Shown: piece by piece, positions 1 through 64,000 of the stretch
Position numbering within the stretch: position 1 is the first letter of the stretch
Layout: each line of letters starts with the position of its first letter
Assembly (NCBI GenBank): GCA_016744065.1
Contig: JADGFA010000005.1
Location: 1-64,000 of the forward strand
Reading direction: 5' to 3'
Source: Gammaproteobacteria bacterium
GTDB taxonomy: Bacteria > Pseudomonadota > Gammaproteobacteria > SZUA-229
DNA length: 64,000 nucleotides
Translations under genes and position numbers: made by a program
The notes under the pieces: generated by a model
The model's input: the letters and a program-made list of their open reading frames with translations, nothing else
Databases searched by the model: none
Told to the model about the DNA's origin: nothing

Positions 1-624
1 TTTATAATCTCACCATTAATAGAGAGCACTAAAGAGTTTTCCTTGCTGTTTTCCAATGAGGATATATTGCAGGATAAAAATGTTAGATCTATTAAAATTA
101 ATGTTTTAGAAGGTTTTGGCAGTAGCTGGAGCGATGATCTGACTATTGTGTTGAGCAGGCTTGAAAAAAGCACAGGATATAATGTAAATGATTGGATGGA
201 TTTTGATGATTTTGTTAGTATAAGTTCTCTTCATGTAAACGAGTTTAAAGTAGGAAAATGCTCAGGAAATTTTGAGAAAATAAATGATATACCAGTGAGT
301 AAAAGTAGAGTAACTATCAAGAGTAATCTGCATGTAGAAGGTTGGCTTGTGGAATCTATTAATGACGCAGTATTGGCTAATGTTATTTATATTACATTGA
401 CTGATAAGCAGGGTAATAAAAAGTTTATTAATACAAATTTACAAATTAGAAAAGATGTTGGTCTGTACTTTAATGAAAAGGGATTGTCTGATTCTGGTTA
501 TAATGCGTTTTTTTCAATAGGTAATGTAGTGGGTGAGTATACACTCGGAGTATCTAAGTATTACGAAGGTACTATGACTCACTGTGAAAATTTTCAAGCG
601 CTTGTTCTTTTTAGTGATAGTTAA
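1..624 (+). CDS. Partial C-terminal part of an unrecognised protein
   Basis: The reading frame is open from the first base of the window to the TAA at 622-624, so the true start lies upstream; the TTG at 43 is only the first in-frame start-like codon inside the window. About 207 residues are visible. The last ~110 residues look like a beta-rich accessory domain (motifs VEGWLVES, LQIRKDVGLYF, GEYTLGVSKYY). A similar tail follows the membrane part of some large polysaccharide-locus glycosyltransferases, but that comparison is from memory and weak. The stop directly abuts the GTG of the next gene, which implies one transcript with the glycan genes. Function is not assigned. Confidence 0.6.
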   Translation, partial: FIISPLIESTKEFSLLFSNEDILQDKNVRSIKINVLEGFGSSWSDDLTIVLSRLEKSTGYNVNDWMDFDDFVSISSLHVNEFKVGKCSGNFEKINDIPVSKSRVTIKSNLHVEGWLVESINDAVLANVIYITLTDKQGNKKFINTNLQIRKDVGLYFNEKGLSDSGYNAFFSIGNVVGEYTLGVSKYYEGTMTHCENFQALVLFSDS

Positions 625-1575
625 GTGAGTAATGTAATGGATAAAAAAATTGTTCTCCCAGGTGGTGCAGGATTAGTAGGTTTTAATTTGCTGGCTCAGT
701 TATTGGAAAAAGGTTTCACAAATATTACTGTAATTGATAAGCATGCGGAAAATATTGAAATTCTTAAAACAACGTATCCTACAGTGCGTGTTTTACTTTC
801 AGATTTAGCTGAGAAGGGCGAGTGGAATAAGGAGTTCATTGATGCGGATATAGTTGTTATGCTTCAGGCTCAGATAGGAGCAAAAACTGAAGAACCATTT
901 ATAAGGAATAATGTTACGTCTACAAAAAATATACTTGAAGTAATTGAAGGTTTTACAAAAACACCATATCTTGTTCATATAAGCTCTTCCGTCTTAGAGT
1001 CAGCTGCGGAGGATTTTTATACCGACTCAAAGAAACAGCAAGAAAAAATTGTATTAGCGAGTGACATTGAAAATGTAGTGTTAAGACCAACTCTAATGTT
1101 TGGATGGTTCGATAGAAAGCATTTGGGTTGGTTGTCTCGGTTTATGCAAAAAATACCGATATTTCCTATTCCTGGCCATGGTCGATATTTGCGTCAGCCG
1201 TTATACGTAAAAGATTTTTGTAATGTTATAATTGCATGTATTAATAAACAGGTTACTGGAGAGATTTATAATATTAGTGGTCAGGAAAAAATAAACTATA
1301 TAGATATTATTCGTGAAATTAAAAAATCTATAAAGTCAAAAACAATAATTATGTCTATACCGTATTGGTTATTTTTTATTTTGATAAAAGTGTGGAGTGT
1401 TTTTGACAGTGCCCCACCTTTTACAACAAATCAGTTAGAAGCGCTTGTTCTGCCAGATGTATTTGAAACAATTGATTGGCCGGCTATTTTTAATGTAGAG
1501 GCAACATGTTTTGAACAGGCTATTGATGAAACGTTTAATGACGTTACTTATAGTCATATCAAATTAGAGTTTTAG
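625..1575 (+). CDS. NAD-dependent epimerase/dehydratase (extended SDR)
   Basis: 316 residues, the usual size for an extended short-chain dehydrogenase that modifies nucleotide sugars. A Rossmann dinucleotide-binding loop GGAGLVG lies at residues 13-19 and the catalytic YxxxK appears as YTDSK at 132-136, preceded by HISSS at 119-123. The C-terminal third (from about residue 240) is hydrophobic and may touch the membrane. The start is either the GTG at 625, directly after the upstream stop, or the ATG at 637; neither has a clear ribosome site. It is the second gene in a tight + strand glycan cluster followed 8 bp later by an FAD oxidoreductase, so the two may process the same sugar. The exact substrate cannot be told. 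Confidence 0.85.
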   Translation: MSNVMDKKIVLPGGAGLVGFNLLAQLLEKGFTNITVIDKHAENIEILKTTYPTVRVLLSDLAEKGEWNKEFIDADIVVMLQAQIGAKTEEPFIRNNVTSTKNILEVIEGFTKTPYLVHISSSVLESAAEDFYTDSKKQQEKIVLASDIENVVLRPTLMFGWFDRKHLGWLSRFMQKIPIFPIPGHGRYLRQPLYVKDFCNVIIACINKQVTGEIYNISGQEKINYIDIIREIKKSIKSKTIIMSIPYWLFFILIKVWSVFDSAPPFTTNQLEALVLPDVFETIDWPAIFNVEATCFEQAIDETFNDVTYSHIKLEF

Positions 1576-1583
1576 AGATTCAT

Positions 1584-2867
1584 ATGAAAAAAATTGCAGT
1601 ATTAGGAGCTGGTCCTATGGGGCTTGCTGTAGCTTATCAACTTGTTAAAGATGGATGTAAGCCCGTTATATTTGAAGCAGATGACAGAGTAGGTGGTATG
1701 ACTGCTGCATTTGATTTTAATGGTCTTACTATTGAACGTTATTACCACTTTCATTGCATTTCTGATCATGATTTTTTAAACATACTTAAAGAGCTTGATA
1801 TTGAAGATAAAATGCATTGGGTTAGGACTAAAATGGGGTATTATTACCAGGAGAAAATTTCTCCTTGGGGTAACCCAATGGCGCTTCTTATATTTCCTGG
1901 TCTTAGTTTAATAGCTAAGTTTCGTTATGGGTTGCATGCATTTTTATCTACAAAGAGAACGGATTGGAGCGCATTAGATAAAATTGAAGCCACAGGTTGG
2001 ATTAAACGATGGGTTGGAAGTGAAGCTTATGATGTGCTTTGGAAAAAACTTTTTGATTATAAATTTTATGATTACGCTAATGGTTTGTCAGCTGCATGGA
2101 TATGGACACGTATCAAACGAATAGGCAGTTCGCGTTATAATTTATTTCATGAGAAGTTAGGTTATCTTGATGGTGGCTCTGATACCTTACTAAAAGCCAT
2201 GAAAGCTTATATTGAGGAAAATGGAGGTGAGTTTAAATTAAAGAGTCACGTTTCTCATGTGGTAATTGAGAATGATATTGTAAAAGGTGTTGTTGTTAAT
2301 GATGATGTTAATGAGTTCGATCAGGTAATTAGTACAATACCTTTACCTTATGTGGCTAAAATTATGCCAGATTTGCCGGTTAATTTACTTGATAGATTTA
2401 ATGCAGTTAAGAACATTGCAGTAGTGTGCGTTATTGTAAAACTTAAGAAAAAATTAACAGAAAACTTCTGGTTAAATGTTAATGACCCTGATATGGATAT
2501 ACCTGGACTTGTGGAATATACAAATTTACAGCCTTTAAATGATCATATTGTTTATGTTCCATTTTATATGCCTGGTGAGCATATAAAATTTAAAGACTCT
2601 GATGAGGTGTTTCTAGAAAAAGTTAAGAAATATATGCTAAAAATAAATCCTGATCTTAAAGATGATGATTTTATTGACATAAGGGCTAGTCGGTATCGTT
2701 ATGCACAACCAATTTGTGAGCCAGATTTTTTGAAAACTTTGCCACCAGTAAAACTACCAATAGAAGGTTTATGGGTTGCCGATACATCATATTATTATCC
2801 TGAAGATAGGGGTATATCTGAAAGTATAGGATTTGGTAGAAAAATGGCTAAAAAGGTGATTGCTTGA
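1584..2867 (+). CDS. FAD-dependent amine-oxidase-like oxidoreductase of a glycan locus
   Basis: 427 residues with an N-terminal FAD-binding fold: GAGPMG at residues 8-13, the ribose-binding acid E31 and the GG pair at 37-38. A C-terminal segment (WVADTSYYYPEDRGISES) resembles the end of amine oxidase, protoporphyrinogen oxidase and UDP-galactopyranose mutase-like proteins, where the flavin ring is held. It lacks enough signature to be called a true galactopyranose mutase. It overlaps the start of the GtrA gene by 4 bases, so the two are probably translationally coupled. Placement beside an SDR and a GtrA protein suggests remodelling of a nucleotide- or polyprenyl-linked sugar; this is inference. 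Confidence 0.8.
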   Translation: MKKIAVLGAGPMGLAVAYQLVKDGCKPVIFEADDRVGGMTAAFDFNGLTIERYYHFHCISDHDFLNILKELDIEDKMHWVRTKMGYYYQEKISPWGNPMALLIFPGLSLIAKFRYGLHAFLSTKRTDWSALDKIEATGWIKRWVGSEAYDVLWKKLFDYKFYDYANGLSAAWIWTRIKRIGSSRYNLFHEKLGYLDGGSDTLLKAMKAYIEENGGEFKLKSHVSHVVIENDIVKGVVVNDDVNEFDQVISTIPLPYVAKIMPDLPVNLLDRFNAVKNIAVVCVIVKLKKKLTENFWLNVNDPDMDIPGLVEYTNLQPLNDHIVYVPFYMPGEHIKFKDSDEVFLEKVKKYMLKINPDLKDDDFIDIRASRYRYAQPICEPDFLKTLPPVKLPIEGLWVADTSYYYPEDRGISESIGFGRKMAKKVIA

Positions 2868-3265
2868 TAAATGATTTTCTATCACGTCAGTTTATTATAT
2901 TTATAATAACGGGCGGCACAGCAGCCATAGTTAATTTTATATGTAGATTTTTATTCGATTTTTGGTTTAGCTTCTCTACGGCTGTAATTTTTGCTTATTT
3001 AATAGGTATGATTACAGCCTTTATATTAGCTAAAGTATTTGTTTTTAAAGGATCAAAAAAAAGTGTAAAACAGTCGCTATTATTTTTTAGTTTAGTTAAT
3101 TTAGTTGCTATTGCTCAAACATGGCTTATTAGCATGTTTTTGGCATATTATTTATTGCCATATTTAGGTGTTTCAGTTTTTGTACCAGAAATAGCACATG
3201 CTATAGGTATAGCTGTGCCCGTTTTTACTAGCTATATTGGGCATAAGCGCTTTTCATTTCGGTAA
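2864..3265 (+). CDS. GtrA-family membrane protein
   Basis: 133 residues, nearly all hydrophobic, with four predicted membrane helices (about residues 10-30, 38-58, 70-95 and 105-128) and a basic C-terminus (GHKRFSFR). This matches the size and pattern of GtrA proteins, which are thought to help move polyprenyl-phosphate-linked sugars across the inner membrane. The start is a TTG that overlaps the stop of the FAD oxidoreductase (TTGA); no in-frame ATG would leave the first helix intact. Substrate unknown. Confidence 0.85.
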   Translation: MINDFLSRQFIIFIITGGTAAIVNFICRFLFDFWFSFSTAVIFAYLIGMITAFILAKVFVFKGSKKSVKQSLLFFSLVNLVAIAQTWLISMFLAYYLLPYLGVSVFVPEIAHAIGIAVPVFTSYIGHKRFSFR

Positions 3266-3272
3266 CTAAAAT

Positions 3273-3434
3273 ATGAGGGATGTCTATTTTGTTATTTTGA
3301 GTGAAAGTATAAGTTCTGATATCGATGCTATCAGTTTGCTAGTTGGTTTCATGTTAGTCGAAATATTTATCATTATGACTATGTATCCACTTATAGATTA
3401 TGTAAGAATGTATTGTAGTGATTATGAAAATTAA
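3273..3434 (+). CDS. Possible small membrane protein (53 aa)
   Basis: An ATG-to-TAA frame of 53 codons sits in the gap between gtrA and the LPG-synthase-like gene and overlaps the start of the latter. The middle (SLLVGFMLVEIFIIMTMYPL) would make one membrane helix, flanked by an acidic N-terminal part and a polar tail. There is no good ribosome-binding site, and I recognise no family. AT-rich DNA gives such frames by chance, so it is listed only as a candidate. Confidence 0.25.
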   Translation: MRDVYFVILSESISSDIDAISLLVGFMLVEIFIIMTMYPLIDYVRMYCSDYEN

Positions 3435-4350
3435 ACCAGCTGCTATTAGTCTTAGCGTTATCACGTTGTTGTACTTAATTGTTTTGATTGTAGCTGATGT
3501 AAGTGATACGGCATATTCAGTGTTACCAGCGATAGCGACTTTCTTGCCACTTTTGATGTTTTTGTCTTTTGTGTCTTATGTTATTCGCTATTTTCGTTGG
3601 CATTGGTTATTACGTAGAACAGGTGATAATATTCAAATATCGTATGGTTTTTTAGCATATATTGCTGGCTTTGCTTTCACTGCAACACCTGGTAAATTAG
3701 GTGAATTAGTGCGAATTCGTTATTTAAAGCCTTTAGGCCTACCTCAGTCCCGTGTTATTTCAGTCTTTATTTTTGAGAGAATGTTTGATTTAATTGTTGT
3801 GTTAGTACTTGCTTCTTTAGCTGTATCAAGATTTGGAATGCTTATTTATGTAAGCGTATTCGTATGTTTTGTTTTAATAGCCATTGTGACTTTGGTCAAA
3901 AAATCACAATGGTTAGCTATTATTGAGGCCTATTCCAGGTTTTATCATATGAGGTGTATTTCTAGAGTTTTTAGAGTGCTTAAGTTGGGTGTTAGGGGGG
4001 TATTAGTTTGGAATAACCCAAAAGACATTAGTGTTGCTTTATTGACTGGTTTTTTATCCTGGGCTCTTGTTTCTGTTATCTTTATACTATTACTGTGGCG
4101 ATTAGGTATTGATATACCATTTACTCTTGCAATGGCTATTTATCCTTTGGCCATGTTAGCTGGAGCAGCTTCTATGCTGCCTGGAGGTGTTGGCACAACT
4201 GAAATATCCATAATTGTTATGTTAACATTGTCAGGAGTATCAATTGAGTTATCATCTGTGGCTGCAATAGGAATACGTATAGTAACATTATGGTTTGCTA
4301 TGTTTTGTGGGTTTATTTCGATATTATTTCTTGAATATAAATATGCTTAA
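3424..4350 (+). CDS. Lysylphosphatidylglycerol synthase TM-region / AglD-like membrane protein
   Basis: About 308 residues from the ATG at 3424 (a GTG two codons earlier, at 3418, is the alternative). It is a polytopic membrane protein with roughly seven to eight helices. The motifs ATPGKLGELVRIRYL near residue 90 and MLPGGVGTTEISII near residue 255 are typical of the LPG_synthase_TM/UPF0104 family. These proteins often sit in polysaccharide loci as helpers of lipid-linked sugar handling; a lysyl-transfer domain is absent here, so true lysyl-PG synthesis is unlikely. It lies between GtrA and a WbsX-like protein on the same strand. Confidence 0.8.
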   Translation: MKIKPAAISLSVITLLYLIVLIVADVSDTAYSVLPAIATFLPLLMFLSFVSYVIRYFRWHWLLRRTGDNIQISYGFLAYIAGFAFTATPGKLGELVRIRYLKPLGLPQSRVISVFIFERMFDLIVVLVLASLAVSRFGMLIYVSVFVCFVLIAIVTLVKKSQWLAIIEAYSRFYHMRCISRVFRVLKLGVRGVLVWNNPKDISVALLTGFLSWALVSVIFILLLWRLGIDIPFTLAMAIYPLAMLAGAASMLPGGVGTTEISIIVMLTLSGVSIELSSVAAIGIRIVTLWFAMFCGFISILFLEYKYA

Positions 4351-4473
4351 TATTCCTTGTAATGTTAACTAAATGTAACAGTTATATGGTAGTGATCTTA
4401 TTTAACTGAATTTGTGCGTATTGTTATTTTTTGAAAATATATTTTCATGTCTTAATATGATAATGTTTATCTT

Positions 4474-5595
4474 ATGAACGAAATAAAAAAAATTGCATTT
4501 TATCTTCCTCAATATCATCCAATTGCTGAAAACAATGAATGGTGGGGAGAGGGATTTACTGAATGGTCAAATGTCGCAAAAGCAAAGCCACTTTTTTCAG
4601 GCCATTATCAGCCTCATATTCCAGCCGATTTAGGTTTTTATGATTTAAGATTAAAGGAAACTAGGAAGGCGCAGGCTGAGCTTGCTGAAAAGTATAGTGT
4701 TAATGGTTTTTGTTATTATCATTATTGGTTTAATGGAAAAATGTTATTGGATATGCCGCTTCAGAAAATGCTGTCATCTGATGAACCTAGCTTGCCTTTT
4801 TGTTTATGTTGGGCTAACGAGAACTGGACTCGTGCTTGGGATGGTTTAGATCGAGAAGTTTTGATAAAGCAGGAATATACTGATGAAGATGCAAACCAAC
4901 ATATTGATTGGTTTGTTGAGGTCTTTAAAGATAATCGTTATATTTTAATTGATGGTAAACCATTACTGTTAATCTACAGGCCTGATAAGATTTTAAATGC
5001 TGAAAATATGATAAAATCTTGGCGTATTAAGTGCGAGCAAACTGGTTTGAATGGTATTTATATTTGTGCAGTTAAAAGCGGTTTTGTTCGTTCCAGTGAT
5101 GAAGAAGTATTAAGTCAAGGGTATGATGCTATAGTTGACTTTCAACCAAATCGGCAAAACTTTCCACCAGCTAAGGGTGTTAAACAAGTGATTTATAAAT
5201 TATTACGCTTAATATTGCCTGATATTATGTATCAATGGCTTAAATTAAATGTGAGCGCTATTAATTATATAGATTATAAGAAAATGGTAGCTACTTGGTT
5301 GCAACGTAGCTGGCCTAAAAATTATGTAAAGCTACCTTGTGTGTTTCCATCTTGGGATAATACTGCGCGAAGAAATTCACCAACAGTCATTCAGAATACA
5401 GATGCAAAAGTCTATGGAGAATGGTTAACTGCTGCATTTGACAGGGTCAGTTCTTATTCTGATTCTGAAAAAATAGTATTTATAAATGCATGGAATGAAT
5501 GGGCGGAAGGTTGTCATCTTGAGCCTGATATCAAAAATCGATGTGATTTTTTAGAAGAAACATTGCGTGTATCTAAAGAATATAGAGGTGAATAA
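4474..5595 (+). CDS. WbsX-like / glycoside hydrolase 99-like protein
   Basis: 373 residues. The N-terminus (FYLPQYHPI, then NEWWGEGFTEWSNV) and the later CLCWANENWTRAW and INAWNEWAEGCHLEP motifs are hallmarks of the WbsX/Glyco_hydro_99-like family found in O-antigen and capsule clusters. In related GH99 enzymes the fold cleaves or rearranges alpha-mannosides; in WbsX proteins the role is not settled and may be synthetic. No signal peptide is seen, so it probably acts in the cytoplasm. The stop overlaps the ATG of the next gene (TAATG), indicating coupling to the GT2. Confidence 0.85.
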   Translation: MNEIKKIAFYLPQYHPIAENNEWWGEGFTEWSNVAKAKPLFSGHYQPHIPADLGFYDLRLKETRKAQAELAEKYSVNGFCYYHYWFNGKMLLDMPLQKMLSSDEPSLPFCLCWANENWTRAWDGLDREVLIKQEYTDEDANQHIDWFVEVFKDNRYILIDGKPLLLIYRPDKILNAENMIKSWRIKCEQTGLNGIYICAVKSGFVRSSDEEVLSQGYDAIVDFQPNRQNFPPAKGVKQVIYKLLRLILPDIMYQWLKLNVSAINYIDYKKMVATWLQRSWPKNYVKLPCVFPSWDNTARRNSPTVIQNTDAKVYGEWLTAAFDRVSSYSDSEKIVFINAWNEWAEGCHLEPDIKNRCDFLEETLRVSKEYRGE

Positions 5596-6506
5596 TGAGT
5601 GTGTTTTTTTCGGTATGTGTACCGACTTATAATCCAGGGTGCATGTGGCATGCCTGGCTTGAAGCGTTTAAAACACAAACGGTTAAGCCTTGTTCTGCAT
5701 TAATTATTGATTCTAGCTCGACAGATGGGAGTGTGAAGCAGTCAATAAATTATGGATTTAATGTATTAACTATTTCTAAAAATGATTTTGATCACGGTAA
5801 GACAAGACAGTTTTCGGTGAATAAATCCAAAGCAGATGTAATTGTTTTTTTTACTCAAGATGCTGTTCTTGTTAATGATGATTCTGTACAAAAAATATTA
5901 AACCCATTTAAAGACGATAGCGTTGCTTTAGTTTATGGGCGTCAGTTACCAAATAAAAATGCTCTTCAAATCGAGGCCCACGCTCGCTGCTATAATTACC
6001 CTAATAAATCAGTATGCAGGTCAATAGAAGATAAAACTATTTATGGGCTTAAAACTGCTTTTGTTTCAAATTCATTTTCTGCATATAGAATTTCTGCTTT
6101 AAACGATATTGGTGGCTTTCCTGAAGATGTAATATTTGGTGAAGATATGTATGTGGCGACTAAACTCTTACTAGCAGGGCATAAAATTGCTTATGCAGCT
6201 GATGCATGCGTTTATCATTCACATGCTTATACTTTTATTGAAGAATTTAAACGTTATTTTGATATGGGGGTATTCCATGCTCGTGAGCCATGGATAAGAG
6301 AGGAGCTTGGTGGCGCAGAAGGTGAGGGTTTTAAGTTTATTTTTTCCGAACTAAAGCACTTGATGAAACACGCATTTTGGCTTATACCGGAAAGCATGTT
6401 AAGGACGTTGTTGCGATATACAGGTTTTCGTCTAGGGTTGGTAGAGAAGAGGCTCCCCCTGCGTTTAAAAAGGATGTTAGTTATGAATAAAGGCTATTTT
6501 AGCTAA
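5595..6506 (+). CDS. Family 2 glycosyltransferase (rhamnosyltransferase-like)
   Basis: 303 residues with a GT-A fold: VCVPTYNPG near residue 7, SSSTDGS near 41, a TQDAVL metal-site-like motif near 91, and FGEDMYVATKLLLAGHKIAY near 180, which is the acceptor/base region of WbbL/RfbF-like rhamnosyltransferases. It probably transfers a deoxyhexose to a lipid-linked intermediate at the inner face of the membrane. The start codon overlaps the stop of the WbsX gene by one base. Acceptor and donor are not predictable from sequence. Confidence 0.85.
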   Translation: MSVFFSVCVPTYNPGCMWHAWLEAFKTQTVKPCSALIIDSSSTDGSVKQSINYGFNVLTISKNDFDHGKTRQFSVNKSKADVIVFFTQDAVLVNDDSVQKILNPFKDDSVALVYGRQLPNKNALQIEAHARCYNYPNKSVCRSIEDKTIYGLKTAFVSNSFSAYRISALNDIGGFPEDVIFGEDMYVATKLLLAGHKIAYAADACVYHSHAYTFIEEFKRYFDMGVFHAREPWIREELGGAEGEGFKFIFSELKHLMKHAFWLIPESMLRTLLRYTGFRLGLVEKRLPLRLKRMLVMNKGYFS

Positions 6507-6560
6507 ATAACTTATTAAATTATGTATAATTACTACTTTCTATGGAGTTGAAATAGTCAG

Positions 6561-7982
6561 ATGCTAAAAAAAGGTTTTTTGAAGGGGCATGCGAATACTC
6601 TAAATCACGCTTTACGTTTGGTGGATTTGCTTGTGGTATTAATATGTGGTTCATTGGCCTATTTTTATTCACCAGCATTTGAGGCTTTTACTGCCTTGGG
6701 AGCTGAAGGGCTTCCAGCTCATTATATTAAAGCCATCTTATTAGCAGTTGTTTTTACTGCTATATTGTTTCCGATGTTTAATATTTACCGCGTTTGGCGG
6801 GGCACATCGACTTTGACAGAAATAAAATACCTTGCTACGGCCTGGTTAATGGTGGGTTTATTATTAACTGCATTTGCTTTTATTACCAAGTCAGGTGCTG
6901 ATTTTTCGCGTACCTGGTTGGGTTTATGGTTTATTTCTGTATGGGTTTCATTAGTTGGTTTGCGGGTATTAATGCGTCTTGCTTTACGTTGGATGCGCTC
7001 TAATGGTTATAATCATCGACATATTGTTATTGTGGGTGCTGGTGAGCAAGCTGCGGTAGTTGCGGACAGATTGAAGCGTTCTACCTGGTTTGGTCTGGAA
7101 ATATCCGCTTTATATTGTCCTCATTCTAAAGAATTGCCTCTCTGGTCAAAAGGTAAAGTATTAATCAATAATATTGACGAACTGAGAAAGTATATTGATG
7201 GGGGGAGGGTTGACCAGGTATGGATTTCTTTACCTCACAGCGAAGAAGATACAATTCGTGATGTGATAGTTGCTTTGGATGGTTCTGACACTGAAATTCG
7301 TTATGTTCCTGATATCTTTGAGTATCAGTTGATGCATCACTCGCTTTCAGAGATTGCGGGTGTTCCTGTAGTAAATATTTCTTATTCAGCTATAGATGGG
7401 GCTAATAAGTTAATTAAAATGATTGAAGACTACTTGTTGACGGCTGTATTACTAGTACTTGCAAGTCCATTAATGTTCTTGATTGCAGTAGGTGTTAAAT
7501 TAAGTTCTTCTGGTCCAGTTTTTTTCAAGCAGCAACGAGTAGGGTGGAATGGTCAGGAATTTATAATGTTTAAATTTCGATCAATGCCGGTAGAGGTTGA
7601 GAAAGAGTCAGGGCCTGTTTGGGCAAGCAAACAGGATAATCGGGCAACACCTTTTGGCTCTTTTTTGCGCAAAACAAGTTTAGATGAGCTGCCTCAGTTA
7701 TTTAATGTGCTGTTGGGTGAAATGTCCCTCATTGGTCCAAGGCCAGAACGGCCTATGTTTGTTGAAAAATATAAAGATGAAATCCCCCATTATATGAAGA
7801 AGCATTTAGTTAAAGCGGGTTTGACTGGATGGGCTCAGGTGCATGGCTGGCGAGGGAATACATGCTTGCATACGCGCATTGAGCATGATCTTTACTATAT
7901 TGAAAACTGGTCATTGTGGTTAGATATAAAAATTATCATCATGACAGTACTGCGTGGGCTCGTTCACAAAAATGCGTATTAG
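6561..7982 (+). CDS. wcaJ: Undecaprenyl-phosphate sugar phosphotransferase (WcaJ/exopolysaccharide polyprenyl glycosylphosphotransferase)
   Basis: 473 residues in the usual order: four N-terminal membrane helices (about 15-130), a Rossmann-like CoA-binding domain with VIVGAGEQAAVVADRL near residue 155, one further helix near 295, and a C-terminal bacterial sugar-transferase domain. The latter has FFKQQRVGWNG, FKFRSM, LRKTSLDELPQLFNVLLGEM and IGPRPERP, all diagnostic. The enzyme starts glycan repeat-unit synthesis by putting a sugar-1-phosphate (typically glucose or galactose) onto undecaprenyl phosphate. A ribosome site (TGGAG) lies ahead of the ATG. Its presence marks the 1-9.5 kb block as a Wzx/Wzy-type polysaccharide locus. 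Confidence 0.9.
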   Translation: MLKKGFLKGHANTLNHALRLVDLLVVLICGSLAYFYSPAFEAFTALGAEGLPAHYIKAILLAVVFTAILFPMFNIYRVWRGTSTLTEIKYLATAWLMVGLLLTAFAFITKSGADFSRTWLGLWFISVWVSLVGLRVLMRLALRWMRSNGYNHRHIVIVGAGEQAAVVADRLKRSTWFGLEISALYCPHSKELPLWSKGKVLINNIDELRKYIDGGRVDQVWISLPHSEEDTIRDVIVALDGSDTEIRYVPDIFEYQLMHHSLSEIAGVPVVNISYSAIDGANKLIKMIEDYLLTAVLLVLASPLMFLIAVGVKLSSSGPVFFKQQRVGWNGQEFIMFKFRSMPVEVEKESGPVWASKQDNRATPFGSFLRKTSLDELPQLFNVLLGEMSLIGPRPERPMFVEKYKDEIPHYMKKHLVKAGLTGWAQVHGWRGNTCLHTRIEHDLYYIENWSLWLDIKIIIMTVLRGLVHKNAY

Positions 7983-8147
7983 TAGGAGCGAAGGCTGTAA
8001 TATTCTGCTTTTTCTGATTCTATTATAATAATATGATGGTTAGTTTTGATTTAGCATACTATAATTTATCTGGTTTCCGTTTAAATTCACATATGTTTTT
8101 TGAAAATGTAATGTTGTTCTATATAATGTACTAAATATGGTAGTTCT

Positions 8148-9503
8148 TTGGGTATTTATTTAAATACGAATGATAGGGTATTGGCGAAAAATTCTGTTGG
8201 TTACAGAATTATGAGTCTGATGACTGTCATTTATTTATTGTTATTTCCGCTTTCGTCGACTGTTTTGCCTGTTATTTCAGGAGCGATGATTACGCTTATT
8301 GTTCTAAGCTCAATTTTGTTATATTTATTTCCCTTTAAAGGGGTTAGGCATTATAACCATGAGGAGCGCCTATTTTATTTCTCTGTTAGCTTTATAGTGG
8401 TTGTGGCTGTTCTTGCTACCGCTTTCTCTGGTATGGATTATACGGGAATGAAAAAGTTGGGTAAATTTGTATATTTGCTTATGGTTATTCCCGTTTATTT
8501 TTACTTTAGAACAGTGCGAGTGAATCCTGCCTGGGTCTGGTATGGTTTGACAGCAGGAGCTGTTATATCTATGCTGGTTGGCTTGTATGAAGTGAGCTAT
8601 GAACTGTTTAAACCAGGTTACCCTGGTAGGGCAAAAGGCGCCACACATCCTATTATATTTGGTGATCTAGCGCTATTAATGGGGGTGATGTCATTGGCTG
8701 GTTGGAAATGGTTCAGGCAGCAGGCCCATTGGCAGGTTATTTTACCTGTTATTGCTGTATGTTCCGGTGTATTGGCTAGTATATTATCCCAGTCTCGGGG
8801 TGGTTGGGTGGCTATTCCCTTTTTGTTGCTAATATTATTTAAATTTATTCGAATCAAATTTTCCCCATTGAAAATACTTCTTAGTGTGTTTGTAATAGTG
8901 GTTTCATTGATTTCTTTGTACCATATTCCTCAGACTGGACTTAAAAATAAAACCAGTATTACTATTAGCAATATTCAAAAATATATTGATGCAGATGAAA
9001 AGTACATTGCTGGGGCCACATCTGTAACTTCCCGGTTCGAAATGTGGAAAGCTTCCTGGGGGGTCTTTCTAGATAACCCGGTGCTTGGTGTTGGTTGGGG
9101 AAATTATCAGGATTATGTTAAGGAGCAGGTGACGCAAGGGAAAAGGAATTTACTTCCTAATCATTTTGATCCTGGTGATTTTGATCATCCTCACAATCAA
9201 TTTGTTTCAGTAATGGTAAGCGGGGGTATATTTGCTCTTGTGGCTATTATTATGCTATTTTTTATTCCTGCAAGAATATTTTATAAAACGTGTCAATCAC
9301 AGGAAAGATCGTTAGATGCTCAGCAGATGGCTCTTGCAGGCTTGTTATTAATGGTTGGTTTTGCAATTTTTAATTTATCAGAAAGTTTTCTTGAGCGCTC
9401 TAGAACAGTTACATTTTTTATTTTTTATCTAGCTGTGTTTATGGCAGGTATTCGTGAGTTTTCTGCTGAAGGGGCGAGTCATAAGTCGGATGGGTATAAT
9501 TAG
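8148..9503 (+). CDS. O-antigen ligase / polymerase family membrane protein
   Basis: 451 residues and about ten to twelve membrane helices. A large loop between residues ~265 and 350 contains SVTSRFEMWKASW, NPVLGVGWGNYQDYV and FDHPHNQFVSVMVSGGI; the last matches the His-containing periplasmic loop of the Wzy_C/WaaL family. It may ligate O-antigen to lipid A-core or polymerise repeat units; the sequence cannot separate these. The start is a TTG at 8148 with a weak ribosome site; an ATG at 8211 would remove part of the N-terminus. The 165-bp gap from wcaJ is AT-rich and holds no clear promoter. Confidence 0.85.
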   Translation: MGIYLNTNDRVLAKNSVGYRIMSLMTVIYLLLFPLSSTVLPVISGAMITLIVLSSILLYLFPFKGVRHYNHEERLFYFSVSFIVVVAVLATAFSGMDYTGMKKLGKFVYLLMVIPVYFYFRTVRVNPAWVWYGLTAGAVISMLVGLYEVSYELFKPGYPGRAKGATHPIIFGDLALLMGVMSLAGWKWFRQQAHWQVILPVIAVCSGVLASILSQSRGGWVAIPFLLLILFKFIRIKFSPLKILLSVFVIVVSLISLYHIPQTGLKNKTSITISNIQKYIDADEKYIAGATSVTSRFEMWKASWGVFLDNPVLGVGWGNYQDYVKEQVTQGKRNLLPNHFDPGDFDHPHNQFVSVMVSGGIFALVAIIMLFFIPARIFYKTCQSQERSLDAQQMALAGLLLMVGFAIFNLSESFLERSRTVTFFIFYLAVFMAGIREFSAEGASHKSDGYN

Positions 9504-9727
9504 TAGTTGTTAAGCCATTGTTTATTTAAAATGACATGCTAGTGGTTAAGTGTGTTTAATCTTATTAGTTATATGTAGCTCAAATATAGTAAATTGCCTG
9601 TTTAGTGAGAGCCTTAGTAATAAAAAAGTTTAATCAATATAATATGTGTATTTTCCATTTTGTCTTTTTGGTTTAATTGGATAAAACTAGTAAAAAATTG
9701 AGATAAGTTTAACAGGGTAAGACAAAA

Positions 9728-10717
9728 ATGAAGGTTCTTGTTGTAGGCGGTGCCGGTTACATCGGCTCACACATGGTAAAAATGCTGAGTAAAGCCGGGC
9801 ATAGTGTGGTCACGTTAGATAATCTTTCAAACGGTTATAAAGATGCGGTTAGATACGGTGAATTTGTAAAGGGTGATATAGCGGATGCCGATTTACTGGA
9901 TAAGTTATTTTCAGAGAACGATTTTGATGGTGTAATGCATTTTGCTTCGTATATACAGGTCGGAGAATCTGTAGAAAAGCCATCGATGTATTATCGAAAT
10001 AATGTCAGCAATACTCAGGTGTTACTGGATGCGATGGTTGATCATGGTGTTAAGTGTTTTATATTTTCATCCACTGCCGCTACCTTTGGTGAGCCAGATT
10101 ACGCGCCTATAGATGAGGCGCATTCCCAGAAGCCGATAAACCCTTATGGGCATAGCAAATTAATGGTTGAGCAAATTCTCAGAGACTTTGACCACGCTTA
10201 TAGTTTGAAGTCAGTCAGCCTGCGTTACTTTAATGCGGCGGGTGCAGACCCTGAAGGTGAGTTAGGGGAGCGTCATATACCTGAAACCCATTTAATCCCT
10301 CTGGTTTTGCAGGCAGCATCCGGGCGTCGTGACAATATCACCATTTTCGGTGCTGATTACAATACGCCAGATGGAACCTGTGTTCGTGATTATATCCATA
10401 TTAATGATTTGTGCAGTGCGCATTTGCTGGGGCTGGAGCATCTGGTTGCCGGTGGTGAAACCAGGGCTTATAACATGGGCAATGGTCAGGGTTACTCTAT
10501 TAAAGAGCTGATAGATGTTGCAAAGGATGTTACAGGCAACGACTTTAAGGTTGTGATGGGTGAACGTCGTGATGGTGATCCGGCTCGGTTGGTTGCGGAT
10601 TCGTCTTTGTTGCAGAAAGAGCTGGGCTGGAAGCCTGAGTTTGCTGAGCTTGATGTGATTTTACGTCATGCCTGGGAGTGGGAGTTGAAGTATTCTGAAT
10701 GGGGACATATTAACTAA
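9728..10717 (+). CDS. galE: UDP-glucose 4-epimerase
   Basis: 329 residues, close to the family norm. GGAGYIGSH lies at residues 7-15 (NAD binding), the FSSTAATFG strand near 113-121 and the catalytic pair Y140/K144 in PYGHSK. RYFNAAGADPEGELGE and GTCVRDYIH further confirm GalE. It interconverts UDP-glucose and UDP-galactose and would feed galactose to the polysaccharide locus upstream. Base composition is already closer to that of the housekeeping genes downstream. The 224-bp gap before it carries no gene and no convincing promoter match. Confidence 0.95.
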   Translation: MKVLVVGGAGYIGSHMVKMLSKAGHSVVTLDNLSNGYKDAVRYGEFVKGDIADADLLDKLFSENDFDGVMHFASYIQVGESVEKPSMYYRNNVSNTQVLLDAMVDHGVKCFIFSSTAATFGEPDYAPIDEAHSQKPINPYGHSKLMVEQILRDFDHAYSLKSVSLRYFNAAGADPEGELGERHIPETHLIPLVLQAASGRRDNITIFGADYNTPDGTCVRDYIHINDLCSAHLLGLEHLVAGGETRAYNMGNGQGYSIKELIDVAKDVTGNDFKVVMGERRDGDPARLVADSSLLQKELGWKPEFAELDVILRHAWEWELKYSEWGHIN

Positions 10718-10777
10718 TAATTAAAGACTTCTGTTAAGATACTGTCAATTTCTAACAAACCATAGAATTAGTAAGTA

Positions 10778-12463
10778 ATGAGTACAGAAGAATCAACAAA
10801 ACCTGCAAATTTTATTCGTCATATCATTGATGCCGATCTGGCTGCCAATAAAAACAAGGGTAAAGTCGCTACCCGTTTCCCACCTGAGCCTAATGGCTAT
10901 TTGCATATAGGTCATGCTAAGTCTATCGTATTGAATTTTGGTATTGCAGAAGACTATAACGGCACATGTAACCTGCGTTTTGATGATACTAACCCTGAAA
11001 AAGAAGATGTGGATTTTGTAAATTCGATTCAGGAAGATGTTAAATGGCTGGGTTTTGACTGGCAGGACCGTCTGTATTATTCATCTAGTTATTTTGACCA
11101 GCTTGCAGGTTATGCGATTGAGTTAATTCAGGCAGGTAAGGCATATGTCTGTGATTTGAATGCTGAAGAAACTCGTGAATATCGGGGGTCGTTGAAAGAG
11201 GCGGGTAAGGATAGTCCGTATCGTGGTCGTTCAGTTGAGGAAAATCTCGAGCTTTTTGGTCGCATGAAGAAAGGTGAGCTGGAAGACGGTTCATGTGTAT
11301 TACGCGCTAAAATTGATATGGCCTCACCTAATATGAATATGCGTGATCCGACTTTATACCGGATTCGTCAGGGAGTCGTGCATCATCAGACGGGCGATGC
11401 ATGGTCAATTTATCCTATGTATGACTTCACTCATCCCGTTTCAGACGCTATTGAAGGAATTACTCATTCATTATGTACTCTTGAGTTTGCTGATCATCGG
11501 CCTCTGTATGACTGGGTGCTGGATAATATTTCTCTTAGGTGTCATCCGCAGCAAATTGAGTTTTCTCGTTTGAATTTGCAATATACGGTAATGAGTAAAA
11601 GAAAACTGACACAACTGGTTGATGAAAAGCTGGTTAGTGGCTGGGATGACCCCCGTTTGCCAACTATTGCCGGTTTACGTCGTCGAGGGTTTACGCCTGC
11701 ATCGATTCGTGAATTCTGTATTCGTATTGGTATAAGCAAGGTCGAAAATTCAGTTGAAATGGGCATGTTAGAAGCCACTATTCGTGATGATCTTAATGCC
11801 AGTGCGCCTCGTCGGTTAGCTGTTATGAACCCACTTAAAGTGGTGATTGAAAATTACCCTGAAAATAAGACTGAAGAGTTAAGTGTGCCCAACCATCCGC
11901 AGAATGAAGATTTTGGTAAGCGGATCGTACCATTTAGTCGTGAAGTATATATTGATAAAGAGGATTTTCGTGAATCGGCTAATAATAAATTTAAGCGGCT
12001 GGTATTAGATAAAGAGGTGCGCTTACGTTCAGGTTATGTGATTCGTTGTGATCGCGTTATTAAAGATGAGCAGGGCGAGATTATCGAATTGCGCTGTTCA
12101 TATGATCCGGATACCCTGGGTAAGAACCCAGAGGGTCGTAAAGTGAAAGGGGTTATTCATTGGGTGTCTGCGACCCATGCGGTGCAGGCAGAAGTACGTC
12201 TTTATGATCGCTTGTTTAATCATCCAACACCAGATGATGGTAAAGATGGTGTGGGTTTTAAAGAGCGAATGAATCCGGAGTCGTTAGTTGTGTTAAAACA
12301 GTGCGTGCTTGAGCCTTCATTGGCTGATTCTGAGCCAGGTGAGCGTTTCCAGTTTGAGCGTGAAGGCTATTTCTGCCGTGATGCTGGTTCATCTGATGAG
12401 CTGGTGTTTAATCGTACGGTTACGCTTAGAGACTCATGGATAAAAGAAGAAAAGAAATTATAG
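10778..12463 (+). CDS. glnS: Glutaminyl-tRNA synthetase
   Basis: 561 residues (family norm ~555). The class I HIGH motif is HIGH at residues 43-46 within [12 protein letters not shown], and the KMSKS equivalent is VMSKRKL with MSK at 272-274. The C-terminal half has the GlnRS anticodon-binding beta-barrels (for example [14 protein letters not shown]). It charges tRNA-Gln with glutamine in the cytoplasm. It sits alone between galE and a convergent PEP-CTERM-like gene. A stem-loop follows the stop codon. Confidence 0.97.
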
Positions 12464-12474
12464 ATATGAATTTC

Positions 12475-12502
12475 CCAGCTCCCCGCAGTGGTTGGGAGCT
12501 GG
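12475..12502 (+). terminator. Possible stem-loop terminator after glnS
   Basis: A perfect 9-bp inverted repeat (CCAGCTCCC at 12475-12483 with GGGAGCTGG at 12494-12502) encloses a 10-base loop, 11 bases after the glnS stop. There is no run of T after it on either strand, so it may be Rho-assisted, or an RNA-stabilising hairpin at the end of two convergent genes. Confidence 0.4.
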
Positions 12503-12523
12503 AAGGTTAAAAGTAAAATTAGC

Positions 12524-13189
12524 CTAACAGGTTTTTAGCTTATGATTAAAGCTTAACAGGCCTATTAATCCAGAGCTTATTAGCCAGATAGAGCCTGGTA
12601 TTGGGACAGGTGAGATTGTTGCAGGGGGTGTAAACAGCCCCTTTGTTCCGGGTGTACCAAAGTCACCTGAACCAAATACAGTTGTTGTTGCTGTATAGTT
12701 TGAGGGTAGCATTACGGCATCAATTAATTCCATACTGGCGCCGGATGGTACAAAGCCAGAGTTGTAATTAAAGCGCAGTTGTTCTCCCGTGCTATCAGAA
12801 AAAATAATCTGGTCATTACTATTACCTAAAGAAAAGTTACTGTAAACGTAGTTAGCCGTAACACCCCCGTTTAAAGAGCTGTCGCTATTTCGAGCCATTA
12901 CAAAATAGCTGCCAGGGCTCACTAGTAAGTTACTCACAGTGGAAATAGTATGACTATTACTGCCATCGTCCGAGAGTATTAAGCCACTCAGATCTATGCT
13001 TTCAGTGGTCGGGTTAAATAACTCAAACCATTCGCCCTGGGTGTCAGAAACGGCCGATGGATTCGCCATGATTTCAGTAATGAACAAATCACTAATGCTC
13101 GCTGTCTGGCCAATGGGTGAAAATGTACACAGTAATATAAGGTTAAATATAGTTAGAAATTGCGTAATTGTTGTATCAAGATGTTTCAT
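12524..13189 (-). CDS. Exported lamin-tail-domain protein with PEP-CTERM-like sorting tail
   Basis: 221 residues. An N-terminal hydrophobic segment (about 10-30) fits a signal peptide. Residues ~35-150 (LFITEIMANPSA, GEWFELFNPT, IDLSGLILSDD, SPGSYFVMARN) match the lamin tail domain, a beta-sandwich found in many secreted bacterial proteins. The last ~28 residues carry VPIPGSIWLISSGLIGLL followed by a basic stretch. This is the gamma-proteobacterial variant of the PEP-CTERM signal that exosortase recognises for sorting to the surface, often together with exopolysaccharide. A GGAG ribosome site precedes the ATG by 8 bases. It stands alone, convergent to glnS. No exosortase gene is in the window. 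Confidence 0.75.
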   Translation of the reverse strand: MKHLDTTITQFLTIFNLILLCTFSPIGQTASISDLFITEIMANPSAVSDTQGEWFELFNPTTESIDLSGLILSDDGSNSHTISTVSNLLVSPGSYFVMARNSDSSLNGGVTANYVYSNFSLGNSNDQIIFSDSTGEQLRFNYNSGFVPSGASMELIDAVMLPSNYTATTTVFGSGDFGTPGTKGLFTPPATISPVPIPGSIWLISSGLIGLLSFNHKLKTC

Positions 13190-13357
13190 TTTAAATCTCC
13201 ATATATGAAATTGATCACATCATAATGCTCCACTGCGGATGTGAATCACCGGTGAAAAGGCGACTGGTAAACCCTAACCTATAGATGTTTTAAATGGCAA
13301 GGCCCCGTTGATATATTAATGGTTTATTGTAATCAGGAAATTTTCTCTAATATCTTG

Positions 13358-13386
13358 TTGACGGGCCGTTGTTTGCTCCCTATAAT
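13358..13386 (+). promoter_or_regulatory. Sigma-70 promoter of tRNA-Glu
   Basis: TTGACG at 13358-13363, a 17-base spacer, and a perfect TATAAT at 13381-13386 followed by a GC-rich TCGCGC discriminator. This discriminator type is usual at stringently controlled stable-RNA promoters. It lies about 55 bases ahead of tRNA-Glu. Confidence 0.85.
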
Positions 13387-13441
13387 TCGCGCTCTCTTTT
13401 GATGAGCAGACTTATTTAAGAGCTGATCGAGATGGGATTGC

Positions 13442-13517
13442 GTCCCCATCGTCTAGAGGCCTAGGACACCTGGTTTTCATCCAGGCAACAGGGGTTCGAC
13501 TCCCCTTGGGGACGCCA
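13442..13517 (+). tRNA. tRNA-Glu (anticodon TTC)
   Basis: 76 bases starting GTCCCC and ending GGGGAC-G-CCA, with the CCA encoded. The acceptor stem is fully paired, the anticodon stem CCTGG/CCAGG encloses the loop TTTTCAT (anticodon TTC at 13476-13478), and the T arm is AGGGG-TTCGACT-CCCCT. It closely follows the known bacterial tRNA-Glu sequence. Its own promoter lies upstream and a strong terminator downstream, so it is a single-gene unit. Confidence 0.98.
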
Positions 13518-13525
13518 CTATTACT

Positions 13526-13559
13526 AAAAAGCCGAAACTAAGCAGTTTCGGCTTTTTTT
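13526..13559 (+). terminator. Intrinsic terminator of tRNA-Glu
   Basis: Stem GCCGAAAC (13531-13538) with GTTTCGGC (13545-13552), 6-base loop, then seven T. A run of A precedes the stem, so it could also work on the other strand. Confidence 0.92.
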
Positions 13560-13675
13560 ATGTCTGTAAGAAACAGGAATGACGTGTATCTGGCTACGAA
13601 TAAATAAAATTAGAAAATTATCCATAAAATACTCATCTAAATAAGAAAATTGTAATAGAGAGAGCTCTGGAAATT

Positions 13676-13743
13676 TGCTACAATCAGCCGGATTTTTACA
13701 TGAATTTTAAAACGGGAGCAGCAATTTATTTGTTGCTCCCGTT
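13676..13743 (+). promoter_or_regulatory. carAB leader: extended -10 promoter and attenuator-like hairpin
   Basis: TGCTACAAT at 13676-13684 is a good extended -10 element. About 25 bases later a 14-bp stem (13711-13724 with 13730-13743; 13 Watson-Crick pairs and one G-U) encloses the 5-base loop TTTAT. It ends 12 bases before the GCGGAGG ribosome site of carA at 13755-13761. The T run after the stem is short. carAB is known to be controlled by pyrimidines and arginine in proteobacteria, so this leader hairpin is a natural candidate for attenuation or translational control. The in-frame ATG at 13700 would make the hairpin coding and is not favoured as the carA start. Confidence 0.5.
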
Positions 13744-13765
13744 TCGTATGTTTAGCGGAGGCATA

Positions 13766-14911
13766 ATGAGTCAAAAAGCGCTATTAGCGTTAGCAGATGG
13801 TAGCCTGTTCAGGGGGGTGTCCATTGGTGTTTCCGGTGAGTCTATTGGTGAGTGTGTATTTAATACAGCAATGACAGGTTACCAGGAAATTCTTACAGAC
13901 CCTTCTTACGCAAGGCAGATGGTCACTCTTACCTATCCGCATATTGGTAATACAGGTGTGTGTTCTGGTGACGAAGAGTCCGGTCAGGTACATGCTGCTG
14001 GTTTGATCATTCGTGATCTGCCACTGGTGGCCAGTAACTGGCGCAGTGAAATGACACTGTCAGAGTATCTTGAAAAATATAATGTAGTTGCTATTTCAGG
14101 CATAGATACCCGTCGTCTGACTCGAATCTTACGGGAGAAAGGCGCACAAAGTGCCTGTATTGTGGCCGCCAAAAGTGAAGATGATCATATTGATGAAACA
14201 GAGGCGATAGAAAAAGCTAAAGCGTTTGCTGGTTTGAAAGGCATGGATCTGGCACAAGAAGTAACCACAGAAAAATCATTTGAGTGGACGCAGGGCAGCT
14301 GGGAAGTTGATTCAAATTCCCATAAACAGCTTGAAGCTCAGGATTTACCCCATCATGTTGTTGCTTATGACTTTGGTATTAAACGTAATATCTTAAATAT
14401 GCTGGTTGATCGTGGTTGTAAAGTAACCGTTGTACCGGCTAAAACGCCTGCTTCTGATGTGTTAGCTATGTCGCCAGATGGCGTGTTTTTATCTAATGGC
14501 CCGGGTGATCCAGAGCCATGTGAATACGCTATTACAGCAATTAAGGCAATTTTAGAAACCGAAATCCCAATGTTTGGTATTTGCCTGGGGCATCAGCTAC
14601 TGGCACTGGCCTGTGGCGCAAAAACAGAAAAAATGAAGTTTGGTCATCATGGTGCTAATCATCCTGTACAGGATACAGAAACTAAAACAGTGATGATCTC
14701 AAGTCAGAATCATGGTTTTGCGGTTAATGAAACCTCTTTACCTGATAATTTAAAGCCAACTTACCGTTCATTGTTTGATGGGTCGCTACAGGGAATACAC
14801 CGAACAGATAAACCGGCATTTGGTTTTCAGGGACACCCGGAAGCCAGCCCAGGCCCAAATGATGTATCCCCCGTGTTTGATCACTTTATTGAACTGATTG
14901 AGAAAAGATAG
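13766..14911 (+). CDS. carA: Carbamoyl-phosphate synthase small subunit
   Basis: 381 residues from the ATG at 13766, which has the strong GCGGAGG site and gives the usual N-terminus ([14 protein letters not shown]); the upstream in-frame ATG at 13700 is not used because its first 22 codons span the leader hairpin. The N-terminal domain is followed by a class I glutamine amidotransferase: [11 protein letters not shown], the nucleophile C273 in GICLGHQ, and the His/Glu pair in GHPEASPGP. It releases ammonia from glutamine for CarB. The gap to carB is 5 bases. Feeds pyrimidine and arginine synthesis. Confidence 0.97.
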
Positions 14912-14916
14912 AAGCC

Positions 14917-17900
14917 ATGCCTAAACGCACCGACATAAAAAGTATTTTGATTATAGGCGCAGGCCCAATTGTAATCGGCCAGGCCTGTGAGTTTGACTAT
15001 TCCGGCGCTCAGGCCTGTAAAGCGCTTCGTGAAGAAGGTTTTCGTGTCATCCTGGTTAATTCAAATCCAGCAACCATCATGACTGATCCGGGCATGGCGG
15101 ATGCGACTTATATTGAGCCCATTCACTGGAAAACTGTTGCGCGTATTATTGAAAAAGAAAAACCAGACGCACTGTTACCAACTATGGGTGGCCAAACTGC
15201 ATTGAACTGTGCCCTTGATCTGGATCGTGAAGGTGTGCTGGAAAAATTCAATGTAGAAATGATCGGTGCGCAGAAAGAAGCCATTGATATGGCAGAAGAT
15301 CGTGAAAAATTTAAAATTGCGATGGAAGAAATTGGTTTAGATATGCCGCGTGCTGCTGTTGCACACAGTATGGAGGAAGCCTATCAGGTTCAGGCGATGG
15401 TAGGCTTTCCAACGATCATACGTCCATCATTCACCATGGGTGGTTCCGGTGGTGGTATTGCGTACAACAAAGAAGAATTCGAAGAAATTTGTAAGCGTGG
15501 TTTAGATTTATCGCCTACTAAAGAACTGTTAGTTGAAGAGTCTATTCTCGGCTGGAAAGAATACGAAATGGAAGTGGTGCGTGATAAAAATGATAATTGC
15601 ATCATTATCTGTTCTATTGAGAACCTGGACCCTATGGGCATACACACGGGTGATTCTATTACTGTAGCACCTGCCCAAACACTAACGGATAAAGAATTTC
15701 AGATTATGCGTGATGCTTCATTGAAAGTGTTGCGTAAAATTGGTGTTGAAACCGGTGGTTCAAACGTACAGTTTTCGGTAAATCCGAAAGATGGCCGTAT
15801 GACCATTATTGAAATGAATCCACGGGTTTCACGTTCGTCTGCATTGGCGTCAAAAGCAACTGGTTTCCCAATTGCAAAAGTAGCAGCAAAACTGGCAGTG
15901 GGTTATACCTTAGATGAATTGAGCAATGATATAACCGGTGGTGCAACGCCGGCATCCTTTGAGCCATCTATTGATTACGTGGTTACAAAAATTCCACGTT
16001 TTACATTTGAAAAATTTCCACAGGCTGAAAATACCTTAACCACGCAGATGAAGTCTGTGGGTGAAGTGATGGCGATAGGCCGTACCTTTCAGGAATCAAT
16101 GCAAAAAGCATTACGTGGACTGGAAGTGGATGTAGATGGCTTCACTGAAATATTACCTGAAGATATGTCGGATGAAGATATTGGAACCACATTACGCCAG
16201 GAGTTGCAGCAGCCCGGAGCCGACCGTATCTGGTACCTGGCAGAAGCCTTTCGTAAGGGGAGAATGGATTACAATACCATTCAGCAATTAACCCATATTG
16301 ACCCCTGGTTCCTGGTGCAGATACAGAATATTATTGAAATTGAAGAAGGCCTGCGTACGCGTAAGCTAACCGATATTGATAAAAGTGAAATGTTCCAGTT
16401 AAAGCGTAAGGGTTTTGCTGATCGTCGAATGGCGTCATTGATGGGGGTTACAGAGCATACCGTTCGTGCGCATCGTCAGTCCCTGGATATACGTCCTGTT
16501 TTTAAACGAGTAGATACCTGTGCTGCTGAATTTTCAACTGAAACTGCTTATCTTTATTCTACATATGAAGAAGAGTGCGAAGCACGAACCAGTGATAAAG
16601 AAAAAATTGTTGTGTTAGGTGGCGGCCCGAATCGTATTGGTCAGGGCATTGAATTTGATTATTGTTGTGTACATGCGGCTCAGGCAATGCGTGAAGAAGG
16701 TTATGAAACCATCATGATCAACTGTAATCCTGAAACCGTTTCAACTGATTTTGATACGTCAGATCGTTTATATTTTGAGCCATTAACATTAGAAGATGTG
16801 CTGGAAGTTTTAGATTTAGAAAAACCTAAAGGTGTGATAGTTCAGTATGGTGGACAAACGCCATTAAAGCTGGCACGTGATTTAGAAGCAGCAGGTGTGC
16901 CGATTATCGGTACCTCTCCAGATCGCATTGACCTGGCGGAAGACCGTGAAAGATTTCAGCAGTTGATCGAAAAACTGGGTCAGAAGCAACCCCCTAATCG
17001 TCTGGCTCGTTCTGCAGAAGAAGCGACAGGACTGGCTGAAGAAATTGGTTACCCTATTGTGGTTCGTCCTTCTTATGTGCTGGGCGGAAGAGCAATGGAA
17101 ATTGTACATAATGAAGCTGATTTAGCACTTTATATGAAAACGGCTGTTAGTGTTTCTAACGATGCGCCTGTGTTACTGGATCGCTTTCTGGACGATGCAA
17201 TTGAAGTAGATGTAGATGCTATCTGTGATGGAGAGGATGTTTTAATCGGTAGCATTATGGAGCACATAGAGCAGGCAGGCGTTCACTCAGGTGACTCGGC
17301 CTGTTCATTACCGCCTTACAGTTTATCGAGGGAGACTCAGGATCGATTACGTGAGCAAACTAAAGAAATAGCACTTGAAATGCAGGTGATTGGATTAATG
17401 AATATCCAGTTTGCCATCCAGAGTACTGGGCAGGGTGATGAAATTTATATGCTTGAAGTAAATCCGCGTGCATCACGTACTGTACCGTTTGTTTCTAAGG
17501 CAACTGGTGTGCCACTGGCAAAAGTAGCTGCCCGTTGTATGGCAGGTATTTCTCTGAAAGATCAAGGTGTTACTGAGGAAATTATTCCTGATTATTATTC
17601 TGTAAAAGAATCTGTATTCCCGTTTGTTAAGTTTCCGGGTGTTGATCCGTTGCTTGGTCCTGAAATGAAGTCTACAGGAGAAGTTATGGGTGTAGGTCGA
17701 ACTTTTGGTGAGGCTTTTGCTAAAGCCCAGTTAGGTGCTGGTGTTCTTTTACCTACATCTGGTAAAGTGTTTGTTAGTGTACGTGAGCGTGACCATGAAG
17801 CGGCTATAGAAGTTGGGCGTTTATTGAAGGAATTAAATTTTGAAGTGGTTTCAACTTGTGGAACAGCAGCAAAATTGAATGAGAATGGCGTAGAATGCAC

Positions 17901-18162
17901 AGTAGTGAATAAGGTGTATGAGGGGCGTCCGCACATTGTTGATATGATTAAAAACGATGAAATTGCATTAATTGTTAATACAACAGAAGGCAAGCAGGCA
18001 ATATCAGATTCGTTTACGATTCGTGCAGCAGCGTTACAACATAAAGTCAGTTATACAACAACCATTGCGGGTGCAAAAGCGACTTGCATGGCGTTGAAAT
18101 CTCAATCAGAAAATGAAGTGAATCGATTGCAGAATTTACATAAAGAGATTTTGGCTAGCTAG
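14917..18162 (+). CDS. carB: Carbamoyl-phosphate synthase large subunit
   Basis: 1081 residues, full length (E. coli 1073). Two homologous synthetase halves are visible: the first begins [21 protein letters not shown], with ATP-grasp motifs [13 protein letters not shown] and [18 protein letters not shown]; the second begins [18 protein letters not shown], with [16 protein letters not shown] and [18 protein letters not shown]. The last ~140 residues form the allosteric MGS-like domain ([13 protein letters not shown]). Makes carbamoyl phosphate from bicarbonate, ammonia and two ATP. Coupled to carA. Confidence 0.98.
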
Positions 18163-18265
18163 ACAGCCAGTTATTAAACCTATAAAATTTTTTTTTCATT
18201 TCAGGCTAATAGTATATTGGAATGAAAAAATATTTCGTAAAAAATTCTCATAAGGAGATTACGAA

Positions 18266-18742
18266 GTGGATAAAGTACCCATGACAGTCCGTGGCTCAAA
18301 AATGCTAATGGATGAGTTAAAACATTTAAAAACAGTTGATCGCCCAAGAATAATTGAAGCAATAGCAGTGGCTCGTGAGCACGGTGACTTAAAAGAAAAT
18401 GCAGAGTACCATGCGGCCCGTGAGCAACAGAGCTTTTGTGAAGGTCGTATTAAAGAGATCGACGGAAAGCTAGGCGTAGCTGTTGTTATTGATGTGACTA
18501 AGCAAAATGCCAACGGTAAAGTGATTTTTGGAACAACAATTGATTTATGTGATGAAGAAACCGGTGAAGAAATTACCTACCAGATTGTAGGTGAAGATGA
18601 AGCCGATATTAAAGCTAATATGATTTCTGTGAATTCACCGATAGCTCGTGCTCTGATTGGAAAAATAGAAGGTGATGTTGCTGAGGTTAAGACGCCTGGT
18701 GGGATTCGTGGATTAGAGATTGTTGAGGTTCATTATATATAA
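18266..18742 (+). CDS. greA: Transcription elongation factor GreA
   Basis: 158 residues, exactly the family size. The N-terminal coiled coil (residues 1-75) has the catalytic-tip acids in [18 protein letters not shown], and the C-terminal FKBP-like domain ends [14 protein letters not shown] and [13 protein letters not shown]. GreA enters the RNA polymerase secondary channel and stimulates cleavage of backtracked transcripts. The start is a GTG with a good AAGGAG site. carAB-greA-yhbY-rlmE is a common gammaproteobacterial order, but here greA is separated from yhbY by a glycan island of about 7.5 kb. Confidence 0.97.
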
Positions 18743-18840
18743 TCAAGTATTTTTCTATTTTGGTTATGGTTGGTAAGGTGTTATGCGGTTGCTTATGCTT
18801 AAAGATTGCTACTTTATAGATGTATTATATAAAGCGATAT

Positions 18841-19362
18841 TTAGGTGTGTGAAATGAGATCAGTCAAATTGTTAATTATTGGTACGCCATGGGGGTTTTT
18901 TTTTATTAAGTGACCAGTTGAAATTAAATAGTTAGTGCTTATACCTGCATTTATTCCTGCTTCTATATCGCTGTTTTTATCACCAATCAATATAGATTTT
19001 TTAAGATTGATATTAAACTCATTTTTTGCCTGGATGATCATTCCTGGTTTGGGTTTTCTGCAGCTGCATTCAGTTGAGAATTCTGGATGGTGTGGGCAAT
19101 GATAGGTTTTAGATATTGTTATCCCTCTTTTATTAAAAGATTGTTGCATCCAGGTTGTCAAAATATCATATTGTTTTTCGGTGTATTTCTTACGTGCTAT
19201 GCCTGATTGATTTGTGATAATGAAAATTAAATAATTTTTTTCTTGAAAGTGTTTGCAGGTTTCAAATACACCATCAATAAATTCAAAATCATCTATTTTA
19301 TATAAATAATTTATTTCAGTGTTGATGACGCCGTCTCTATCAAAGAATATCGCTTTATTCAT
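18841..19362 (-). CDS. gmhB: D-glycero-beta-D-manno-heptose-1,7-bisphosphate 7-phosphatase
   Basis: 173 residues of the HAD-IIIA type: nucleophile and acid D8/D10 in FFDRDGVIN, then TNQSGIAR near 50, a Cys-His zinc loop (C89, H91, C99, C101 in HCPHHPEFSTECSCRKPKPG) and IGDKNSDIEAG near 142. This arrangement is shared by GmhB and the HisB N-domain; the neighbouring hldE and gmhA favour GmhB. It removes the 7-phosphate in ADP-heptose synthesis for LPS core. Five bases separate it from the glycosyltransferase upstream on the same strand. Confidence 0.88.
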   Translation of the reverse strand: MNKAIFFDRDGVINTEINYLYKIDDFEFIDGVFETCKHFQEKNYLIFIITNQSGIARKKYTEKQYDILTTWMQQSFNKRGITISKTYHCPHHPEFSTECSCRKPKPGMIIQAKNEFNINLKKSILIGDKNSDIEAGINAGISTNYLISTGHLIKKNPHGVPIINNLTDLISHT

Positions 19363-19367
19363 GGTTT

Positions 19368-20474
19368 TTATTGCTTAATAAATTCGTTGTATTTTTTTGA
19401 GACAAAGGTATTTATTTTTTCTTCAAAATTTTGTTTTGAAAACTTTGAAGCATAATTGGATATGTGTTCGTAGTCAAATGACATCTGCTCGAATTTATTA
19501 ATCGATTCATTTATAGCTTGAGGTGTTTGATGTTTAAAGAATACTCCTGTGATATTTTCAATGATTGTGTCAGAGCAGCCACCTCTGAAAAAGGCAATTA
19601 CGGGTGTTCCGCATGACATGGCTTCAACTGGGGTAATGCCGAAGTCTTCTTGTGATGCGAATACAAAAGCTTTTGCGCGTTGCATAAGATGTAGCATTTT
19701 AGAGTCACTTATTTCACCCAGGATTGTTATGTTATCAGTGGCGATGCTCTTGATTTCTTCTAGTTCACTTCCGGTTCCGGCAACTAGCAGTTGCTTGCCA
19801 TTGCTAATAAATGCATCAACTATAATTTTCGTTTTTTTATAAGGGACTAGTCTAGAGGCAGTGAAATAAAATTCTTCTTTATTTGTATATAGCTTGAACC
19901 TGTTAGTGTCTACTGGTGGTGCAATTATCTCAGATTGTCTTCTATAGTATTTGAAAATTCTTTTTTTTACGAACGATGAATTGGCAATAAAGTAATCTAC
20001 CCTATTGGATGATGCAGAATCCCATATCCTAATTTTATGGAGAATATATGATAATACTTTTTCTCTTATTCCTTTAATGTTATGGGTTTCTTTGTAGTCA
20101 AAATACATATCCCAGGCATATCTAATTGGCGTGTGGCTGTAGCATATATGTAGTTGATAAGGGCCAGTTAAGACTCCTTTTGCAACAGCGTGTGAAGAAG
20201 AAATTATAAGGTCATAATCTCTTATGTCTAGGCGTTCGATGGCCCAGGGAAATAAAAACAAGTAATGTTGAAAGAAGTGCTTAGCTAGAGGGAGTCTCTG
20301 TATGAATGTATAAGTGGATGTTTTGTCCTCAAGAATTTTTTTGCGATTTTCATCGCTGAAAAAGTCGACTAAAGCAAAAAAATCTGCATCTGGATATAAT
20401 GTTAGCAGTGATGAAACTACGTTTTCTGCACCACCAACATCTTTAAACCAATCGTGGACTATTGCTACTTTCAT
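19368..20474 (-). CDS. Family 4 glycosyltransferase (WbaZ-like)
   Basis: 368 residues with a GT-B fold. The N-terminus (VAIVHDWFKDVGGAENV) and the nucleotide-sugar-binding region with E-x7-E in FASQEDFGITPVEAMSCG and the following TPVIAF are typical of retaining GT4 mannosyl- or glucosyltransferases of O-antigen loci. Cytoplasmic, with an amphipathic surface likely near the membrane. It heads a two-gene minus-strand unit with gmhB and is divergent from the methyltransferase gene at 20564. Donor and acceptor are not predictable. Confidence 0.85.
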   Translation of the reverse strand: MKVAIVHDWFKDVGGAENVVSSLLTLYPDADFFALVDFFSDENRKKILEDKTSTYTFIQRLPLAKHFFQHYLFLFPWAIERLDIRDYDLIISSSHAVAKGVLTGPYQLHICYSHTPIRYAWDMYFDYKETHNIKGIREKVLSYILHKIRIWDSASSNRVDYFIANSSFVKKRIFKYYRRQSEIIAPPVDTNRFKLYTNKEEFYFTASRLVPYKKTKIIVDAFISNGKQLLVAGTGSELEEIKSIATDNITILGEISDSKMLHLMQRAKAFVFASQEDFGITPVEAMSCGTPVIAFFRGGCSDTIIENITGVFFKHQTPQAINESINKFEQMSFDYEHISNYASKFSKQNFEEKINTFVSKKYNEFIKQ

Positions 20475-20563
20475 GTCTTTTCGTCTTCGTGTTATTATAG
20501 TTAGATGAAAAATTTGATGTTATCATACCCCCTAATGCTTTTAAATAAGGATGAAGTAAAGTT

Positions 20564-21196
20564 ATGTTAGATAACTATGAGAAAGATCGTAATGGCGTGA
20601 TTAAACAAATAAATAAGGAAAGCTTCACATATAATAATGATTATGTCGAAACCAGATATAACAGATATGATACAGCTGAGGCAATGTCGTATTTAAGGTT
20701 TGGTTATTTATTAGGCGTTGTAGCTCCTTTTGCACCTAAAAAAATACTAGATATAGGTTATGGTAATGGTGACTTTCTTATTGCAGCAAGAAATGGAGTT
20801 GAAAGTTGTTTTGGATCTGATATACAGCCGGCGTACCCTCTTCCTGATGATGTTTCATTCGTGAATGACATATATGAAGACTCGTACGATGTAGTGTGCT
20901 TTTTTGACTCTTTAGAGCATTTTGAAGATATATATGAAATAGCATCCCTTAAAACTGAATATATCTATATTTCTGTGCCTCAGTGTCATTATGTAAGTGA
21001 TGAGTGGTTTGAGGCGTGGAAGCATCGTAGAGTGGATGAGCATCTTTGGCATTTTAATCTGAGATCATTGAATAGTTTTTTTGAAGATATTGGGTATAAG
21101 TATATTTCGCACTCTAATGTTGAGGATGCTATTAGAAAGCCTGAAGGTGAATTACCTAATATACTTACAGCCGTTTATAAAAAAATACATAAATAA
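20564..21196 (+). CDS. Class I SAM-dependent methyltransferase
   Basis: 210 residues. Motif I is ILDIGYGNGD at 61-70, followed by a SAM ribose-binding acid in FGSDIQPAYP and a motif IV-like CFFDSLEHFED. A segment DEHLWHFNLRSLNSFFEDIGY follows, seen in methyltransferases of surface glycan clusters. A reasonable AAGGA site precedes the ATG. The next gene starts 2 bases after the stop. The substrate is probably a sugar, but nothing in the sequence proves it. Confidence 0.8.
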   Translation: MLDNYEKDRNGVIKQINKESFTYNNDYVETRYNRYDTAEAMSYLRFGYLLGVVAPFAPKKILDIGYGNGDFLIAARNGVESCFGSDIQPAYPLPDDVSFVNDIYEDSYDVVCFFDSLEHFEDIYEIASLKTEYIYISVPQCHYVSDEWFEAWKHRRVDEHLWHFNLRSLNSFFEDIGYKYISHSNVEDAIRKPEGELPNILTAVYKKIHK

Positions 21197-21198
21197 TA

Positions 21199-22317
21199 AT
21201 GTTAAAGCGGATATTACGTAGAGGTTTAGGGTTTATCTATTCAGTAGAGTATTTTCTTGATTTAATTATGTATATAAAATATGTAATGATCAGAAGAGAT
21301 AGGTTGTCGAAGTTTTATAAGCCTTATAAAATAAACTTTACAGAGGATGTTGTTATAGCATTTTATTGTGGTGTTGGTGACTTTATTTATGGTATACCTC
21401 TTTATTGTGAGATAAAGAAACAGCTAAATTCGAGTGGCTCCGATGCCAAATTAATAGCATATGTTGGTGGTGCTAAAAACAGAATGAATAGTCCTCTTAT
21501 TGCTAGTTTAATAAAAGAGTTAGGGCTTTTTGATGAAGTTAAAGTGTTTACTCCGCCTGTGCCTGCATACTGGAAAACATTAAAGCTTGAAGAGCTTTAT
21601 TCAAAAGAAACAACAGATAATATTTTTTCGTTTGCTTATAAAACAAACAATAAAGTGCCCAATAGAATATCGTCTATATTTTCTCAGTACTCATTAAAAA
21701 ATAGTAGTAATGACCCTTATGGTATACCACTTGTTAAGCGTGATAGTTGTGCTGCTATCAGTGATTTGATTGATGCGGTTTTGTCTACAAATAAGAAGGT
21801 CGTATTGTTGCATTTGGATGCAAGAAGTGGGAATTATAATTATGATGAAATAGTGAATTTGAGTTTGGCTTTAATTAAAATAGGTTATACGGTTTTATCA
21901 TATACGCCAAAAATTGAATGTGTTGATGATAATTATCTTGAATTTGAAAGATTATTGGCTTCGCCATACTTTTTTACAGCACCTGCCCAATTAAGTATTT
22001 TTAATACATTGTACTTGTTAGATGAGCTTTCTCCTTTTGTGGTGGCGGTGAATTCAGTGTTTTGGCCTTTAACGCAAATAACTAAAACAAAAACACTTGC
22101 ATTACATTATATTGACAGTGGAGATGGGTATCAGTTTTTTCATCCTGAAATGATTTTTGTAACAACAAATAAGTACTCATATAAGAAGCTTAAAAAAAAT
22201 AAGATTTCAGAGAAATCTGTTATTTATGCATATCCAGAGTATTATGATGTGGATTCTAGGAACTATCGAAACTATCATTCTGATTATATAGTGCATTTAG
22301 TGGCGCTGTATTCTTAG
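21199..22317 (+). CDS. Unrecognised protein, weakly like GT9 heptosyltransferases
   Basis: 372 residues. The only familiar element is FYCGVGDFIYGIPLY (near residues 55-69), which resembles the GD-x-x-x-x-P loop of the GT9/ADP-heptose transferase fold. A late segment with AVNSVFWPLTQITKTKTLALH could be the second GT-B domain, where GT9 proteins show a D/N-S-G-P-type motif. A hydrophobic N-terminal stretch (about 14-30) may anchor it. It follows the methyltransferase by 2 bases and converges on the ABC transporter. Low-GC codon use like the rest of the island. A role in core or glycan assembly is inferred. Confidence 0.5.
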   Translation: MLKRILRRGLGFIYSVEYFLDLIMYIKYVMIRRDRLSKFYKPYKINFTEDVVIAFYCGVGDFIYGIPLYCEIKKQLNSSGSDAKLIAYVGGAKNRMNSPLIASLIKELGLFDEVKVFTPPVPAYWKTLKLEELYSKETTDNIFSFAYKTNNKVPNRISSIFSQYSLKNSSNDPYGIPLVKRDSCAAISDLIDAVLSTNKKVVLLHLDARSGNYNYDEIVNLSLALIKIGYTVLSYTPKIECVDDNYLEFERLLASPYFFTAPAQLSIFNTLYLLDELSPFVVAVNSVFWPLTQITKTKTLALHYIDSGDGYQFFHPEMIFVTTNKYSYKKLKKNKISEKSVIYAYPEYYDVDSRNYRNYHSDYIVHLVALYS

Positions 22318-22319
22318 TT

Positions 22320-23078
22320 TCATTTTTGTGTGTTTAAAAAAGAATTGTAATCATGGAACACTTCATTTGTTAAGCCGAATTTCATAATGTTGCCTTTATG
22401 TAGCCAAATAGTTTTATGGCAAAAACATTTTACTATCTCTTCCGAGTGAGAAGCTAGTGCGAGTATGTTGCTGTTTGAAATAAATGACTCTAGCCGAATG
22501 CGAGCTTTGTTTATAAAATTGGCATCGCCAGCTAATATACTTTCATCCATTAGCAATATTTCGGCATCAAATGCTGTGGAAACAGAAAATGATAGTCTTA
22601 GTTTCATGCCGTCAGAGTAAGTGTTTACTGGTAAGTGTATGTAAGAATCCAAGTCTGAAAATGCAATTATGGAGTCAATTTTTGTTATGATTTCATGCTT
22701 TTTATATCCCATAAACATACCGCGGAGAAATATATTTTCATAACCTGTTGCATCAAAATTCATTCCAAGGTGTATGTCAAATATAGGCGATATTTTTCCA
22801 GAATGTTTTATGATGCCTTCAGTGGGTTTGTATATATTGGCAAGAACTTTTAGTAGAGTGGATTTTCCTGAGCCATTTGAGCCTATAATTCCAATTCTGT
22901 CACCGTTGCTTAATGTGAGGCATATGTTGTTGAGGGCATTAGAGTATAGCGTTTTATTTTTTTTTCTGGATAGTAGGGCGCCTAACCCTTTATTTATAAA
23001 TGTTTTTTTTAATGATTGTTCAGATGCGCCGAATACTGGGTAATTAATGCTTACATTTTTTAAGATAATGGAGCTCAT
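22320..23078 (-). CDS. wzt: ABC transporter ATP-binding protein of polysaccharide export (Wzt/KpsT-like)
   Basis: 252 residues. Walker A GSNGSGKST at 66-74, a signature-loop equivalent YSDGMKLRL at 154-162, Walker B EILLMDES at 173-180 and the switch His in ALASHSEE near 216. The N-terminal ~50 residues before the nucleotide-binding core are typical of polysaccharide and teichoic-acid exporters. It lacks the ~150-residue C-terminal carbohydrate-binding domain of long Wzt proteins, so it is closer to KpsT/short Wzt. One base separates it from the permease gene. Confidence 0.88.
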   Translation of the reverse strand: MSSIILKNVSINYPVFGASEQSLKKTFINKGLGALLSRKKNKTLYSNALNNICLTLSNGDRIGIIGSNGSGKSTLLKVLANIYKPTEGIIKHSGKISPIFDIHLGMNFDATGYENIFLRGMFMGYKKHEIITKIDSIIAFSDLDSYIHLPVNTYSDGMKLRLSFSVSTAFDAEILLMDESILAGDANFINKARIRLESFISNSNILALASHSEEIVKCFCHKTIWLHKGNIMKFGLTNEVFHDYNSFLNTQK

Positions 23079-23079
23079 T

Positions 23080-23868
23080 TTATAGCCAGTATGGTAAATT
23101 TTTTCTATTGTTTTGAAATATAGGTATTGATATAAGTAAACCTATGCAAGCCATAATTATTGTGAATTTCCATGTTAGTGGCTCAGGTGCGTGATTTAGT
23201 AAAGGCGATCTGATTAGGTCGATTAAATGGTAAAATGGGTTGATATCTGAAAGTATCGCTCGCTCATTTAGTTGGTCTTTATTCCATATGACAGGTGTGA
23301 AGTAAAATATAGGTAAAAGTATACTGGAAATTAGTGGAGGCATGTCTCGGAATCTGGCTGATAAAATAGATAAAATTAATACGATCCAAAATATATTTAT
23401 TAAAAAAACAAAGGTGCCGGGTATTACATAAAGAATATTTATGCTTATGCTGTCATGGAATATGATTAATACAATGACTAAAATAACTAGATTATGTATT
23501 AAAAGAATTATGTTTCGCCAAAATATTTTAAATATGTATGTTAATTCATTCAGGTTAATTTGTTTGATATAACCTGTATGCTCTATAAATACTGAGGCGC
23601 CTTCTGTTATTACATTAGAAAGGAAGTTCCATAATATAATACCAGCGGTCAGGTATGGGATATAGTTGTTAAGTTCTTGCTTGAATAACATACCGTATAG
23701 TACCCCGAGTGTGAGTACGAGTATCGCCATGCTTAAAGTTGTCCATAGGGGACCTATGTATGAGCGACGGTATTTTTGTAAAATATCTATCCAGCCAAGA
23801 GAGAGCCATAATTGATTGTTAATAATCAGGTTATAAAAGGACCGAAAAAAATGTTTGTATGTGTCCAC
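23080..23868 (-). CDS. wzm: ABC-2 type polysaccharide export permease (Wzm-like)
   Basis: 262 residues with six predicted membrane helices. An N-terminal amphipathic region (LWLSLGWIDILQKYRRSYIGPLW, partly shown) is characteristic of O-antigen/capsule ABC permeases, as are LNPFYHLIDLIRSPLL-type residues near the C-terminus (here DINPFYHLIDLIRSPLL). The start is a GTG. With the ATPase it would export a lipid-linked glycan across the inner membrane. The 300-bp region upstream separates it from the divergent hldE. Confidence 0.88.
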   Translation of the reverse strand: MDTYKHFFRSFYNLIINNQLWLSLGWIDILQKYRRSYIGPLWTTLSMAILVLTLGVLYGMLFKQELNNYIPYLTAGIILWNFLSNVITEGASVFIEHTGYIKQINLNELTYIFKIFWRNIILLIHNLVILVIVLIIFHDSISINILYVIPGTFVFLINIFWIVLILSILSARFRDMPPLISSILLPIFYFTPVIWNKDQLNERAILSDINPFYHLIDLIRSPLLNHAPEPLTWKFTIIMACIGLLISIPIFQNNRKNLPYWL

Positions 23869-24168
23869 GTATAATTATTTAGCTTGCTTTGCTCAGTATG
23901 GTGTTAAAGTAGGTTAGGCATTTTACAGTGTTTAGTTGATACAAGCTATAAAATGCTTGCTTAATTGTCCGGTACGTAGCTATGTTTAAATTTGAAATTA
24001 AAGATTAAGCATTACTTAGATCATTTTTTGGATGAAATTCACTAAATTTGAAATTAAATTAGGCTAGACTGTGAGCATTGGAGAATGCTGGCTTGCCAGA
24101 TTTAATGATTAATGTATTAATAGCAGGGAGACTCATGTTTTTTGTAAATTATATGGGTATTAAATTAT
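23869..24168 (+). promoter_or_regulatory. Divergent intergenic region between wzm and hldE with a 16-bp direct repeat
   Basis: No gene is seen. The sequence TAAATTTGAAATTAAA occurs twice without a mismatch, at 23987-24002 and 24043-24058 (56 bases apart), in AT-rich DNA. A TATAAA element lies at about 23947 but has no good -35 at the right distance. The repeats might be regulator sites serving the divergent transcripts, or simply low-complexity DNA. Confidence 0.35.
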
Positions 24169-25602
24169 ATGATAAAAATATTAAGGAATAGTTCACCTAG
24201 GGTATTAGTTATAGGTGATTTGATGGTTGATCATTATCTCTGGGGAGGTTGTAGTCGTGTGTCTCCTGAGGCACCGGTTCAGGTTGTTGATGTTAATAGT
24301 GAGACATTTGTACCTGGTGGTGCGGGAAATGTAATAAGAAACCTTATCTCATACGGAGCGAATGTATCAGTAATTAGTGTTATTGGGGCTGATAAAACAG
24401 GCCAGGATCTCTTTAGTTACTTTGTAGATAATGATGTGGATTATAGTAAAGTCATCACTGATCAGGGGCGTAGGACTAGTCGAAAAACAAGGATTATATC
24501 TTCAAATCAGCAGGTTATTAGATACGATAATGAAGATAAGCATGAAATTACAATTGAGCAGCAGCGTTCTCTGCTGTGTTCCGTCACCGAGTTGATTAAT
24601 GAAGTTGATATTGTAATTTTATCTGATTATAAAAAAGGTGTATTAACTGAACAAGTTGTATCTGGAATTATTAGCATTGCTAATAAAGCGGCAAAAAAAG
24701 TTTTGGTAGACCCTAAGTGTGATGATTTTTCTAAATATAAAGGTGCTTATTTATTGACGCCTAATAAAAAGGAGGCAATGTTAGCTACTAATATTAATAT
24801 TCATGATGATGATTCACTGCTGCAAGCGCATATAAAATTAAAAAATATTGCAAATCTAGACTATTCTATAATTACTCTTGGGGATGAAGGGATTAGCTTT
24901 TATAGTGATCAGCTTGTTCAAATTAAGACAGTAGCAAAAGAGGTAAGTGATGTTACGGGAGCTGGAGATACGGTGATATCTTCAATTGCTTATGCATTGT
25001 GCTCAGGTTTTGAGTTGATGGATGCTTTAAAGTTTTCTAATTATGCTGCGGCTGTAGTCGTTAGTAAAATTGGTAGCTCAGTCGCATCCTTTGATGAGGT
25101 TGAGTCGTATATCAATTATTTAAATACAGTTGATAGTAAAGGTAATATAAAAAGTATTGATGAAATGTCATTGCTTGTTATTGATGCCAAGCAGCAGGGA
25201 AAGAAAGTTGTATTTACAAATGGTTGTTTTGATATTTTGCATGCGGGTCATGTGAGTTATTTAGAAGAGGCAAAAGGTTTTGGGGATATATTGGTGGTTG
25301 GTATTAATAGTGATAGCAGTATTACGAGGTTGAAAGGATTATCAAGACCTGTAAATAAGTGTGAAGATCGGGCAAGGGTGCTTGCTGCATTGACATCAGT
25401 GGATTATGTTGTTGAATTTGAGGATGATACGCCGTATAGGCTCATAGATGCAGTAAAGCCTGCCGTGTTAGTAAAGGGTGGGGATTACCATGGTGAAGTT
25501 GTGGTAGGTAGTGATATTGTAGATGACGTAAAAATTGTTGAGTTATTGGTAAATAAAAGTACAACAAACATTATAACAAAAATAAAAGGTTTGAGCTCTT
25601 GA
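24169..25602 (+). CDS. hldE: Bifunctional heptose-7-phosphate kinase / heptose-1-phosphate adenylyltransferase
   Basis: 477 residues, as in E. coli HldE. The N-terminal ribokinase/PfkB domain (about 1-315) has VIGDLMVDHYLWG, PGGAGNVIRNL and the late VSDVTGAGDTVISS motif with the catalytic Asp. The C-terminal nucleotidyltransferase domain has FTNGCFDILHAGH (HxGH at 358-361) and a GINSDSSITRLKG motif. It catalyses two steps of ADP-glycero-manno-heptose synthesis. Its stop overlaps the TTG start of gmhA by 3 bases. hldD, the final epimerase, is not in the window. Confidence 0.96.
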   Translation: MIKILRNSSPRVLVIGDLMVDHYLWGGCSRVSPEAPVQVVDVNSETFVPGGAGNVIRNLISYGANVSVISVIGADKTGQDLFSYFVDNDVDYSKVITDQGRRTSRKTRIISSNQQVIRYDNEDKHEITIEQQRSLLCSVTELINEVDIVILSDYKKGVLTEQVVSGIISIANKAAKKVLVDPKCDDFSKYKGAYLLTPNKKEAMLATNINIHDDDSLLQAHIKLKNIANLDYSIITLGDEGISFYSDQLVQIKTVAKEVSDVTGAGDTVISSIAYALCSGFELMDALKFSNYAAAVVVSKIGSSVASFDEVESYINYLNTVDSKGNIKSIDEMSLLVIDAKQQGKKVVFTNGCFDILHAGHVSYLEEAKGFGDILVVGINSDSSITRLKGLSRPVNKCEDRARVLAALTSVDYVVEFEDDTPYRLIDAVKPAVLVKGGDYHGEVVVGSDIVDDVKIVELLVNKSTTNIITKIKGLSS

Positions 25603-26168
25603 AGTATATAATCCAGGAAGAAATTGAAAGACATAAGGAAATTATTGATGATCTTTTTGTGTCGCTTGCTGATGAGATTAACAAAGCTTCTAAAATGTGT
25701 GTTAATACATTGCATAGTAACAATAAGATTTTATTTTGTGGAAATGGTGGTAGCGCTGCTGATGCACAACATTTAGCAGCTGAATTGAGCGGAAGATATA
25801 AAGTTGAGAGAAAGGGGCTTCCAGGTATCTCTATTACTGCGGACACCTCTGTTCTAACATCTATTGGAAATGATTATGGGTTTGATAGGATATTTGATCG
25901 TCAAGTTGAAGCTCTGGCTGTTGAAGGGGATCTTTTGGTTGGGTTGAGTACATCAGGTAAAAGTATTAATGTTATTAATGCTTTTAGAAAAGCAAAATCA
26001 TTAGGGTGTGCAACCATTGGATTAAGTGGTATGAAAGGAGGGGGGTTTACAGAGGCGTGCGACGTTAATGTTGTTGTTAATTCTGACGATGTGGCACGTA
26101 TACAGGAGGTTCATATATTGATAGGTCATATTATGTGCAAGATTATTGATGAGGCTTTTAAGTGTTAA
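25599..26168 (+). CDS. gmhA: Sedoheptulose-7-phosphate isomerase
   Basis: 189 residues of the SIS family: GNGGSAADAQHLAAELSGRY near 50-69 binds phosphosugar and zinc, with GLSTSGKSINVINA near 115 and a late zinc/active-site region with QEVHILIGH near 170. It converts sedoheptulose 7-phosphate to manno-heptose 7-phosphate, the first step of the pathway that continues with HldE and GmhB. The start is a TTG overlapping the hldE stop (TTGA), consistent with translational coupling. Confidence 0.93.
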   Translation: MKYIIQEEIERHKEIIDDLFVSLADEINKASKMCVNTLHSNNKILFCGNGGSAADAQHLAAELSGRYKVERKGLPGISITADTSVLTSIGNDYGFDRIFDRQVEALAVEGDLLVGLSTSGKSINVINAFRKAKSLGCATIGLSGMKGGGFTEACDVNVVVNSDDVARIQEVHILIGHIMCKIIDEAFKC

Positions 26169-26223
26169 CACTAATAGTTTTGTCTTTAAGCGGGGGTTGT
26201 TGTATTTAATATGTATTAAGTCG

Positions 26224-26523
26224 TTATTTTTTTGGTAATTCGATTTTAGGTTTTTTATTATTACGACGAAACAGGGTTAGAGTTTTGCCTATTTTTTGTA
26301 TTGTTTCGGCAGCTGATGCATCAATTAGCTGTTCAATCACAGTTGCGCAACTCACCTTGTTTTCACCGGCAATTTTGATTTTTACCAGCTCATGAAAATC
26401 TAAAGCAGTTTCCAGCTCTTTTAATATGTTCTCTGTTACACCATTCTGACCAACCATAATTACAGGTTTTAGGTTGTGAGTAAGCGTTTTAAGAAATTTA
26501 AGCTGGGATTTTGAAAGGTGCAT
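26224..26523 (-). CDS. yhbY: YhbY-family CRM-domain RNA-binding protein
   Basis: 99 residues, the family size. The CRM-domain features are the N-terminal LSKSQLKFLKTLTHNLKP and the GxxG loop VMVGQNGVTENIL, then a KIKIAGE-type strand. YhbY associates with pre-50S ribosomal particles. It is divergent from rlmE with an 81-bp gap, which is the conserved arrangement in gammaproteobacteria. The basic C-terminal tail (RRNNKKPKIELPKK) is typical. Confidence 0.94.
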   Translation of the reverse strand: MHLSKSQLKFLKTLTHNLKPVIMVGQNGVTENILKELETALDFHELVKIKIAGENKVSCATVIEQLIDASAAETIQKIGKTLTLFRRNNKKPKIELPKK

Positions 26524-26604
26524 ATAAAGTCTCTTTATTAATTAGTGAGGTATTGTATCATTTCATGTATATTTTTTAATATTTAATGTAGGCAATAAAA
26601 CAAA

Positions 26605-27225
26605 GTGGCAAGAAGCAAATCAAGTGGTAACTGGCTCAAAGAGCATTTTGATGATGAATATGTCAAGCAGTCTCAGAAAGACGGCTACCGTTCCCGTGCG
26701 GTTTATAAGCTTAAGGAAATTGATGAAAAAGATTACCTGCTTAAGCCGGGTAGTGTGATTATTGACCTGGGTGCTGCCCCCGGTAGCTGGTGTGAATATG
26801 TGGTGCGTAAATTAAAAGGTAAAGGTCGTATTATTGCTCTGGATATACTGCCCATGGACCCTATGGAAGGTGTAGAGATTATTACAGGTGACTTTTTGCA
26901 GGATGAGGTATTTGATGAGCTGTTAAATACTCTGGGTTCTGATAAACCAGACCTTGTAATTTGTGATATGGCCCCCAATATGAGTGGACAGCAGGCAGTG
27001 GATATTCCGCGAGCTATGTATATGGCTGAGCTGGCGCTGGATTTATCTCAGCAAGTATTGAAACCGGGAGGTGGTTTGCTGGTCAAACTCTTTCAGGGTG
27101 AAGGATTTGATGTTTATGTTAAGCAGATGCGGGAGCAGTTTTCCCGTGTGGTGATGCGTAAACCTAAGGCTTCTCGTGCTCGAAGTAAGGAAGTTTATGG
27201 GCTGGCTACAGGATTTAAAGGATAG
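26605..27225 (+). CDS. rlmE: 23S rRNA (uridine-2'-O-)-methyltransferase
   Basis: 206 residues (E. coli 209), GTG start. Rossmann methyltransferase with the SAM motif [11 protein letters not shown] (52-62) and the 2'-O-methyltransferase K-D-K-E tetrad K35, D121 (in [10 protein letters not shown]), K161 and E196 (in SKEVYG). It methylates U2552 of 23S rRNA in the 50S subunit. It starts the rlmE-ftsH-folP-glmM-tpiA-secG series; the gap to ftsH is 118 bases. Confidence 0.97.
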
Positions 27226-27343
27226 GCGTTAAATTCCTTTGTTTTTGTAAAATAGGTCCTGATAGGGATTGAGACTGGCTTTTATCCAGTCTGTGTAGTA
27301 TTTTTGTAATATATAATGTATTTAATCTAACCGAGGTGTTGTC

Positions 27344-29281
27344 TTGAACGACCTGGTCAAAAATTTAATTCTATGGGGTGTAATAGCCCTTATTTTGCTA
27401 TCTGTATTCAGTAATTTTTCTCAACGAGCAAATAAAGAGGCGGATTTTGCTTATTCTGATTTTACCTCTGAAGTTAAAAATGGCAATGTGGCTGAGGTTA
27501 TTATTGCAGGGCGTAAAATTACGGGTAAGACCCGTGATTTAAAAGTATTTAGTACTTATAGTCCTGAAACAGATAACACGGCTATGTTAGGTGTTTTGCT
27601 TGATAATAATGTGACAATTATAGCTAAAGAGCCTGAGCAGCCTTCATTATTGATGAATATTTTCATTTCATGGTTCCCATTCCTGCTGTTAATTGGTATC
27701 TGGATCTTCTTTATGCGTCAGATGCAGGGCGGTGGCGGTGGCCGTGGTGCCATGTCATTTGGTAAGAGCAAAGCCCGTATGCTGGGTGAGGAAGAAATAA
27801 AAACCACATTTGCTGATGTGGCAGGTGTTGAGGAAGCTAAAGAAGAAGTGGGTGAGCTGGTAGAGTTTCTGCGTGATCCTGGTAAATTTCAGAAACTGGG
27901 TGGCCAGATTCCACGTGGTGTTTTAATGGTGGGTTCACCAGGTACGGGTAAAACCTTACTGGCTAAAGCAATTGCGGGCGAAGCAAAGGTACCCTTTTTT
28001 ACTATTTCCGGTTCTGACTTTGTTGAAATGTTCGTTGGTGTTGGTGCGTCTCGTGTACGTGACATGTTTGAACAGGGTAAGAAGCATGCGCCTTGTATTA
28101 TCTTTATAGATGAGATTGATGCGGTAGGTCGTCATCGAGGTGCTGGAGTAGGTGGTGGTCACGATGAGCGTGAACAGACTCTGAATCAACTATTAGTTGA
28201 AATGGACGGTTTTGAAGGTAATGAAGGCGTCATTGTTATTGCTGCAACTAACCGCCCTGATGTGCTGGATCCAGCATTATTACGTCCAGGTCGATTTGAT
28301 CGTCAGGTCGTTGTGCCGCTGCCAGATGTGCGAGGCCGTGAACAGATTCTTAAGGTTCATATGCGTAAAGTACCTGCATCTGAGGATGTCAGGGCATCAC
28401 TTATAGCGCGCGGGACACCAGGATTTTCCGGTGCTGATCTGGCGAACCTGGTAAATGAGGCGGCATTGTTTGCCGCACGAGAAAATGCCAAAGAAGTGTA
28501 TATGACTCACTTTGAGCGAGCTAAAGACAAAATTATGATGGGTGCTGAGCGCAAATCTATGGTTATGTCTGAAGATGAGAAGAAGTTAACCGCGTATCAT
28601 GAAGCAGGTCATGCAATAGTGGGGCGCCTGGTGCCAGATCATGATCCCGTTTATAAGGTGAGTATTATTCCCCGTGGTAGAGCGTTAGGTGTCACCATGT
28701 TTTTGCCAGAAGAAGATCGTTATAGTTATAGCAAGCGCCGTTTAGAGAGTTCTATTGCTAGCTTGTTTGGGGGTCGTCTTGCTGAAGAAATTATTTTTGG
28801 TCACGATAATGTAACGACGGGAGCATCGAATGATATTGAGCGGGCGACGGATATTGCACGTAATATGGTAACCAAGTGGGGTTTATCTGAGAAGCTAGGG
28901 CCATTGGCTTATTCTGAGGATGAGGGTGAGGTATTTTTAGGGCGATCAGTTACTCAGCATAAAAATATTGCAGATAATACAGCTCGTGTTATTGATGAAG
29001 AAATTCGTGATGTTATAGACCGAAACTATCAATGTGCAGAGAAAATGCTAAAAGATAATATGGATATTCTACATGCGATGTCAGATGCGCTTATGAAATA
29101 TGAGACTATTGATTCGGGCCAGATAGATCAGCTAATGGAGCGTAAAGAAGTTAGCCCTCCAAAAGACTGGGATGATAATGATAAAACATCATCTACACCA
29201 CCCTCGGCTTCCTCAAAAGAGGAGTCTAAAAAAGAGGATAAAGGTGATGGTTCTATAGGTGGCCCTGCCAGTCTTCATTAG
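27344..29281 (+). CDS. ftsH: ATP-dependent zinc metalloprotease FtsH
   Basis: 645 residues. Two N-terminal membrane helices (about 5-22 and 100-122) flank a small periplasmic domain. The AAA+ domain has Walker A GSPGTGKT at 197-204, Walker [10 protein letters not shown] near 250 and the second region of homology [21 protein letters not shown]. The zinc site is HEAGH at 419-423. The tail is rich in Asp, Lys and Ser. It degrades membrane proteins and short-lived regulators such as LpxC and sigma-32. The start is TTG with a GAGGTG ribosome site; the ATG alternatives would cut the first helix. A terminator follows. Confidence 0.97.
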
Positions 29282-29305
29282 ATAATGTGTTGGTTTTGAT
29301 AATGT

Positions 29306-29336
29306 AAGGGGCGCTCTATTATGGGTGCCCTTTTTT
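29306..29336 (+). terminator. Intrinsic terminator after ftsH
   Basis: Stem AAGGGGCGC (29306-29314) with GTGCCCTTT (from 29325), two G-U pairs allowed, then a run of six T ending at 29336. It lies 25 bases after the ftsH stop, so folP must have its own promoter or depend on read-through. Confidence 0.8.
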
Positions 29337-29467
29337 CTTTTAAAGTTAGTCTTTTTGTAAAAACTATTAACTTGATGCTTTTAATCATGATAATTCTAGT
29401 TTTTAGATTTATTATGCAGTGATTTTTATTGGTTAAAGCTATTAAGTCGTGTTTTATTTTAAATATC

Positions 29468-30292
29468 ATGAATCGTTTTTTTTCTTTATTATCGTCTGAT
29501 AAATCCCTGGTCATGGGGATAGTCAATACTACGCCTGATTCTTTTTCTGACGGGGGTAAGTTTAATTCTGTTGAGGGTGCATTAACACAGGCATTAGCAA
29601 TGTGCCAGCAAGGAGCAGACATAATTGATGTAGGCGGAGAGTCGACTCGCCCTGGTGCAGAAGTGGTTTCTATTGATGATGAAATTAAACGTGTTATTCC
29701 AGTTATAGAGTCAATTCGGCAGAAAAGTGATGTGTTTGTGTCAATAGATACTAGCAAACCTGAAGTGATGAAAGCGGCTGTAAATGCGGGGGCAAATCTG
29801 GTAAATGATGTGAATGGTTTGCGTGCGCCAGGTGCCTTAGACGTTTGTGCTGAATTAGATGTGCCCGTTTGTATTATGCATATGCAGGGTGAGCCACGAA
29901 TGATGCAGCTTAATCCGGTGTATAGTGATGTGGTTAAGGATATTCAGCTATTTTTTGAGCTGCGTATTCAATCCTGCGTTGATGCGGGTATTAAACGATC
30001 AAATATAATACTCGATCCGGGTTTTGGCTTTGGCAAAACTCTTGAGCATAATTTGCAGCTTTTAAAAAATCTTGATGAATTTAAATTATTTGACTTGCCC
30101 CTGTTGGTCGGGTTGTCTCGTAAAAGTATGTTAGGTACGATACTTGGTGGTGCGTCTGTCGATCAGAGAATGTATGCAGGTGTTGCGGCGGCTGTTCTTG
30201 CAAGAACAAAAGGTGCAAGCATTTTCAGGGTGCATGATGTTAAAGCAACTGTTGATGCGCTTAAGGTTTGTGATGCAATGAATGGTGTGTAA
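29468..30292 (+). CDS. folP: Dihydropteroate synthase
   Basis: 274 residues from the ATG at 29468, which gives the expected short lead into MGIVNTTPDSFSDGG (residues 16-30); the TTG at 29429 would add 13 residues the family does not have. Further motifs: GADIIDVGGESTRPGA, ISIDTSKPEV-like (here VFVSIDTSKPEV), CIMHMQG, DPGFGFGKTLEHN and GLSRKSMLG. It joins p-aminobenzoate to the pterin pyrophosphate in folate synthesis and is the sulfonamide target. The gap of 146 bases to glmM is larger than in many relatives. Confidence 0.96.
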   Translation: MNRFFSLLSSDKSLVMGIVNTTPDSFSDGGKFNSVEGALTQALAMCQQGADIIDVGGESTRPGAEVVSIDDEIKRVIPVIESIRQKSDVFVSIDTSKPEVMKAAVNAGANLVNDVNGLRAPGALDVCAELDVPVCIMHMQGEPRMMQLNPVYSDVVKDIQLFFELRIQSCVDAGIKRSNIILDPGFGFGKTLEHNLQLLKNLDEFKLFDLPLLVGLSRKSMLGTILGGASVDQRMYAGVAAAVLARTKGASIFRVHDVKATVDALKVCDAMNGV

Positions 30293-30438
30293 TGATGATC
30301 TATAATGCATCTACCCGATATCGTTTCATGTGATTTTTTTGCAGGGCTGGAGTGTGTCGTTGGTGTTAGCGGCAATTATTAACGCGCATTATTTAGTGTG
30401 TGTTCGAAAAATAAAATAATGATTTTATGGAAAATTAA

Positions 30439-31791
30439 ATGGCTAAAAAATATTTTGGAACAGATGGTATACGTGGGCGTGTAGGTGAGGGGCAGATGAC
30501 TCCCCAGGCGGTAATGAAGCTGGGTTGGTCCGTAGGTAAGGTGTTGGCGGGTCATGGTAATAACCTGGTTGTTATCGGTAAAGATACGCGTATTTCAGGA
30601 TATATGTTCGAAGCTTCGCTTGAGGCAGGGTTGTCTGCTGCAGGGGTAGATTCAAAAATTTTAGGGCCAATGCCAACACCAGGTATCGCCTATCTGACAA
30701 GAACATTGCGGGCTTCTGCTGGCATTGTTATATCTGCTTCGCATAATCCTTTTTATGATAATGGACTTAAGTTTTTCTCAGCAGAAGGTAGTAAGTTACC
30801 AGATGATATTGAGAATGAAATCGAAGAAATGTTTGAAAAGGAAATGGAGATAGTTGATTCAGCTGCGCTTGGTAAAGCGGAGCGTATAGAGGATGCTCAA
30901 GGGCGTTATATCGAATCGTGTAAGGCGACAATTCCTATTGGCACATCATTTAAAGGTATAAAAATTGTGCTCGATTGCGCTAACGGTGCAACTTATCATA
31001 TTGCGCCAAATGTATTTGCCGAGCTAGGAGCTGAGGTGATTGCTATTGCTGATAAGCCTGACGGGATTAATATTAATGAAAATTGTGGCTCTACTCATCC
31101 AACCACATTAGCTGCTGCAGTATTGCAGAATCGGGCAGATATAGGTATTGCTTTTGATGGTGATGGTGATCGGTTAATGATGGTGGATAGTAAAGGCCAG
31201 ATTATTGATGGAGATGAAATTCTTTATATTATTGCTAAAGCGAGGTTGGCTGTAGGTGAGTCACAGGGCGGTGTTGCAGGTACAATGATGAGTAATCTTG
31301 GGCTTGAGCTGGCTATTAAAAAATTAGGTCTGGAATTTGAGCGGACTAATGTGGGTGATCGTTATGTAATGGAATGCCTGAGGGATAAAGGATGGTCGTT
31401 GGGCGGTGAAAACTCAGGGCATATAATTTGTCTGGATCGAACAACAACCGGTGATGGCATTGTCTCGGCTTTACAGGTAATGGCTTATCTGGCTGATACA
31501 GGTGTTACGCTGGTAGAAGCGCTAGCGGATATGACGATGATGCCGCAAATTTTAATAAATGTACCCTTGCCGATTAAGACGAACCCAATTGGTGAGCCTA
31601 AGGTGCAGCAGGCTGTAGACGATGTAGAAAAACAGTTAAATAGCAAAGGGCGTGTTTTGTTGCGTGCATCGGGTACAGAGCCTTTGATTCGGGTTATGGT
31701 TGAAGGCGAAGATGAAAAACAGGTTACAGCTTATGCTCAGCAGATTGCAGATGCGGTAGCTGCTTCTGTAGCGCATGCTAATCCAAATTAA
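30439..31791 (+). CDS. glmM: Phosphoglucosamine mutase
   Basis: 450 residues. N-terminal [10 protein letters not shown], catalytic S101 in [12 protein letters not shown], the magnesium loop DGDGDR (around residue 243), sugar-binding GGENSGHII and the phosphate-binding [12 protein letters not shown] near the C-terminus. It converts glucosamine 6-phosphate to glucosamine 1-phosphate for UDP-GlcNAc, needed for peptidoglycan and lipid A. Downstream of folP, as in most gammaproteobacteria. Confidence 0.97.
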
Positions 31792-31886
31792 GCCATGATA
31801 CCTAAAAAAGTGGCCTTTTTTCGGGAGGGTGAGAGGCTGTATATTTTACCCGCCTGGAGTTTAAATCTTAACGTGTTACTTCCAGC

Positions 31887-31915
31887 TTGCATCAAGACGT
31901 CCGGCCCTATAAAAT
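31887..31915 (+). promoter_or_regulatory. Predicted sigma-70 promoter of tpiA-secG-tRNA-Leu
   Basis: TTGCAT (31887-31892), a 17-base spacer and TAAAAT (31910-31915), about 37 bases before the tpiA ATG. The surrounding gap between glmM and tpiA (160 bases) is otherwise noncoding. Confidence 0.6.
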
Positions 31916-31951
31916 GTGCACCCTTTAAAAATAAGAATTTGGAGTGGATCT

Positions 31952-32704
31952 ATGCGTAAGCCAATGGTAGCTGGCAACTGGAAAATGAACGGTTCCTGTG
32001 AATCTGTAAAAGAGCTTGTTGCGGGTATCAAAGAAGGCATGGATTCGGTAAACGATGCGGTAGTTGTAGTTTGTCCCCCTGCTGTGTTTATCCCGCGTGT
32101 ATCAGGTGCAGTTGATGGTTCTGATATTAAAATTGGTTCACAGAATATCTGCGATGAAGATAAAGGTGCGTTCACTGGTGAAGTTTCAGGTGAAATGTTG
32201 AAAGAAATTGGTTGTGAGTATGCCATTGTTGGTCATTCTGAGCGCCGTGCGCTTTATGGTGAAAGTGATGAGTTGGTTGCAAAACGTTTTGCTGCTGCAC
32301 GTCGCAATGGTTTAAAGCCTATTTTCTGTATTGGTGAAACGTTGGAAGAGCGTGAATCTGGTGTTACAAATGATGTATGTTCACGTCAAATCGATGCAGT
32401 TATTGCCTTAGAAGGTGTTGCAGCGCTAGCAGATGGAGTGCTTGCATATGAGCCCGTCTGGGCGATTGGTACAGGTAAAACGGCCACACCTGAAGAGGCG
32501 CAGGAAGTACATGCGTTTATTCGTGGTAAAATTGCCGCGCTTAATGCGGATGTAGCTGAAGGGTTACAGATTTTATATGGTGGTTCAATGAATGCAGGTA
32601 ATGCACAGGAATTAATTGGTCAGCCTGATATTGATGGCGGGCTGATTGGTGGTGCATCTTTAAAGCCTGCTGATTTTTTAGCAATCTGCCAGGCTGCAGG
32701 TTAA
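31952..32704 (+). CDS. tpiA: Triosephosphate isomerase
   Basis: 250 residues from the ATG at 31952 with a TTGGAGTGG ribosome site; an in-frame GTG at 31916 would overlap the predicted -10 element and is not used. Catalytic residues are K11 (in GNWKMNG), H95 (in VGHSERR) and E167 (in YEPVWAIGTG); the phosphate-binding YGGSMNAGN follows. Cytoplasmic glycolytic/gluconeogenic enzyme interconverting dihydroxyacetone phosphate and glyceraldehyde 3-phosphate. secG follows 12 bases later. Confidence 0.97.
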   Translation: MRKPMVAGNWKMNGSCESVKELVAGIKEGMDSVNDAVVVVCPPAVFIPRVSGAVDGSDIKIGSQNICDEDKGAFTGEVSGEMLKEIGCEYAIVGHSERRALYGESDELVAKRFAAARRNGLKPIFCIGETLEERESGVTNDVCSRQIDAVIALEGVAALADGVLAYEPVWAIGTGKTATPEEAQEVHAFIRGKIAALNADVAEGLQILYGGSMNAGNAQELIGQPDIDGGLIGGASLKPADFLAICQAAG

Positions 32705-32716
32705 GGGTAACGTTAA

Positions 32717-33139
32717 GTGATTTCAATTCTTCTTGTAATTCATGTATTGCTGTCTCTGGCCATTATTGGTCTGATCATGTTACAGCGTGGTAAAGGCGCT
32801 GATGCCGGTGCCGCACTAGGTGGCGGTTCTTCAGGTTCAGTATTTGGTGCACGTGGTGCGGCTAATTTTTTGAGTCGTACAACGGCTGTACTTGCTGCAG
32901 CTTTTTTTTCAACCAGTTTGGGTCTGGCTTATTTTTCAGCTCAGATGGGAACTGAAAGTAGTGTAGACAGTGGTTCGGTTCTGCAGCAGTCAGCAGAGAA
33001 ACCAGCAACTGAAATGCCAATGCCTTCTGATGTGCCCGCTGCTGAAATGCCTGTTCCTGTTGATTCAGTACCAGCCGGTGATGTGCCTTTGCCAGATGAG
33101 GCAGCACCTGCTAGCGATATACCGTCAGCTTCAGAATAA
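32717..33139 (+). CDS. secG: Protein translocase subunit SecG with a long acidic/proline-rich tail
   Basis: 140 residues, longer than typical (E. coli 110). Two membrane helices (about 3-22 and 52-72) enclose the conserved MLQRGKGADAGAALGGGSSG segment, which lies in the cytoplasm. The last ~60 residues are low-complexity, with repeated EMPxP and DVP/SVP units. SecG assists SecYE protein export. GTG start with a TAAG-rich lead. It sits between tpiA and tRNA-Leu as in many gammaproteobacteria. Confidence 0.93.
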   Translation: MISILLVIHVLLSLAIIGLIMLQRGKGADAGAALGGGSSGSVFGARGAANFLSRTTAVLAAAFFSTSLGLAYFSAQMGTESSVDSGSVLQQSAEKPATEMPMPSDVPAAEMPVPVDSVPAGDVPLPDEAAPASDIPSASE

Positions 33140-33242
33140 AAATACTTATCGTAGTCTTGAGTTTTTCTGGGTTTATTCCTTAAATGCAGGAATAGCTGTT
33201 AGATTGTGATTTTGTTTGTAATATATAAGTATGGGGTGTTGT

Positions 33243-33331
33243 GGGTGAATAGCGATTGAGTTATTCACGCCTGACAGGAAGTCAGACTGGGCACGCTTAG
33301 CGTGAAGAGAGGGCAGGATGCCTGAGCGCCC
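33243..33331 (+). other. Hairpin-rich spacer between secG and tRNA-Leu
   Basis: Four short inverted repeats follow one another: GTGAATA/TATTCAC (33245-33251 with 33262-33268), CTGAC/GTCAG (33271-33275 with 33281-33285), CACGC/GCGTG (33292-33296 with 33300-33304) and GGGC-AGG/CCT-GCCC (33311-33317 with 33321-33331, with a bulge). None has a T run. No known RNA family was recognised. It may be a processed leader of the tRNA or an uncharacterised structured RNA. Confidence 0.35.
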
Positions 33332-33356
33332 GTGAAGATAGTAAAGTATAGAACAC

Positions 33357-33441
33357 GCCGATGTGGTGAAATTGGTAGACGCGCCACCTTGAGGGGGTGG
33401 TGGGGAGACCCGTGCCGGTTCGAGTCCGGCCATCGGCACCA
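33357..33441 (+). tRNA. tRNA-Leu (anticodon GAG)
   Basis: 85 bases with a long variable arm. Acceptor GCCGATG pairs with CATCGGC, followed by ACCA (CCA encoded). The anticodon stem CCACC/GGTGG encloses TTGAGGG, giving anticodon GAG; the T arm is GCCGG-TTCGAGT-CCGGC. Its place after secG equals that of leuU in E. coli. The sequence read on the other strand is open and produces a familiar false protein. Confidence 0.98.
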
Positions 33442-33841
33442 TATACAATATATGTCAGAATTATTTATAATTATTAAACAGGCATTAATTATATTAATAT
33501 ATCGATAAATTTTTTCCGTATTACCCTTCAGTGTTAAGTAGTTAGTGTTATAATACAGAACTGATTAGAACTCTGATCAGGATATAGCCTTGGTATTTTA
33601 AGGTTATGCTTAACAAATCGACCCATGATTTGTTTAAATAAAATAATAATATTCTAATAAGAATAAAGTGTTCTAAATTTAATTTAGAAAGATTTACTTA
33701 ATAATTTAAAATAAATTTTACTTATTATGTTATACGCATAATATGTGATGACATTCGCAATTTTTTTGACTAAAGTCAGTGTTGCGAATAATTATAAGCA
33801 CTTCCCTTATGCGTTATTAGTGGCTGTGAGAAAATTATAAA
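33442..33841 (+). promoter_or_regulatory. nuo operon upstream region
   Basis: 400 noncoding, very AT-rich bases. An extended -10 element TGTTATAAT lies at 33546-33554. Nearer to nuoA, ATTCGCAA (33753-33760) and TTGCGAAT (33782-33789) form an 8-bp inverted repeat that encloses TTGACT (33766-33771) and a nested GACT/AGTC pair, which looks like an operator over a -35 box. The expected -10 for that box (near 33789-33794, TAATTA) is poor. No small gene was found. Confidence 0.45.
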
Positions 33842-34201
33842 ATGCTCGAAAATTATATACCTGTTTTAATATTTATCTGTGTCGGTTTGTTCGTTGGTGT
33901 TGCCATGATTGCACTAGGTGGATTTATTCTTGCGCCCAGCAAACCTGATGAAGTGAAAAACTCTCCCTATGAATGCGGTTTTTCTGCATTTGAAGATGCA
34001 CGTTTGAAATTTGATGTGCGCTTCTACCTGGTTGCTATCCTGTTTATCATTTTTGATTTAGAAATTGCCTTTTTATTCCCCTGGGCTATTGTGCTTGAGG
34101 ATGTTGGCTTGTTCGGCATACTCGCAATGGGAATTTTTCTGGGGATACTGGTGATTGGTTTTATATATGAGTGGAAAAAAGGGGCGCTAGAATGGGAATA
34201 G
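33842..34201 (+). CDS. nuoA: NADH-quinone oxidoreductase subunit A
   Basis: 119 residues with three membrane helices (about 8-30, 62-82, 90-112) and the conserved loop [25 protein letters not shown] (partly quoted), where the Cys-containing loop touches the quinone site. First gene of the 14-gene nuo operon. Its end overlaps nuoB by 10 bases. Confidence 0.97.
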
Positions 34202-34674
34202 AAGGCATTCTGGAAAAAGGTTTTGTGACAACCTCGGTTGATTCAGTCGTTAACTGGGCGCGAACCGGTTCTATGTGGCCCATGACATTTGGTCTGGCCT
34301 GTTGTGCGGTTGAAATGATGCAGGCTGGAGCTTCGCGTTATGACCTTGATCGTTTCGGTATTATTTTTCGAGGTTCGCCTCGTCAATCTGATGTAATGAT
34401 TGTTGCGGGTACCCTGACAAATAAAATGGCACCGGCATTGCGTAAAGTATATGATCAGATGCCTGAGCCTCGTTGGGTTATTTCAATGGGATCATGTGCG
34501 AATGGGGGTGGTTATTATCATTATTCCTATTCTGTGGTCAGGGGCTGTGATCGAATTATCCCTGTAGATATTTATGTGCCGGGTTGTCCTCCTACGGCAG
34601 AAGCTTTGATATACGGCATCATCCAGTTGCAAAATAAAATTAAGCGCACCTGTACCATTGCGCGTCAGGCTTAA
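34192..34674 (+). CDS. nuoB: NADH-quinone oxidoreductase subunit B
   Basis: 160 residues from the ATG at 34192, preceded by AAGGGGCG; a GTG at 34171 in the same frame lies deep inside nuoA and is not favoured. The N2 4Fe-4S cluster ligands are C37 and C38 (in LACCAVEMM), C102 (in [10 protein letters not shown]) and C132 (in [11 protein letters not shown]). This cluster hands electrons to quinone. The stop overlaps the nuoC ATG. Confidence 0.97.
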
Positions 34675-35399
34675 TGCATATGAGTAAGATTGAAACGTTA
34701 CGAGAGCGGCTCGAACAAATATTTGGTAATCAGTTACAAAATACAGTATTAGAGCTGGGTGAAATCACCATTGAAGTGGCTGCGGAGCACTATTTAGACG
34801 TATGTGAAAAACTGCGTGATGATGATGTGTTTGCTTTTGAAATTCTAATTGATTTATGTGGTATTGATTACTCTGCATATGGTCAGGATGAATGGAAAAC
34901 GGATGCATCTGCAAATGGTTTTAGTCGTGGTATAGATAGTGCACAACATGGTCGCTTAAAATTTGGTGATGAGCTACCTGAGAATCAATCTGAGCGTAAA
35001 CGTTTTGCAGTTATTACTCATTTATTGTCAATAAAAAATAACCAGCGTTTACGTATTCGTGTATTTGCTGAAGATGATGCTTATCCAGTGGTTAAATCGG
35101 TTGTTGATATCTGGAATGGTGTTAACTGGTTCGAGCGTGAAGCATTTGATTTATTTGGTATTCATTTTGACGGGCACCCCGATTTACGTCGCATTCTTAC
35201 TGATTATGGTTTTGTAGGGCATCCTTTTAGAAAAGATTTTCCTTTATCGGGTAATGTTGAAATGCGTTATGACGAGGAGCAGAAACGTGTTGTATATGAG
35301 CCGGTAAGTATTGAACCTCGTGTACTGGTTCCCCGCGTCATTAGAGAAAATAATAATCGACATAATATGCCAGCTAATGAACCGGAAAGTGAAGAATAA
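34674..35399 (+). CDS. nuoC: NADH-quinone oxidoreductase subunit C (30 kDa)
   Basis: 241 residues; a second ATG at 34680 is an equal start candidate. Contains the 30-kDa subunit signature ERE[19 protein letters not shown] and [13 protein letters not shown]. An extra hydrophilic stretch of ~30 residues (about 60-100, including [15 protein letters not shown]) separates two beta-strands and is longer than in short NuoC. Unlike in E. coli, nuoC and nuoD are not fused, the ancestral state. Confidence 0.96.
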
Positions 35400-35401
35400 A
35401 T

Positions 35402-36655
35402 ATGCCTGAAATTCGCAACTACACACTGAATTTTGGCCCTCAGCATCCAGCGGCTCACGGCGTATTACGTCTAATACTGGAAATGGATGGGGAAGTCATT
35501 CAACGGGCTGATCCACATATTGGTTTATTGCACCGTGCTACTGAAAAACTGGCGGAATCAAAACCTTATAATCAGAGCATCGGTTATATGGATCGCCTTG
35601 ATTATGTATCCATGATGTCAAACGAGCATGGTTATATTCTTGCGTTAGAAAAATTACTTGGTGTTGAAGTACCGGAACGCGCTCAATATATTCGAGTGAT
35701 GTTTGATGAAATTACCCGCTTGTTAAATCATCTGTTATGGATTGGTGCTCACGGCCTTGATGTGGGGGCTATGACCATGTTCCTGTACGCCTTCCGTGAA
35801 CGTGAAGATTTAATGGATGTTTATGAAGCGGTTTCCGGTGCACGTTTACATGCAACCTATTATCGTCCGGGTGGTGTAGCCCGTGATTTGCCCGATTCAA
35901 TGCCCCAGTACAAAGCATCTAAATGGCATAGTCAAAAAGAAGTTAGTCGTTTAAATGATACTCGAAGTGGTTCATTGCTTGATTTCATAGAGGACTTTAC
36001 CACGCGTTTCCCGGGTTATGTTGATGAATATGAAACACTGTTAACGGATAACCGGATCTGGAAACAGCGCCTGGTTGATATTGCCATTGTTTCTCCTGAG
36101 CGAGCCATGCAGTTAGGCTTTACCGGCCCCATGTTACGTGGTTCGGGTATCGAGTGGGATTTGCGGCGCAAGCAGCCTTATGCCGTTTACGATAAATTAG
36201 ATTTTGATATTCCAGTGGGTACAAACGGTGACTCTTATGATCGCTATCTGGTGCGTATGGAAGAAATGCGTCAGTCAAATCATATTATCAAACAGTGTGT
36301 CGACTGGTTAAGAGCTAACCCCGGTATCGTTATGGCAGCGGATCATAAAGTCACACCACCCAGGCGTGAAGAAATGAAAGGTGATATGGAATCACTGATT
36401 CATCACTTTAAATTATTCACCGAAGGTTACTGTTTGCCAGAAGGTGAAGCCTATGGTGCAGTTGAGCATCCAAAGGGTGAATTTGGTGTTTATCTGGTAT
36501 CGGATGGAGCTAATAAACCTTACCGTATGAAAATTCGTGCGCCGGGATTTGCGCATTTATCTGCACTAGATGAAATGACTCGTGGGCATATGTTATCAGA
36601 TGTGGTTGCAGTTATCGGTACACAAGACATCGTATTTGGCGAGATAGATAGATAA
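35402..36655 (+). CDS. nuoD: NADH-quinone oxidoreductase subunit D (49 kDa)
   Basis: 417 residues, family norm. Begins [19 protein letters not shown] with the quinone-site His, then [22 protein letters not shown] and a C-terminal DIVFGEIDR. It forms the quinone pocket together with NuoB and resembles the large subunit of NiFe hydrogenases. Two bases follow the nuoC stop before the ATG. Confidence 0.98.
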
Positions 36656-36659
36656 AATT

Positions 36660-37151
36660 ATGACAGACGAACAAATACTCTCAGCACATACTCTAGAAGA
36701 AATAGCCGAGTGGGAATCTCGTTATCCACCTGAGCATAAAAAGTCTGCATTGTTAGCAGCACTTAATGCGGCACAACATCAAAATAAAGGCTTTTTAACT
36801 GTAGCTTTAATGGATGCAGTCGCTGAAAAACTAGAGCTATCAAAAATAGAAGTATATGAAGTGGCCAGCTTTTATTCTATGTACGAATTAAACCCGGTTG
36901 GCAGAAATAATATTGCAGTTTGTACCAATGTTTGCTGCATGTTGATGGGTTCCGATACGATCGTTGATCACCTTGAGAAAAAGCTAGGTATTAAAATGGG
37001 TGAAAGCACGGAAGATGGTCGTATCTATTTAAAAGTTGAAGAAGAATGTCTTGCAGCCTGTGCCGGTGGCCCGATGATGCAGGTGAATCATAAATATTAC
37101 ACTGAACTCACCCCTGAAAAAGTGGATGAGATCATCGACGGGCTGGACTAG
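36660..37151 (+). CDS. nuoE: NADH-quinone oxidoreductase subunit E (24 kDa)
   Basis: 163 residues, thioredoxin-like. The N1a 2Fe-2S ligands are C88 and C93 (in VCTNVCCMLMG) and C130 and C134 (in ECLAACAGGPMM). Works with NuoF in NADH oxidation. Starts 4 bases after nuoD. Confidence 0.97.
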   Translation: MTDEQILSAHTLEEIAEWESRYPPEHKKSALLAALNAAQHQNKGFLTVALMDAVAEKLELSKIEVYEVASFYSMYELNPVGRNNIAVCTNVCCMLMGSDTIVDHLEKKLGIKMGESTEDGRIYLKVEEECLAACAGGPMMQVNHKYYTELTPEKVDEIIDGLD

Positions 37152-37167
37152 AATATGGTGATTGGGC

Positions 37168-38472
37168 ATGGCTAACGAAGTTTGCTACGCAACGCTGCAA
37201 TTTGAAAGCGAGCAATGGTCTTATGAAAACTATCTGAAAGTAGGTGGTTATCAGGCCTGGAATAAAATTCTGCAAGAAAAACTGTCTCCAGAAGATGTGA
37301 TTGAAATTGTAAAAGCATCTGGTTTACGTGGTCGAGGTGGTGCAGGGTTTCCAACCGGATTGAAGTGGAGCTTTATGCCCCGCAATACACCGGTACAAAA
37401 ATATATAGTCTGTAACTCGGATGAGTCTGAGCCAGGTACCTGTAAAGATCGCGATATTTTACGTTTTAATCCACATGCTTTAGTTGAAGGTATGTTGATT
37501 GCCGGTTACTGCATCGGTGCAACCGTCGGTTACAATTATATGCGCGGCGAGTTTATGGATGAAGTGTATGATCATTTCGCCGGGGCCGTAAAAGAGGCTT
37601 ATGAAAAAGGTCACCTGGGGAAAAACATTAATGGTTCGGGTGTTGATTTTGATTTGTATCCAACACTCGGTGCAGGTGCTTATATCTGTGGTGAAGAGAC
37701 CGCATTATTAGAATCGCTGGAGGGCAAAAAAGGTCAGCCAAGGTTCAAGCCGCCATTTCCTGCGAATGTGGGTTTATACGGTAAACCCACCACGATTAAT
37801 AATACAGAATCATTAGCGTCCGTACCGAGTATTGTTCGAGAAGGGGCAGAATGGTTTAAAGCGTTCGGTGTTGAAAATTCCGGTGGCACTAAATGTTTTT
37901 CAGTTTCCGGTCATGTGCAAAACCCGGGTAACTTTGAAGTTAATATGGGCATGCCATTTAAAGAATTACTAGAGCTTGCTGGTGGCGTGACTGAAGGTCG
38001 AAAGTTAAAGGCCGTTATTCCCGGTGGGTCCTCGGTTCCTGTTGTGCCAGCTGAAATTATGCTTGAATCTACCATGGATTATGATGGTATTACTAAAGCG
38101 GGTTCAATGTTAGGTTCCGGTGCTTTAATCGTAATGGATGACAGCACCGATATGGTAAAAGTTTTGCAACGTTTATCTCGCTTCTATTTCTCAGAATCCT
38201 GTGGTCAATGTACGCCATGTCGTGAAGGTACCGGCTGGTTGTATCGTATGCTTAGTCGCATTGTAGAAGGGAAGGGCGAGCTAGAAGATTTAGATAGATT
38301 AGATGATGTTGCGGCAAAAATCGAAGGGCGTACCATTTGTGCGTTGGGCGATGCGGCTGCAATGCCAGTAAGAAGTTTTATCAAACATTACCGCGAAGAA
38401 TTTGAATATTATATCGAGCATAAATGCTCCATGGTTGCCAATAATAATGAAACTGGCGGGGCGAGTAAGTAA
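37168..38472 (+). CDS. nuoF: NADH-quinone oxidoreductase subunit F (51 kDa)
   Basis: 434 residues from the ATG at 37168 (a TTG two codons earlier is possible). FMN/NADH site [10 protein letters not shown] at 55-64, then NSDESEPGT and [17 protein letters not shown]. The N3 4Fe-4S ligands are C345, C348 and C351 (in [11 protein letters not shown]), with the fourth near 391 (in TICALGD). It oxidises NADH and passes electrons to the cluster chain. Its stop overlaps the nuoG start. Confidence 0.97.
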
Positions 38473-40844
38473 TGTCAGATGATCAAGTTACATTTACCGT
38501 TGATGATGTAGAGTTATCTGCACCAAAAGGTTCAATGTTAATTCAGGCAACGGATAAAGCAGGAATACATATTCCCCGTTTCTGTTATCACGATAAGTTA
38601 TCTGTCGCAGCAAACTGCCGTATGTGTTTAGTTGATGTTGAAAAGGCACCTAAACCTATGCCTGCCTGTGCAACGCCCATAATGGAAGGGATGGTTGTTC
38701 ACACTAAATCGGCTAAAGCGGTTGAAGCGCAAAAATCAGTAATGGAATTTTTGCTGATTAATCACCCCCTCGATTGCCCGATTTGTGATCAGGGTGGCGA
38801 ATGTGAATTACAGGATTTATCGGTTGCTTATGGTGGTGATAAATCTCAGTACACAGATATTAAACGTGTTGTTTTTGATAAAGATATTGGTCCCCTGATT
38901 CAAACGGAATTAACCCGTTGTATTCAATGTACTCGTTGTGTGCGTTTTGGTGAAGAAATTGCCGGTATGCGTGAGCTGGGTATGACAGACCGTGGTGATC
39001 GTGCAGTTATAGGTACTTTCATTGCGAAGAGTGTTGATTCAGAAATGTCCGGTAATGTGATTGATATTTGCCCAGTAGGTGCGTTAACGGCCAAGCCTTC
39101 ACGCTTTACGGGTCGCGCCTGGGAAATGCAGCAGCATGCTGCCGTATCCCCACATGATTCAGTTGGTTCAAATTTATATATCCATACTTTAGATGGAAAA
39201 GTAAATCGTGTTGTACCCCGTGCCAATGAATCGATAAATGAAGTCTGGATTTCAGATCGTGATCGTTTTAGTTATCAGGGTTTATATTCTGATGATCGCG
39301 CAACCAGGCCTATGATAAAATTAAAGGGTGAGTGGGTAGAAACCGACTGGAATACAGCATTGCAGTATGCGATTGATGGTTTGCAGTTAGTGATTAAAGA
39401 AAATTCTGTGAATGAACTGGCTTGCTGGATATCACCTAATGCAACGTTGGAAGAGCATTATCTAACACAGAAGTTGATTCGTGGTTTAGGCAGTAATAAT
39501 ATTGACCACCGTTTAAGACAAACTGATTTTACTGATCAGAGCTTTGCTCCGGTGATGCCCTGGATTGGTAAAGATATAGAATCGATTGAGCGTTTAGAAG
39601 CGATTTTATTAGTCGGCTCTCATGTTCGTAAAGAGCAGCCATTAATTGCTCACCGTTTTAGAAAAGCCTTCCGTCATCATCAGGTGAAAATTTCAGCGGT
39701 TAATCCACGTAAATTTAAATGGCGTTTTAAAACCAGTCATGAATTAATTTCATCGGCCGAAGGCATGGTTGAAAACCTGGCGGGCATTGCTAAAGCAGTG
39801 GGTGCTGATCAGGCGAATGTTTCTGCTCTTATAAGTGCTGCATCAGTTGATGAAGGGCATAAGGCCATTGCTGAGGAACTAACAACAGCGGGTGAAGCTG
39901 CGACAATATTTATGGGCAATATTGCAGCACAACATCCCCAGTTTTCTGTATTGCGAGCACTAAGCCATGCGATTGCTAAACAGACCGGTGCAACTTTAGC
40001 CTACTTACCAGAAGCTGCGAACACAGCGGGTGCCTGGTTGGCAGGTAGTGTACCTCATCGTTTTGCAGGAGGCTCGAAAGCCAATTCTACAGGTGCCAAT
40101 ATTAGTGAGATGCTGGCATCGCCAAAGAAAGCGTTAATTACATTTAATATTGAACCGGAGTTTGATGTGGCTAATCCCGCACAGGCAATGGATGCAATGG
40201 ATGCGGCTGATTTTAAAATCGTTATTAATAATTACGCAACTGAAGCAATGAAAGAATATGCAGATGTGATTTTACCTCTGTCTGCTTTTTCAGAAACATC
40301 AGGTACGTATGTAAATGCAGAAGGTTTCTGGCAGAGCTTTAAAGGCGCTGTTTCTCCCTTAGGTGAATCGCGTCCGGGCTGGAAAATTATACGTGTGCTA
40401 GCCAACTTGATGAAAGTTGATGGCTTCGATTATATGTCGTCAGAAGATGTGCGTAATGAAGTGAAAGAGCAATGCCGTGAGTTACAGCTTGATAACAGTA
40501 TTTCTGTAGATGCACCGATTGCAAATATTTCAAAAACTGATGGTTTACAGCGTGTTGGGGATGTTTCACTGTACTCAGTCGATTCGCTGGTTCGTCGCTC
40601 TACACCATTACAGTTGACTAAAGATGCTGACCATAACCATGCGGCTATTAATAGTACGTTAGCAGCTAAGTTAAAACTTGAAGATGGTGACAGAGTTTCA
40701 ATTACACAGTCAGGTCATTGTGAACTGACCGATATACGAATCGATAATGCATTAGCTGATGATTGTGTCTGGCTACCTGCAGCTGAGGAGTTAAGTGTTC
40801 AAATGGGTACAACCTATTCACCGATTGAGTTGGAGAAAGCCTGA
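38472..40844 (+). CDS. nuoG: NADH-quinone oxidoreductase subunit G (75 kDa)
   Basis: 790 residues. The N-terminal 2Fe-2S ferredoxin domain has [16 protein letters not shown]; then a His-Cys3 cluster in [18 protein letters not shown], and a 4Fe-4S site in [13 protein letters not shown] with [11 protein letters not shown]. From about residue 220 comes a molybdopterin-oxidoreductase-like domain ([19 protein letters not shown]) that in complex I has lost its cofactor. The last ~150 residues form a variable C-terminal domain with [17 protein letters not shown] before it. Electron-wire subunit of the peripheral arm. Confidence 0.96.
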
Positions 40845-40846
40845 TT

Positions 40847-41956
40847 ATGGAATGGTTACTCTCATTAACCCCAGATTTTATACTTGAGTTTGCTCTAGAG
40901 TTTTGGGGCTGGTTACCCATGTGGTTGCAAGTATTAGCAGAAAACATGCTGTACATCGTGATGATTATGGTGCCATTGATGTTATGTGTTGCATACGTGA
41001 CATACGCAGAAAGAAAAATTATCGGTTATATGCAGGTGCGATTAGGGCCCAATAGAGTTGGCCCAAAAGGCTGGTTACAGCCTATTGCTGACGCTGTAAA
41101 GTTGATGTTTAAAGAAGTTATTATTCCAACTAACTCGAATAAATTTCTATTTTTGTTTGCGCCTATTTTAACATTAGGGCCTGCGTTAGCAGCCTGGGCT
41201 GTTATACCGTTTTTTGATGGTGTGCAGTTATCAAATTTAAATGCAGGTCTGTTATATATTCTGGCGCTTACATCAATGGGTGTTTATGGTGTCATTATTG
41301 CGGGCTGGTCATCTAATTCTAAATACGCAATTCTAGGTGCGCTAAGATCTGCTGCTCAGGTTGTGGCATATGAAATTGCCATGGGCTTTGCGCTTGTCGG
41401 TGTATTAATGGCAGCTGGCAGTTTGAATCTGGGTGATATTATTGCACGTCAGGCAGGTGGTTTTACCAGCTGGTTCTGGTTGCCTTTATTTCCCTTATTA
41501 GCGGTTTATTTTATTTCAGGTGTTGCGGAAACAAATCGTGCACCATTTGATGTGGCGGAAGGTGAATCAGAAATTGTTGCGGGTTTCCATGTTGATTATT
41601 CAGGCATGGCTTTCGCGGTGTTTTTCCTTGCAGAGTACGCAAATATTATTCTTATTGCGGCACTGACGTCATTGATGTTTTTTGGTGGCTGGATGTCTCC
41701 CTTTGGTTCAATGGCCGATCATGCTTTATTAGGTGATGGAACTCACTGGTTTATTTTAAAAACCATGTTCTTTATTTATATGTTTCTCTGGTTCCGTGCA
41801 ACCTTTCCTCGATATCGTTATGACCAGATTATGCGTTTGGGTTGGAAAGTGTTTATTCCGGTAACCATTGTCTGGATTTTTGTGGAAGCAGTAATGGTAG
41901 TAATGCAATGGGGGCCCTGGGCTGTTGAAACGGTAGCAGCTGTAGGTGGGGCATAG
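40847..41956 (+). CDS. nuoH: NADH-quinone oxidoreductase subunit H
   Basis: 369 residues with eight membrane helices. Signatures: [27 protein letters not shown] near residues 55-80 (partly shown), then [21 protein letters not shown], the acidic loop at the quinone chamber. The first ~35 residues before the first core helix are longer than in E. coli. It joins the peripheral and membrane arms. Confidence 0.97.
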
Positions 41957-41959
41957 ATC

Positions 41960-42454
41960 ATGAGTATGAGAACAGTAAAGCATTATATAAAAAGTTTTCT
42001 CTTCCTTGAGTTAATACAGGGGATGATGGTAACGGGTAAGTATCTTTTCAAAAGAAAAATTACCTTGCAGTATCCTGAGCAGAAAACGCCCATTTCACCC
42101 CGGTTTAGAGGGCTGCATGCGCAACGTCGTTATGCTAATGGTGAGGAGCGTTGCATAGCCTGTAAACTGTGCGAAGCAGTTTGTCCTGCACTGGCTATTA
42201 CCATTGATGTGGAAGAGCGAGATGACGGTACACGTCGTACTTCAAAATACGATATAGATTTATTTAAATGTATTTACTGTGGCTTTTGTGAAGAAGCCTG
42301 TCCTGTAGATGCAATAGTTGAAACAGATGTTTTTGAATATCATTTTGAAAATCGTGGTGAAAACATTATGACTAAAGATAAGTTGCTGGCTGTCGGTGAT
42401 AAGTATGAAGACTCAATAGCTGCAAACCGTGCAGCTGATGCACCATACCGATAA
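41960..42454 (+). CDS. nuoI: NADH-quinone oxidoreductase subunit I
   Basis: 164 residues. Two 4Fe-4S motifs: C65, C68, C71, C75 ([12 protein letters not shown]) and C104, C107, C110, C114 ([12 protein letters not shown]), the N6a and N6b clusters. An amphipathic N-terminal helix (about 5-30) docks on NuoH. Three bases after nuoH. Confidence 0.98.
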
Positions 42455-42482
42455 ATTGAAATAACGTAACCGGAATCAACAC

Positions 42483-43100
42483 ATGACATTTTTTGAAGTC
42501 GTCTTTTATGCTTTTTCTACCTTGATGGTAGTGGCTGCATTAGGCGTGGTTAGTGCGCGAAATCCAGTGCATTCAGTGCTCTTTTTAGTGCTTACATTCT
42601 TTGCTGGCTCGGCTATCTGGTTGTTACTGGAAGCAGAGTTTCTGGCAATTACCCTGGTGCTGGTTTATGTAGGTGCAGTAATGGTGTTGTTCCTGTTTGT
42701 AGTGATGATGCTTGATATTAATATTACTCGCATGCGTGAAGGTTTGATGCGTTATGCTCCATTTGGAATAGCCATAGCGATCTTGCTAATTGTTCAAATG
42801 ATTATGGTGGTTGGTCCTGAAAATTTCGGTTTACAGGCTTTTGCCGCACCCGAGCTTCATGGTGCGGATTACAGCAACACTAAAGAATTGGGTCGGGTGC
42901 TTTATACCGACTATGTATATGCATTTGAATTAGCATCTGTAATTTTATTAGTCGCCATTGTAGCGGCAATTACATTAACCATGCGTCGACGTCCTAATAC
43001 CCGTCATCAAATACCGGGTGAGCAAATGAAGGTTATGAAACAAGATCGTTTACGTATTGTGAACATGAAGTCAGAAACCATTGATTCGGAGGATAAGTAA
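42483..43100 (+). CDS. nuoJ: NADH-quinone oxidoreductase subunit J
   Basis: 205 residues with five membrane helices, the third holding the pi-bulge region [20 protein letters not shown]-terminal cytoplasmic tail of about 35 residues is polar. Its stop overlaps the ATG of nuoK (TAATG). Confidence 0.96.
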
Positions 43101-43405
43101 TGATCCCGTTATCCAGTTACCTTATTCTTGGTGCGATACTCTTTGCAATCAGTATTGCCGGAATATTTATTAATCGTAAAAATGTCATTGTACTTTTGAT
43201 GTGTATCGAATTAATGCTATTGGCTGTTAATATTAATTTTATCGCTTTCTCACATTTTCTGGGTGATACAGCGGGTCAGGTCTTTGTTTTCTTTATTCTT
43301 ACAGTTGCAGCGGCAGAAGCTGCAATTGGGCTTGCGATTCTTGTGGTCGTGTTCCGTAACCGACAGACTATTAATGTGTCTGAACTGAATACGATGAAGG
43401 GTTAG
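43100..43405 (+). CDS. nuoK: NADH-quinone oxidoreductase subunit K
   Basis: 101 residues, three helices. The proton-channel acids are present in [10 protein letters not shown] (helix 2) and [12 protein letters not shown] (helix 3). An exact match for the small NuoK family. Confidence 0.97.
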
Positions 43406-43410
43406 AACGA

Positions 43411-45375
43411 ATGGATATGGAACTTATTTATTTAGCAATACCCCTGGCATCATTATTTGGTGCCATTATGGCGGGATTCTTTGGTAAAGCCATTGGCCGC
43501 TCCGGCGCGCATACGGTTACCATCGCAGGTGTGGCTACATCATTTATTCTATCATTAATGGCGTATAACCATATTGTTCTGGAAGCAGGTGATATTTATA
43601 ATCAGACAGTTTATACCTGGATGGTGAGTGACGGTTTACGATTTGAAATTGGTTTTTTAATTGATCAACTGACTGTCATGATGTTGTGCGTTGTTACGGG
43701 TGTGTCATTAATGGTGCATTTGTATACCATTGGTTATATGCATGATGATCCAGGTTATCAGCGCTTCTTTAGTTATATTTCACTGTTTACCTTTGCCATG
43801 CTTATGCTGGTTATGTCGAATAATTTTTTACAGCTGTTCTTTGGCTGGGAAGCAGTGGGTTTAGTTTCATATCTGTTAATTGGTTTCTGGTACAAAAGAG
43901 AAACGGCTATATATGCTAACTTAAAAGCATTTCTGGTTAATCGTGTCGGCGACTTTGGTTTTATTCTGGGTATTGCTGCGGTGGTTATGTACGCGGGTAG
44001 CCTGGATTACAAAGAGGTGTTTAGTGCGGCTCCACAAATTGCAAATCAGACAATTAATTTAGTTGGTGATGAGCAATGGTCAGTAATGACCGTAATATGT
44101 ATTTTGTTGTTTGTTGGTGCCATGGGTAAATCGGCACAATTTCCGTTACATGTCTGGTTGCCAGATTCAATGGAAGGTCCAACACCTATTTCTGCATTAA
44201 TACATGCGGCGACGATGGTAACAGCGGGTATTTTTATGGTGGCGCGTATGTCACCATTATTTGAGTTTTCAGAAACAGCTCTGGCATTTGTTATGATTGC
44301 TGGTGCGATTACTGCGCTCTTTATGGGGCTGATCGGGATTGTTCAAAATGATATAAAACGGGTAGTAGCATACTCGACTCTCTCGCAACTTGGTTATATG
44401 ACTGTTGCACTTGGCGTATCTGCATATTCAGCAGGTGTGTTTCACCTGATGACCCATGCATTTTTTAAAGCCCTGTTATTCCTGGCGGCAGGTTCCGTTA
44501 TTATTGCCATGCACCATGAGCAGGATATGCGCAAGATGGGTGGTTTAAGAAAGTATATGCCGATTACCTGGATAACATCATTGATTGGTTCACTGGCATT
44601 AATCGGGTTCCCTGGTTTTTCAGGTTTCTTCTCTAAAGATTCAATTATTCTTGCGGTAGGTGAGTCTCATCTGCCGGGTGCAGATATAGTTTATCTGATG
44701 GTTTTAGCGGGTGTGTTTGTGACAGCCTTCTATTCATTCAGAATGTACTTCCTGGTATTTCATGGTGAAGAAAGAATGGATCAACATACCAAAGAGCATT
44801 TACATGAAACGCCCTGGGTAGTGACTGTGCCTTTAGTCGTTCTGGCCTTTTTCTCGGTGGTGATTGGCTGGGTGACAATTGAGCCCATGTTGTTTGGTGA
44901 GTATTTTAAAGATGTCATTTTTGTAAAAGAATCACATAACGTGCTTTCTCAGGTGGGCGAGCATTATCACGGGCAGTGGGCAATGATTCAGCATGGTATT
45001 GCTTCATGGCCATTTGCACTTGCTATGGCAGGTGTTGGTACGGCCTGGTATATCTATATGAAAAATCCGCAAATTGCGGTAACTGCCAGTCAGAAATTCT
45101 CCTTTATTTATAAAATGCTGGATAAAAAATACTGGATGGACGAGCTTTATGTAAAGGTATTTAGTGATGGTAGTCGTGGTCTGGGTAAAGGTTTCTGGAA
45201 GGGCGGAGACGTGGCAATCATAGATGGGCTTATTATTAATGGATCAGCTAAGTTAGTTGGCTGGTTTGCAAGTGTAGTTCGTCATATGCAGACAGGTATG
45301 CTCTACCACTATGCATTTGCAATGATTATTGGTCTGGTTGGTTTGCTGTATTTATTTGCAAGTCCAGTAAGTTAA
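43411..45375 (+). CDS. nuoL: NADH-quinone oxidoreductase subunit L
   Basis: 654 residues, antiporter-like, about sixteen helices. Motifs: LFFGWEAVGLVSYLLIGFWY (key Glu), FPLHVWLPDSMEGPTPISALIHAATMV (partly shown), THAFFKALLFLAAGSVI and the C-terminal long lateral helix before RHMQTGMLYHYAF. Distal proton-pumping subunit. A 115-base gap, the longest inside the operon, separates it from nuoM. Confidence 0.97.
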   Translation: MDMELIYLAIPLASLFGAIMAGFFGKAIGRSGAHTVTIAGVATSFILSLMAYNHIVLEAGDIYNQTVYTWMVSDGLRFEIGFLIDQLTVMMLCVVTGVSLMVHLYTIGYMHDDPGYQRFFSYISLFTFAMLMLVMSNNFLQLFFGWEAVGLVSYLLIGFWYKRETAIYANLKAFLVNRVGDFGFILGIAAVVMYAGSLDYKEVFSAAPQIANQTINLVGDEQWSVMTVICILLFVGAMGKSAQFPLHVWLPDSMEGPTPISALIHAATMVTAGIFMVARMSPLFEFSETALAFVMIAGAITALFMGLIGIVQNDIKRVVAYSTLSQLGYMTVALGVSAYSAGVFHLMTHAFFKALLFLAAGSVIIAMHHEQDMRKMGGLRKYMPITWITSLIGSLALIGFPGFSGFFSKDSIILAVGESHLPGADIVYLMVLAGVFVTAFYSFRMYFLVFHGEERMDQHTKEHLHETPWVVTVPLVVLAFFSVVIGWVTIEPMLFGEYFKDVIFVKESHNVLSQVGEHYHGQWAMIQHGIASWPFALAMAGVGTAWYIYMKNPQIAVTASQKFSFIYKMLDKKYWMDELYVKVFSDGSRGLGKGFWKGGDVAIIDGLIINGSAKLVGWFASVVRHMQTGMLYHYAFAMIIGLVGLLYLFASPVS

Positions 45376-45490
45376 AAACGGGTAATCTGGATTTTGCATT
45401 TTTATATTCAGGTGGCATAAGAATTAAGTGCAAGACTCTTTAAAAATATAAGAAATTTACAATGAAAAATAACATCAGGATTAAATCATA

Positions 45491-47017
45491 ATGTTTGCAG
45501 ATTGGCCCCTCCTTAGTCTGGTCGTTTGGCTGCCAATTATTGGTGGTGCAGCTGTGCTGTTATCTGGCGATAAAGGCGGTTCAGAAGGCGCACGTCGTCT
45601 GGCACTTATAATATCAGTTGCTACATTTGTATTGAGTCTAGGTTTATACACCAATTTCGATAGCTCAACTCCTGTTATGCAGTTTCAGGAACGCTTTGAG
45701 TGGATTGGTGATTTTAGTATTTTCTATCACCTGGGTGTAGATGGTTTATCTATGCCGTTAATTGTGCTTACCACATTTACCACTATTATCGTGGTACTGG
45801 CGGGTTGGGAAGTTATACAAAAAAGAGCATCACAATACCTGGCGGCATTTCTAATTATGGAAGGCTTGATGGTTGGTGTTTTCTCTGCACTTGATTCCAT
45901 GCTTTTCTATGTGTTCTGGGAAGCGATGCTAATACCCATGTTTATTATTATCGGTGTGTGGGGTGGGCCAAATCGGGTTTATGCAACTATTAAGTTCTTT
46001 ATTTATACGTTCTTCGGCTCGGTGTTTATGCTGGTGGCGATGATTTATATGTATTACCAGTCAGGCAGTTTTGCAATTTTAGATATGCATGCCATGAAAC
46101 TGGATATGACAGAACAGACGTTGATCTTCTTCGCATTTCTAGCTGCTTTTGCGGTAAAAGTGCCTATGTGGCCAGTGCATACCTGGTTACCCGATGCGCA
46201 CGTTGAAGCGCCAACCGGTGGCTCTGTCATACTGGCTGCTGTGATGCTGAAAATTGGTGGTTATGGTTTTATTCGTTTTACGCTACCCATTACGCCAGAT
46301 GCCAGTGCATCATTAGACTGGTTGATTATTGGTTTATCACTTATTGCAGTGGTTTATATCGGTTTTGTTGCCCTGGTGCAGAGTGATATGAAAAAACTGG
46401 TAGCCTATTCCTCAATTGCACATATGGGTTTTGTAACTCTGGGTTTATTTGTTGTTTTCAGAATCTGGGGTAACCCGGCTAATGGTGATATTACTGGTGC
46501 TGCTCTGGCAGTAGAAGGTGCCATGGTGCAAATGATTTCACATGGCTTTATTTCCGGTGCCATGTTCCTGATGATTGGTGTGCTATATGACCGTATGCAC
46601 AGCCGTGAAATTGCAGATTATGGTGGAGTGGTTAATACCATGCCGGTATTCGCTGCATTTGCCGTGTTTTTTGCTATGTCTAATGCGGGGCTACCAGGGA
46701 CTTCAGGTTTTGTTGGGGAGTTCATGGTTATACTGGCAGCTTTTAAAGCCAGTTTCTGGATTGCCTTCCTTGCGGCTACCACTTTAATACTGGGTGCAGC
46801 TTATACATTGTGGATGGTTAAACGTGTGTTTTATGGTGAGATTAAAAATGACAATGTAAAAGCGTTGCAGGATTTAAATCAGCGTGAGTTATTTATTATG
46901 TCAATTTTAGCTGTAGCCGTTTTAGCTTTAGGTTTATATCCTGCGCCACTGGTAGATGTAATGCATGCTTCTGTAGATAATTTATTACACCATATTGCCC
47001 AGTCAAAACTGCCCTAA
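45491..47017 (+). CDS. nuoM: NADH-quinone oxidoreductase subunit M
   Basis: 508 residues, antiporter-like. VFWEAMLIPMFIIIGVWGG carries the channel Glu; PMWPVHTWLPDAHVEAPTGGS and SHGFISGAMFLMIGVLYDR follow. The ATG overlaps the stop of a chance 9-codon frame. Proton-pumping subunit. Confidence 0.97.
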   Translation: MFADWPLLSLVVWLPIIGGAAVLLSGDKGGSEGARRLALIISVATFVLSLGLYTNFDSSTPVMQFQERFEWIGDFSIFYHLGVDGLSMPLIVLTTFTTIIVVLAGWEVIQKRASQYLAAFLIMEGLMVGVFSALDSMLFYVFWEAMLIPMFIIIGVWGGPNRVYATIKFFIYTFFGSVFMLVAMIYMYYQSGSFAILDMHAMKLDMTEQTLIFFAFLAAFAVKVPMWPVHTWLPDAHVEAPTGGSVILAAVMLKIGGYGFIRFTLPITPDASASLDWLIIGLSLIAVVYIGFVALVQSDMKKLVAYSSIAHMGFVTLGLFVVFRIWGNPANGDITGAALAVEGAMVQMISHGFISGAMFLMIGVLYDRMHSREIADYGGVVNTMPVFAAFAVFFAMSNAGLPGTSGFVGEFMVILAAFKASFWIAFLAATTLILGAAYTLWMVKRVFYGEIKNDNVKALQDLNQRELFIMSILAVAVLALGLYPAPLVDVMHASVDNLLHHIAQSKLP

Positions 47018-47058
47018 CGCAGTGGATTTATAATTGACGATTTATTATTAGAGAATTA

Positions 47059-48510
47059 ATGATGACACTAGAAATGCTTAATCTTTCAATTGCTATGCCA
47101 GAGATGTTTTTACTCGCTCTGGCGTGTACTGTGCTGGTGGTTGATGTTTATTTAAAAGATAGTCAACGCAATGTTACTTATATGCTATCACAGCTAGGTC
47201 TTATTATTACGCTGATATTGATTTCGCAACAAACTCCCCAGAATAACGAATGGACGCGTGAGCTCGCATTTAATGGCCTTTTTGTAAATGATCTGTTAGC
47301 GACTGTATTGAAATATGCAGTGGTATTATTAGTTGCTATTGTGTTTGTTTATTCTCGTCGATATTTGCAGGATCGTAATATCTTTAAAGGCGAGTTTTAT
47401 GTTCTTGGTCTGTTTGGCCTGTTAGGTATGATGGTGATGATTTCGGCTAATCACTTTTTGTCTATGTACCTGGGTTTAGAGCTGCTTTCATTATCTCTTT
47501 ATGCAATGGTTGCATTTGATCGTGAAAATCCAAATGCGGCTGAAGCAGCAATGAAGTATTTTGTACTGGGTGCCATAGCATCAGGTATGTTGTTATACGG
47601 TATGTCGATGGTGTATGGCATGACCGGCTCATTAAATATTGTAGAAGTTGCGGTAGCCTTAGATCAGATGGAGGGAGATAACATCGTACTGATTTTTGGT
47701 CTGGTTTTTATGGTTATCGGTATATCATTTAAGTTAGGCGCAGTGCCTTTTCATATGTGGATTCCAGATGTTTATCATGGTTCTCCAACTACCGTTACCA
47801 GTTATATTGCAACTGCGCCTAAAGTAGCCGGTTTTGCCATGGTGATTCGTTTACTTGCGGAAAGCATGGGAAGTTTTCAGGCCGATTGGCAGGGTATGAT
47901 GATTATTCTGGCTGTGTTATCAATGGCTGTGGGTAATGTTATCGCAATTGCACAAACGAATCTAAAACGTTTATTAGCGTATTCAACGATATCTCATGTT
48001 GGTTTTATTATGCTGGGTTTATTGGCCGGTAATCAGGAAGGTTACTCTGCTGCTATGTTTTATACCCTGACTTATACATTAATGTCGTTAGGTGGTTTTG
48101 GTATTATTATTCTGCTAACACGTAAAGGTTTTGAAGCAGATAATATTAATGATTTAAAGGGTCTGAATCAACGTAGCCCCTGGTTTGCATTTATTATGCT
48201 GATTGTTGTTTTCTCTATGGCGGGTGTGCCACCAACCGTTGGTTTCTGGGCAAAGCTGGCGGTTCTTAAGGCTGTCGTTAATATTGATATGCTCTGGTTA
48301 GCATTGGTTGCGGTATTCTTTTCAATCATTGGTATTTTTTACTATCTTCGAATTATTAAATTGATGTACTTTGATGATGCAGAAGATAAAAGTGAAATTA
48401 ACTGTACTCGTGATATGCAGATTGCTCTGAGTGCTAATGGTTTATCCGTCTTGATGTTAGGGCTATATCCGGCTGCATTAATGTCTATCTGTATTGCTGC
48501 GTTTTCATAA
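47059..48510 (+). CDS. nuoN: NADH-quinone oxidoreductase subunit N
   Basis: 483 residues, antiporter-like with fourteen helices. LGLELLSLSLYAMVAF with the channel Glu, GAVPFHMWIPDVYHGSPT and AYSTISHVGFIMLGLL are diagnostic. Last gene of the operon; a GC-only stem-loop follows. Confidence 0.97.
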   Translation: MMTLEMLNLSIAMPEMFLLALACTVLVVDVYLKDSQRNVTYMLSQLGLIITLILISQQTPQNNEWTRELAFNGLFVNDLLATVLKYAVVLLVAIVFVYSRRYLQDRNIFKGEFYVLGLFGLLGMMVMISANHFLSMYLGLELLSLSLYAMVAFDRENPNAAEAAMKYFVLGAIASGMLLYGMSMVYGMTGSLNIVEVAVALDQMEGDNIVLIFGLVFMVIGISFKLGAVPFHMWIPDVYHGSPTTVTSYIATAPKVAGFAMVIRLLAESMGSFQADWQGMMIILAVLSMAVGNVIAIAQTNLKRLLAYSTISHVGFIMLGLLAGNQEGYSAAMFYTLTYTLMSLGGFGIIILLTRKGFEADNINDLKGLNQRSPWFAFIMLIVVFSMAGVPPTVGFWAKLAVLKAVVNIDMLWLALVAVFFSIIGIFYYLRIIKLMYFDDAEDKSEINCTRDMQIALSANGLSVLMLGLYPAALMSICIAAFS

Positions 48511-48519
48511 GTTTATCCT

Positions 48520-48543
48520 GGGGGGAGGATGCCCCCCTCCTTT
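48520..48543 (+). terminator. Probable terminator of the nuo operon
   Basis: Six G (48520-48525), a 6-base loop and six C (48532-48537), then TCCTTTCT. The stem is short but all G-C; the T run is interrupted. It lies 9 bases after the nuoN stop. Confidence 0.5.
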
Positions 48544-48839
48544 CTAATCTTTATAGGTACTGGATGACCTTGTCTTTATAATAACGGGCGAATTATTTGT
48601 GCCTGTAAACAGTTTGCTGTTTTCGCTGGATTTTTTTCGTATAAACCACATATTGTTTTTCTCTGTTTGTTTCGCTGCCGGAAAAGATAGTGAATACTTT
48701 CTTTTATTAATTGAAGAAAAAAGTATCGTTTTATGGGGAGTTAAGCATTGAACATGTGATATTTGGCAGGCGTTTGCATATGAAAATGCCGGTTGAATAA
48801 CTTCTTTAAATGGTGAAATAAAATCTATTATTTTAAGTC
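48544..48839. other. Noncoding gap with no recognised feature
   Basis: About 300 AT-rich bases between the nuo terminator and the promoter of the initiator tRNA. Short broken reading frames only; no repeat, RNA family or promoter was identified. Confidence 0.6.
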
Positions 48840-48868
48840 TTGCAATAAGCCTTTGATATCTGTACTAT
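48840..48868 (+). promoter_or_regulatory. Sigma-70 promoter of the initiator tRNA
   Basis: TTGCAA (48840-48845), 17-base spacer, TACTAT (48863-48868), then the GC-containing TCGCTCC. It would start transcription about 8 bases before the tRNA. Confidence 0.75.
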
Positions 48869-48882
48869 TCGCTCCAAGTTGA

Positions 48883-48959
<77 letters not shown>

Positions 48960-49011
48960 AATTTATATCAGGTTCATAATTCTTAGTTTCGCGAGGAACT
49001 TCGGATTATGA

Positions 49012-49087
49012 GCCCGATGAGTAGTCGGTCTCATGCGTGTTGATTACCCATGGGAAGGTTGCAGGTTTAAATCCTGCCCCGCTACTA
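49012..49087 (+). pseudogene. tRNA-fMet-like remnant 1
   Basis: The 3' half follows the initiator tRNA: ATTACCC, GAAGGTTGCAGG, TTTAAATCCTGC and CCCCGCTAC-TA, with an intact 5-bp T stem (GCAGG/CCTGC). The CCA is changed to CTA. The acceptor 5' strand no longer pairs, and the anticodon stem is lost. Not expected to work as a tRNA. Confidence 0.7.
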
Positions 49088-49140
49088 ATATTTATATCAG
49101 GTTCATAGTTTTCAGTTTTGCGAGAGGCTGTGGGTTATGG

Positions 49141-49217
49141 GCTCGATGAGTAGTCGGTCTCATGTATGTTGATTACTCATGGGATGGTTGCAGGTTTAAG
49201 TCCTGCGTCCGCTACCA
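49141..49217 (+). pseudogene. tRNA-fMet-like remnant 2
   Basis: Second copy, with the T stem GCAGG/CCTGC intact, T loop TTTAAGT, and an end GTCCGCTACCA that keeps CCA. The acceptor and anticodon arms are broken. It is nearer to remnant 1 than to the real tRNA, so the pair arose by duplication of an already changed unit. Confidence 0.7.
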
Positions 49218-49223
49218 GATTTG

Positions 49224-49281
49224 ATCTGAATTACACTTAAATTCAGATTTTAGGAAGGCCCCGTATATCGGGGCCTTTTTT
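49224..49281 (+). terminator. Terminator of the tRNA-fMet/repeat transcript
   Basis: A hairpin ATCTGAATT/AATTCAGAT (49224-49232 with 49240-49248) is followed by a strong intrinsic terminator: AAGGCCCCG (49255-49263) with CGGGGCCTT (49269-49277), and a T run to 49281. It lies after both repeat units, so tRNA and repeats probably share one transcript. Confidence 0.88.
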
Positions 49282-49350
49282 ATGGTTCGATACGGGTGTA
49301 AAATCCCTGTGGTTTCAGTCATAACCAACATTAAAGAGTACTTATAAAAC

Positions 49351-49797
49351 GTGAACGACATCTGGTCATTAATTGAGCCCGTAGTTGAAGGCATGGGATA
49401 TGAGGTAGTGGATATAGATTATCGTCCACACCCCACAGATGGTTTATTACGTATATATATTGATGGTCCTGACGGTATTGTACTGGAAGACTGTACGGCT
49501 GTGAGTCATCAGATTAGCAGTGTACTGGATGTAGAAGACCCCATCCCGGGGCAGTTTAATCTAGAAATTTCATCCCCGGGTATGGATCGACCATTGCGTA
49601 AAGTGGCTGATTTTGAACGATTTACAGGATCAACCGTAAAAATTAAGTTAACCGTACCCACGCTTGAAGGGCAGCGGAATTTTACCGGCAAGTTAAAAGG
49701 CATAGAGAATGATGAAGTCATTCTTGAGATGGATGGTGAAACCCATTATCTAGCTTTAGATACAATTGATAAAGCGCGGATCGTTCCGCAATTCTAG
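49351..49797 (+). CDS. rimP: Ribosome maturation factor RimP
   Basis: 148 residues, family norm. The N-terminal domain has IEPVVEGMGYEVVDIDY and LRIYIDGPDGI, followed by CTAVSHQISSVLDVEDPI and LEISSPGMDRPLRK; the C-terminal part is an SH3-like barrel. GTG start. It assists 30S maturation. First gene of rimP-nusA-infB-rbfA-truB-rpsO-pnp. Confidence 0.96.
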   Translation: MNDIWSLIEPVVEGMGYEVVDIDYRPHPTDGLLRIYIDGPDGIVLEDCTAVSHQISSVLDVEDPIPGQFNLEISSPGMDRPLRKVADFERFTGSTVKIKLTVPTLEGQRNFTGKLKGIENDEVILEMDGETHYLALDTIDKARIVPQF

Positions 49798-49852
49798 GGT
49801 TTTCCCTGGTTTTTTTTAGATATTTACTGGAATATGGTTTTTGGAGCCAGAC

Positions 49853-51358
49853 ATGAATAAAGAAATTCTTTACGTAGTAGATGCGGTCTCAAATGAGAAA
49901 GCAGTTGAGAAGGAAATCATTTTTGAGGCGATTGAAGCCGCATTAGCTACGGCCAGTCGTAAGAAGCAGGGCAGGGATATTGAGGTTCGCGTGAGCATCG
50001 ATCGTGAAACCGGAGCTTATGATACTTTCCGCCGCTGGGAAGTGGCTGAAGAACTGGAAGACGGTGGTCTGGAATTTCCATTAAAGCAAATTACTCTGGA
50101 AGCTGCACAAATCGATGAGCCCGAAATTGCATTGGGTGATTATGTTGAGGAAGAAATCGATTCGGTAGAGTTTGGCCGTATTGCTGCACAGACAGCGAAG
50201 CAGGTTATTGTACAGAAAGTACGGGAAGCTGAACGGGCTCGCGTCGTTGAGGCATTTCAGGATCGCGTTGGTGAGTTAATCATGGGTACGGTTAAACGTA
50301 TTGAGCGTGGCAATATATACCTTGACCTGGGTGATAATGTTGAAGGTTTTATTCCCCGTGAAGATGTGATTCCCCGTGAAGCTGTTCGTCCCGGTGATCG
50401 ATTACGTGGTTTTCTGAAAGAAGTTCGTTCTGAGGCTCGCGGCCCACAGCTTTTTATTAGTCGTACTGCACCCGAATTTCTGGTTGAGTTATTTAAACTA
50501 GAGGTACCGGAAGTTGGTCAGGATCTGATAGAAATTATAGCGGGTGCGCGTGATCCAGGGTCTCGTGCGAAAATTGCCGTTAAATCAAATGATCCTCGTA
50601 TGGATCCTGTAGGCGCCTGCGTTGGTATGCGTGGTTCACGTGTTCAATCTGTTACTAATGAGTTAGCGGGTGAACGAGTGGATATTATTCTTTGGGATGA
50701 TAATCCAGCTCAGTTTGTAATTAATGCCATGTCTCCGGCTGAAGTTTTATCAATTGTTGTTGATGAAGATGCCCATTCAATGGATGTGGCGGTTGAAGAT
50801 GAAAAGCTGTCTCAGGCAATCGGTAAGGGTGGCCAGAACATTCGTATGGCCAGTCAGTTAACCGGTTGGAACCTGAATATCATGTCGACGGAAGACATGG
50901 AGGAAAAGTCTGAGAAAGAAGGTAGAGTTCTAGTTGAGTTGTTCATGGAGCAACTTGATGTTGATGAGGATGTTGCAATTATTCTGGCAGCAGAAGGTTT
51001 CTCCAGTATCGAAGAAGTAGCATATGTGCCTGAAAGTGAGTTCTTAAATATCGAAGAGTTTGATGCTGATATTGTTGAGGAACTCCGTGGTCGTGCCAGG
51101 GACGCACTACTAATGAAGGCGATTTCACAGGAAGAGTCAGTTGATGAGCCGCAGAAGGATTTATTGGAAATGGATGGTATGAATGATGAGCTGGCTAATG
51201 CGTTAGCTTCGAAAGGTGTTTGTACTATGGAAGACCTGGCCGAACTAGCAATAGATGAGTTACAGGAAATACAGGAAATGTCGGAAGAGAGTGCCAGTGC
51301 ATTAATTATGACTGCGCGGGCACCCTGGTTTGAAACTGAAGAAGAGGCAAACCAGTAA
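49853..51358 (+). CDS. nusA: Transcription termination/antitermination protein NusA
   Basis: 501 residues from the ATG at 49853, with TTGGAG upstream; the TTG at 49841 in frame is part of that site. Domains in order: N-terminal polymerase-binding domain (1-125), S1 (about 135-200, [22 protein letters not shown]), two KH domains ([12 protein letters not shown] and [13 protein letters not shown]), and two C-terminal helix-hairpin-helix repeats (about 360-495) as in proteobacterial NusA. Controls pausing, termination and rRNA antitermination. Confidence 0.97.
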
Positions 51359-51378
51359 CCCTGGGGGAGTCAAAAAAA

Positions 51379-53907
51379 ATGGCACAAGTTACAGTTAAAC
51401 AGCTCTCTGAGGTCGTAGGCGCAACAGTTGAGCGATTATTAGAACAGTTAAAAGATGCGGGAATTATAGTTGCTGATGGTGATTCAGTTATTACTGATGA
51501 GCAAAAATTTAAATTGCTTGATCACTTGCGTAGTAGTCATGGGAAGTCGGCTGCTGCATCTACCGCTAGTAAGGGTAAAATTACGCTAAAACGCAGATCC
51601 ACAGCATCGCTGAAAACCGGTGGTAGTAAAGCGGTTAATGTCGAAATTCGTAAAAAGCGCAGTATTTCAAAGCTCTCTGAAGTGGATACTGAGGACGATG
51701 CTAAAGAAAAAGAAAAAGCTGAAATTCAGCTTTTGATGGCTGAAAAGGAAGCGCGTGAAGCTTTACGAGCAGAAGCTGAAGTTGTTGCAATCGAAAAATC
51801 TAAAGAGGCTGCCAAGCAGCGTGAAGAAGATGCGGTTGCTAAAAAAGAAGCGGAAGTCAAAGCGCGCATTGAAGCAGATCAACAGGCAAAAGTCGTAGCA
51901 AATGCAAAAGCTCGCGACGCTGCAAAAGCTGAAGCATCGAAAACCACCGCTCCAGATGATCGTAATAAAGGAACACAGAAACCTGCTGCTAAAGGTAGCA
52001 GGGGTAAAGGTGATACTCGATACGGCAGAAAAGAACTGCATGTGGCATCGGGTAAAAAAGGCCGCAGCAAAAAAACAAGTCGTAAAGTATTGGCGGCACA
52101 AAATGCAGAAGCAAAGCATGCGTTTGAAAAGCCAGTAGAAAAGATTGTATATGACGTTGATGTGCCTGAAACGATTCAAGTTTCAGATCTGGCTGTGAAG
52201 ATGTCCATGAAAGCCGGTGAAATGATCAAAACTATGATGACGATGGGGGTTATGGCAACCATTAATCAGGTGATAGATCAGGATACGGCTATTTTAATTG
52301 TTGAAGAGTTAGGCCATAAAGCGATAGCGTCTTCAGCAGATGATCGTGAAAATGCCCTGTTATCTTCAGCAGGTGATGAGTTACATGATGAGCAAGCGCG
52401 TCCACCCGTTGTAACAATTATGGGTCATGTTGATCATGGTAAAACCTCATTACTGGATCATATTCGTGAGGCTAAAGTTGCTTCAGGCGAAGCCGGTGGT
52501 ATTACACAGCATATTGGTGCATACCATGTTGAAACTGACAAAGGCGTTATTACGTTTTTAGATACACCAGGTCACGCAGCGTTTACATCTATGCGTGCTC
52601 GTGGAGCACAGGCAACTGATATTGTTATCCTGGTTGTTGCAGCAGACGATGGTGTGATGCCGCAAACTATTGAGGCTATACAGCATTCTAAAGCGGCAGG
52701 TGTACCTTTAATTATTGCAGTAAATAAAATCGATTTAGAAGCAGCGGATCCCGATCGAGTAAAAACAGAGCTGGGTAGTCATGATGTTATTCCTGAAGAC
52801 TGGGGTGGTGAAAACATTTTTGTTAATGTTTCGGCTAAAACAGGTGAAGGTATTGATGAGCTGCTAGAAGCTATTAACCTAACAGCTGAAATGCTGGAGT
52901 ATACGGCGCCTGCTAAAGGCCCTGCACAGGGCCTGGTGGTTGAGGCAACGCTGGATAAGGGTCGTGGTGTAATGACAACAGTTCTGGTTCAGAAAGGTGG
53001 CCTGAAGAAAGGTGATATTCTGTTAGCCGGCCAGGAATATGGTCGTGTACGTGCCATGTTTGATGAGAATGGTAAGCAGATTGATGAAGCGGGGCCATCT
53101 ATTCCTGCTGTTGTACTCGGTTTATCTGGTACACCTGCTGCAGGAGATCAGGTTCAGGTTATGACGGACGAAAAGACTGCTCGAGAGCTGGCAGAAAATC
53201 GTCATCATAAGGTACGTGATGTTAAGTTTGCTGCCCAGCAACAGGCCAAGCTTGATTCATTGTTTAATAATTTAGGTAAAGGTGAAGTTAAGTACCTTAA
53301 TATCCTGCTTAAAGCAGATGTGCAAGGTAGCCTGGAAGCAATTAAAGATTCATTAATGAAGCTTGCTGCAGATAATGATGAAGTGGATGTTGCTATCGTT
53401 GGTTCTGGTGTTGGTGGTATTAACGATACGGATATTAGTCTGGCTGCTGCATCTAATGCAGTTGTCTTTGGTTTTAATGTTCGAGCCGATGCGGCAGCCA
53501 GAAAATCGGTTGCAGAACGTGGTGTGGATATGCGTTATTACAGTGTTATTTATGACCTGATAGGTGATGTTAAGTCGGCATTAACAGGAATGCTTTCTGC
53601 TAAATTCCGCGAAGAAATTATTGGTCTTGCTGAAGTTAAAGATATTTTCAAGTCTCCAAAATTTGGTTTGATTGCGGGTTCTATTGTTACTGAAGGTACT
53701 ATTAAAAAGAGTCAGCCGATTCGTGTATTACGTGAAAATGTCGTTATTTATGAAGGTGAGCTTGAGTCATTACGCCGCTTCAAGGACATTGTTGAAGAAG
53801 TGAAGAGTGGTACAGAGTGCGGTATCGGCGTGAAGAACTACAATGATGTAAAAGTTGGTGATCAGATAGAAGTTTTCGAACGTGTTGAAATGGAACGCGT
53901 TTTATAA
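51379..53907 (+). CDS. infB: Translation initiation factor IF-2
   Basis: 842 residues. N-terminal IF2_N motif ([21 protein letters not shown]), then a long Ala/Lys/Glu-rich linker (about 70-260), a second IF2_N-like segment, and the GTPase core: G1 GHVDHGKT (349-356), G3 DTPGHAAF, G4 NKID, followed by domains II-IV ([13 protein letters not shown] to the C-terminal fMet-tRNA-binding barrel). It delivers initiator tRNA to the 30S subunit. A GGGGGAG ribosome site precedes the ATG. Confidence 0.98.
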
Positions 53908-53926
53908 CTTTAAAAGTATATAGAGT

Positions 53927-53957
53927 GCGAATGAACAAAAAATTGAAGTTCATTCGC
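53927..53957 (+). other. Hairpin between infB and rbfA
   Basis: A perfect 10-bp stem, GCGAATGAAC (53927-53936) with GTTCATTCGC (53948-53957), encloses 11 A-rich bases. No T run follows, so it is not an ordinary terminator; mRNA processing or stability is possible. The 154-bp gap holds no gene. Confidence 0.5.
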
Positions 53958-54061
53958 CTGTACAAAGTTACCTCTTTAAATATTTTTGATTTTATTTGTG
54001 TTTATTCACGTTCGTTTGTGAGAAGCAGTTTTTGATTTCAAAATAACCAGAATGCAATTTA

Positions 54062-54430
54062 ATGCCAAAAGAATATTCCCGATCACAACGTATGGCCGAA
54101 CAGATTCGAAGAGAGCTGTCTGGTCTGGTGCGTGATGAAATTAAAGACCCTCGAGTTAACTGGGTGTCTTTTTCCGCGGTTAAAGTAAGTCGTGATTTAA
54201 GTAGTGCAGTGGTTTATTTTACTGTATTAAATAATGATGAGCGAGATTCGGCTGGGGAAGGTCTGAATAAAGCTAACGGTTTTATTCGCCGTGAGCTAGC
54301 CAAGCGTATACGTTCGCGTATCGTTCCATCTTTAAAATTCGTTTATGACGTTAGTATTGAGCGAGGTACTTCAATGGAGTCATTGATTGCTAAAGCGCGC
54401 TCTACAGATGCGGATTCTTCTGAAGATTAG
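54062..54430 (+). CDS. rbfA: Ribosome-binding factor A
   Basis: 122 residues, a KH-like fold. Begins RSQRMAEQIRRELSGLVRDEIKDPRV, then VSRDLSSAVVYFTVL and the C-terminal RIRSRIVPSLKFVYD-SIERG pattern (here KFVYDVSIERGTSME). Binds the 30S subunit near helix 1 of 16S rRNA during cold-sensitive maturation. Confidence 0.96.
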   Translation: MPKEYSRSQRMAEQIRRELSGLVRDEIKDPRVNWVSFSAVKVSRDLSSAVVYFTVLNNDERDSAGEGLNKANGFIRRELAKRIRSRIVPSLKFVYDVSIERGTSMESLIAKARSTDADSSED

Positions 54431-54520
54431 TTGTTTGACACAAAGACGCAGAGATAAGTTGTTTTGTGTGTGATACAGGCAATAAATAAACTCTGCGTTA
54501 AAAGCTTTTAGGTTAAATTC

Positions 54521-55432
54521 ATGGGTCGTAAAAAGAAAGGTCGTGCTGTCCACGGTGTAGTACTTCTAGATAAACCATTAAAAATTTCATCAAACCATGC
54601 ATTGCAACGTGTGAAACGTTTATTCGATGCGAATAAAGCTGGGCATACGGGTAGTCTTGATCCTTTAGCAACGGGTATGTTGCCTATTTGTTTAGGTGAA
54701 GCGACTAAGGTGTCTGCGTTTTTGCTCGATGCAGATAAGACTTATCGGTTTAAATGTAAGCTGGGTGAAAAGACGGCCACCGGTGATGCGGAAGGTGAAG
54801 TGATTGAGAGTCGCCCTTTTGAGCATGTTCAATTAGCTGATATTGAAAAATATTTACCTGAGCTTACAGGTGATATTATGCAGGTTCCTCCCATGTATTC
54901 TGCGCTGAAAGTGGATGGTCAGCGCTTATATGATCTTGCACGTCAGGGTATAGAGGTAGAGCGTAAATCGCGCCCAGTCACTATTTATTCATTGCAGGTA
55001 ATGTCATTTGAAAATGGAGAAGTGGAGTTAGAAGCGCGCTGCTCTAAAGGTACCTATGTGCGTACCCTGGCAGAAGACCTGGGAGAAAAACTGGGTTGTG
55101 GAGCCTATGTTACTGAATTACGGCGTACCTCGGTAGGGCCCTATCAGTCAGAGATGATTACACTCGATCAGCTTATGGAAATAGCTGAGAATGGTGTTGA
55201 TGCTCTGGATGAGGTTATGATGGAGCTGGATAGTGGAATATCAGACTGGCCAGTGGTTGAGCTGGATGCGGATAGCGCTTATTACATGAAGTTGGGTCAG
55301 CCTGTTCAGGTGGCCAGAGCCCCAACAGAAGGACTGGTTCGGGTGTATGACGGAGAGCAGTTTATTGGTATAGGCAAGATTCAGGGCGATGGTCGGGTCG
55401 CACCTAAGCGTATGATGAATTTGCAGGATTAA
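54521..55432 (+). CDS. truB: tRNA pseudouridine-55 synthase
   Basis: 303 residues. Catalytic D47 in GHTGSLDPLATGMLP, preceded by GVVLLDKPLKISSNHALQ; then YRFKCKLGEKTATGDAEG, QVPPMYSALKVDGQRLYDLAR and RCSKGTYVRTLAEDLG. The C-terminal PUA-like domain ends MMNLQD. It makes the near-universal pseudouridine 55 in the T loop of tRNAs. Confidence 0.97.
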   Translation: MGRKKKGRAVHGVVLLDKPLKISSNHALQRVKRLFDANKAGHTGSLDPLATGMLPICLGEATKVSAFLLDADKTYRFKCKLGEKTATGDAEGEVIESRPFEHVQLADIEKYLPELTGDIMQVPPMYSALKVDGQRLYDLARQGIEVERKSRPVTIYSLQVMSFENGEVELEARCSKGTYVRTLAEDLGEKLGCGAYVTELRRTSVGPYQSEMITLDQLMEIAENGVDALDEVMMELDSGISDWPVVELDADSAYYMKLGQPVQVARAPTEGLVRVYDGEQFIGIGKIQGDGRVAPKRMMNLQD

Positions 55433-55437
55433 GGCTT

Positions 55438-55488
55438 ATCTCCATTGGGGACAGAGCGCGAAAAACGCGACCTTTCCCCGATGGAGAT
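55438..55488 (+). other. Large hairpin after truB
   Basis: 14-bp stem (55438-55451 with 55475-55488; one G-U pair) with an inner CGCG/CGCG pair around AAAAA. It starts 5 bases after the truB stop and has no T run. Likely an RNA-processing or 3'-end-stabilising structure between truB and the rpsO promoter; a Rho-assisted stop is possible. Confidence 0.6.
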
Positions 55489-55571
55489 GGGGCCTGGCAG
55501 GGTAATTCGCTCTAACATGTTATATTTCACCCCAATCTACTGAATAATCAATGTTTTAGACACAAAAGCTT

Positions 55572-55599
55572 TTGTCATATCCCTAAATCATGATAAAAT
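55572..55599 (+). promoter_or_regulatory. Predicted promoter of rpsO-pnp
   Basis: TTGTCA (55572-55577), 16-base spacer, and TGATAAAAT (extended -10; TAAAAT at 55594-55599). It would start transcription about 37 bases before rpsO, as in E. coli, where rpsO has its own promoter. Confidence 0.65.
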
Positions 55600-55642
55600 T
55601 TCGCTTCAATTTTTGAGGCAAATACAGTCAGGAGTTTTGACA

Positions 55643-55912
55643 ATGTCAATGACAGCTACAGCTAAGGCTGAAGTAGTAACTAAATATGCACGCGCTGCAA
55701 GCGATACGGGTTCTCCAGAAGTACAGGTAGCCCTGCTAACTTCGCGCATCGTGCAACTTACAGAACACTTTAAAGAGCACAAGCAGGATCACCATTCTCG
55801 TCGTGGGCTTTTACGTATGGTAAACCAGCGTCGTAAGTTACTGGATTATCTGAAGTCAAAAAATACAGATCGTTATAAAGATCTGATTTCAAATCTTGGT
55901 CTGCGTCGTTAA
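55643..55912 (+). CDS. rpsO: 30S ribosomal protein S15
   Basis: 89 residues from the ATG at 55643 with a CAGGAG site, exactly the E. coli length; earlier in-frame starts would add residues not in the family. [31 protein letters not shown] and RRKLLDYL are the family signatures. It binds 16S rRNA early in assembly of the platform. The gap to pnp is 37 bases. Confidence 0.98.
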
Positions 55913-55949
55913 GATAAACTAAATAAATCAGATAATTAGGGTATAACCT

Positions 55950-58040
55950 GTGACTGCAATTAAAAAATCGTTTCAATTTGGGGATCATAACGTAACTATC
56001 GAAACCGGTGAGATTGCTCGCCAGGCTTCAGGTGCTGTTATGGTAGATATGGATGGTACCGTAGTTCAGGTAACCGCCGTAGCTGTGAAAGGTGGAGAGC
56101 CTCGGGATTTTTTCCCGTTAACTGTAAATTATCAGGAGCGTTCATATGCTGCTGGTAAAATTCCAGGAAGCTTCTTCAAACGTGAAGGTCGTCCATCAGA
56201 AAAAGAAACGCTGACCAGTCGCCTCATCGATAGACCTATCCGTCCTTTATTCCCTAAAGGTTATACCTCTGAAGTTCAGGTTATCTGTACAGTTATGTCG
56301 CTTAACCCTGAAATTGATCCTGATATTGCAGCATTAATTGGTACCTCAGCAGCACTGGCTATTTCTGGTGCGCCATTTGCGGGTCCAGTTGGCGCATGTC
56401 GAGTTGGTTATATAGATGGTAGCTATGTATTAAACCCAACGTACAGTCAGTTGAAAGAATCGCAACTTGATCTGGTCGTTGCTGGTACATCTGATGCAGT
56501 TCTAATGGTTGAGTCAGAAGCAGACCAGTTATCTGAAGAAGTGATGTTAAATGCAGTTATGTTTGGTCATGATGCATCTCAGGTTGTAATTAATTCTATT
56601 GCTGAATTAGCAAAAGAAGTGGGTACGCCAGCAATGGAATGGGCGCCACCGGAAGTTAATGAAGATTTAATTAAACAGGTTACAGATGCAGTTACAACTG
56701 ACTTAACGTCTGCTTACCAGGTTTCTGAAAAGTTAGATCGTTATGCAGCAATTGGTAAAGTACGTGATGCTGCTGTTGAAAAATTAGTATCAGATGATGG
56801 CTTCTCTAAAGACGAAGTTAAAGGTGCATTTGGTAAAGTTGAAAAATCAATCGTACGTGGTCGCATCATTGCCGGTGAGCCTCGTATTGATGGACGTAAA
56901 CTGGATGATGTTCGTGCGATTTCTGTACGTACGGGTGTTCTTCCAAGAACGCACGGTTCAGCATTATTCACACGCGGTGAAACTCAGGCGTTGGTTGTTA
57001 CAACATTAGGTACTTCACGCGATGCTCAAAAAATTGATGCTTTAGAAGGCCCAATGACAGACAGCTTTATGCTGCATTACAACTTCCCTCCATTCTCTGT
57101 TGGTGAAGCCGGTCGTGTTGGTACGCCAGGGCGTCGTGAAATTGGTCATGGTCGTTTAGCAAAGCGCGGTGTTTTAGCGTGTATGCCAGGCACAGATGAT
57201 TTCCCGTATTCAATTCGTGTTGTTTCTGAAATTACAGAGTCAAATGGTTCCAGCTCTATGGCTTCTGTTTGCGGTACTTCACTTGCATTAATGGATGCAG
57301 GTGTGCCTGTTAAGACGCCAATTGCGGGTATCGCAATGGGTCTTGTTAAAGAAGGTGAAGAATACGCGGTATTAAGCGATATTTTAGGTGATGAAGACCA
57401 TCTGGGTGATATGGACTTTAAAGTAGCCGGTACAGCAAACGGTGTTAACGCGCTGCAGATGGATATCAAGATTACAGGTATCACAAAAGAAATAATGGAA
57501 AAAGCATTAGAGCAGGCGAAAGCAGGTCGAATGTTTATTCTGGGTGAAATGAATAAGGTTATTTCAGAACCAAGTACTGAAATGTCTCATTACGCACCAC
57601 GTTACTTAACAATGAAGATCAATCCTGAAAAAATTCGCGATGTTATCGGTAAAGGCGGTGCAGTAATTAAGTCAATTACTGAAGAAACTGGCGTAACGAT
57701 TGATATTGATGATGACGGTAATGTGAAAATAGCTTCAAGTGATTTTGATAATGCAGAAGCTGCTAAGATTCGTATTGAGCAAATCACGGCTGAAGCTGAA
57801 GTAGGCAAAATCTACGAAGGCGAAGTTATCAAGATTATGGACTTCGGTGCCTTTGTTCGTATACTGCCAAATAAGGAAGGCCTGGTTCATATTTCTCAAA
57901 TTTGTGAAGAGCGTGTTGAGAAGGTAAGTGATAAGCTTTCTGAAGGTGAGAAAATTCAGGTTAAAGTGCTGGAAATTGATCGTCAAGGTCGAATTCGTTT
58001 AAGCATGAAGGCTGTTAGTGAGGCGACCGCTGAAGCGTAA
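55950..58040 (+). CDS. pnp: Polyribonucleotide nucleotidyltransferase (PNPase)
   Basis: 696 residues, GTG start. First RNase PH domain ([29 protein letters not shown]), a linker helical domain, then the second, active PH domain ([28 protein letters not shown]). The KH domain is [15 protein letters not shown], and the S1 domain [26 protein letters not shown]. It degrades RNA 3' to 5' with phosphate, in the degradosome. Followed by an intrinsic terminator. Confidence 0.98.
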
Positions 58041-58064
58041 GCTTTTGCTTGTATTTATGTGAGA

Positions 58065-58091
58065 AAAGGGGCTTTTAGCCCCTTTTTTTTG
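58065..58091 (+). terminator. Intrinsic terminator after pnp
   Basis: AAAAGGGGCT (58065-58074) pairs with AGCCCCTTTT (from 58078) around a short T loop, and a long T run follows. It closes the rimP-pnp operon. Confidence 0.93.
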
Positions 58092-58451
58092 TTTTAATTT
58101 TTGTGGTATGTTTATTCGTAAATGCGTTAAAAAATACCCGGCTTTATAGGCGTTTAAGTTTTTTGTTTCAGGCCGGATAACCCCGGTAAGGGCAATAGTT
58201 TATAAATATATTAGAATAATCATAACGAATAAGTCGCAAAAAATTTATAAGTGAGCTATAACTTCATAAGTGAAGCCTAATTTAGGTATCAAATATGAGA
58301 TAACTTCTCAACAAAACAATATAAATACCTGATTCAAATATATAAAATCATAATGTATACTCAATAAAACTGCCTTAACTGTGAGTTAATTGGCGGAAAC
58401 AGGAGTGGATATATGCTCAAATACAAAGTGATTAAGTGACGGATAAGTATT
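58092..58451. other. Noncoding AT-rich gap before the TPR cluster
   Basis: About 360 bases without a gene. A small imperfect palindrome GGCCGGATAACCCCGG lies near 58173 and a TATAAAAT near 58341; neither makes a convincing promoter with a -35. It must contain the promoter of the three-gene unit that follows. Confidence 0.5.
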
Positions 58452-58976
58452 ATGCGTAAAACAATATTAACTTTATTAACGATACTGATGCTGAATATAA
58501 CCTCAGCAATAGCCGCCGATGTAACAAAAGAGCAAATCAAGGGTCTTGATGAGCAGGTGCAGGATATTAAAAAAGATGTTATCGACTTAACTGCTGGCCT
58601 GTTGCAGCTCGAAGAAAAATTACTATTCCCATCCAATAGCCAGTTTGCATTATTTGTATCACTTGCCGATCCAGAAGATTTACGTCTGGATGCAATACAG
58701 ATCAAGCTGGAAAATAAAGTGCTGGCTCATCACCTGTATACCTTCCGGGAGCTGGAGGCTATGCAAAAAGGGGGGGTGCAAAAAATATATACAGGAAATA
58801 TAAAAACGGGTGATCATAAGCTCGTGATCAGCTATACAGCAAAAGCAGTCAGTGGTGGTGAAATGAAACGCAGTAGCAGTTATACATTGAAGAAAGGGGT
58901 AGGTCCAAAGTTTGTTGAAATAAAAATAGGTGGGCCGGATGCGGGTGACCAGGGTTTAGAGTTTAAAGACTGGTAG
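58452..58976 (+). CDS. Exported protein of unknown function with N-terminal coiled coil
   Basis: 174 residues. A clear signal peptide (about 1-22, cleavage after AIAA) leads into a heptad-rich helix (TKEQIKGLDEQVQDIKKDVIDL). The rest is beta-rich with IQIKLENKVLAHHLYTF, GNIKTGDHKLVISYTA and a conserved-looking end KFVEIKIG. No catalytic motif is seen. It is followed after 18 bases by a TPR protein gene, so it probably belongs to the same periplasmic assembly. I do not recognise the family. Confidence 0.75.
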   Translation: MRKTILTLLTILMLNITSAIAADVTKEQIKGLDEQVQDIKKDVIDLTAGLLQLEEKLLFPSNSQFALFVSLADPEDLRLDAIQIKLENKVLAHHLYTFRELEAMQKGGVQKIYTGNIKTGDHKLVISYTAKAVSGGEMKRSSSYTLKKGVGPKFVEIKIGGPDAGDQGLEFKDW

Positions 58977-58994
58977 GGCCAGGTTTCAAATTTC

Positions 58995-61028
58995 ATGTTG
59001 CGATTCATTCAATCCATTTTGTTTTTACTGATTGCATTTAATGCAATGGCTGAAAATACTATAAACAAATCTCCTGAGCTCAAGGATATTTTTTATGGTG
59101 AGTCATTATTTTATGCTTTTCAAAATAAACATTTCGATGCTATTAGTAAGCTCGATGCTGAGTTAGGCCAGTTTTATGCTCTGGATAATCCTGCATTAGA
59201 TCCATTTAATCAGCATATCAATCATGCAGAATTCTCTGTGGGTAGTTTTGAACTGGCCTATCGCATGCATCAACGTGCAGGCAGGGCAATCAAAGCGATT
59301 ATGGAGTCCAGCTTAAATCAGGAAATTCGTAATGAAGCGGCTTATCGTCTGGCTCAAATCTATTATCGAAAAAATCAACCTGGTAATGCATTAGATATTT
59401 TAGAAAAAATACAGGGTGAAATGGCAGAAGATTTGCGTGTTGATGAAATTTATTTACGTGCACAGGTCTATATATCAACAGGTAAATTTGCTGAAGCAGT
59501 GACTTTATTAAAATCTATTGAAAATGAAGATAAATATAAAGGGTATATATTATATAACCTGGGTATTGCTTATATACAAAATGGTGAAGAGAAAAAAGGC
59601 ATTGTTGCACTTGGAGAAATGGGCAAAATTAGCAGTGATGAGCGAGGTATTCTGGCTTTAAAAGACAAAGCTAATTTAACGCTCGCGAATCGAATGCTGG
59701 AAAATGGGTCACCTGATCAGGCTAAGCAATATTTTAGTCGCATACGCTTAAATGGGCCATTTGCAGATCGTGCATTATTAGGTCTGGGTTGGGTTAATGT
59801 TTCTCTAGGGCAGTTTAAAAAAGCGCTGGTACCATGGCGTATATTGCATAAGCGTGAAATTACTAATGAGTCTGTTCAGGAATCTATGCTGGCAGTACCC
59901 TATTCGTATAGTCAATTACATTATTATGGTCAGGCCGCTTTATCTTATGGTGAAGCGATGGATAATTTTGGTAGTGAAGTAGATCGCCTTCAGGTTTCAA
60001 TTAAAAGTGTTCGAGAGGGTAAATTTTTAAATGCGATACTGGATAAGCAGGGTGAGCGTGACGAAAACTGGTTACATAATTTAAGGGATTTACAGGAAAC
60101 ACCTGAAACACGCTATATTTTATCTTTAATGGCATCGAATGATTTTCAACAATCTTTGCAGAATTACCATGATCTTGCAGAGCTTCGAATGCGGCTTTCA
60201 TATTGGTTGGCAACACTTGATGTTTATGTTGAATTAATTGAAATACGACGAAAATATTATGAGCCTTTGTTACCTGTTGTTGAAAAACAATTTAAAAAAC
60301 TGGATGCTCGAATACGCTTGCGATTATCTCAACGTGATCGTCTGGATCAACGTTTAAAATCACTGGTTATTTCGCGGCGTCCAGATTATCTGGCGACAGC
60401 AGAAGAGCGTGGAATACAGGATAAACTGGCAGGCATAGAACTTTATCTTTCATCAAACCCTCAACACTATTCAGATGAAGTCCGCCAACGAATTGCTCGA
60501 CTTAAAGGGGTGTTGCACTGGAATATTAATGGCGCATATCATGAGCGATTAACCCATGCATATAAACAAATGAAAACACTGGACGTTTATATTAATACCT
60601 TAAATAAAGCATATAAGTCCTTTATACGAACACGTCAGGCAGCAACGCAAAGTTATGAAGGTTATGATATTCCTATTCGACAATTAAAAACAAAAATCCA
60701 GGCAACACAGGTTAAGGTCGATGGGATTATGGCACGTCAGGGACGATTAATTGAAGCTCTGGCAGTAAATGAATTAGAGCGTAGACGTAATTTATTAGAG
60801 GAATATCAGATTAAAGCTCGGTTTGCCCTGGCTGAGAGTTATGATCGTGCGACTAAAAAACAACAGAAAGCTCAGGAAGATAAATTTTTGCAGAGTAAAG
60901 CATTAAAGGAATCAGCAGAAAAAAATAAGCAGGATTTAAATGTTAAAGATACACAACAAGAACAGTTATTACAGGAGCAGCCAGTAGAGGCCCAACCTGC
61001 TCCAGAAAAAGAAGAGACTGTTCAGTGA
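58995..61028 (+). CDS. Exported TPR-repeat protein of unknown function
   Basis: 677 residues. Signal peptide about 1-19 (AMA before ENT). Residues ~30-330 hold several TPR-like helical pairs (for example NEAAYRLAQIYYRKNQPGNALDILEKI, partly quoted, and GYILYNLGIAYIQNGEEKKGIVAL). The second half is long, charged helices that could form coiled coils (RRKYYEPLLPVVEKQFKKLD). The tail is Gln/Glu/Lys-rich. Its stop overlaps the ATG of the next gene. A scaffold role in the envelope is inferred. Confidence 0.75.
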   Translation: MLRFIQSILFLLIAFNAMAENTINKSPELKDIFYGESLFYAFQNKHFDAISKLDAELGQFYALDNPALDPFNQHINHAEFSVGSFELAYRMHQRAGRAIKAIMESSLNQEIRNEAAYRLAQIYYRKNQPGNALDILEKIQGEMAEDLRVDEIYLRAQVYISTGKFAEAVTLLKSIENEDKYKGYILYNLGIAYIQNGEEKKGIVALGEMGKISSDERGILALKDKANLTLANRMLENGSPDQAKQYFSRIRLNGPFADRALLGLGWVNVSLGQFKKALVPWRILHKREITNESVQESMLAVPYSYSQLHYYGQAALSYGEAMDNFGSEVDRLQVSIKSVREGKFLNAILDKQGERDENWLHNLRDLQETPETRYILSLMASNDFQQSLQNYHDLAELRMRLSYWLATLDVYVELIEIRRKYYEPLLPVVEKQFKKLDARIRLRLSQRDRLDQRLKSLVISRRPDYLATAEERGIQDKLAGIELYLSSNPQHYSDEVRQRIARLKGVLHWNINGAYHERLTHAYKQMKTLDVYINTLNKAYKSFIRTRQAATQSYEGYDIPIRQLKTKIQATQVKVDGIMARQGRLIEALAVNELERRRNLLEEYQIKARFALAESYDRATKKQQKAQEDKFLQSKALKESAEKNKQDLNVKDTQQEQLLQEQPVEAQPAPEKEETVQ

Positions 61029-64000
61029 TGTGGCTTAATATGAAAAAAATATTTTTATATTTAGTGATGGTATTGATTCTTGCCAGTTGCGCCACCAGTG
61101 GCGATAAACAGACGCTGGCAAGTCTTGAAGATGTTGAGCTTGATTTAAAAGAGGCAGAAATTTTAGGTAGTTTAGAAAAAGCAATGGAAAGTTATCAGAA
61201 GTTTCTGGAGGAAACACCGGAAACAGCCATGACTCCTGAGGCATTACGCCGCCTTGCTGACTTAAAGATTGAAAAAGAATATGGCTCAATTAGTAGTGAT
61301 GCATTAGATTCTGCTGTCACGTCTACAGATGTTGCTACAGGAAGCAATGCTACTGCTGGAGCTGCCTTGTCTCCTGATGATAAAAAGACAGAAATTTCAG
61401 ATACAGATATTTCGTCTGAAAACCTCCAAAGCAAAGATAGATCAATTGCAAATACGGATGAATCACGCAAAGAATTTGAAAAGCGCACGACAGAAAAAGC
61501 AGACCTGGAAAAAGGAAAAAATAAAGCTGTTGTAACGACTGATACTGCGGTTGCTGACGACCTGGCTTCAGCGGGCGCTCAGGAAGCCATAGAGTTATAC
61601 AAAGGCTTATTAGTTAAGTACCCCCATTATGAGCGAAATGACCAGGTGTTATACCAGCTTTCCCGTGCTTATGAAGAAGTAGGGAAAGTTGATGAGGCGA
61701 TGTTAGTGTTGAATCGTCTGGTAAAAGAGTACCCAGGTTCAAGACATATTGATGAAGCGCAGTTTAGACGCGCCGAATACTTTTTTACACGTAAAAAATA
61801 TCTTGATTCAGAGGAAGCATATCAGGCTGTGATTGAGTTTGGTGTAAGTTCTGCATTTTATGATCTTGCACTATATAAGCAGGGCTGGGCATTTTTTAAA
61901 CAGGATTTATATGAGGAGGCTTTAAATGACTTCATAGGCTTACTCGATTATAAGATATCAATTGGTTATGACTTTGAGCAGATAGATGACAAGATTGAAC
62001 GTAAGCGTATCGAGGATACATATCGTGTTATCAGTTTGAGTTTTTCATATCTGGGTGGGCCAGAAGAAGTTGTTAAGTACTTTGAAGTTCATGGCCCCAG
62101 ATTATATGAAGCTAGTATATATAGTCACTTAGGCGAATATTATTTAACTAAACGACGTTATGCTGATGCAGCAGGTGCTTATAATGCATACGTTGAGCGA
62201 AATCCATTAAACAAAGTTTCACCTCATTTTCATATCAGGGTAATAGAAATTTATCTAAAGGGTGGTTTTCCAAAGCTGGTTGTTGATTCTAAAAAGAACT
62301 TTGCAACAACCTATGGTTTAAGGGCTAATTATTGGACATTTTTTGATATTAATACGTATCCAGATGTTATTGTTTTCCTGAAAGCAAATTTAACCGATCT
62401 GGCAAATCACTATCATGCATTGTATCAGAACAGACGATTACGAAAATTTAGAAAGGAAAATTTTCTGGAAGCCACTCGTTGGTATCGTGAATTCCTGGAG
62501 TCATTTCCAGAAGATCAGCAGGCGCCGGGTATTAATTTTCAGTTAGCTGAATTATTACTTGAGAATAAAGACTTCAGGGGGGCCGCATTAGAATATGAAC
62601 GAACTTCATATAATTATGAAAAACATAAAAAATCGGCTGAAGCTGGTTATGCGGCTGTATTTGCATATAGAGAGTATTTAAAGAAAGCAGATCAGTCGCA
62701 ACGTAATATAATTAAATATGAAATTATTCGTAGCTCTTTAAAGTTTGGTGAAACTTACCCTAAACATAAGAAAGCACCCGTTGTGTTAGTTGCTGCTACA
62801 GATGATCTTTATGCGATTAAAGATTTTGCTATGGCAATAAAAATAGGCCGTAGTGTAATTGAAAAATACCCTGATATTGAGATTAAATATATACGTTCCT
62901 CCTGGTTAATTGTAGCGCACTCATCATTTGACCTTACATTATACAGTGATGCAGAGTCTGCCTATAGCCAGGTGCTTGGCATGACGGCTAAAAATCATAA
63001 AGAGAGGAGTAAACTAATAGAGAATCTGGCCGCATCTATTTATAAGCAAGGTGAGCAGGCGCGTAAACTTCAGGATCATCGAACTGCGGCAAATCATTTT
63101 TTACGAATTGCTGTTGCGGCACCAACGGCAAAAATTCGTCCAACAGCAGAATATGATGCTGCAGCGGCTTTAATTAGTTTAAAGGACTGGTCCAAAGCGG
63201 CTGAGGTCTTAGAGAATTTTAGAAAGTATTATCCCAAAAATAAATTACAGGCGGATGTTACTAAAAAACTGGCTATTGTCTATAAAGAAGATGGCAAATT
63301 ATTACAGGCAGCAGCAGAGTTCGAGAGAATTGAGAGAGAAACAAAAGACAAAGGGTTGCGACGTGAAGCATTACAGCAAGCGGCAGAGCTTTATGAAAAG
63401 GCTGGTGATAGAAGTAAAGCGCTTAATGTGTATGTTCGATATGTAAAGTACTTCCCTAAACCTGTTGAGAGCGCACTGGAAATGCGTAATAACATTGCAA
63501 ATATCTATAAATTGAATAAAAGTAAAAAACTTTATATTAAACAATTACAGTGGATTGTTGCCATTGATTTAAAAGCTGGAAAAGAGCGCACAGATCGCAC
63601 GCGATTTTTAGCGGCAAGTGCCTCACTTGTTCTTGCTCAGCCTGATATTAGACGATTTAAACTTGTTGAACTGAAAAAACCGTTTAAGAAAAATCTTAAC
63701 TTAAAGAAAAAACGTATGAAAAAGGCAATTTCTACTTTAACCAGGCTGGTTGATTATGAAGTGGGTGTTGTGACAGCGGCGGCTACCTATGAAATTGCAG
63801 AAATATATTATCATTTTAGTCGTGCTTTAATGAACTCTGAACGGCCTGATAATTTAACTGAAGAGCAACTTGAGCAGTATGAGCTAGCGATTGAAGAACA
63901 GGTATATCCATTTGAAGAAAAATCAATTGATGTGCATGAAAAAAATATGGAGTTGCTTGATTTGGGTATTTATAACGAATGGATTGATAAAAGTATTGAT
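61028..64000 (+). CDS. Partial TPR-rich lipoprotein, running off the window
   Basis: The frame is open from the ATG at 61028 to the last base: 991 codons with no stop. A second ATG at 61040 gives the cleaner lipoprotein signal MKKIFLYLVMVLILASC, whose LASC lipobox predicts lipid attachment at the cysteine and probable outer-membrane location. After an Asp/Ser/Thr-rich linker (about residues 90-175) come many TPR-like units: residues about 180-215 (AIELYKGLLVKYPHYERND), 220-250 and onward. The ATG at 61028 overlaps the stop of the previous gene (TGATG), so the two are coupled. The function is unknown; multi-TPR lipoproteins often organise envelope complexes. Confidence 0.85.
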   Translation, partial: MWLNMKKIFLYLVMVLILASCATSGDKQTLASLEDVELDLKEAEILGSLEKAMESYQKFLEETPETAMTPEALRRLADLKIEKEYGSISSDALDSAVTSTDVATGSNATAGAALSPDDKKTEISDTDISSENLQSKDRSIANTDESRKEFEKRTTEKADLEKGKNKAVVTTDTAVADDLASAGAQEAIELYKGLLVKYPHYERNDQVLYQLSRAYEEVGKVDEAMLVLNRLVKEYPGSRHIDEAQFRRAEYFFTRKKYLDSEEAYQAVIEFGVSSAFYDLALYKQGWAFFKQDLYEEALNDFIGLLDYKISIGYDFEQIDDKIERKRIEDTYRVISLSFSYLGGPEEVVKYFEVHGPRLYEASIYSHLGEYYLTKRRYADAAGAYNAYVERNPLNKVSPHFHIRVIEIYLKGGFPKLVVDSKKNFATTYGLRANYWTFFDINTYPDVIVFLKANLTDLANHYHALYQNRRLRKFRKENFLEATRWYREFLESFPEDQQAPGINFQLAELLLENKDFRGAALEYERTSYNYEKHKKSAEAGYAAVFAYREYLKKADQSQRNIIKYEIIRSSLKFGETYPKHKKAPVVLVAATDDLYAIKDFAMAIKIGRSVIEKYPDIEIKYIRSSWLIVAHSSFDLTLYSDAESAYSQVLGMTAKNHKERSKLIENLAASIYKQGEQARKLQDHRTAANHFLRIAVAAPTAKIRPTAEYDAAAALISLKDWSKAAEVLENFRKYYPKNKLQADVTKKLAIVYKEDGKLLQAAAEFERIERETKDKGLRREALQQAAELYEKAGDRSKALNVYVRYVKYFPKPVESALEMRNNIANIYKLNKSKKLYIKQLQWIVAIDLKAGKERTDRTRFLAASASLVLAQPDIRRFKLVELKKPFKKNLNLKKKRMKKAISTLTRLVDYEVGVVTAAATYEIAEIYYHFSRALMNSERPDNLTEEQLEQYELAIEEQVYPFEEKSIDVHEKNMELLDLGIYNEWIDKSID

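What the first reader, a model, noticed from the sequence alone, without database searches (positions are those of the whole stretch)
58452..64000. Three-gene unit of exported coiled-coil and TPR proteins
A signal-peptide protein, a 677-residue exported TPR protein and a lipoprotein with at least 991 residues are adjacent (18-base gap, then a one-base overlap). All are predicted to be in the periplasm or at the outer membrane. None matches a family I can name. In other proteobacteria, large TPR lipoproteins next to such helpers can precede TolQ/ExbB-type motor genes, so the downstream DNA deserves attention. It may be an undescribed envelope machine.
Basis: partly seen in the sequence, partly recalled or inferred. 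Interest (0 to 1): 0.52.

Follow-up and report, generated by a model that had tools for sequence, protein, structure and literature searches.

The report
Gliding-type envelope motor, cargo unknown
The three genes are the start of a nine-gene set for a proton-driven machine spanning the bacterial cell envelope, a relative of the Myxococcus gliding motor already known to exist in such bacteria, and its motor has lost one of the two proton-binding sites that its Myxococcus relatives keep.

Summary
The three genes begin a nine-gene operon running past the window end: P174, GltC-like TPR/coiled-coil protein, GltD-like TPR lipoprotein, GltE-like TPR lipoprotein, small GltF-like protein, TolQ/ExbB-type AglR, two ExbD/TolR-type subunits (AglQ, AglS), TonB-like GltG. 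This is the "core complex" of the Myxococcus Agl-Glt gliding machine, reported in Gammaproteobacteria in 2011 with unknown function, so the machine is not undescribed. The order recurs widely: 54 of 232 class genomes carry GltD, and 53 of 78 GltD loci hold the whole motor plus GltG. Three things look new. (1) The proton-carrying Asp is Asn in the AglQ subunit of 61 of 62 motors, while AglS keeps Asp in 62 of 62 and 8 of 8 myxobacterial motors have Asp in both; the same D28N change is reported to paralyse M. xanthus. (2) Core sets, motor included, are built into type VI secretion clusters in six genomes of five families. (3) Window-type operons are often followed by a giant DUF11/isopeptide-domain surface protein and an OmpA-barrel protein, the best cargo candidate. 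Mechanism, stoichiometry and cargo are inferred.

The parts
58061..58089 (+). intrinsic-terminator-like hairpin and T-run after pnp, separating the unit from the upstream gene
   Evidence: 2 overlapping sites found, 0.3 expected in shuffles
58452..58976 (+). P174: exported 174-aa protein, signal peptide, 33-residue helix, transthyretin/Ig-like beta-sandwich; first gene of the core-complex operon
   Evidence: a homologue is present in 45 of 53 complete loci; one ORF matches both P174 and GltC in the paralogue on contig C35
58995..61028 (+). GltC-like exported TPR + long coiled-coil protein, 677 aa
   Evidence: the family profile matches proteins at the GltC position of myxobacterial clusters at E 1.3e-11 (best) to 1.8e-4
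61025..64000 (+). GltD-like TPR lipoprotein, 1076 aa from GTG 61025 (1071 aa from ATG 61040); runs past the window to contig position 64255
   Evidence: the family profile finds myxobacterial GltD loci (best E 4.5e-61) and 54 of 232 class genomes

Best explanation
The unit is the first third of a nine-gene operon (contig C71 58452-68293) for a proton-motive-force-driven, envelope-spanning force machine: a gammaproteobacterial Agl-Glt core complex. Proposed working: AglR (TolQ/ExbB type) forms the ring; AglQ and AglS (ExbD/TolR type) form a two-subunit axle in which only AglS carries the proton-binding Asp. Proton flow moves the axle. GltG (inner-membrane helix, proline-rich linker, AgmX/PglI-TonB-like tail) carries the force across the periplasm to the TPR/coiled-coil proteins GltC and P174 and the outer-membrane TPR lipoproteins GltD and GltE, with small GltF-like P101. 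These displace a surface or outer-membrane cargo, in the window lineage most likely the giant DUF11/isopeptide-domain protein and OmpA-barrel protein encoded just downstream. SHOWN here: gene content, order, homology, conservation, residue pattern. TAKEN from Myxococcus work: AglR-GltG contact, proton drive, one motor serving alternative outer modules. INFERRED: ring and axle stoichiometry, one active proton site, direction of force, cargo.
For: Downstream genes: MotA_ExbB 4.6e-24, two ExbD 7.8e-17 and 9.1e-15; GltG tail NF033768 68.6 bits against cut-off 40. Four myxobacteria hold two strong AglR hits each (128-160 bits; next best 76), GltD loci, and AglQ and AglS matching ExbD1 (6e-25) and ExbD2 (3e-32) in the same order. 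Whole motor plus GltG in 53 of 78 GltD loci. AglQ Asn 61/62, AglS Asp 62/62. Giant protein directly downstream in 8 of 13 loci with a long GltG. Literature: AglR-GltG two-hybrid and core complex (PMC3169522); AglRQS serving Glt and Nfs, and D28N paralysis (PMC3858216).
Against: No experiment exists on a gammaproteobacterial core complex in the papers seen. TPR similarity (GltE, GltC) is partly generic: GltC matches are weak (1.3e-11 at best) and NCBIfam's GltG and GltE equivalog cut-offs are far from met (58 vs 650 and 31 vs 225 bits). An Asn at the proton site could mean that AglQ is not part of a proton-moving axle at all. The giant protein is separated by about 420 bases with its own promoter-like site, follows only part of the family, and is absent beside the T6SS-type and short-GltG loci examined.
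Confidence: 0.85

Rival explanations
1. The axle is an AglS homodimer (Asp/Asp) as in ordinary Tol/Exb motors; AglQ is not in the axle but is an adaptor or peptidoglycan anchor, so Asn is just a lost site in a retired subunit.
For: A lone ExbD normally homodimerises (recalled; PMC9389320 passages); AglS Asp is invariant (62 of 62).
Against: AglQ keeps an ungapped ExbD transmembrane segment with strong conservation around the Asn and its gene lies between aglR and aglS in the loci listed; a retired site should drift to several residues rather than stay Asn in 61 of 62.
Confidence: 0.3
2. The machine exports or assembles envelope material (for example the giant protein or a polymer) rather than pulling a cargo along the surface, i.e. 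it works like GldLM in type IX secretion.
For: Adjacent giant exported protein and OmpA/barrel protein; other loci lie near two-partner-secretion barrels or T6SS genes.
Against: No sequence link to GldL/GldM/SprA was found in the Pfam or NCBIfam scans (a 31-bit PorW/SprE match, cut-off 250 is what a generic TPR protein gives); in M. xanthus Agl-Nfs is reported to move the polymer after export (PMC3858216).
Confidence: 0.25
3. It is a spare Tol-Pal or TonB energiser for outer-membrane integrity or nutrient uptake.
For: Motor subunits belong to the TolQ/ExbB and TolR/ExbD families; GltG has a weak TonB_C match (E 0.0028).
Against: NCBIfam TolQ/ExbB/TolR equivalog cut-offs are far from met (TolQ 54.7 vs 221 bits); the genome has separate ExbB/ExbD/TonB-like sets; the tail is the AgmX/PglI type; no TolB/Pal or TonB-dependent receptor in the operon.
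Confidence: 0.05

Closest known systems
Agl-Glt core complex (Group B genes gltC, D, E, G + aglR, Q, S) of Gammaproteobacteria, Luciano et al. 2011
   Same: Gene content and clustering; function unknown there too
   Different: Here also P174 and a GltF-like gene in the order p-C-D-E-F-R-Q-S-G; the AglQ proton site is Asn. I could not read their supplementary figures, so whether their species already show this is untested
Myxococcus xanthus AglRQS-Glt gliding machine
   Same: Homologous motor (AglR, AglQ, AglS), GltD, E, G and probably C and F; GltD-E-F-G order
   Different: No GltA, B, H, I, J, K genes in this operon (genome-wide absence not tested); GltG here shows no FHA domain; AglQ Asp28 replaced by Asn; AglR lacks the TM3 Glu seen in 5 of 8 myxobacterial rows
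M. xanthus Nfs (spore-coat) module
   Same: Outer-module genes without their own motor occur beside a motor encoded elsewhere: 9 extra motor-less copies here lie in genomes that also have a complete set
   Different: The copies here carry no GltG; sharing of a motor is not shown
TolQR/ExbBD-TonB 5:2 motors
   Same: Motor family, TonB-like transducer
   Different: Two different ExbD-type subunits, one without the Asp; TPR lipoprotein outer module
GldLM/SprB gliding of Bacteroidota
   Same: Idea of a proton motor moving a giant surface adhesin (recalled; PMC9389320 passages)
   Different: No sequence match found

Membership tests
Agl-Glt core complex (Luciano 2011 Group B) | gltC, D, E, G and aglR, Q, S clustered in one region | tested here: met
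   53 of 78 GltD loci have all four of R, Q, S, G beside GltD
Agl-Glt core complex (Luciano 2011 Group B) | Components are nearest to the myxobacterial Agl/Glt proteins | tested here: met
   AglR profile: two clearly separated best hits in each of 4 myxobacteria, none in a Geobacter relative; GltD loci found; AglQ 6e-25, AglS 3e-32, GltG position 2.1e-26 to 1.2e-11, GltE position 5e-25 or better (TPR, partly generic), GltC position 1.3e-11 at best
Agl-Glt core complex (Luciano 2011 Group B) | An additional gene without homologue in Myxococcales | tested here: inconclusive
   P174 and P101 are the extra genes, but one myxobacterial cluster (L254) matches both (5.3e-7 and 2.7e-3), and P101 resembles myxobacterial GltF (hhalign prob 60, P 8.7e-5)
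NCBIfam GltG / GltE equivalogs (M. xanthus orthologues) | Curated whole-protein cut-off (650 / 225 bits) | tested here: not met
   58.3 and 30.7 bits: homologous domain, not an orthologue by NCBI's rule
M. xanthus gliding machine (full Agl-Glt) | GltA, B, H, I, J, K present | not tested
   Not seen in this operon; no genome-wide search made
M. xanthus gliding machine (full Agl-Glt) | Conserved Asp in both AglQ and AglS | tested here: not met
   AglQ Asn in the window and in 61 of 62 motors; Asp/Asp in 8 of 8 myxobacterial motors
Tol-Pal / TonB-ExbBD | Curated TolQ, TolR, ExbB, ExbD cut-offs and TolB/Pal or receptor partners | tested here: not met
Anti-phage system with MotAB-like motor (Zorya) | PADLOC model match | tested here: not met
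   no match for the motor subunits; one 18-bit TPR match for the 193-aa protein

The most novel reading that the evidence does not exclude
Most gammaproteobacterial Agl-type motors run on an obligate Asn/Asp heterodimeric axle: AglQ fixed the very substitution (D28N) that paralyses its Myxococcus counterpart, the ring carries no acidic residue at the TM3 site, and one proton site per axle does all the work. This single-site envelope motor has been fitted with interchangeable outer modules: a giant surface fibre in the window lineage, and in one clade a complete type VI secretion cluster, which would make those T6SSs the first known to carry a proton-driven envelope motor.
Probability: 0.45. 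Interest if true: 0.82.

Novelty: new variant of a known kind. Interest (0 to 1): 0.62.

Why it matters
Whether both proton sites of a 5:2 motor must work, and whether AglQ and AglS pair with each other, are open questions (PMC9389320 says it is unknown whether AglQ and AglS form hetero- or homodimers). A motor family in which evolution removed one site and kept Asn in 61 of 62 cases makes both directly testable. The T6SS clusters with a built-in core complex suggest that secretion machines can recruit a gliding-type motor. The conserved neighbours give concrete cargo candidates for a machine that stood as 'function unknown' in 2011.

Tried and rejected
Rejected: Tol-Pal/TonB spare (curated cut-offs not met); defence system (PADLOC); three genes as a unit of their own (it is nine genes); co-transcription with pnp (terminator-like hairpin). 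P174 fold: Foldseek against PDB gave no match at E <= 0.001; the VIA-align second look gave only a common transthyretin/Ig-like sandwich (best Z 9.4), so no function is drawn from it. GltC fold: generic TPR superhelices. PDB by sequence: only Tol/Ton motors match AglR and AglS, no Agl structure. Plasmid search for GltD: no match. Rfam on the window: three tRNAs only.

Not followed: I did not name the organism. 16S is 86-87% identical to Proteus, Providencia and Legionella records, so Gammaproteobacteria is inferred. Four GltD hits (G081, G147, two partial in G092) were not fetched. Large GltD ORFs (1415-1518 aa) without a separate GltC may be fusions; not tested. Names of T6SS parts are from Pfam for TssB, C, E, F, G, J, K, L, M, TagF, FHA and VgrG; TssA is from position and recall; TssH is recall with AAA/Clp_N domains; PppA and PpkA are recall with PP2C and kinase domains. 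In the other genomes T6SS genes were recognised by similarity to this genome's own copies. TolR/ExbD/ExbB residue roles are recalled.
Full report
OBSERVATION. One search confirms three same-strand ORFs: 58452-58976 (174 aa), 58995-61028 (677 aa) and 61025 to the window end. The window is contig C71:1-64000 of a 3.88 Mb genome. Reading on the third ORF is 1076 aa, and the set continues without a break: 193-aa TPR lipoprotein, 101-aa exported protein, 220-aa MotA/TolQ/ExbB protein, two ExbD/TolR proteins (163 and 167 aa), and a 453-aa protein ending at contig position 68293. Gene spacing is tight (overlaps or gaps of 0-18 bases, except 113 bases before the motor genes). A terminator-like hairpin separates the set from pnp. 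No terminator-like site was found between the last gene and a giant ORF about 420 bases downstream, and one promoter-like site lies in that gap.

IDENTITY. Pfam gives MotA_ExbB (4.6e-24), ExbD (7.8e-17, 9.1e-15) and TPRs. NCBIfam gives the 453-aa protein the AgmX/PglI C-terminal domain NF033768, 68.6 bits against a cut-off of 40, with GltG next. GltG has one clear hydrophobic segment (residues about 170-190) and a proline-rich stretch after it. Luciano et al. 2011 (PMC3169522; I saw the abstract, passages and sections 6 and 13) define a core complex of gltC, gltD, gltE, gltG, aglR, aglQ, aglS, clustered in non-deltaproteobacteria, function unknown there, with one extra gene. The window operon fits. 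To test this against myxobacteria I reached Myxococcus sp. CA023, Hyalangium versicolor, Sorangium cellulosum and a record titled Comamonas whose MglA is 99% identical to the M. xanthus query. The AglR profile finds two strong hits in each of these four genomes (128-160 bits; the next best is 76 bits); a fifth genome tried, a Geobacter relative, has only a 52-bit hit. The GltD profile finds GltD loci at best E 9.8e-61, 4.5e-61 and 4.5e-61 in three of the four and 7.8e-16 in Sorangium. Family profiles then match AglR, AglQ, AglS, GltD, the GltE position, the GltG position and, weakly, the GltC position. One myxobacterial cluster (L254) has the order P174-C-D-E-P101-G. P101 and myxobacterial GltF share a motif and position (hhalign prob 60, P 8.7e-5), so P101 is probably GltF. 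Luciano et al. had placed the origin of GltF in the ancestor of Myxococcales and Bdellovibrionales.

DISTRIBUTION. GltD relatives: 25 of 40 relatives and 54 of 232 class genomes at least 90% complete. I examined 78 GltD loci from 57 genomes: 53 hold AglR, AglQ, AglS and GltG beside GltD; 2 are partial and 5 lack the motor at a contig end; 18 lack it with room to spare. Of the 53, P101 is present in 53, the GltE-like protein in 50, GltC in 45 and P174 in 45. Of the 18, six are T6SS-embedded (below), one is a shortened GltD without partners (L031), and 11 are P174-C-D copies, some with E and F. All 11 lie in genomes that have a motor elsewhere: in G078 and G198 the motor plus GltG sit in another place, and the other nine genomes have a complete set as well. 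M. xanthus AglRQS is reported to serve both Glt and Nfs (PMC3858216, passages and section 20), so motor sharing is a reasonable but unshown reading. In the paralogue on contig C35 one ORF matches both P174 and GltC.

THE PROTON SITE. In the window AglQ-like protein the transmembrane Asp is Asn24 (MDITTFLNLMVVL), while AglS keeps Asp28. First set: 14 of 14 AglQ have Asn and 12 of 12 AglS have Asp. Wider set: 56 of 57 and 57 of 57. Complete motor triplets: AglQ Asn in 61 of 62, AglS Asp in 62 of 62, AglR residue 163 Val/Ile/Leu in 62 of 62. Eight myxobacterial motors: Asp/Asp in 8 of 8, with Glu (5) or Lys (3) at the AglR site. Window Asn24 aligns without gap to AglQ Asp28. AglQ D28N is reported to abolish proton conductance and paralyse M. 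xanthus (PMC3858216; the original paper is not held, so nothing of it was seen). The one exception, L120, branches first among the gammaproteobacterial motors, and one change explains the pattern even on a tree built without AglQ (SH-aLRT for the 61-row clade: 96 with AglQ, 89 without). The trees are quick ones and L120 is a long branch beside the outgroup, so its place is unsure. Control: of 38 ExbD-family matches in five genomes, 30 loci were read; 12 are Agl-type and 18 are not, and of these 18, 17 have Asp and 1 has Asn. That one is on this genome's contig C35 next to an Asp-bearing ExbD, a second and unrelated Asn/Asp pair; another adjacent pair (G174) is Asp/Asp. PMC9389320 (passages) states that AglQ and AglS both have the Asp in M. 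xanthus and that hetero- or homodimer is unknown; PMC9120999 (passages) suggests AglQ and AglS as two coupled subunits. My reading is a heterodimeric axle with one active site. The rival, an AglS homodimer with AglQ outside the axle, is not excluded.

TYPE VI SECRETION. In this genome a third core set lies in a T6SS cluster on contig C92: AglR-AglQ(Asn)-AglS-GltG follow TssJ-K-L-M-TagF-PppA-PpkA, and GltC-D-E-F lie downstream of the TssA-to-TssH arm, with other genes between (Pfam support). A like layout occurs in G004 (same genus) and, with GltC-D-E-F directly after TssH, in G137, G093, G204 and G236 (AglR cut by a contig end in G236), in five families in all. The five complete T6SS motors form one clade (97). 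P174 was not found in these sets. No paper of the open library was found that links AglR/GltG-type genes with T6SS clusters, or that describes the Asn/Asp pair (13, 16, 39, 51, 105). That library lacks most subscription journals.

CARGO. Directly downstream of the window operon are a 4859-aa protein (DUF11 repeats TIGR01451, 9 stretches; isopeptide-forming domain TIGR04226, 4 stretches), a 1719-aa OmpA-domain protein and a 186-aa barrel-like protein. A related giant follows directly in 8 of 13 loci with a long GltG (435 aa or more), in four families. A ninth locus (L089) has an unmatched 725-aa ORF cut by the contig end; four have none. On the tree the giant group is not one clade (4 changes). 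G004 and G022 also keep a large protein of similar length next (1714 and 1758 aa), and G174 has an OmpA1719 match next. I propose this pair as the cargo, with about 0.35 confidence; it is neighbourhood evidence only. A literature search for such a link gave nothing relevant.

STRUCTURE. P174: pLDDT 85, helix 26-58 then a beta-sandwich, a common fold. GltC: pLDDT 82, TPR superhelix then helices of 78, 37 and 98 residues among others, suited to span part of the periplasm.

VERDICT. An already reported core complex, here shown to have a conserved motor variant, T6SS-embedded copies and a candidate cargo. New variant of a known kind.

Noticed in passing
L008 and L025 (own genome, contig C92: about 35.9-41.0 kb and 71.3-74.0 kb): An Agl-Glt core set (without P174) split over the two arms of a T6SS cluster; like layout in five other genomes
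   Followed up: yes
L007:3815-5899 (-), own genome contig C35: One ORF that matches both P174 and GltC, after a QseC-like two-component pair and upstream of GltD
   Followed up: partly
own genome contig C35:33997-34765 (loci L314, L305): Two adjacent ordinary ExbD genes, one with Asp and one with Asn at the proton site: a second, unrelated Asn/Asp pair
   Followed up: partly
L030:6194-8659 (G004 contig C13): 821-aa protein joining a CHAT protease-like domain to an AgmX/PglI tail (NF033768, 64 bits)
   Followed up: no
own genome contig C71:112160-120488 (L053): Separate ordinary-looking ExbB/ExbD/TonB set downstream of a 707-aa possible outer-membrane receptor (names by eye except ExbD)
   Followed up: no
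L145: Record titled Comamonas sp. KCTC 72670 encodes an MglA 99% identical to that of M. xanthus and Glt/Agl clusters: probably a mislabelled myxobacterium
   Followed up: partly
L109, L111, L121, L138, L139, L141, L142: Motor-less P174-C-D copies are preceded by a roughly 370-430-aa gene and, in several, a thioredoxin-like or barrel-like gene (by eye)
   Followed up: no
L112:16460-18166 and L113:1192-2898: A protein similar to this genome's ShlB/FhaC-type 632-aa secretion barrel lies a few genes downstream of GltG
   Followed up: no
AglR residue 163 (window operon; 62 motors): The TM3 position that is Glu in 5 of 8 myxobacterial AglR rows is Val/Ile/Leu in all 62 gammaproteobacterial motors
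   Followed up: partly
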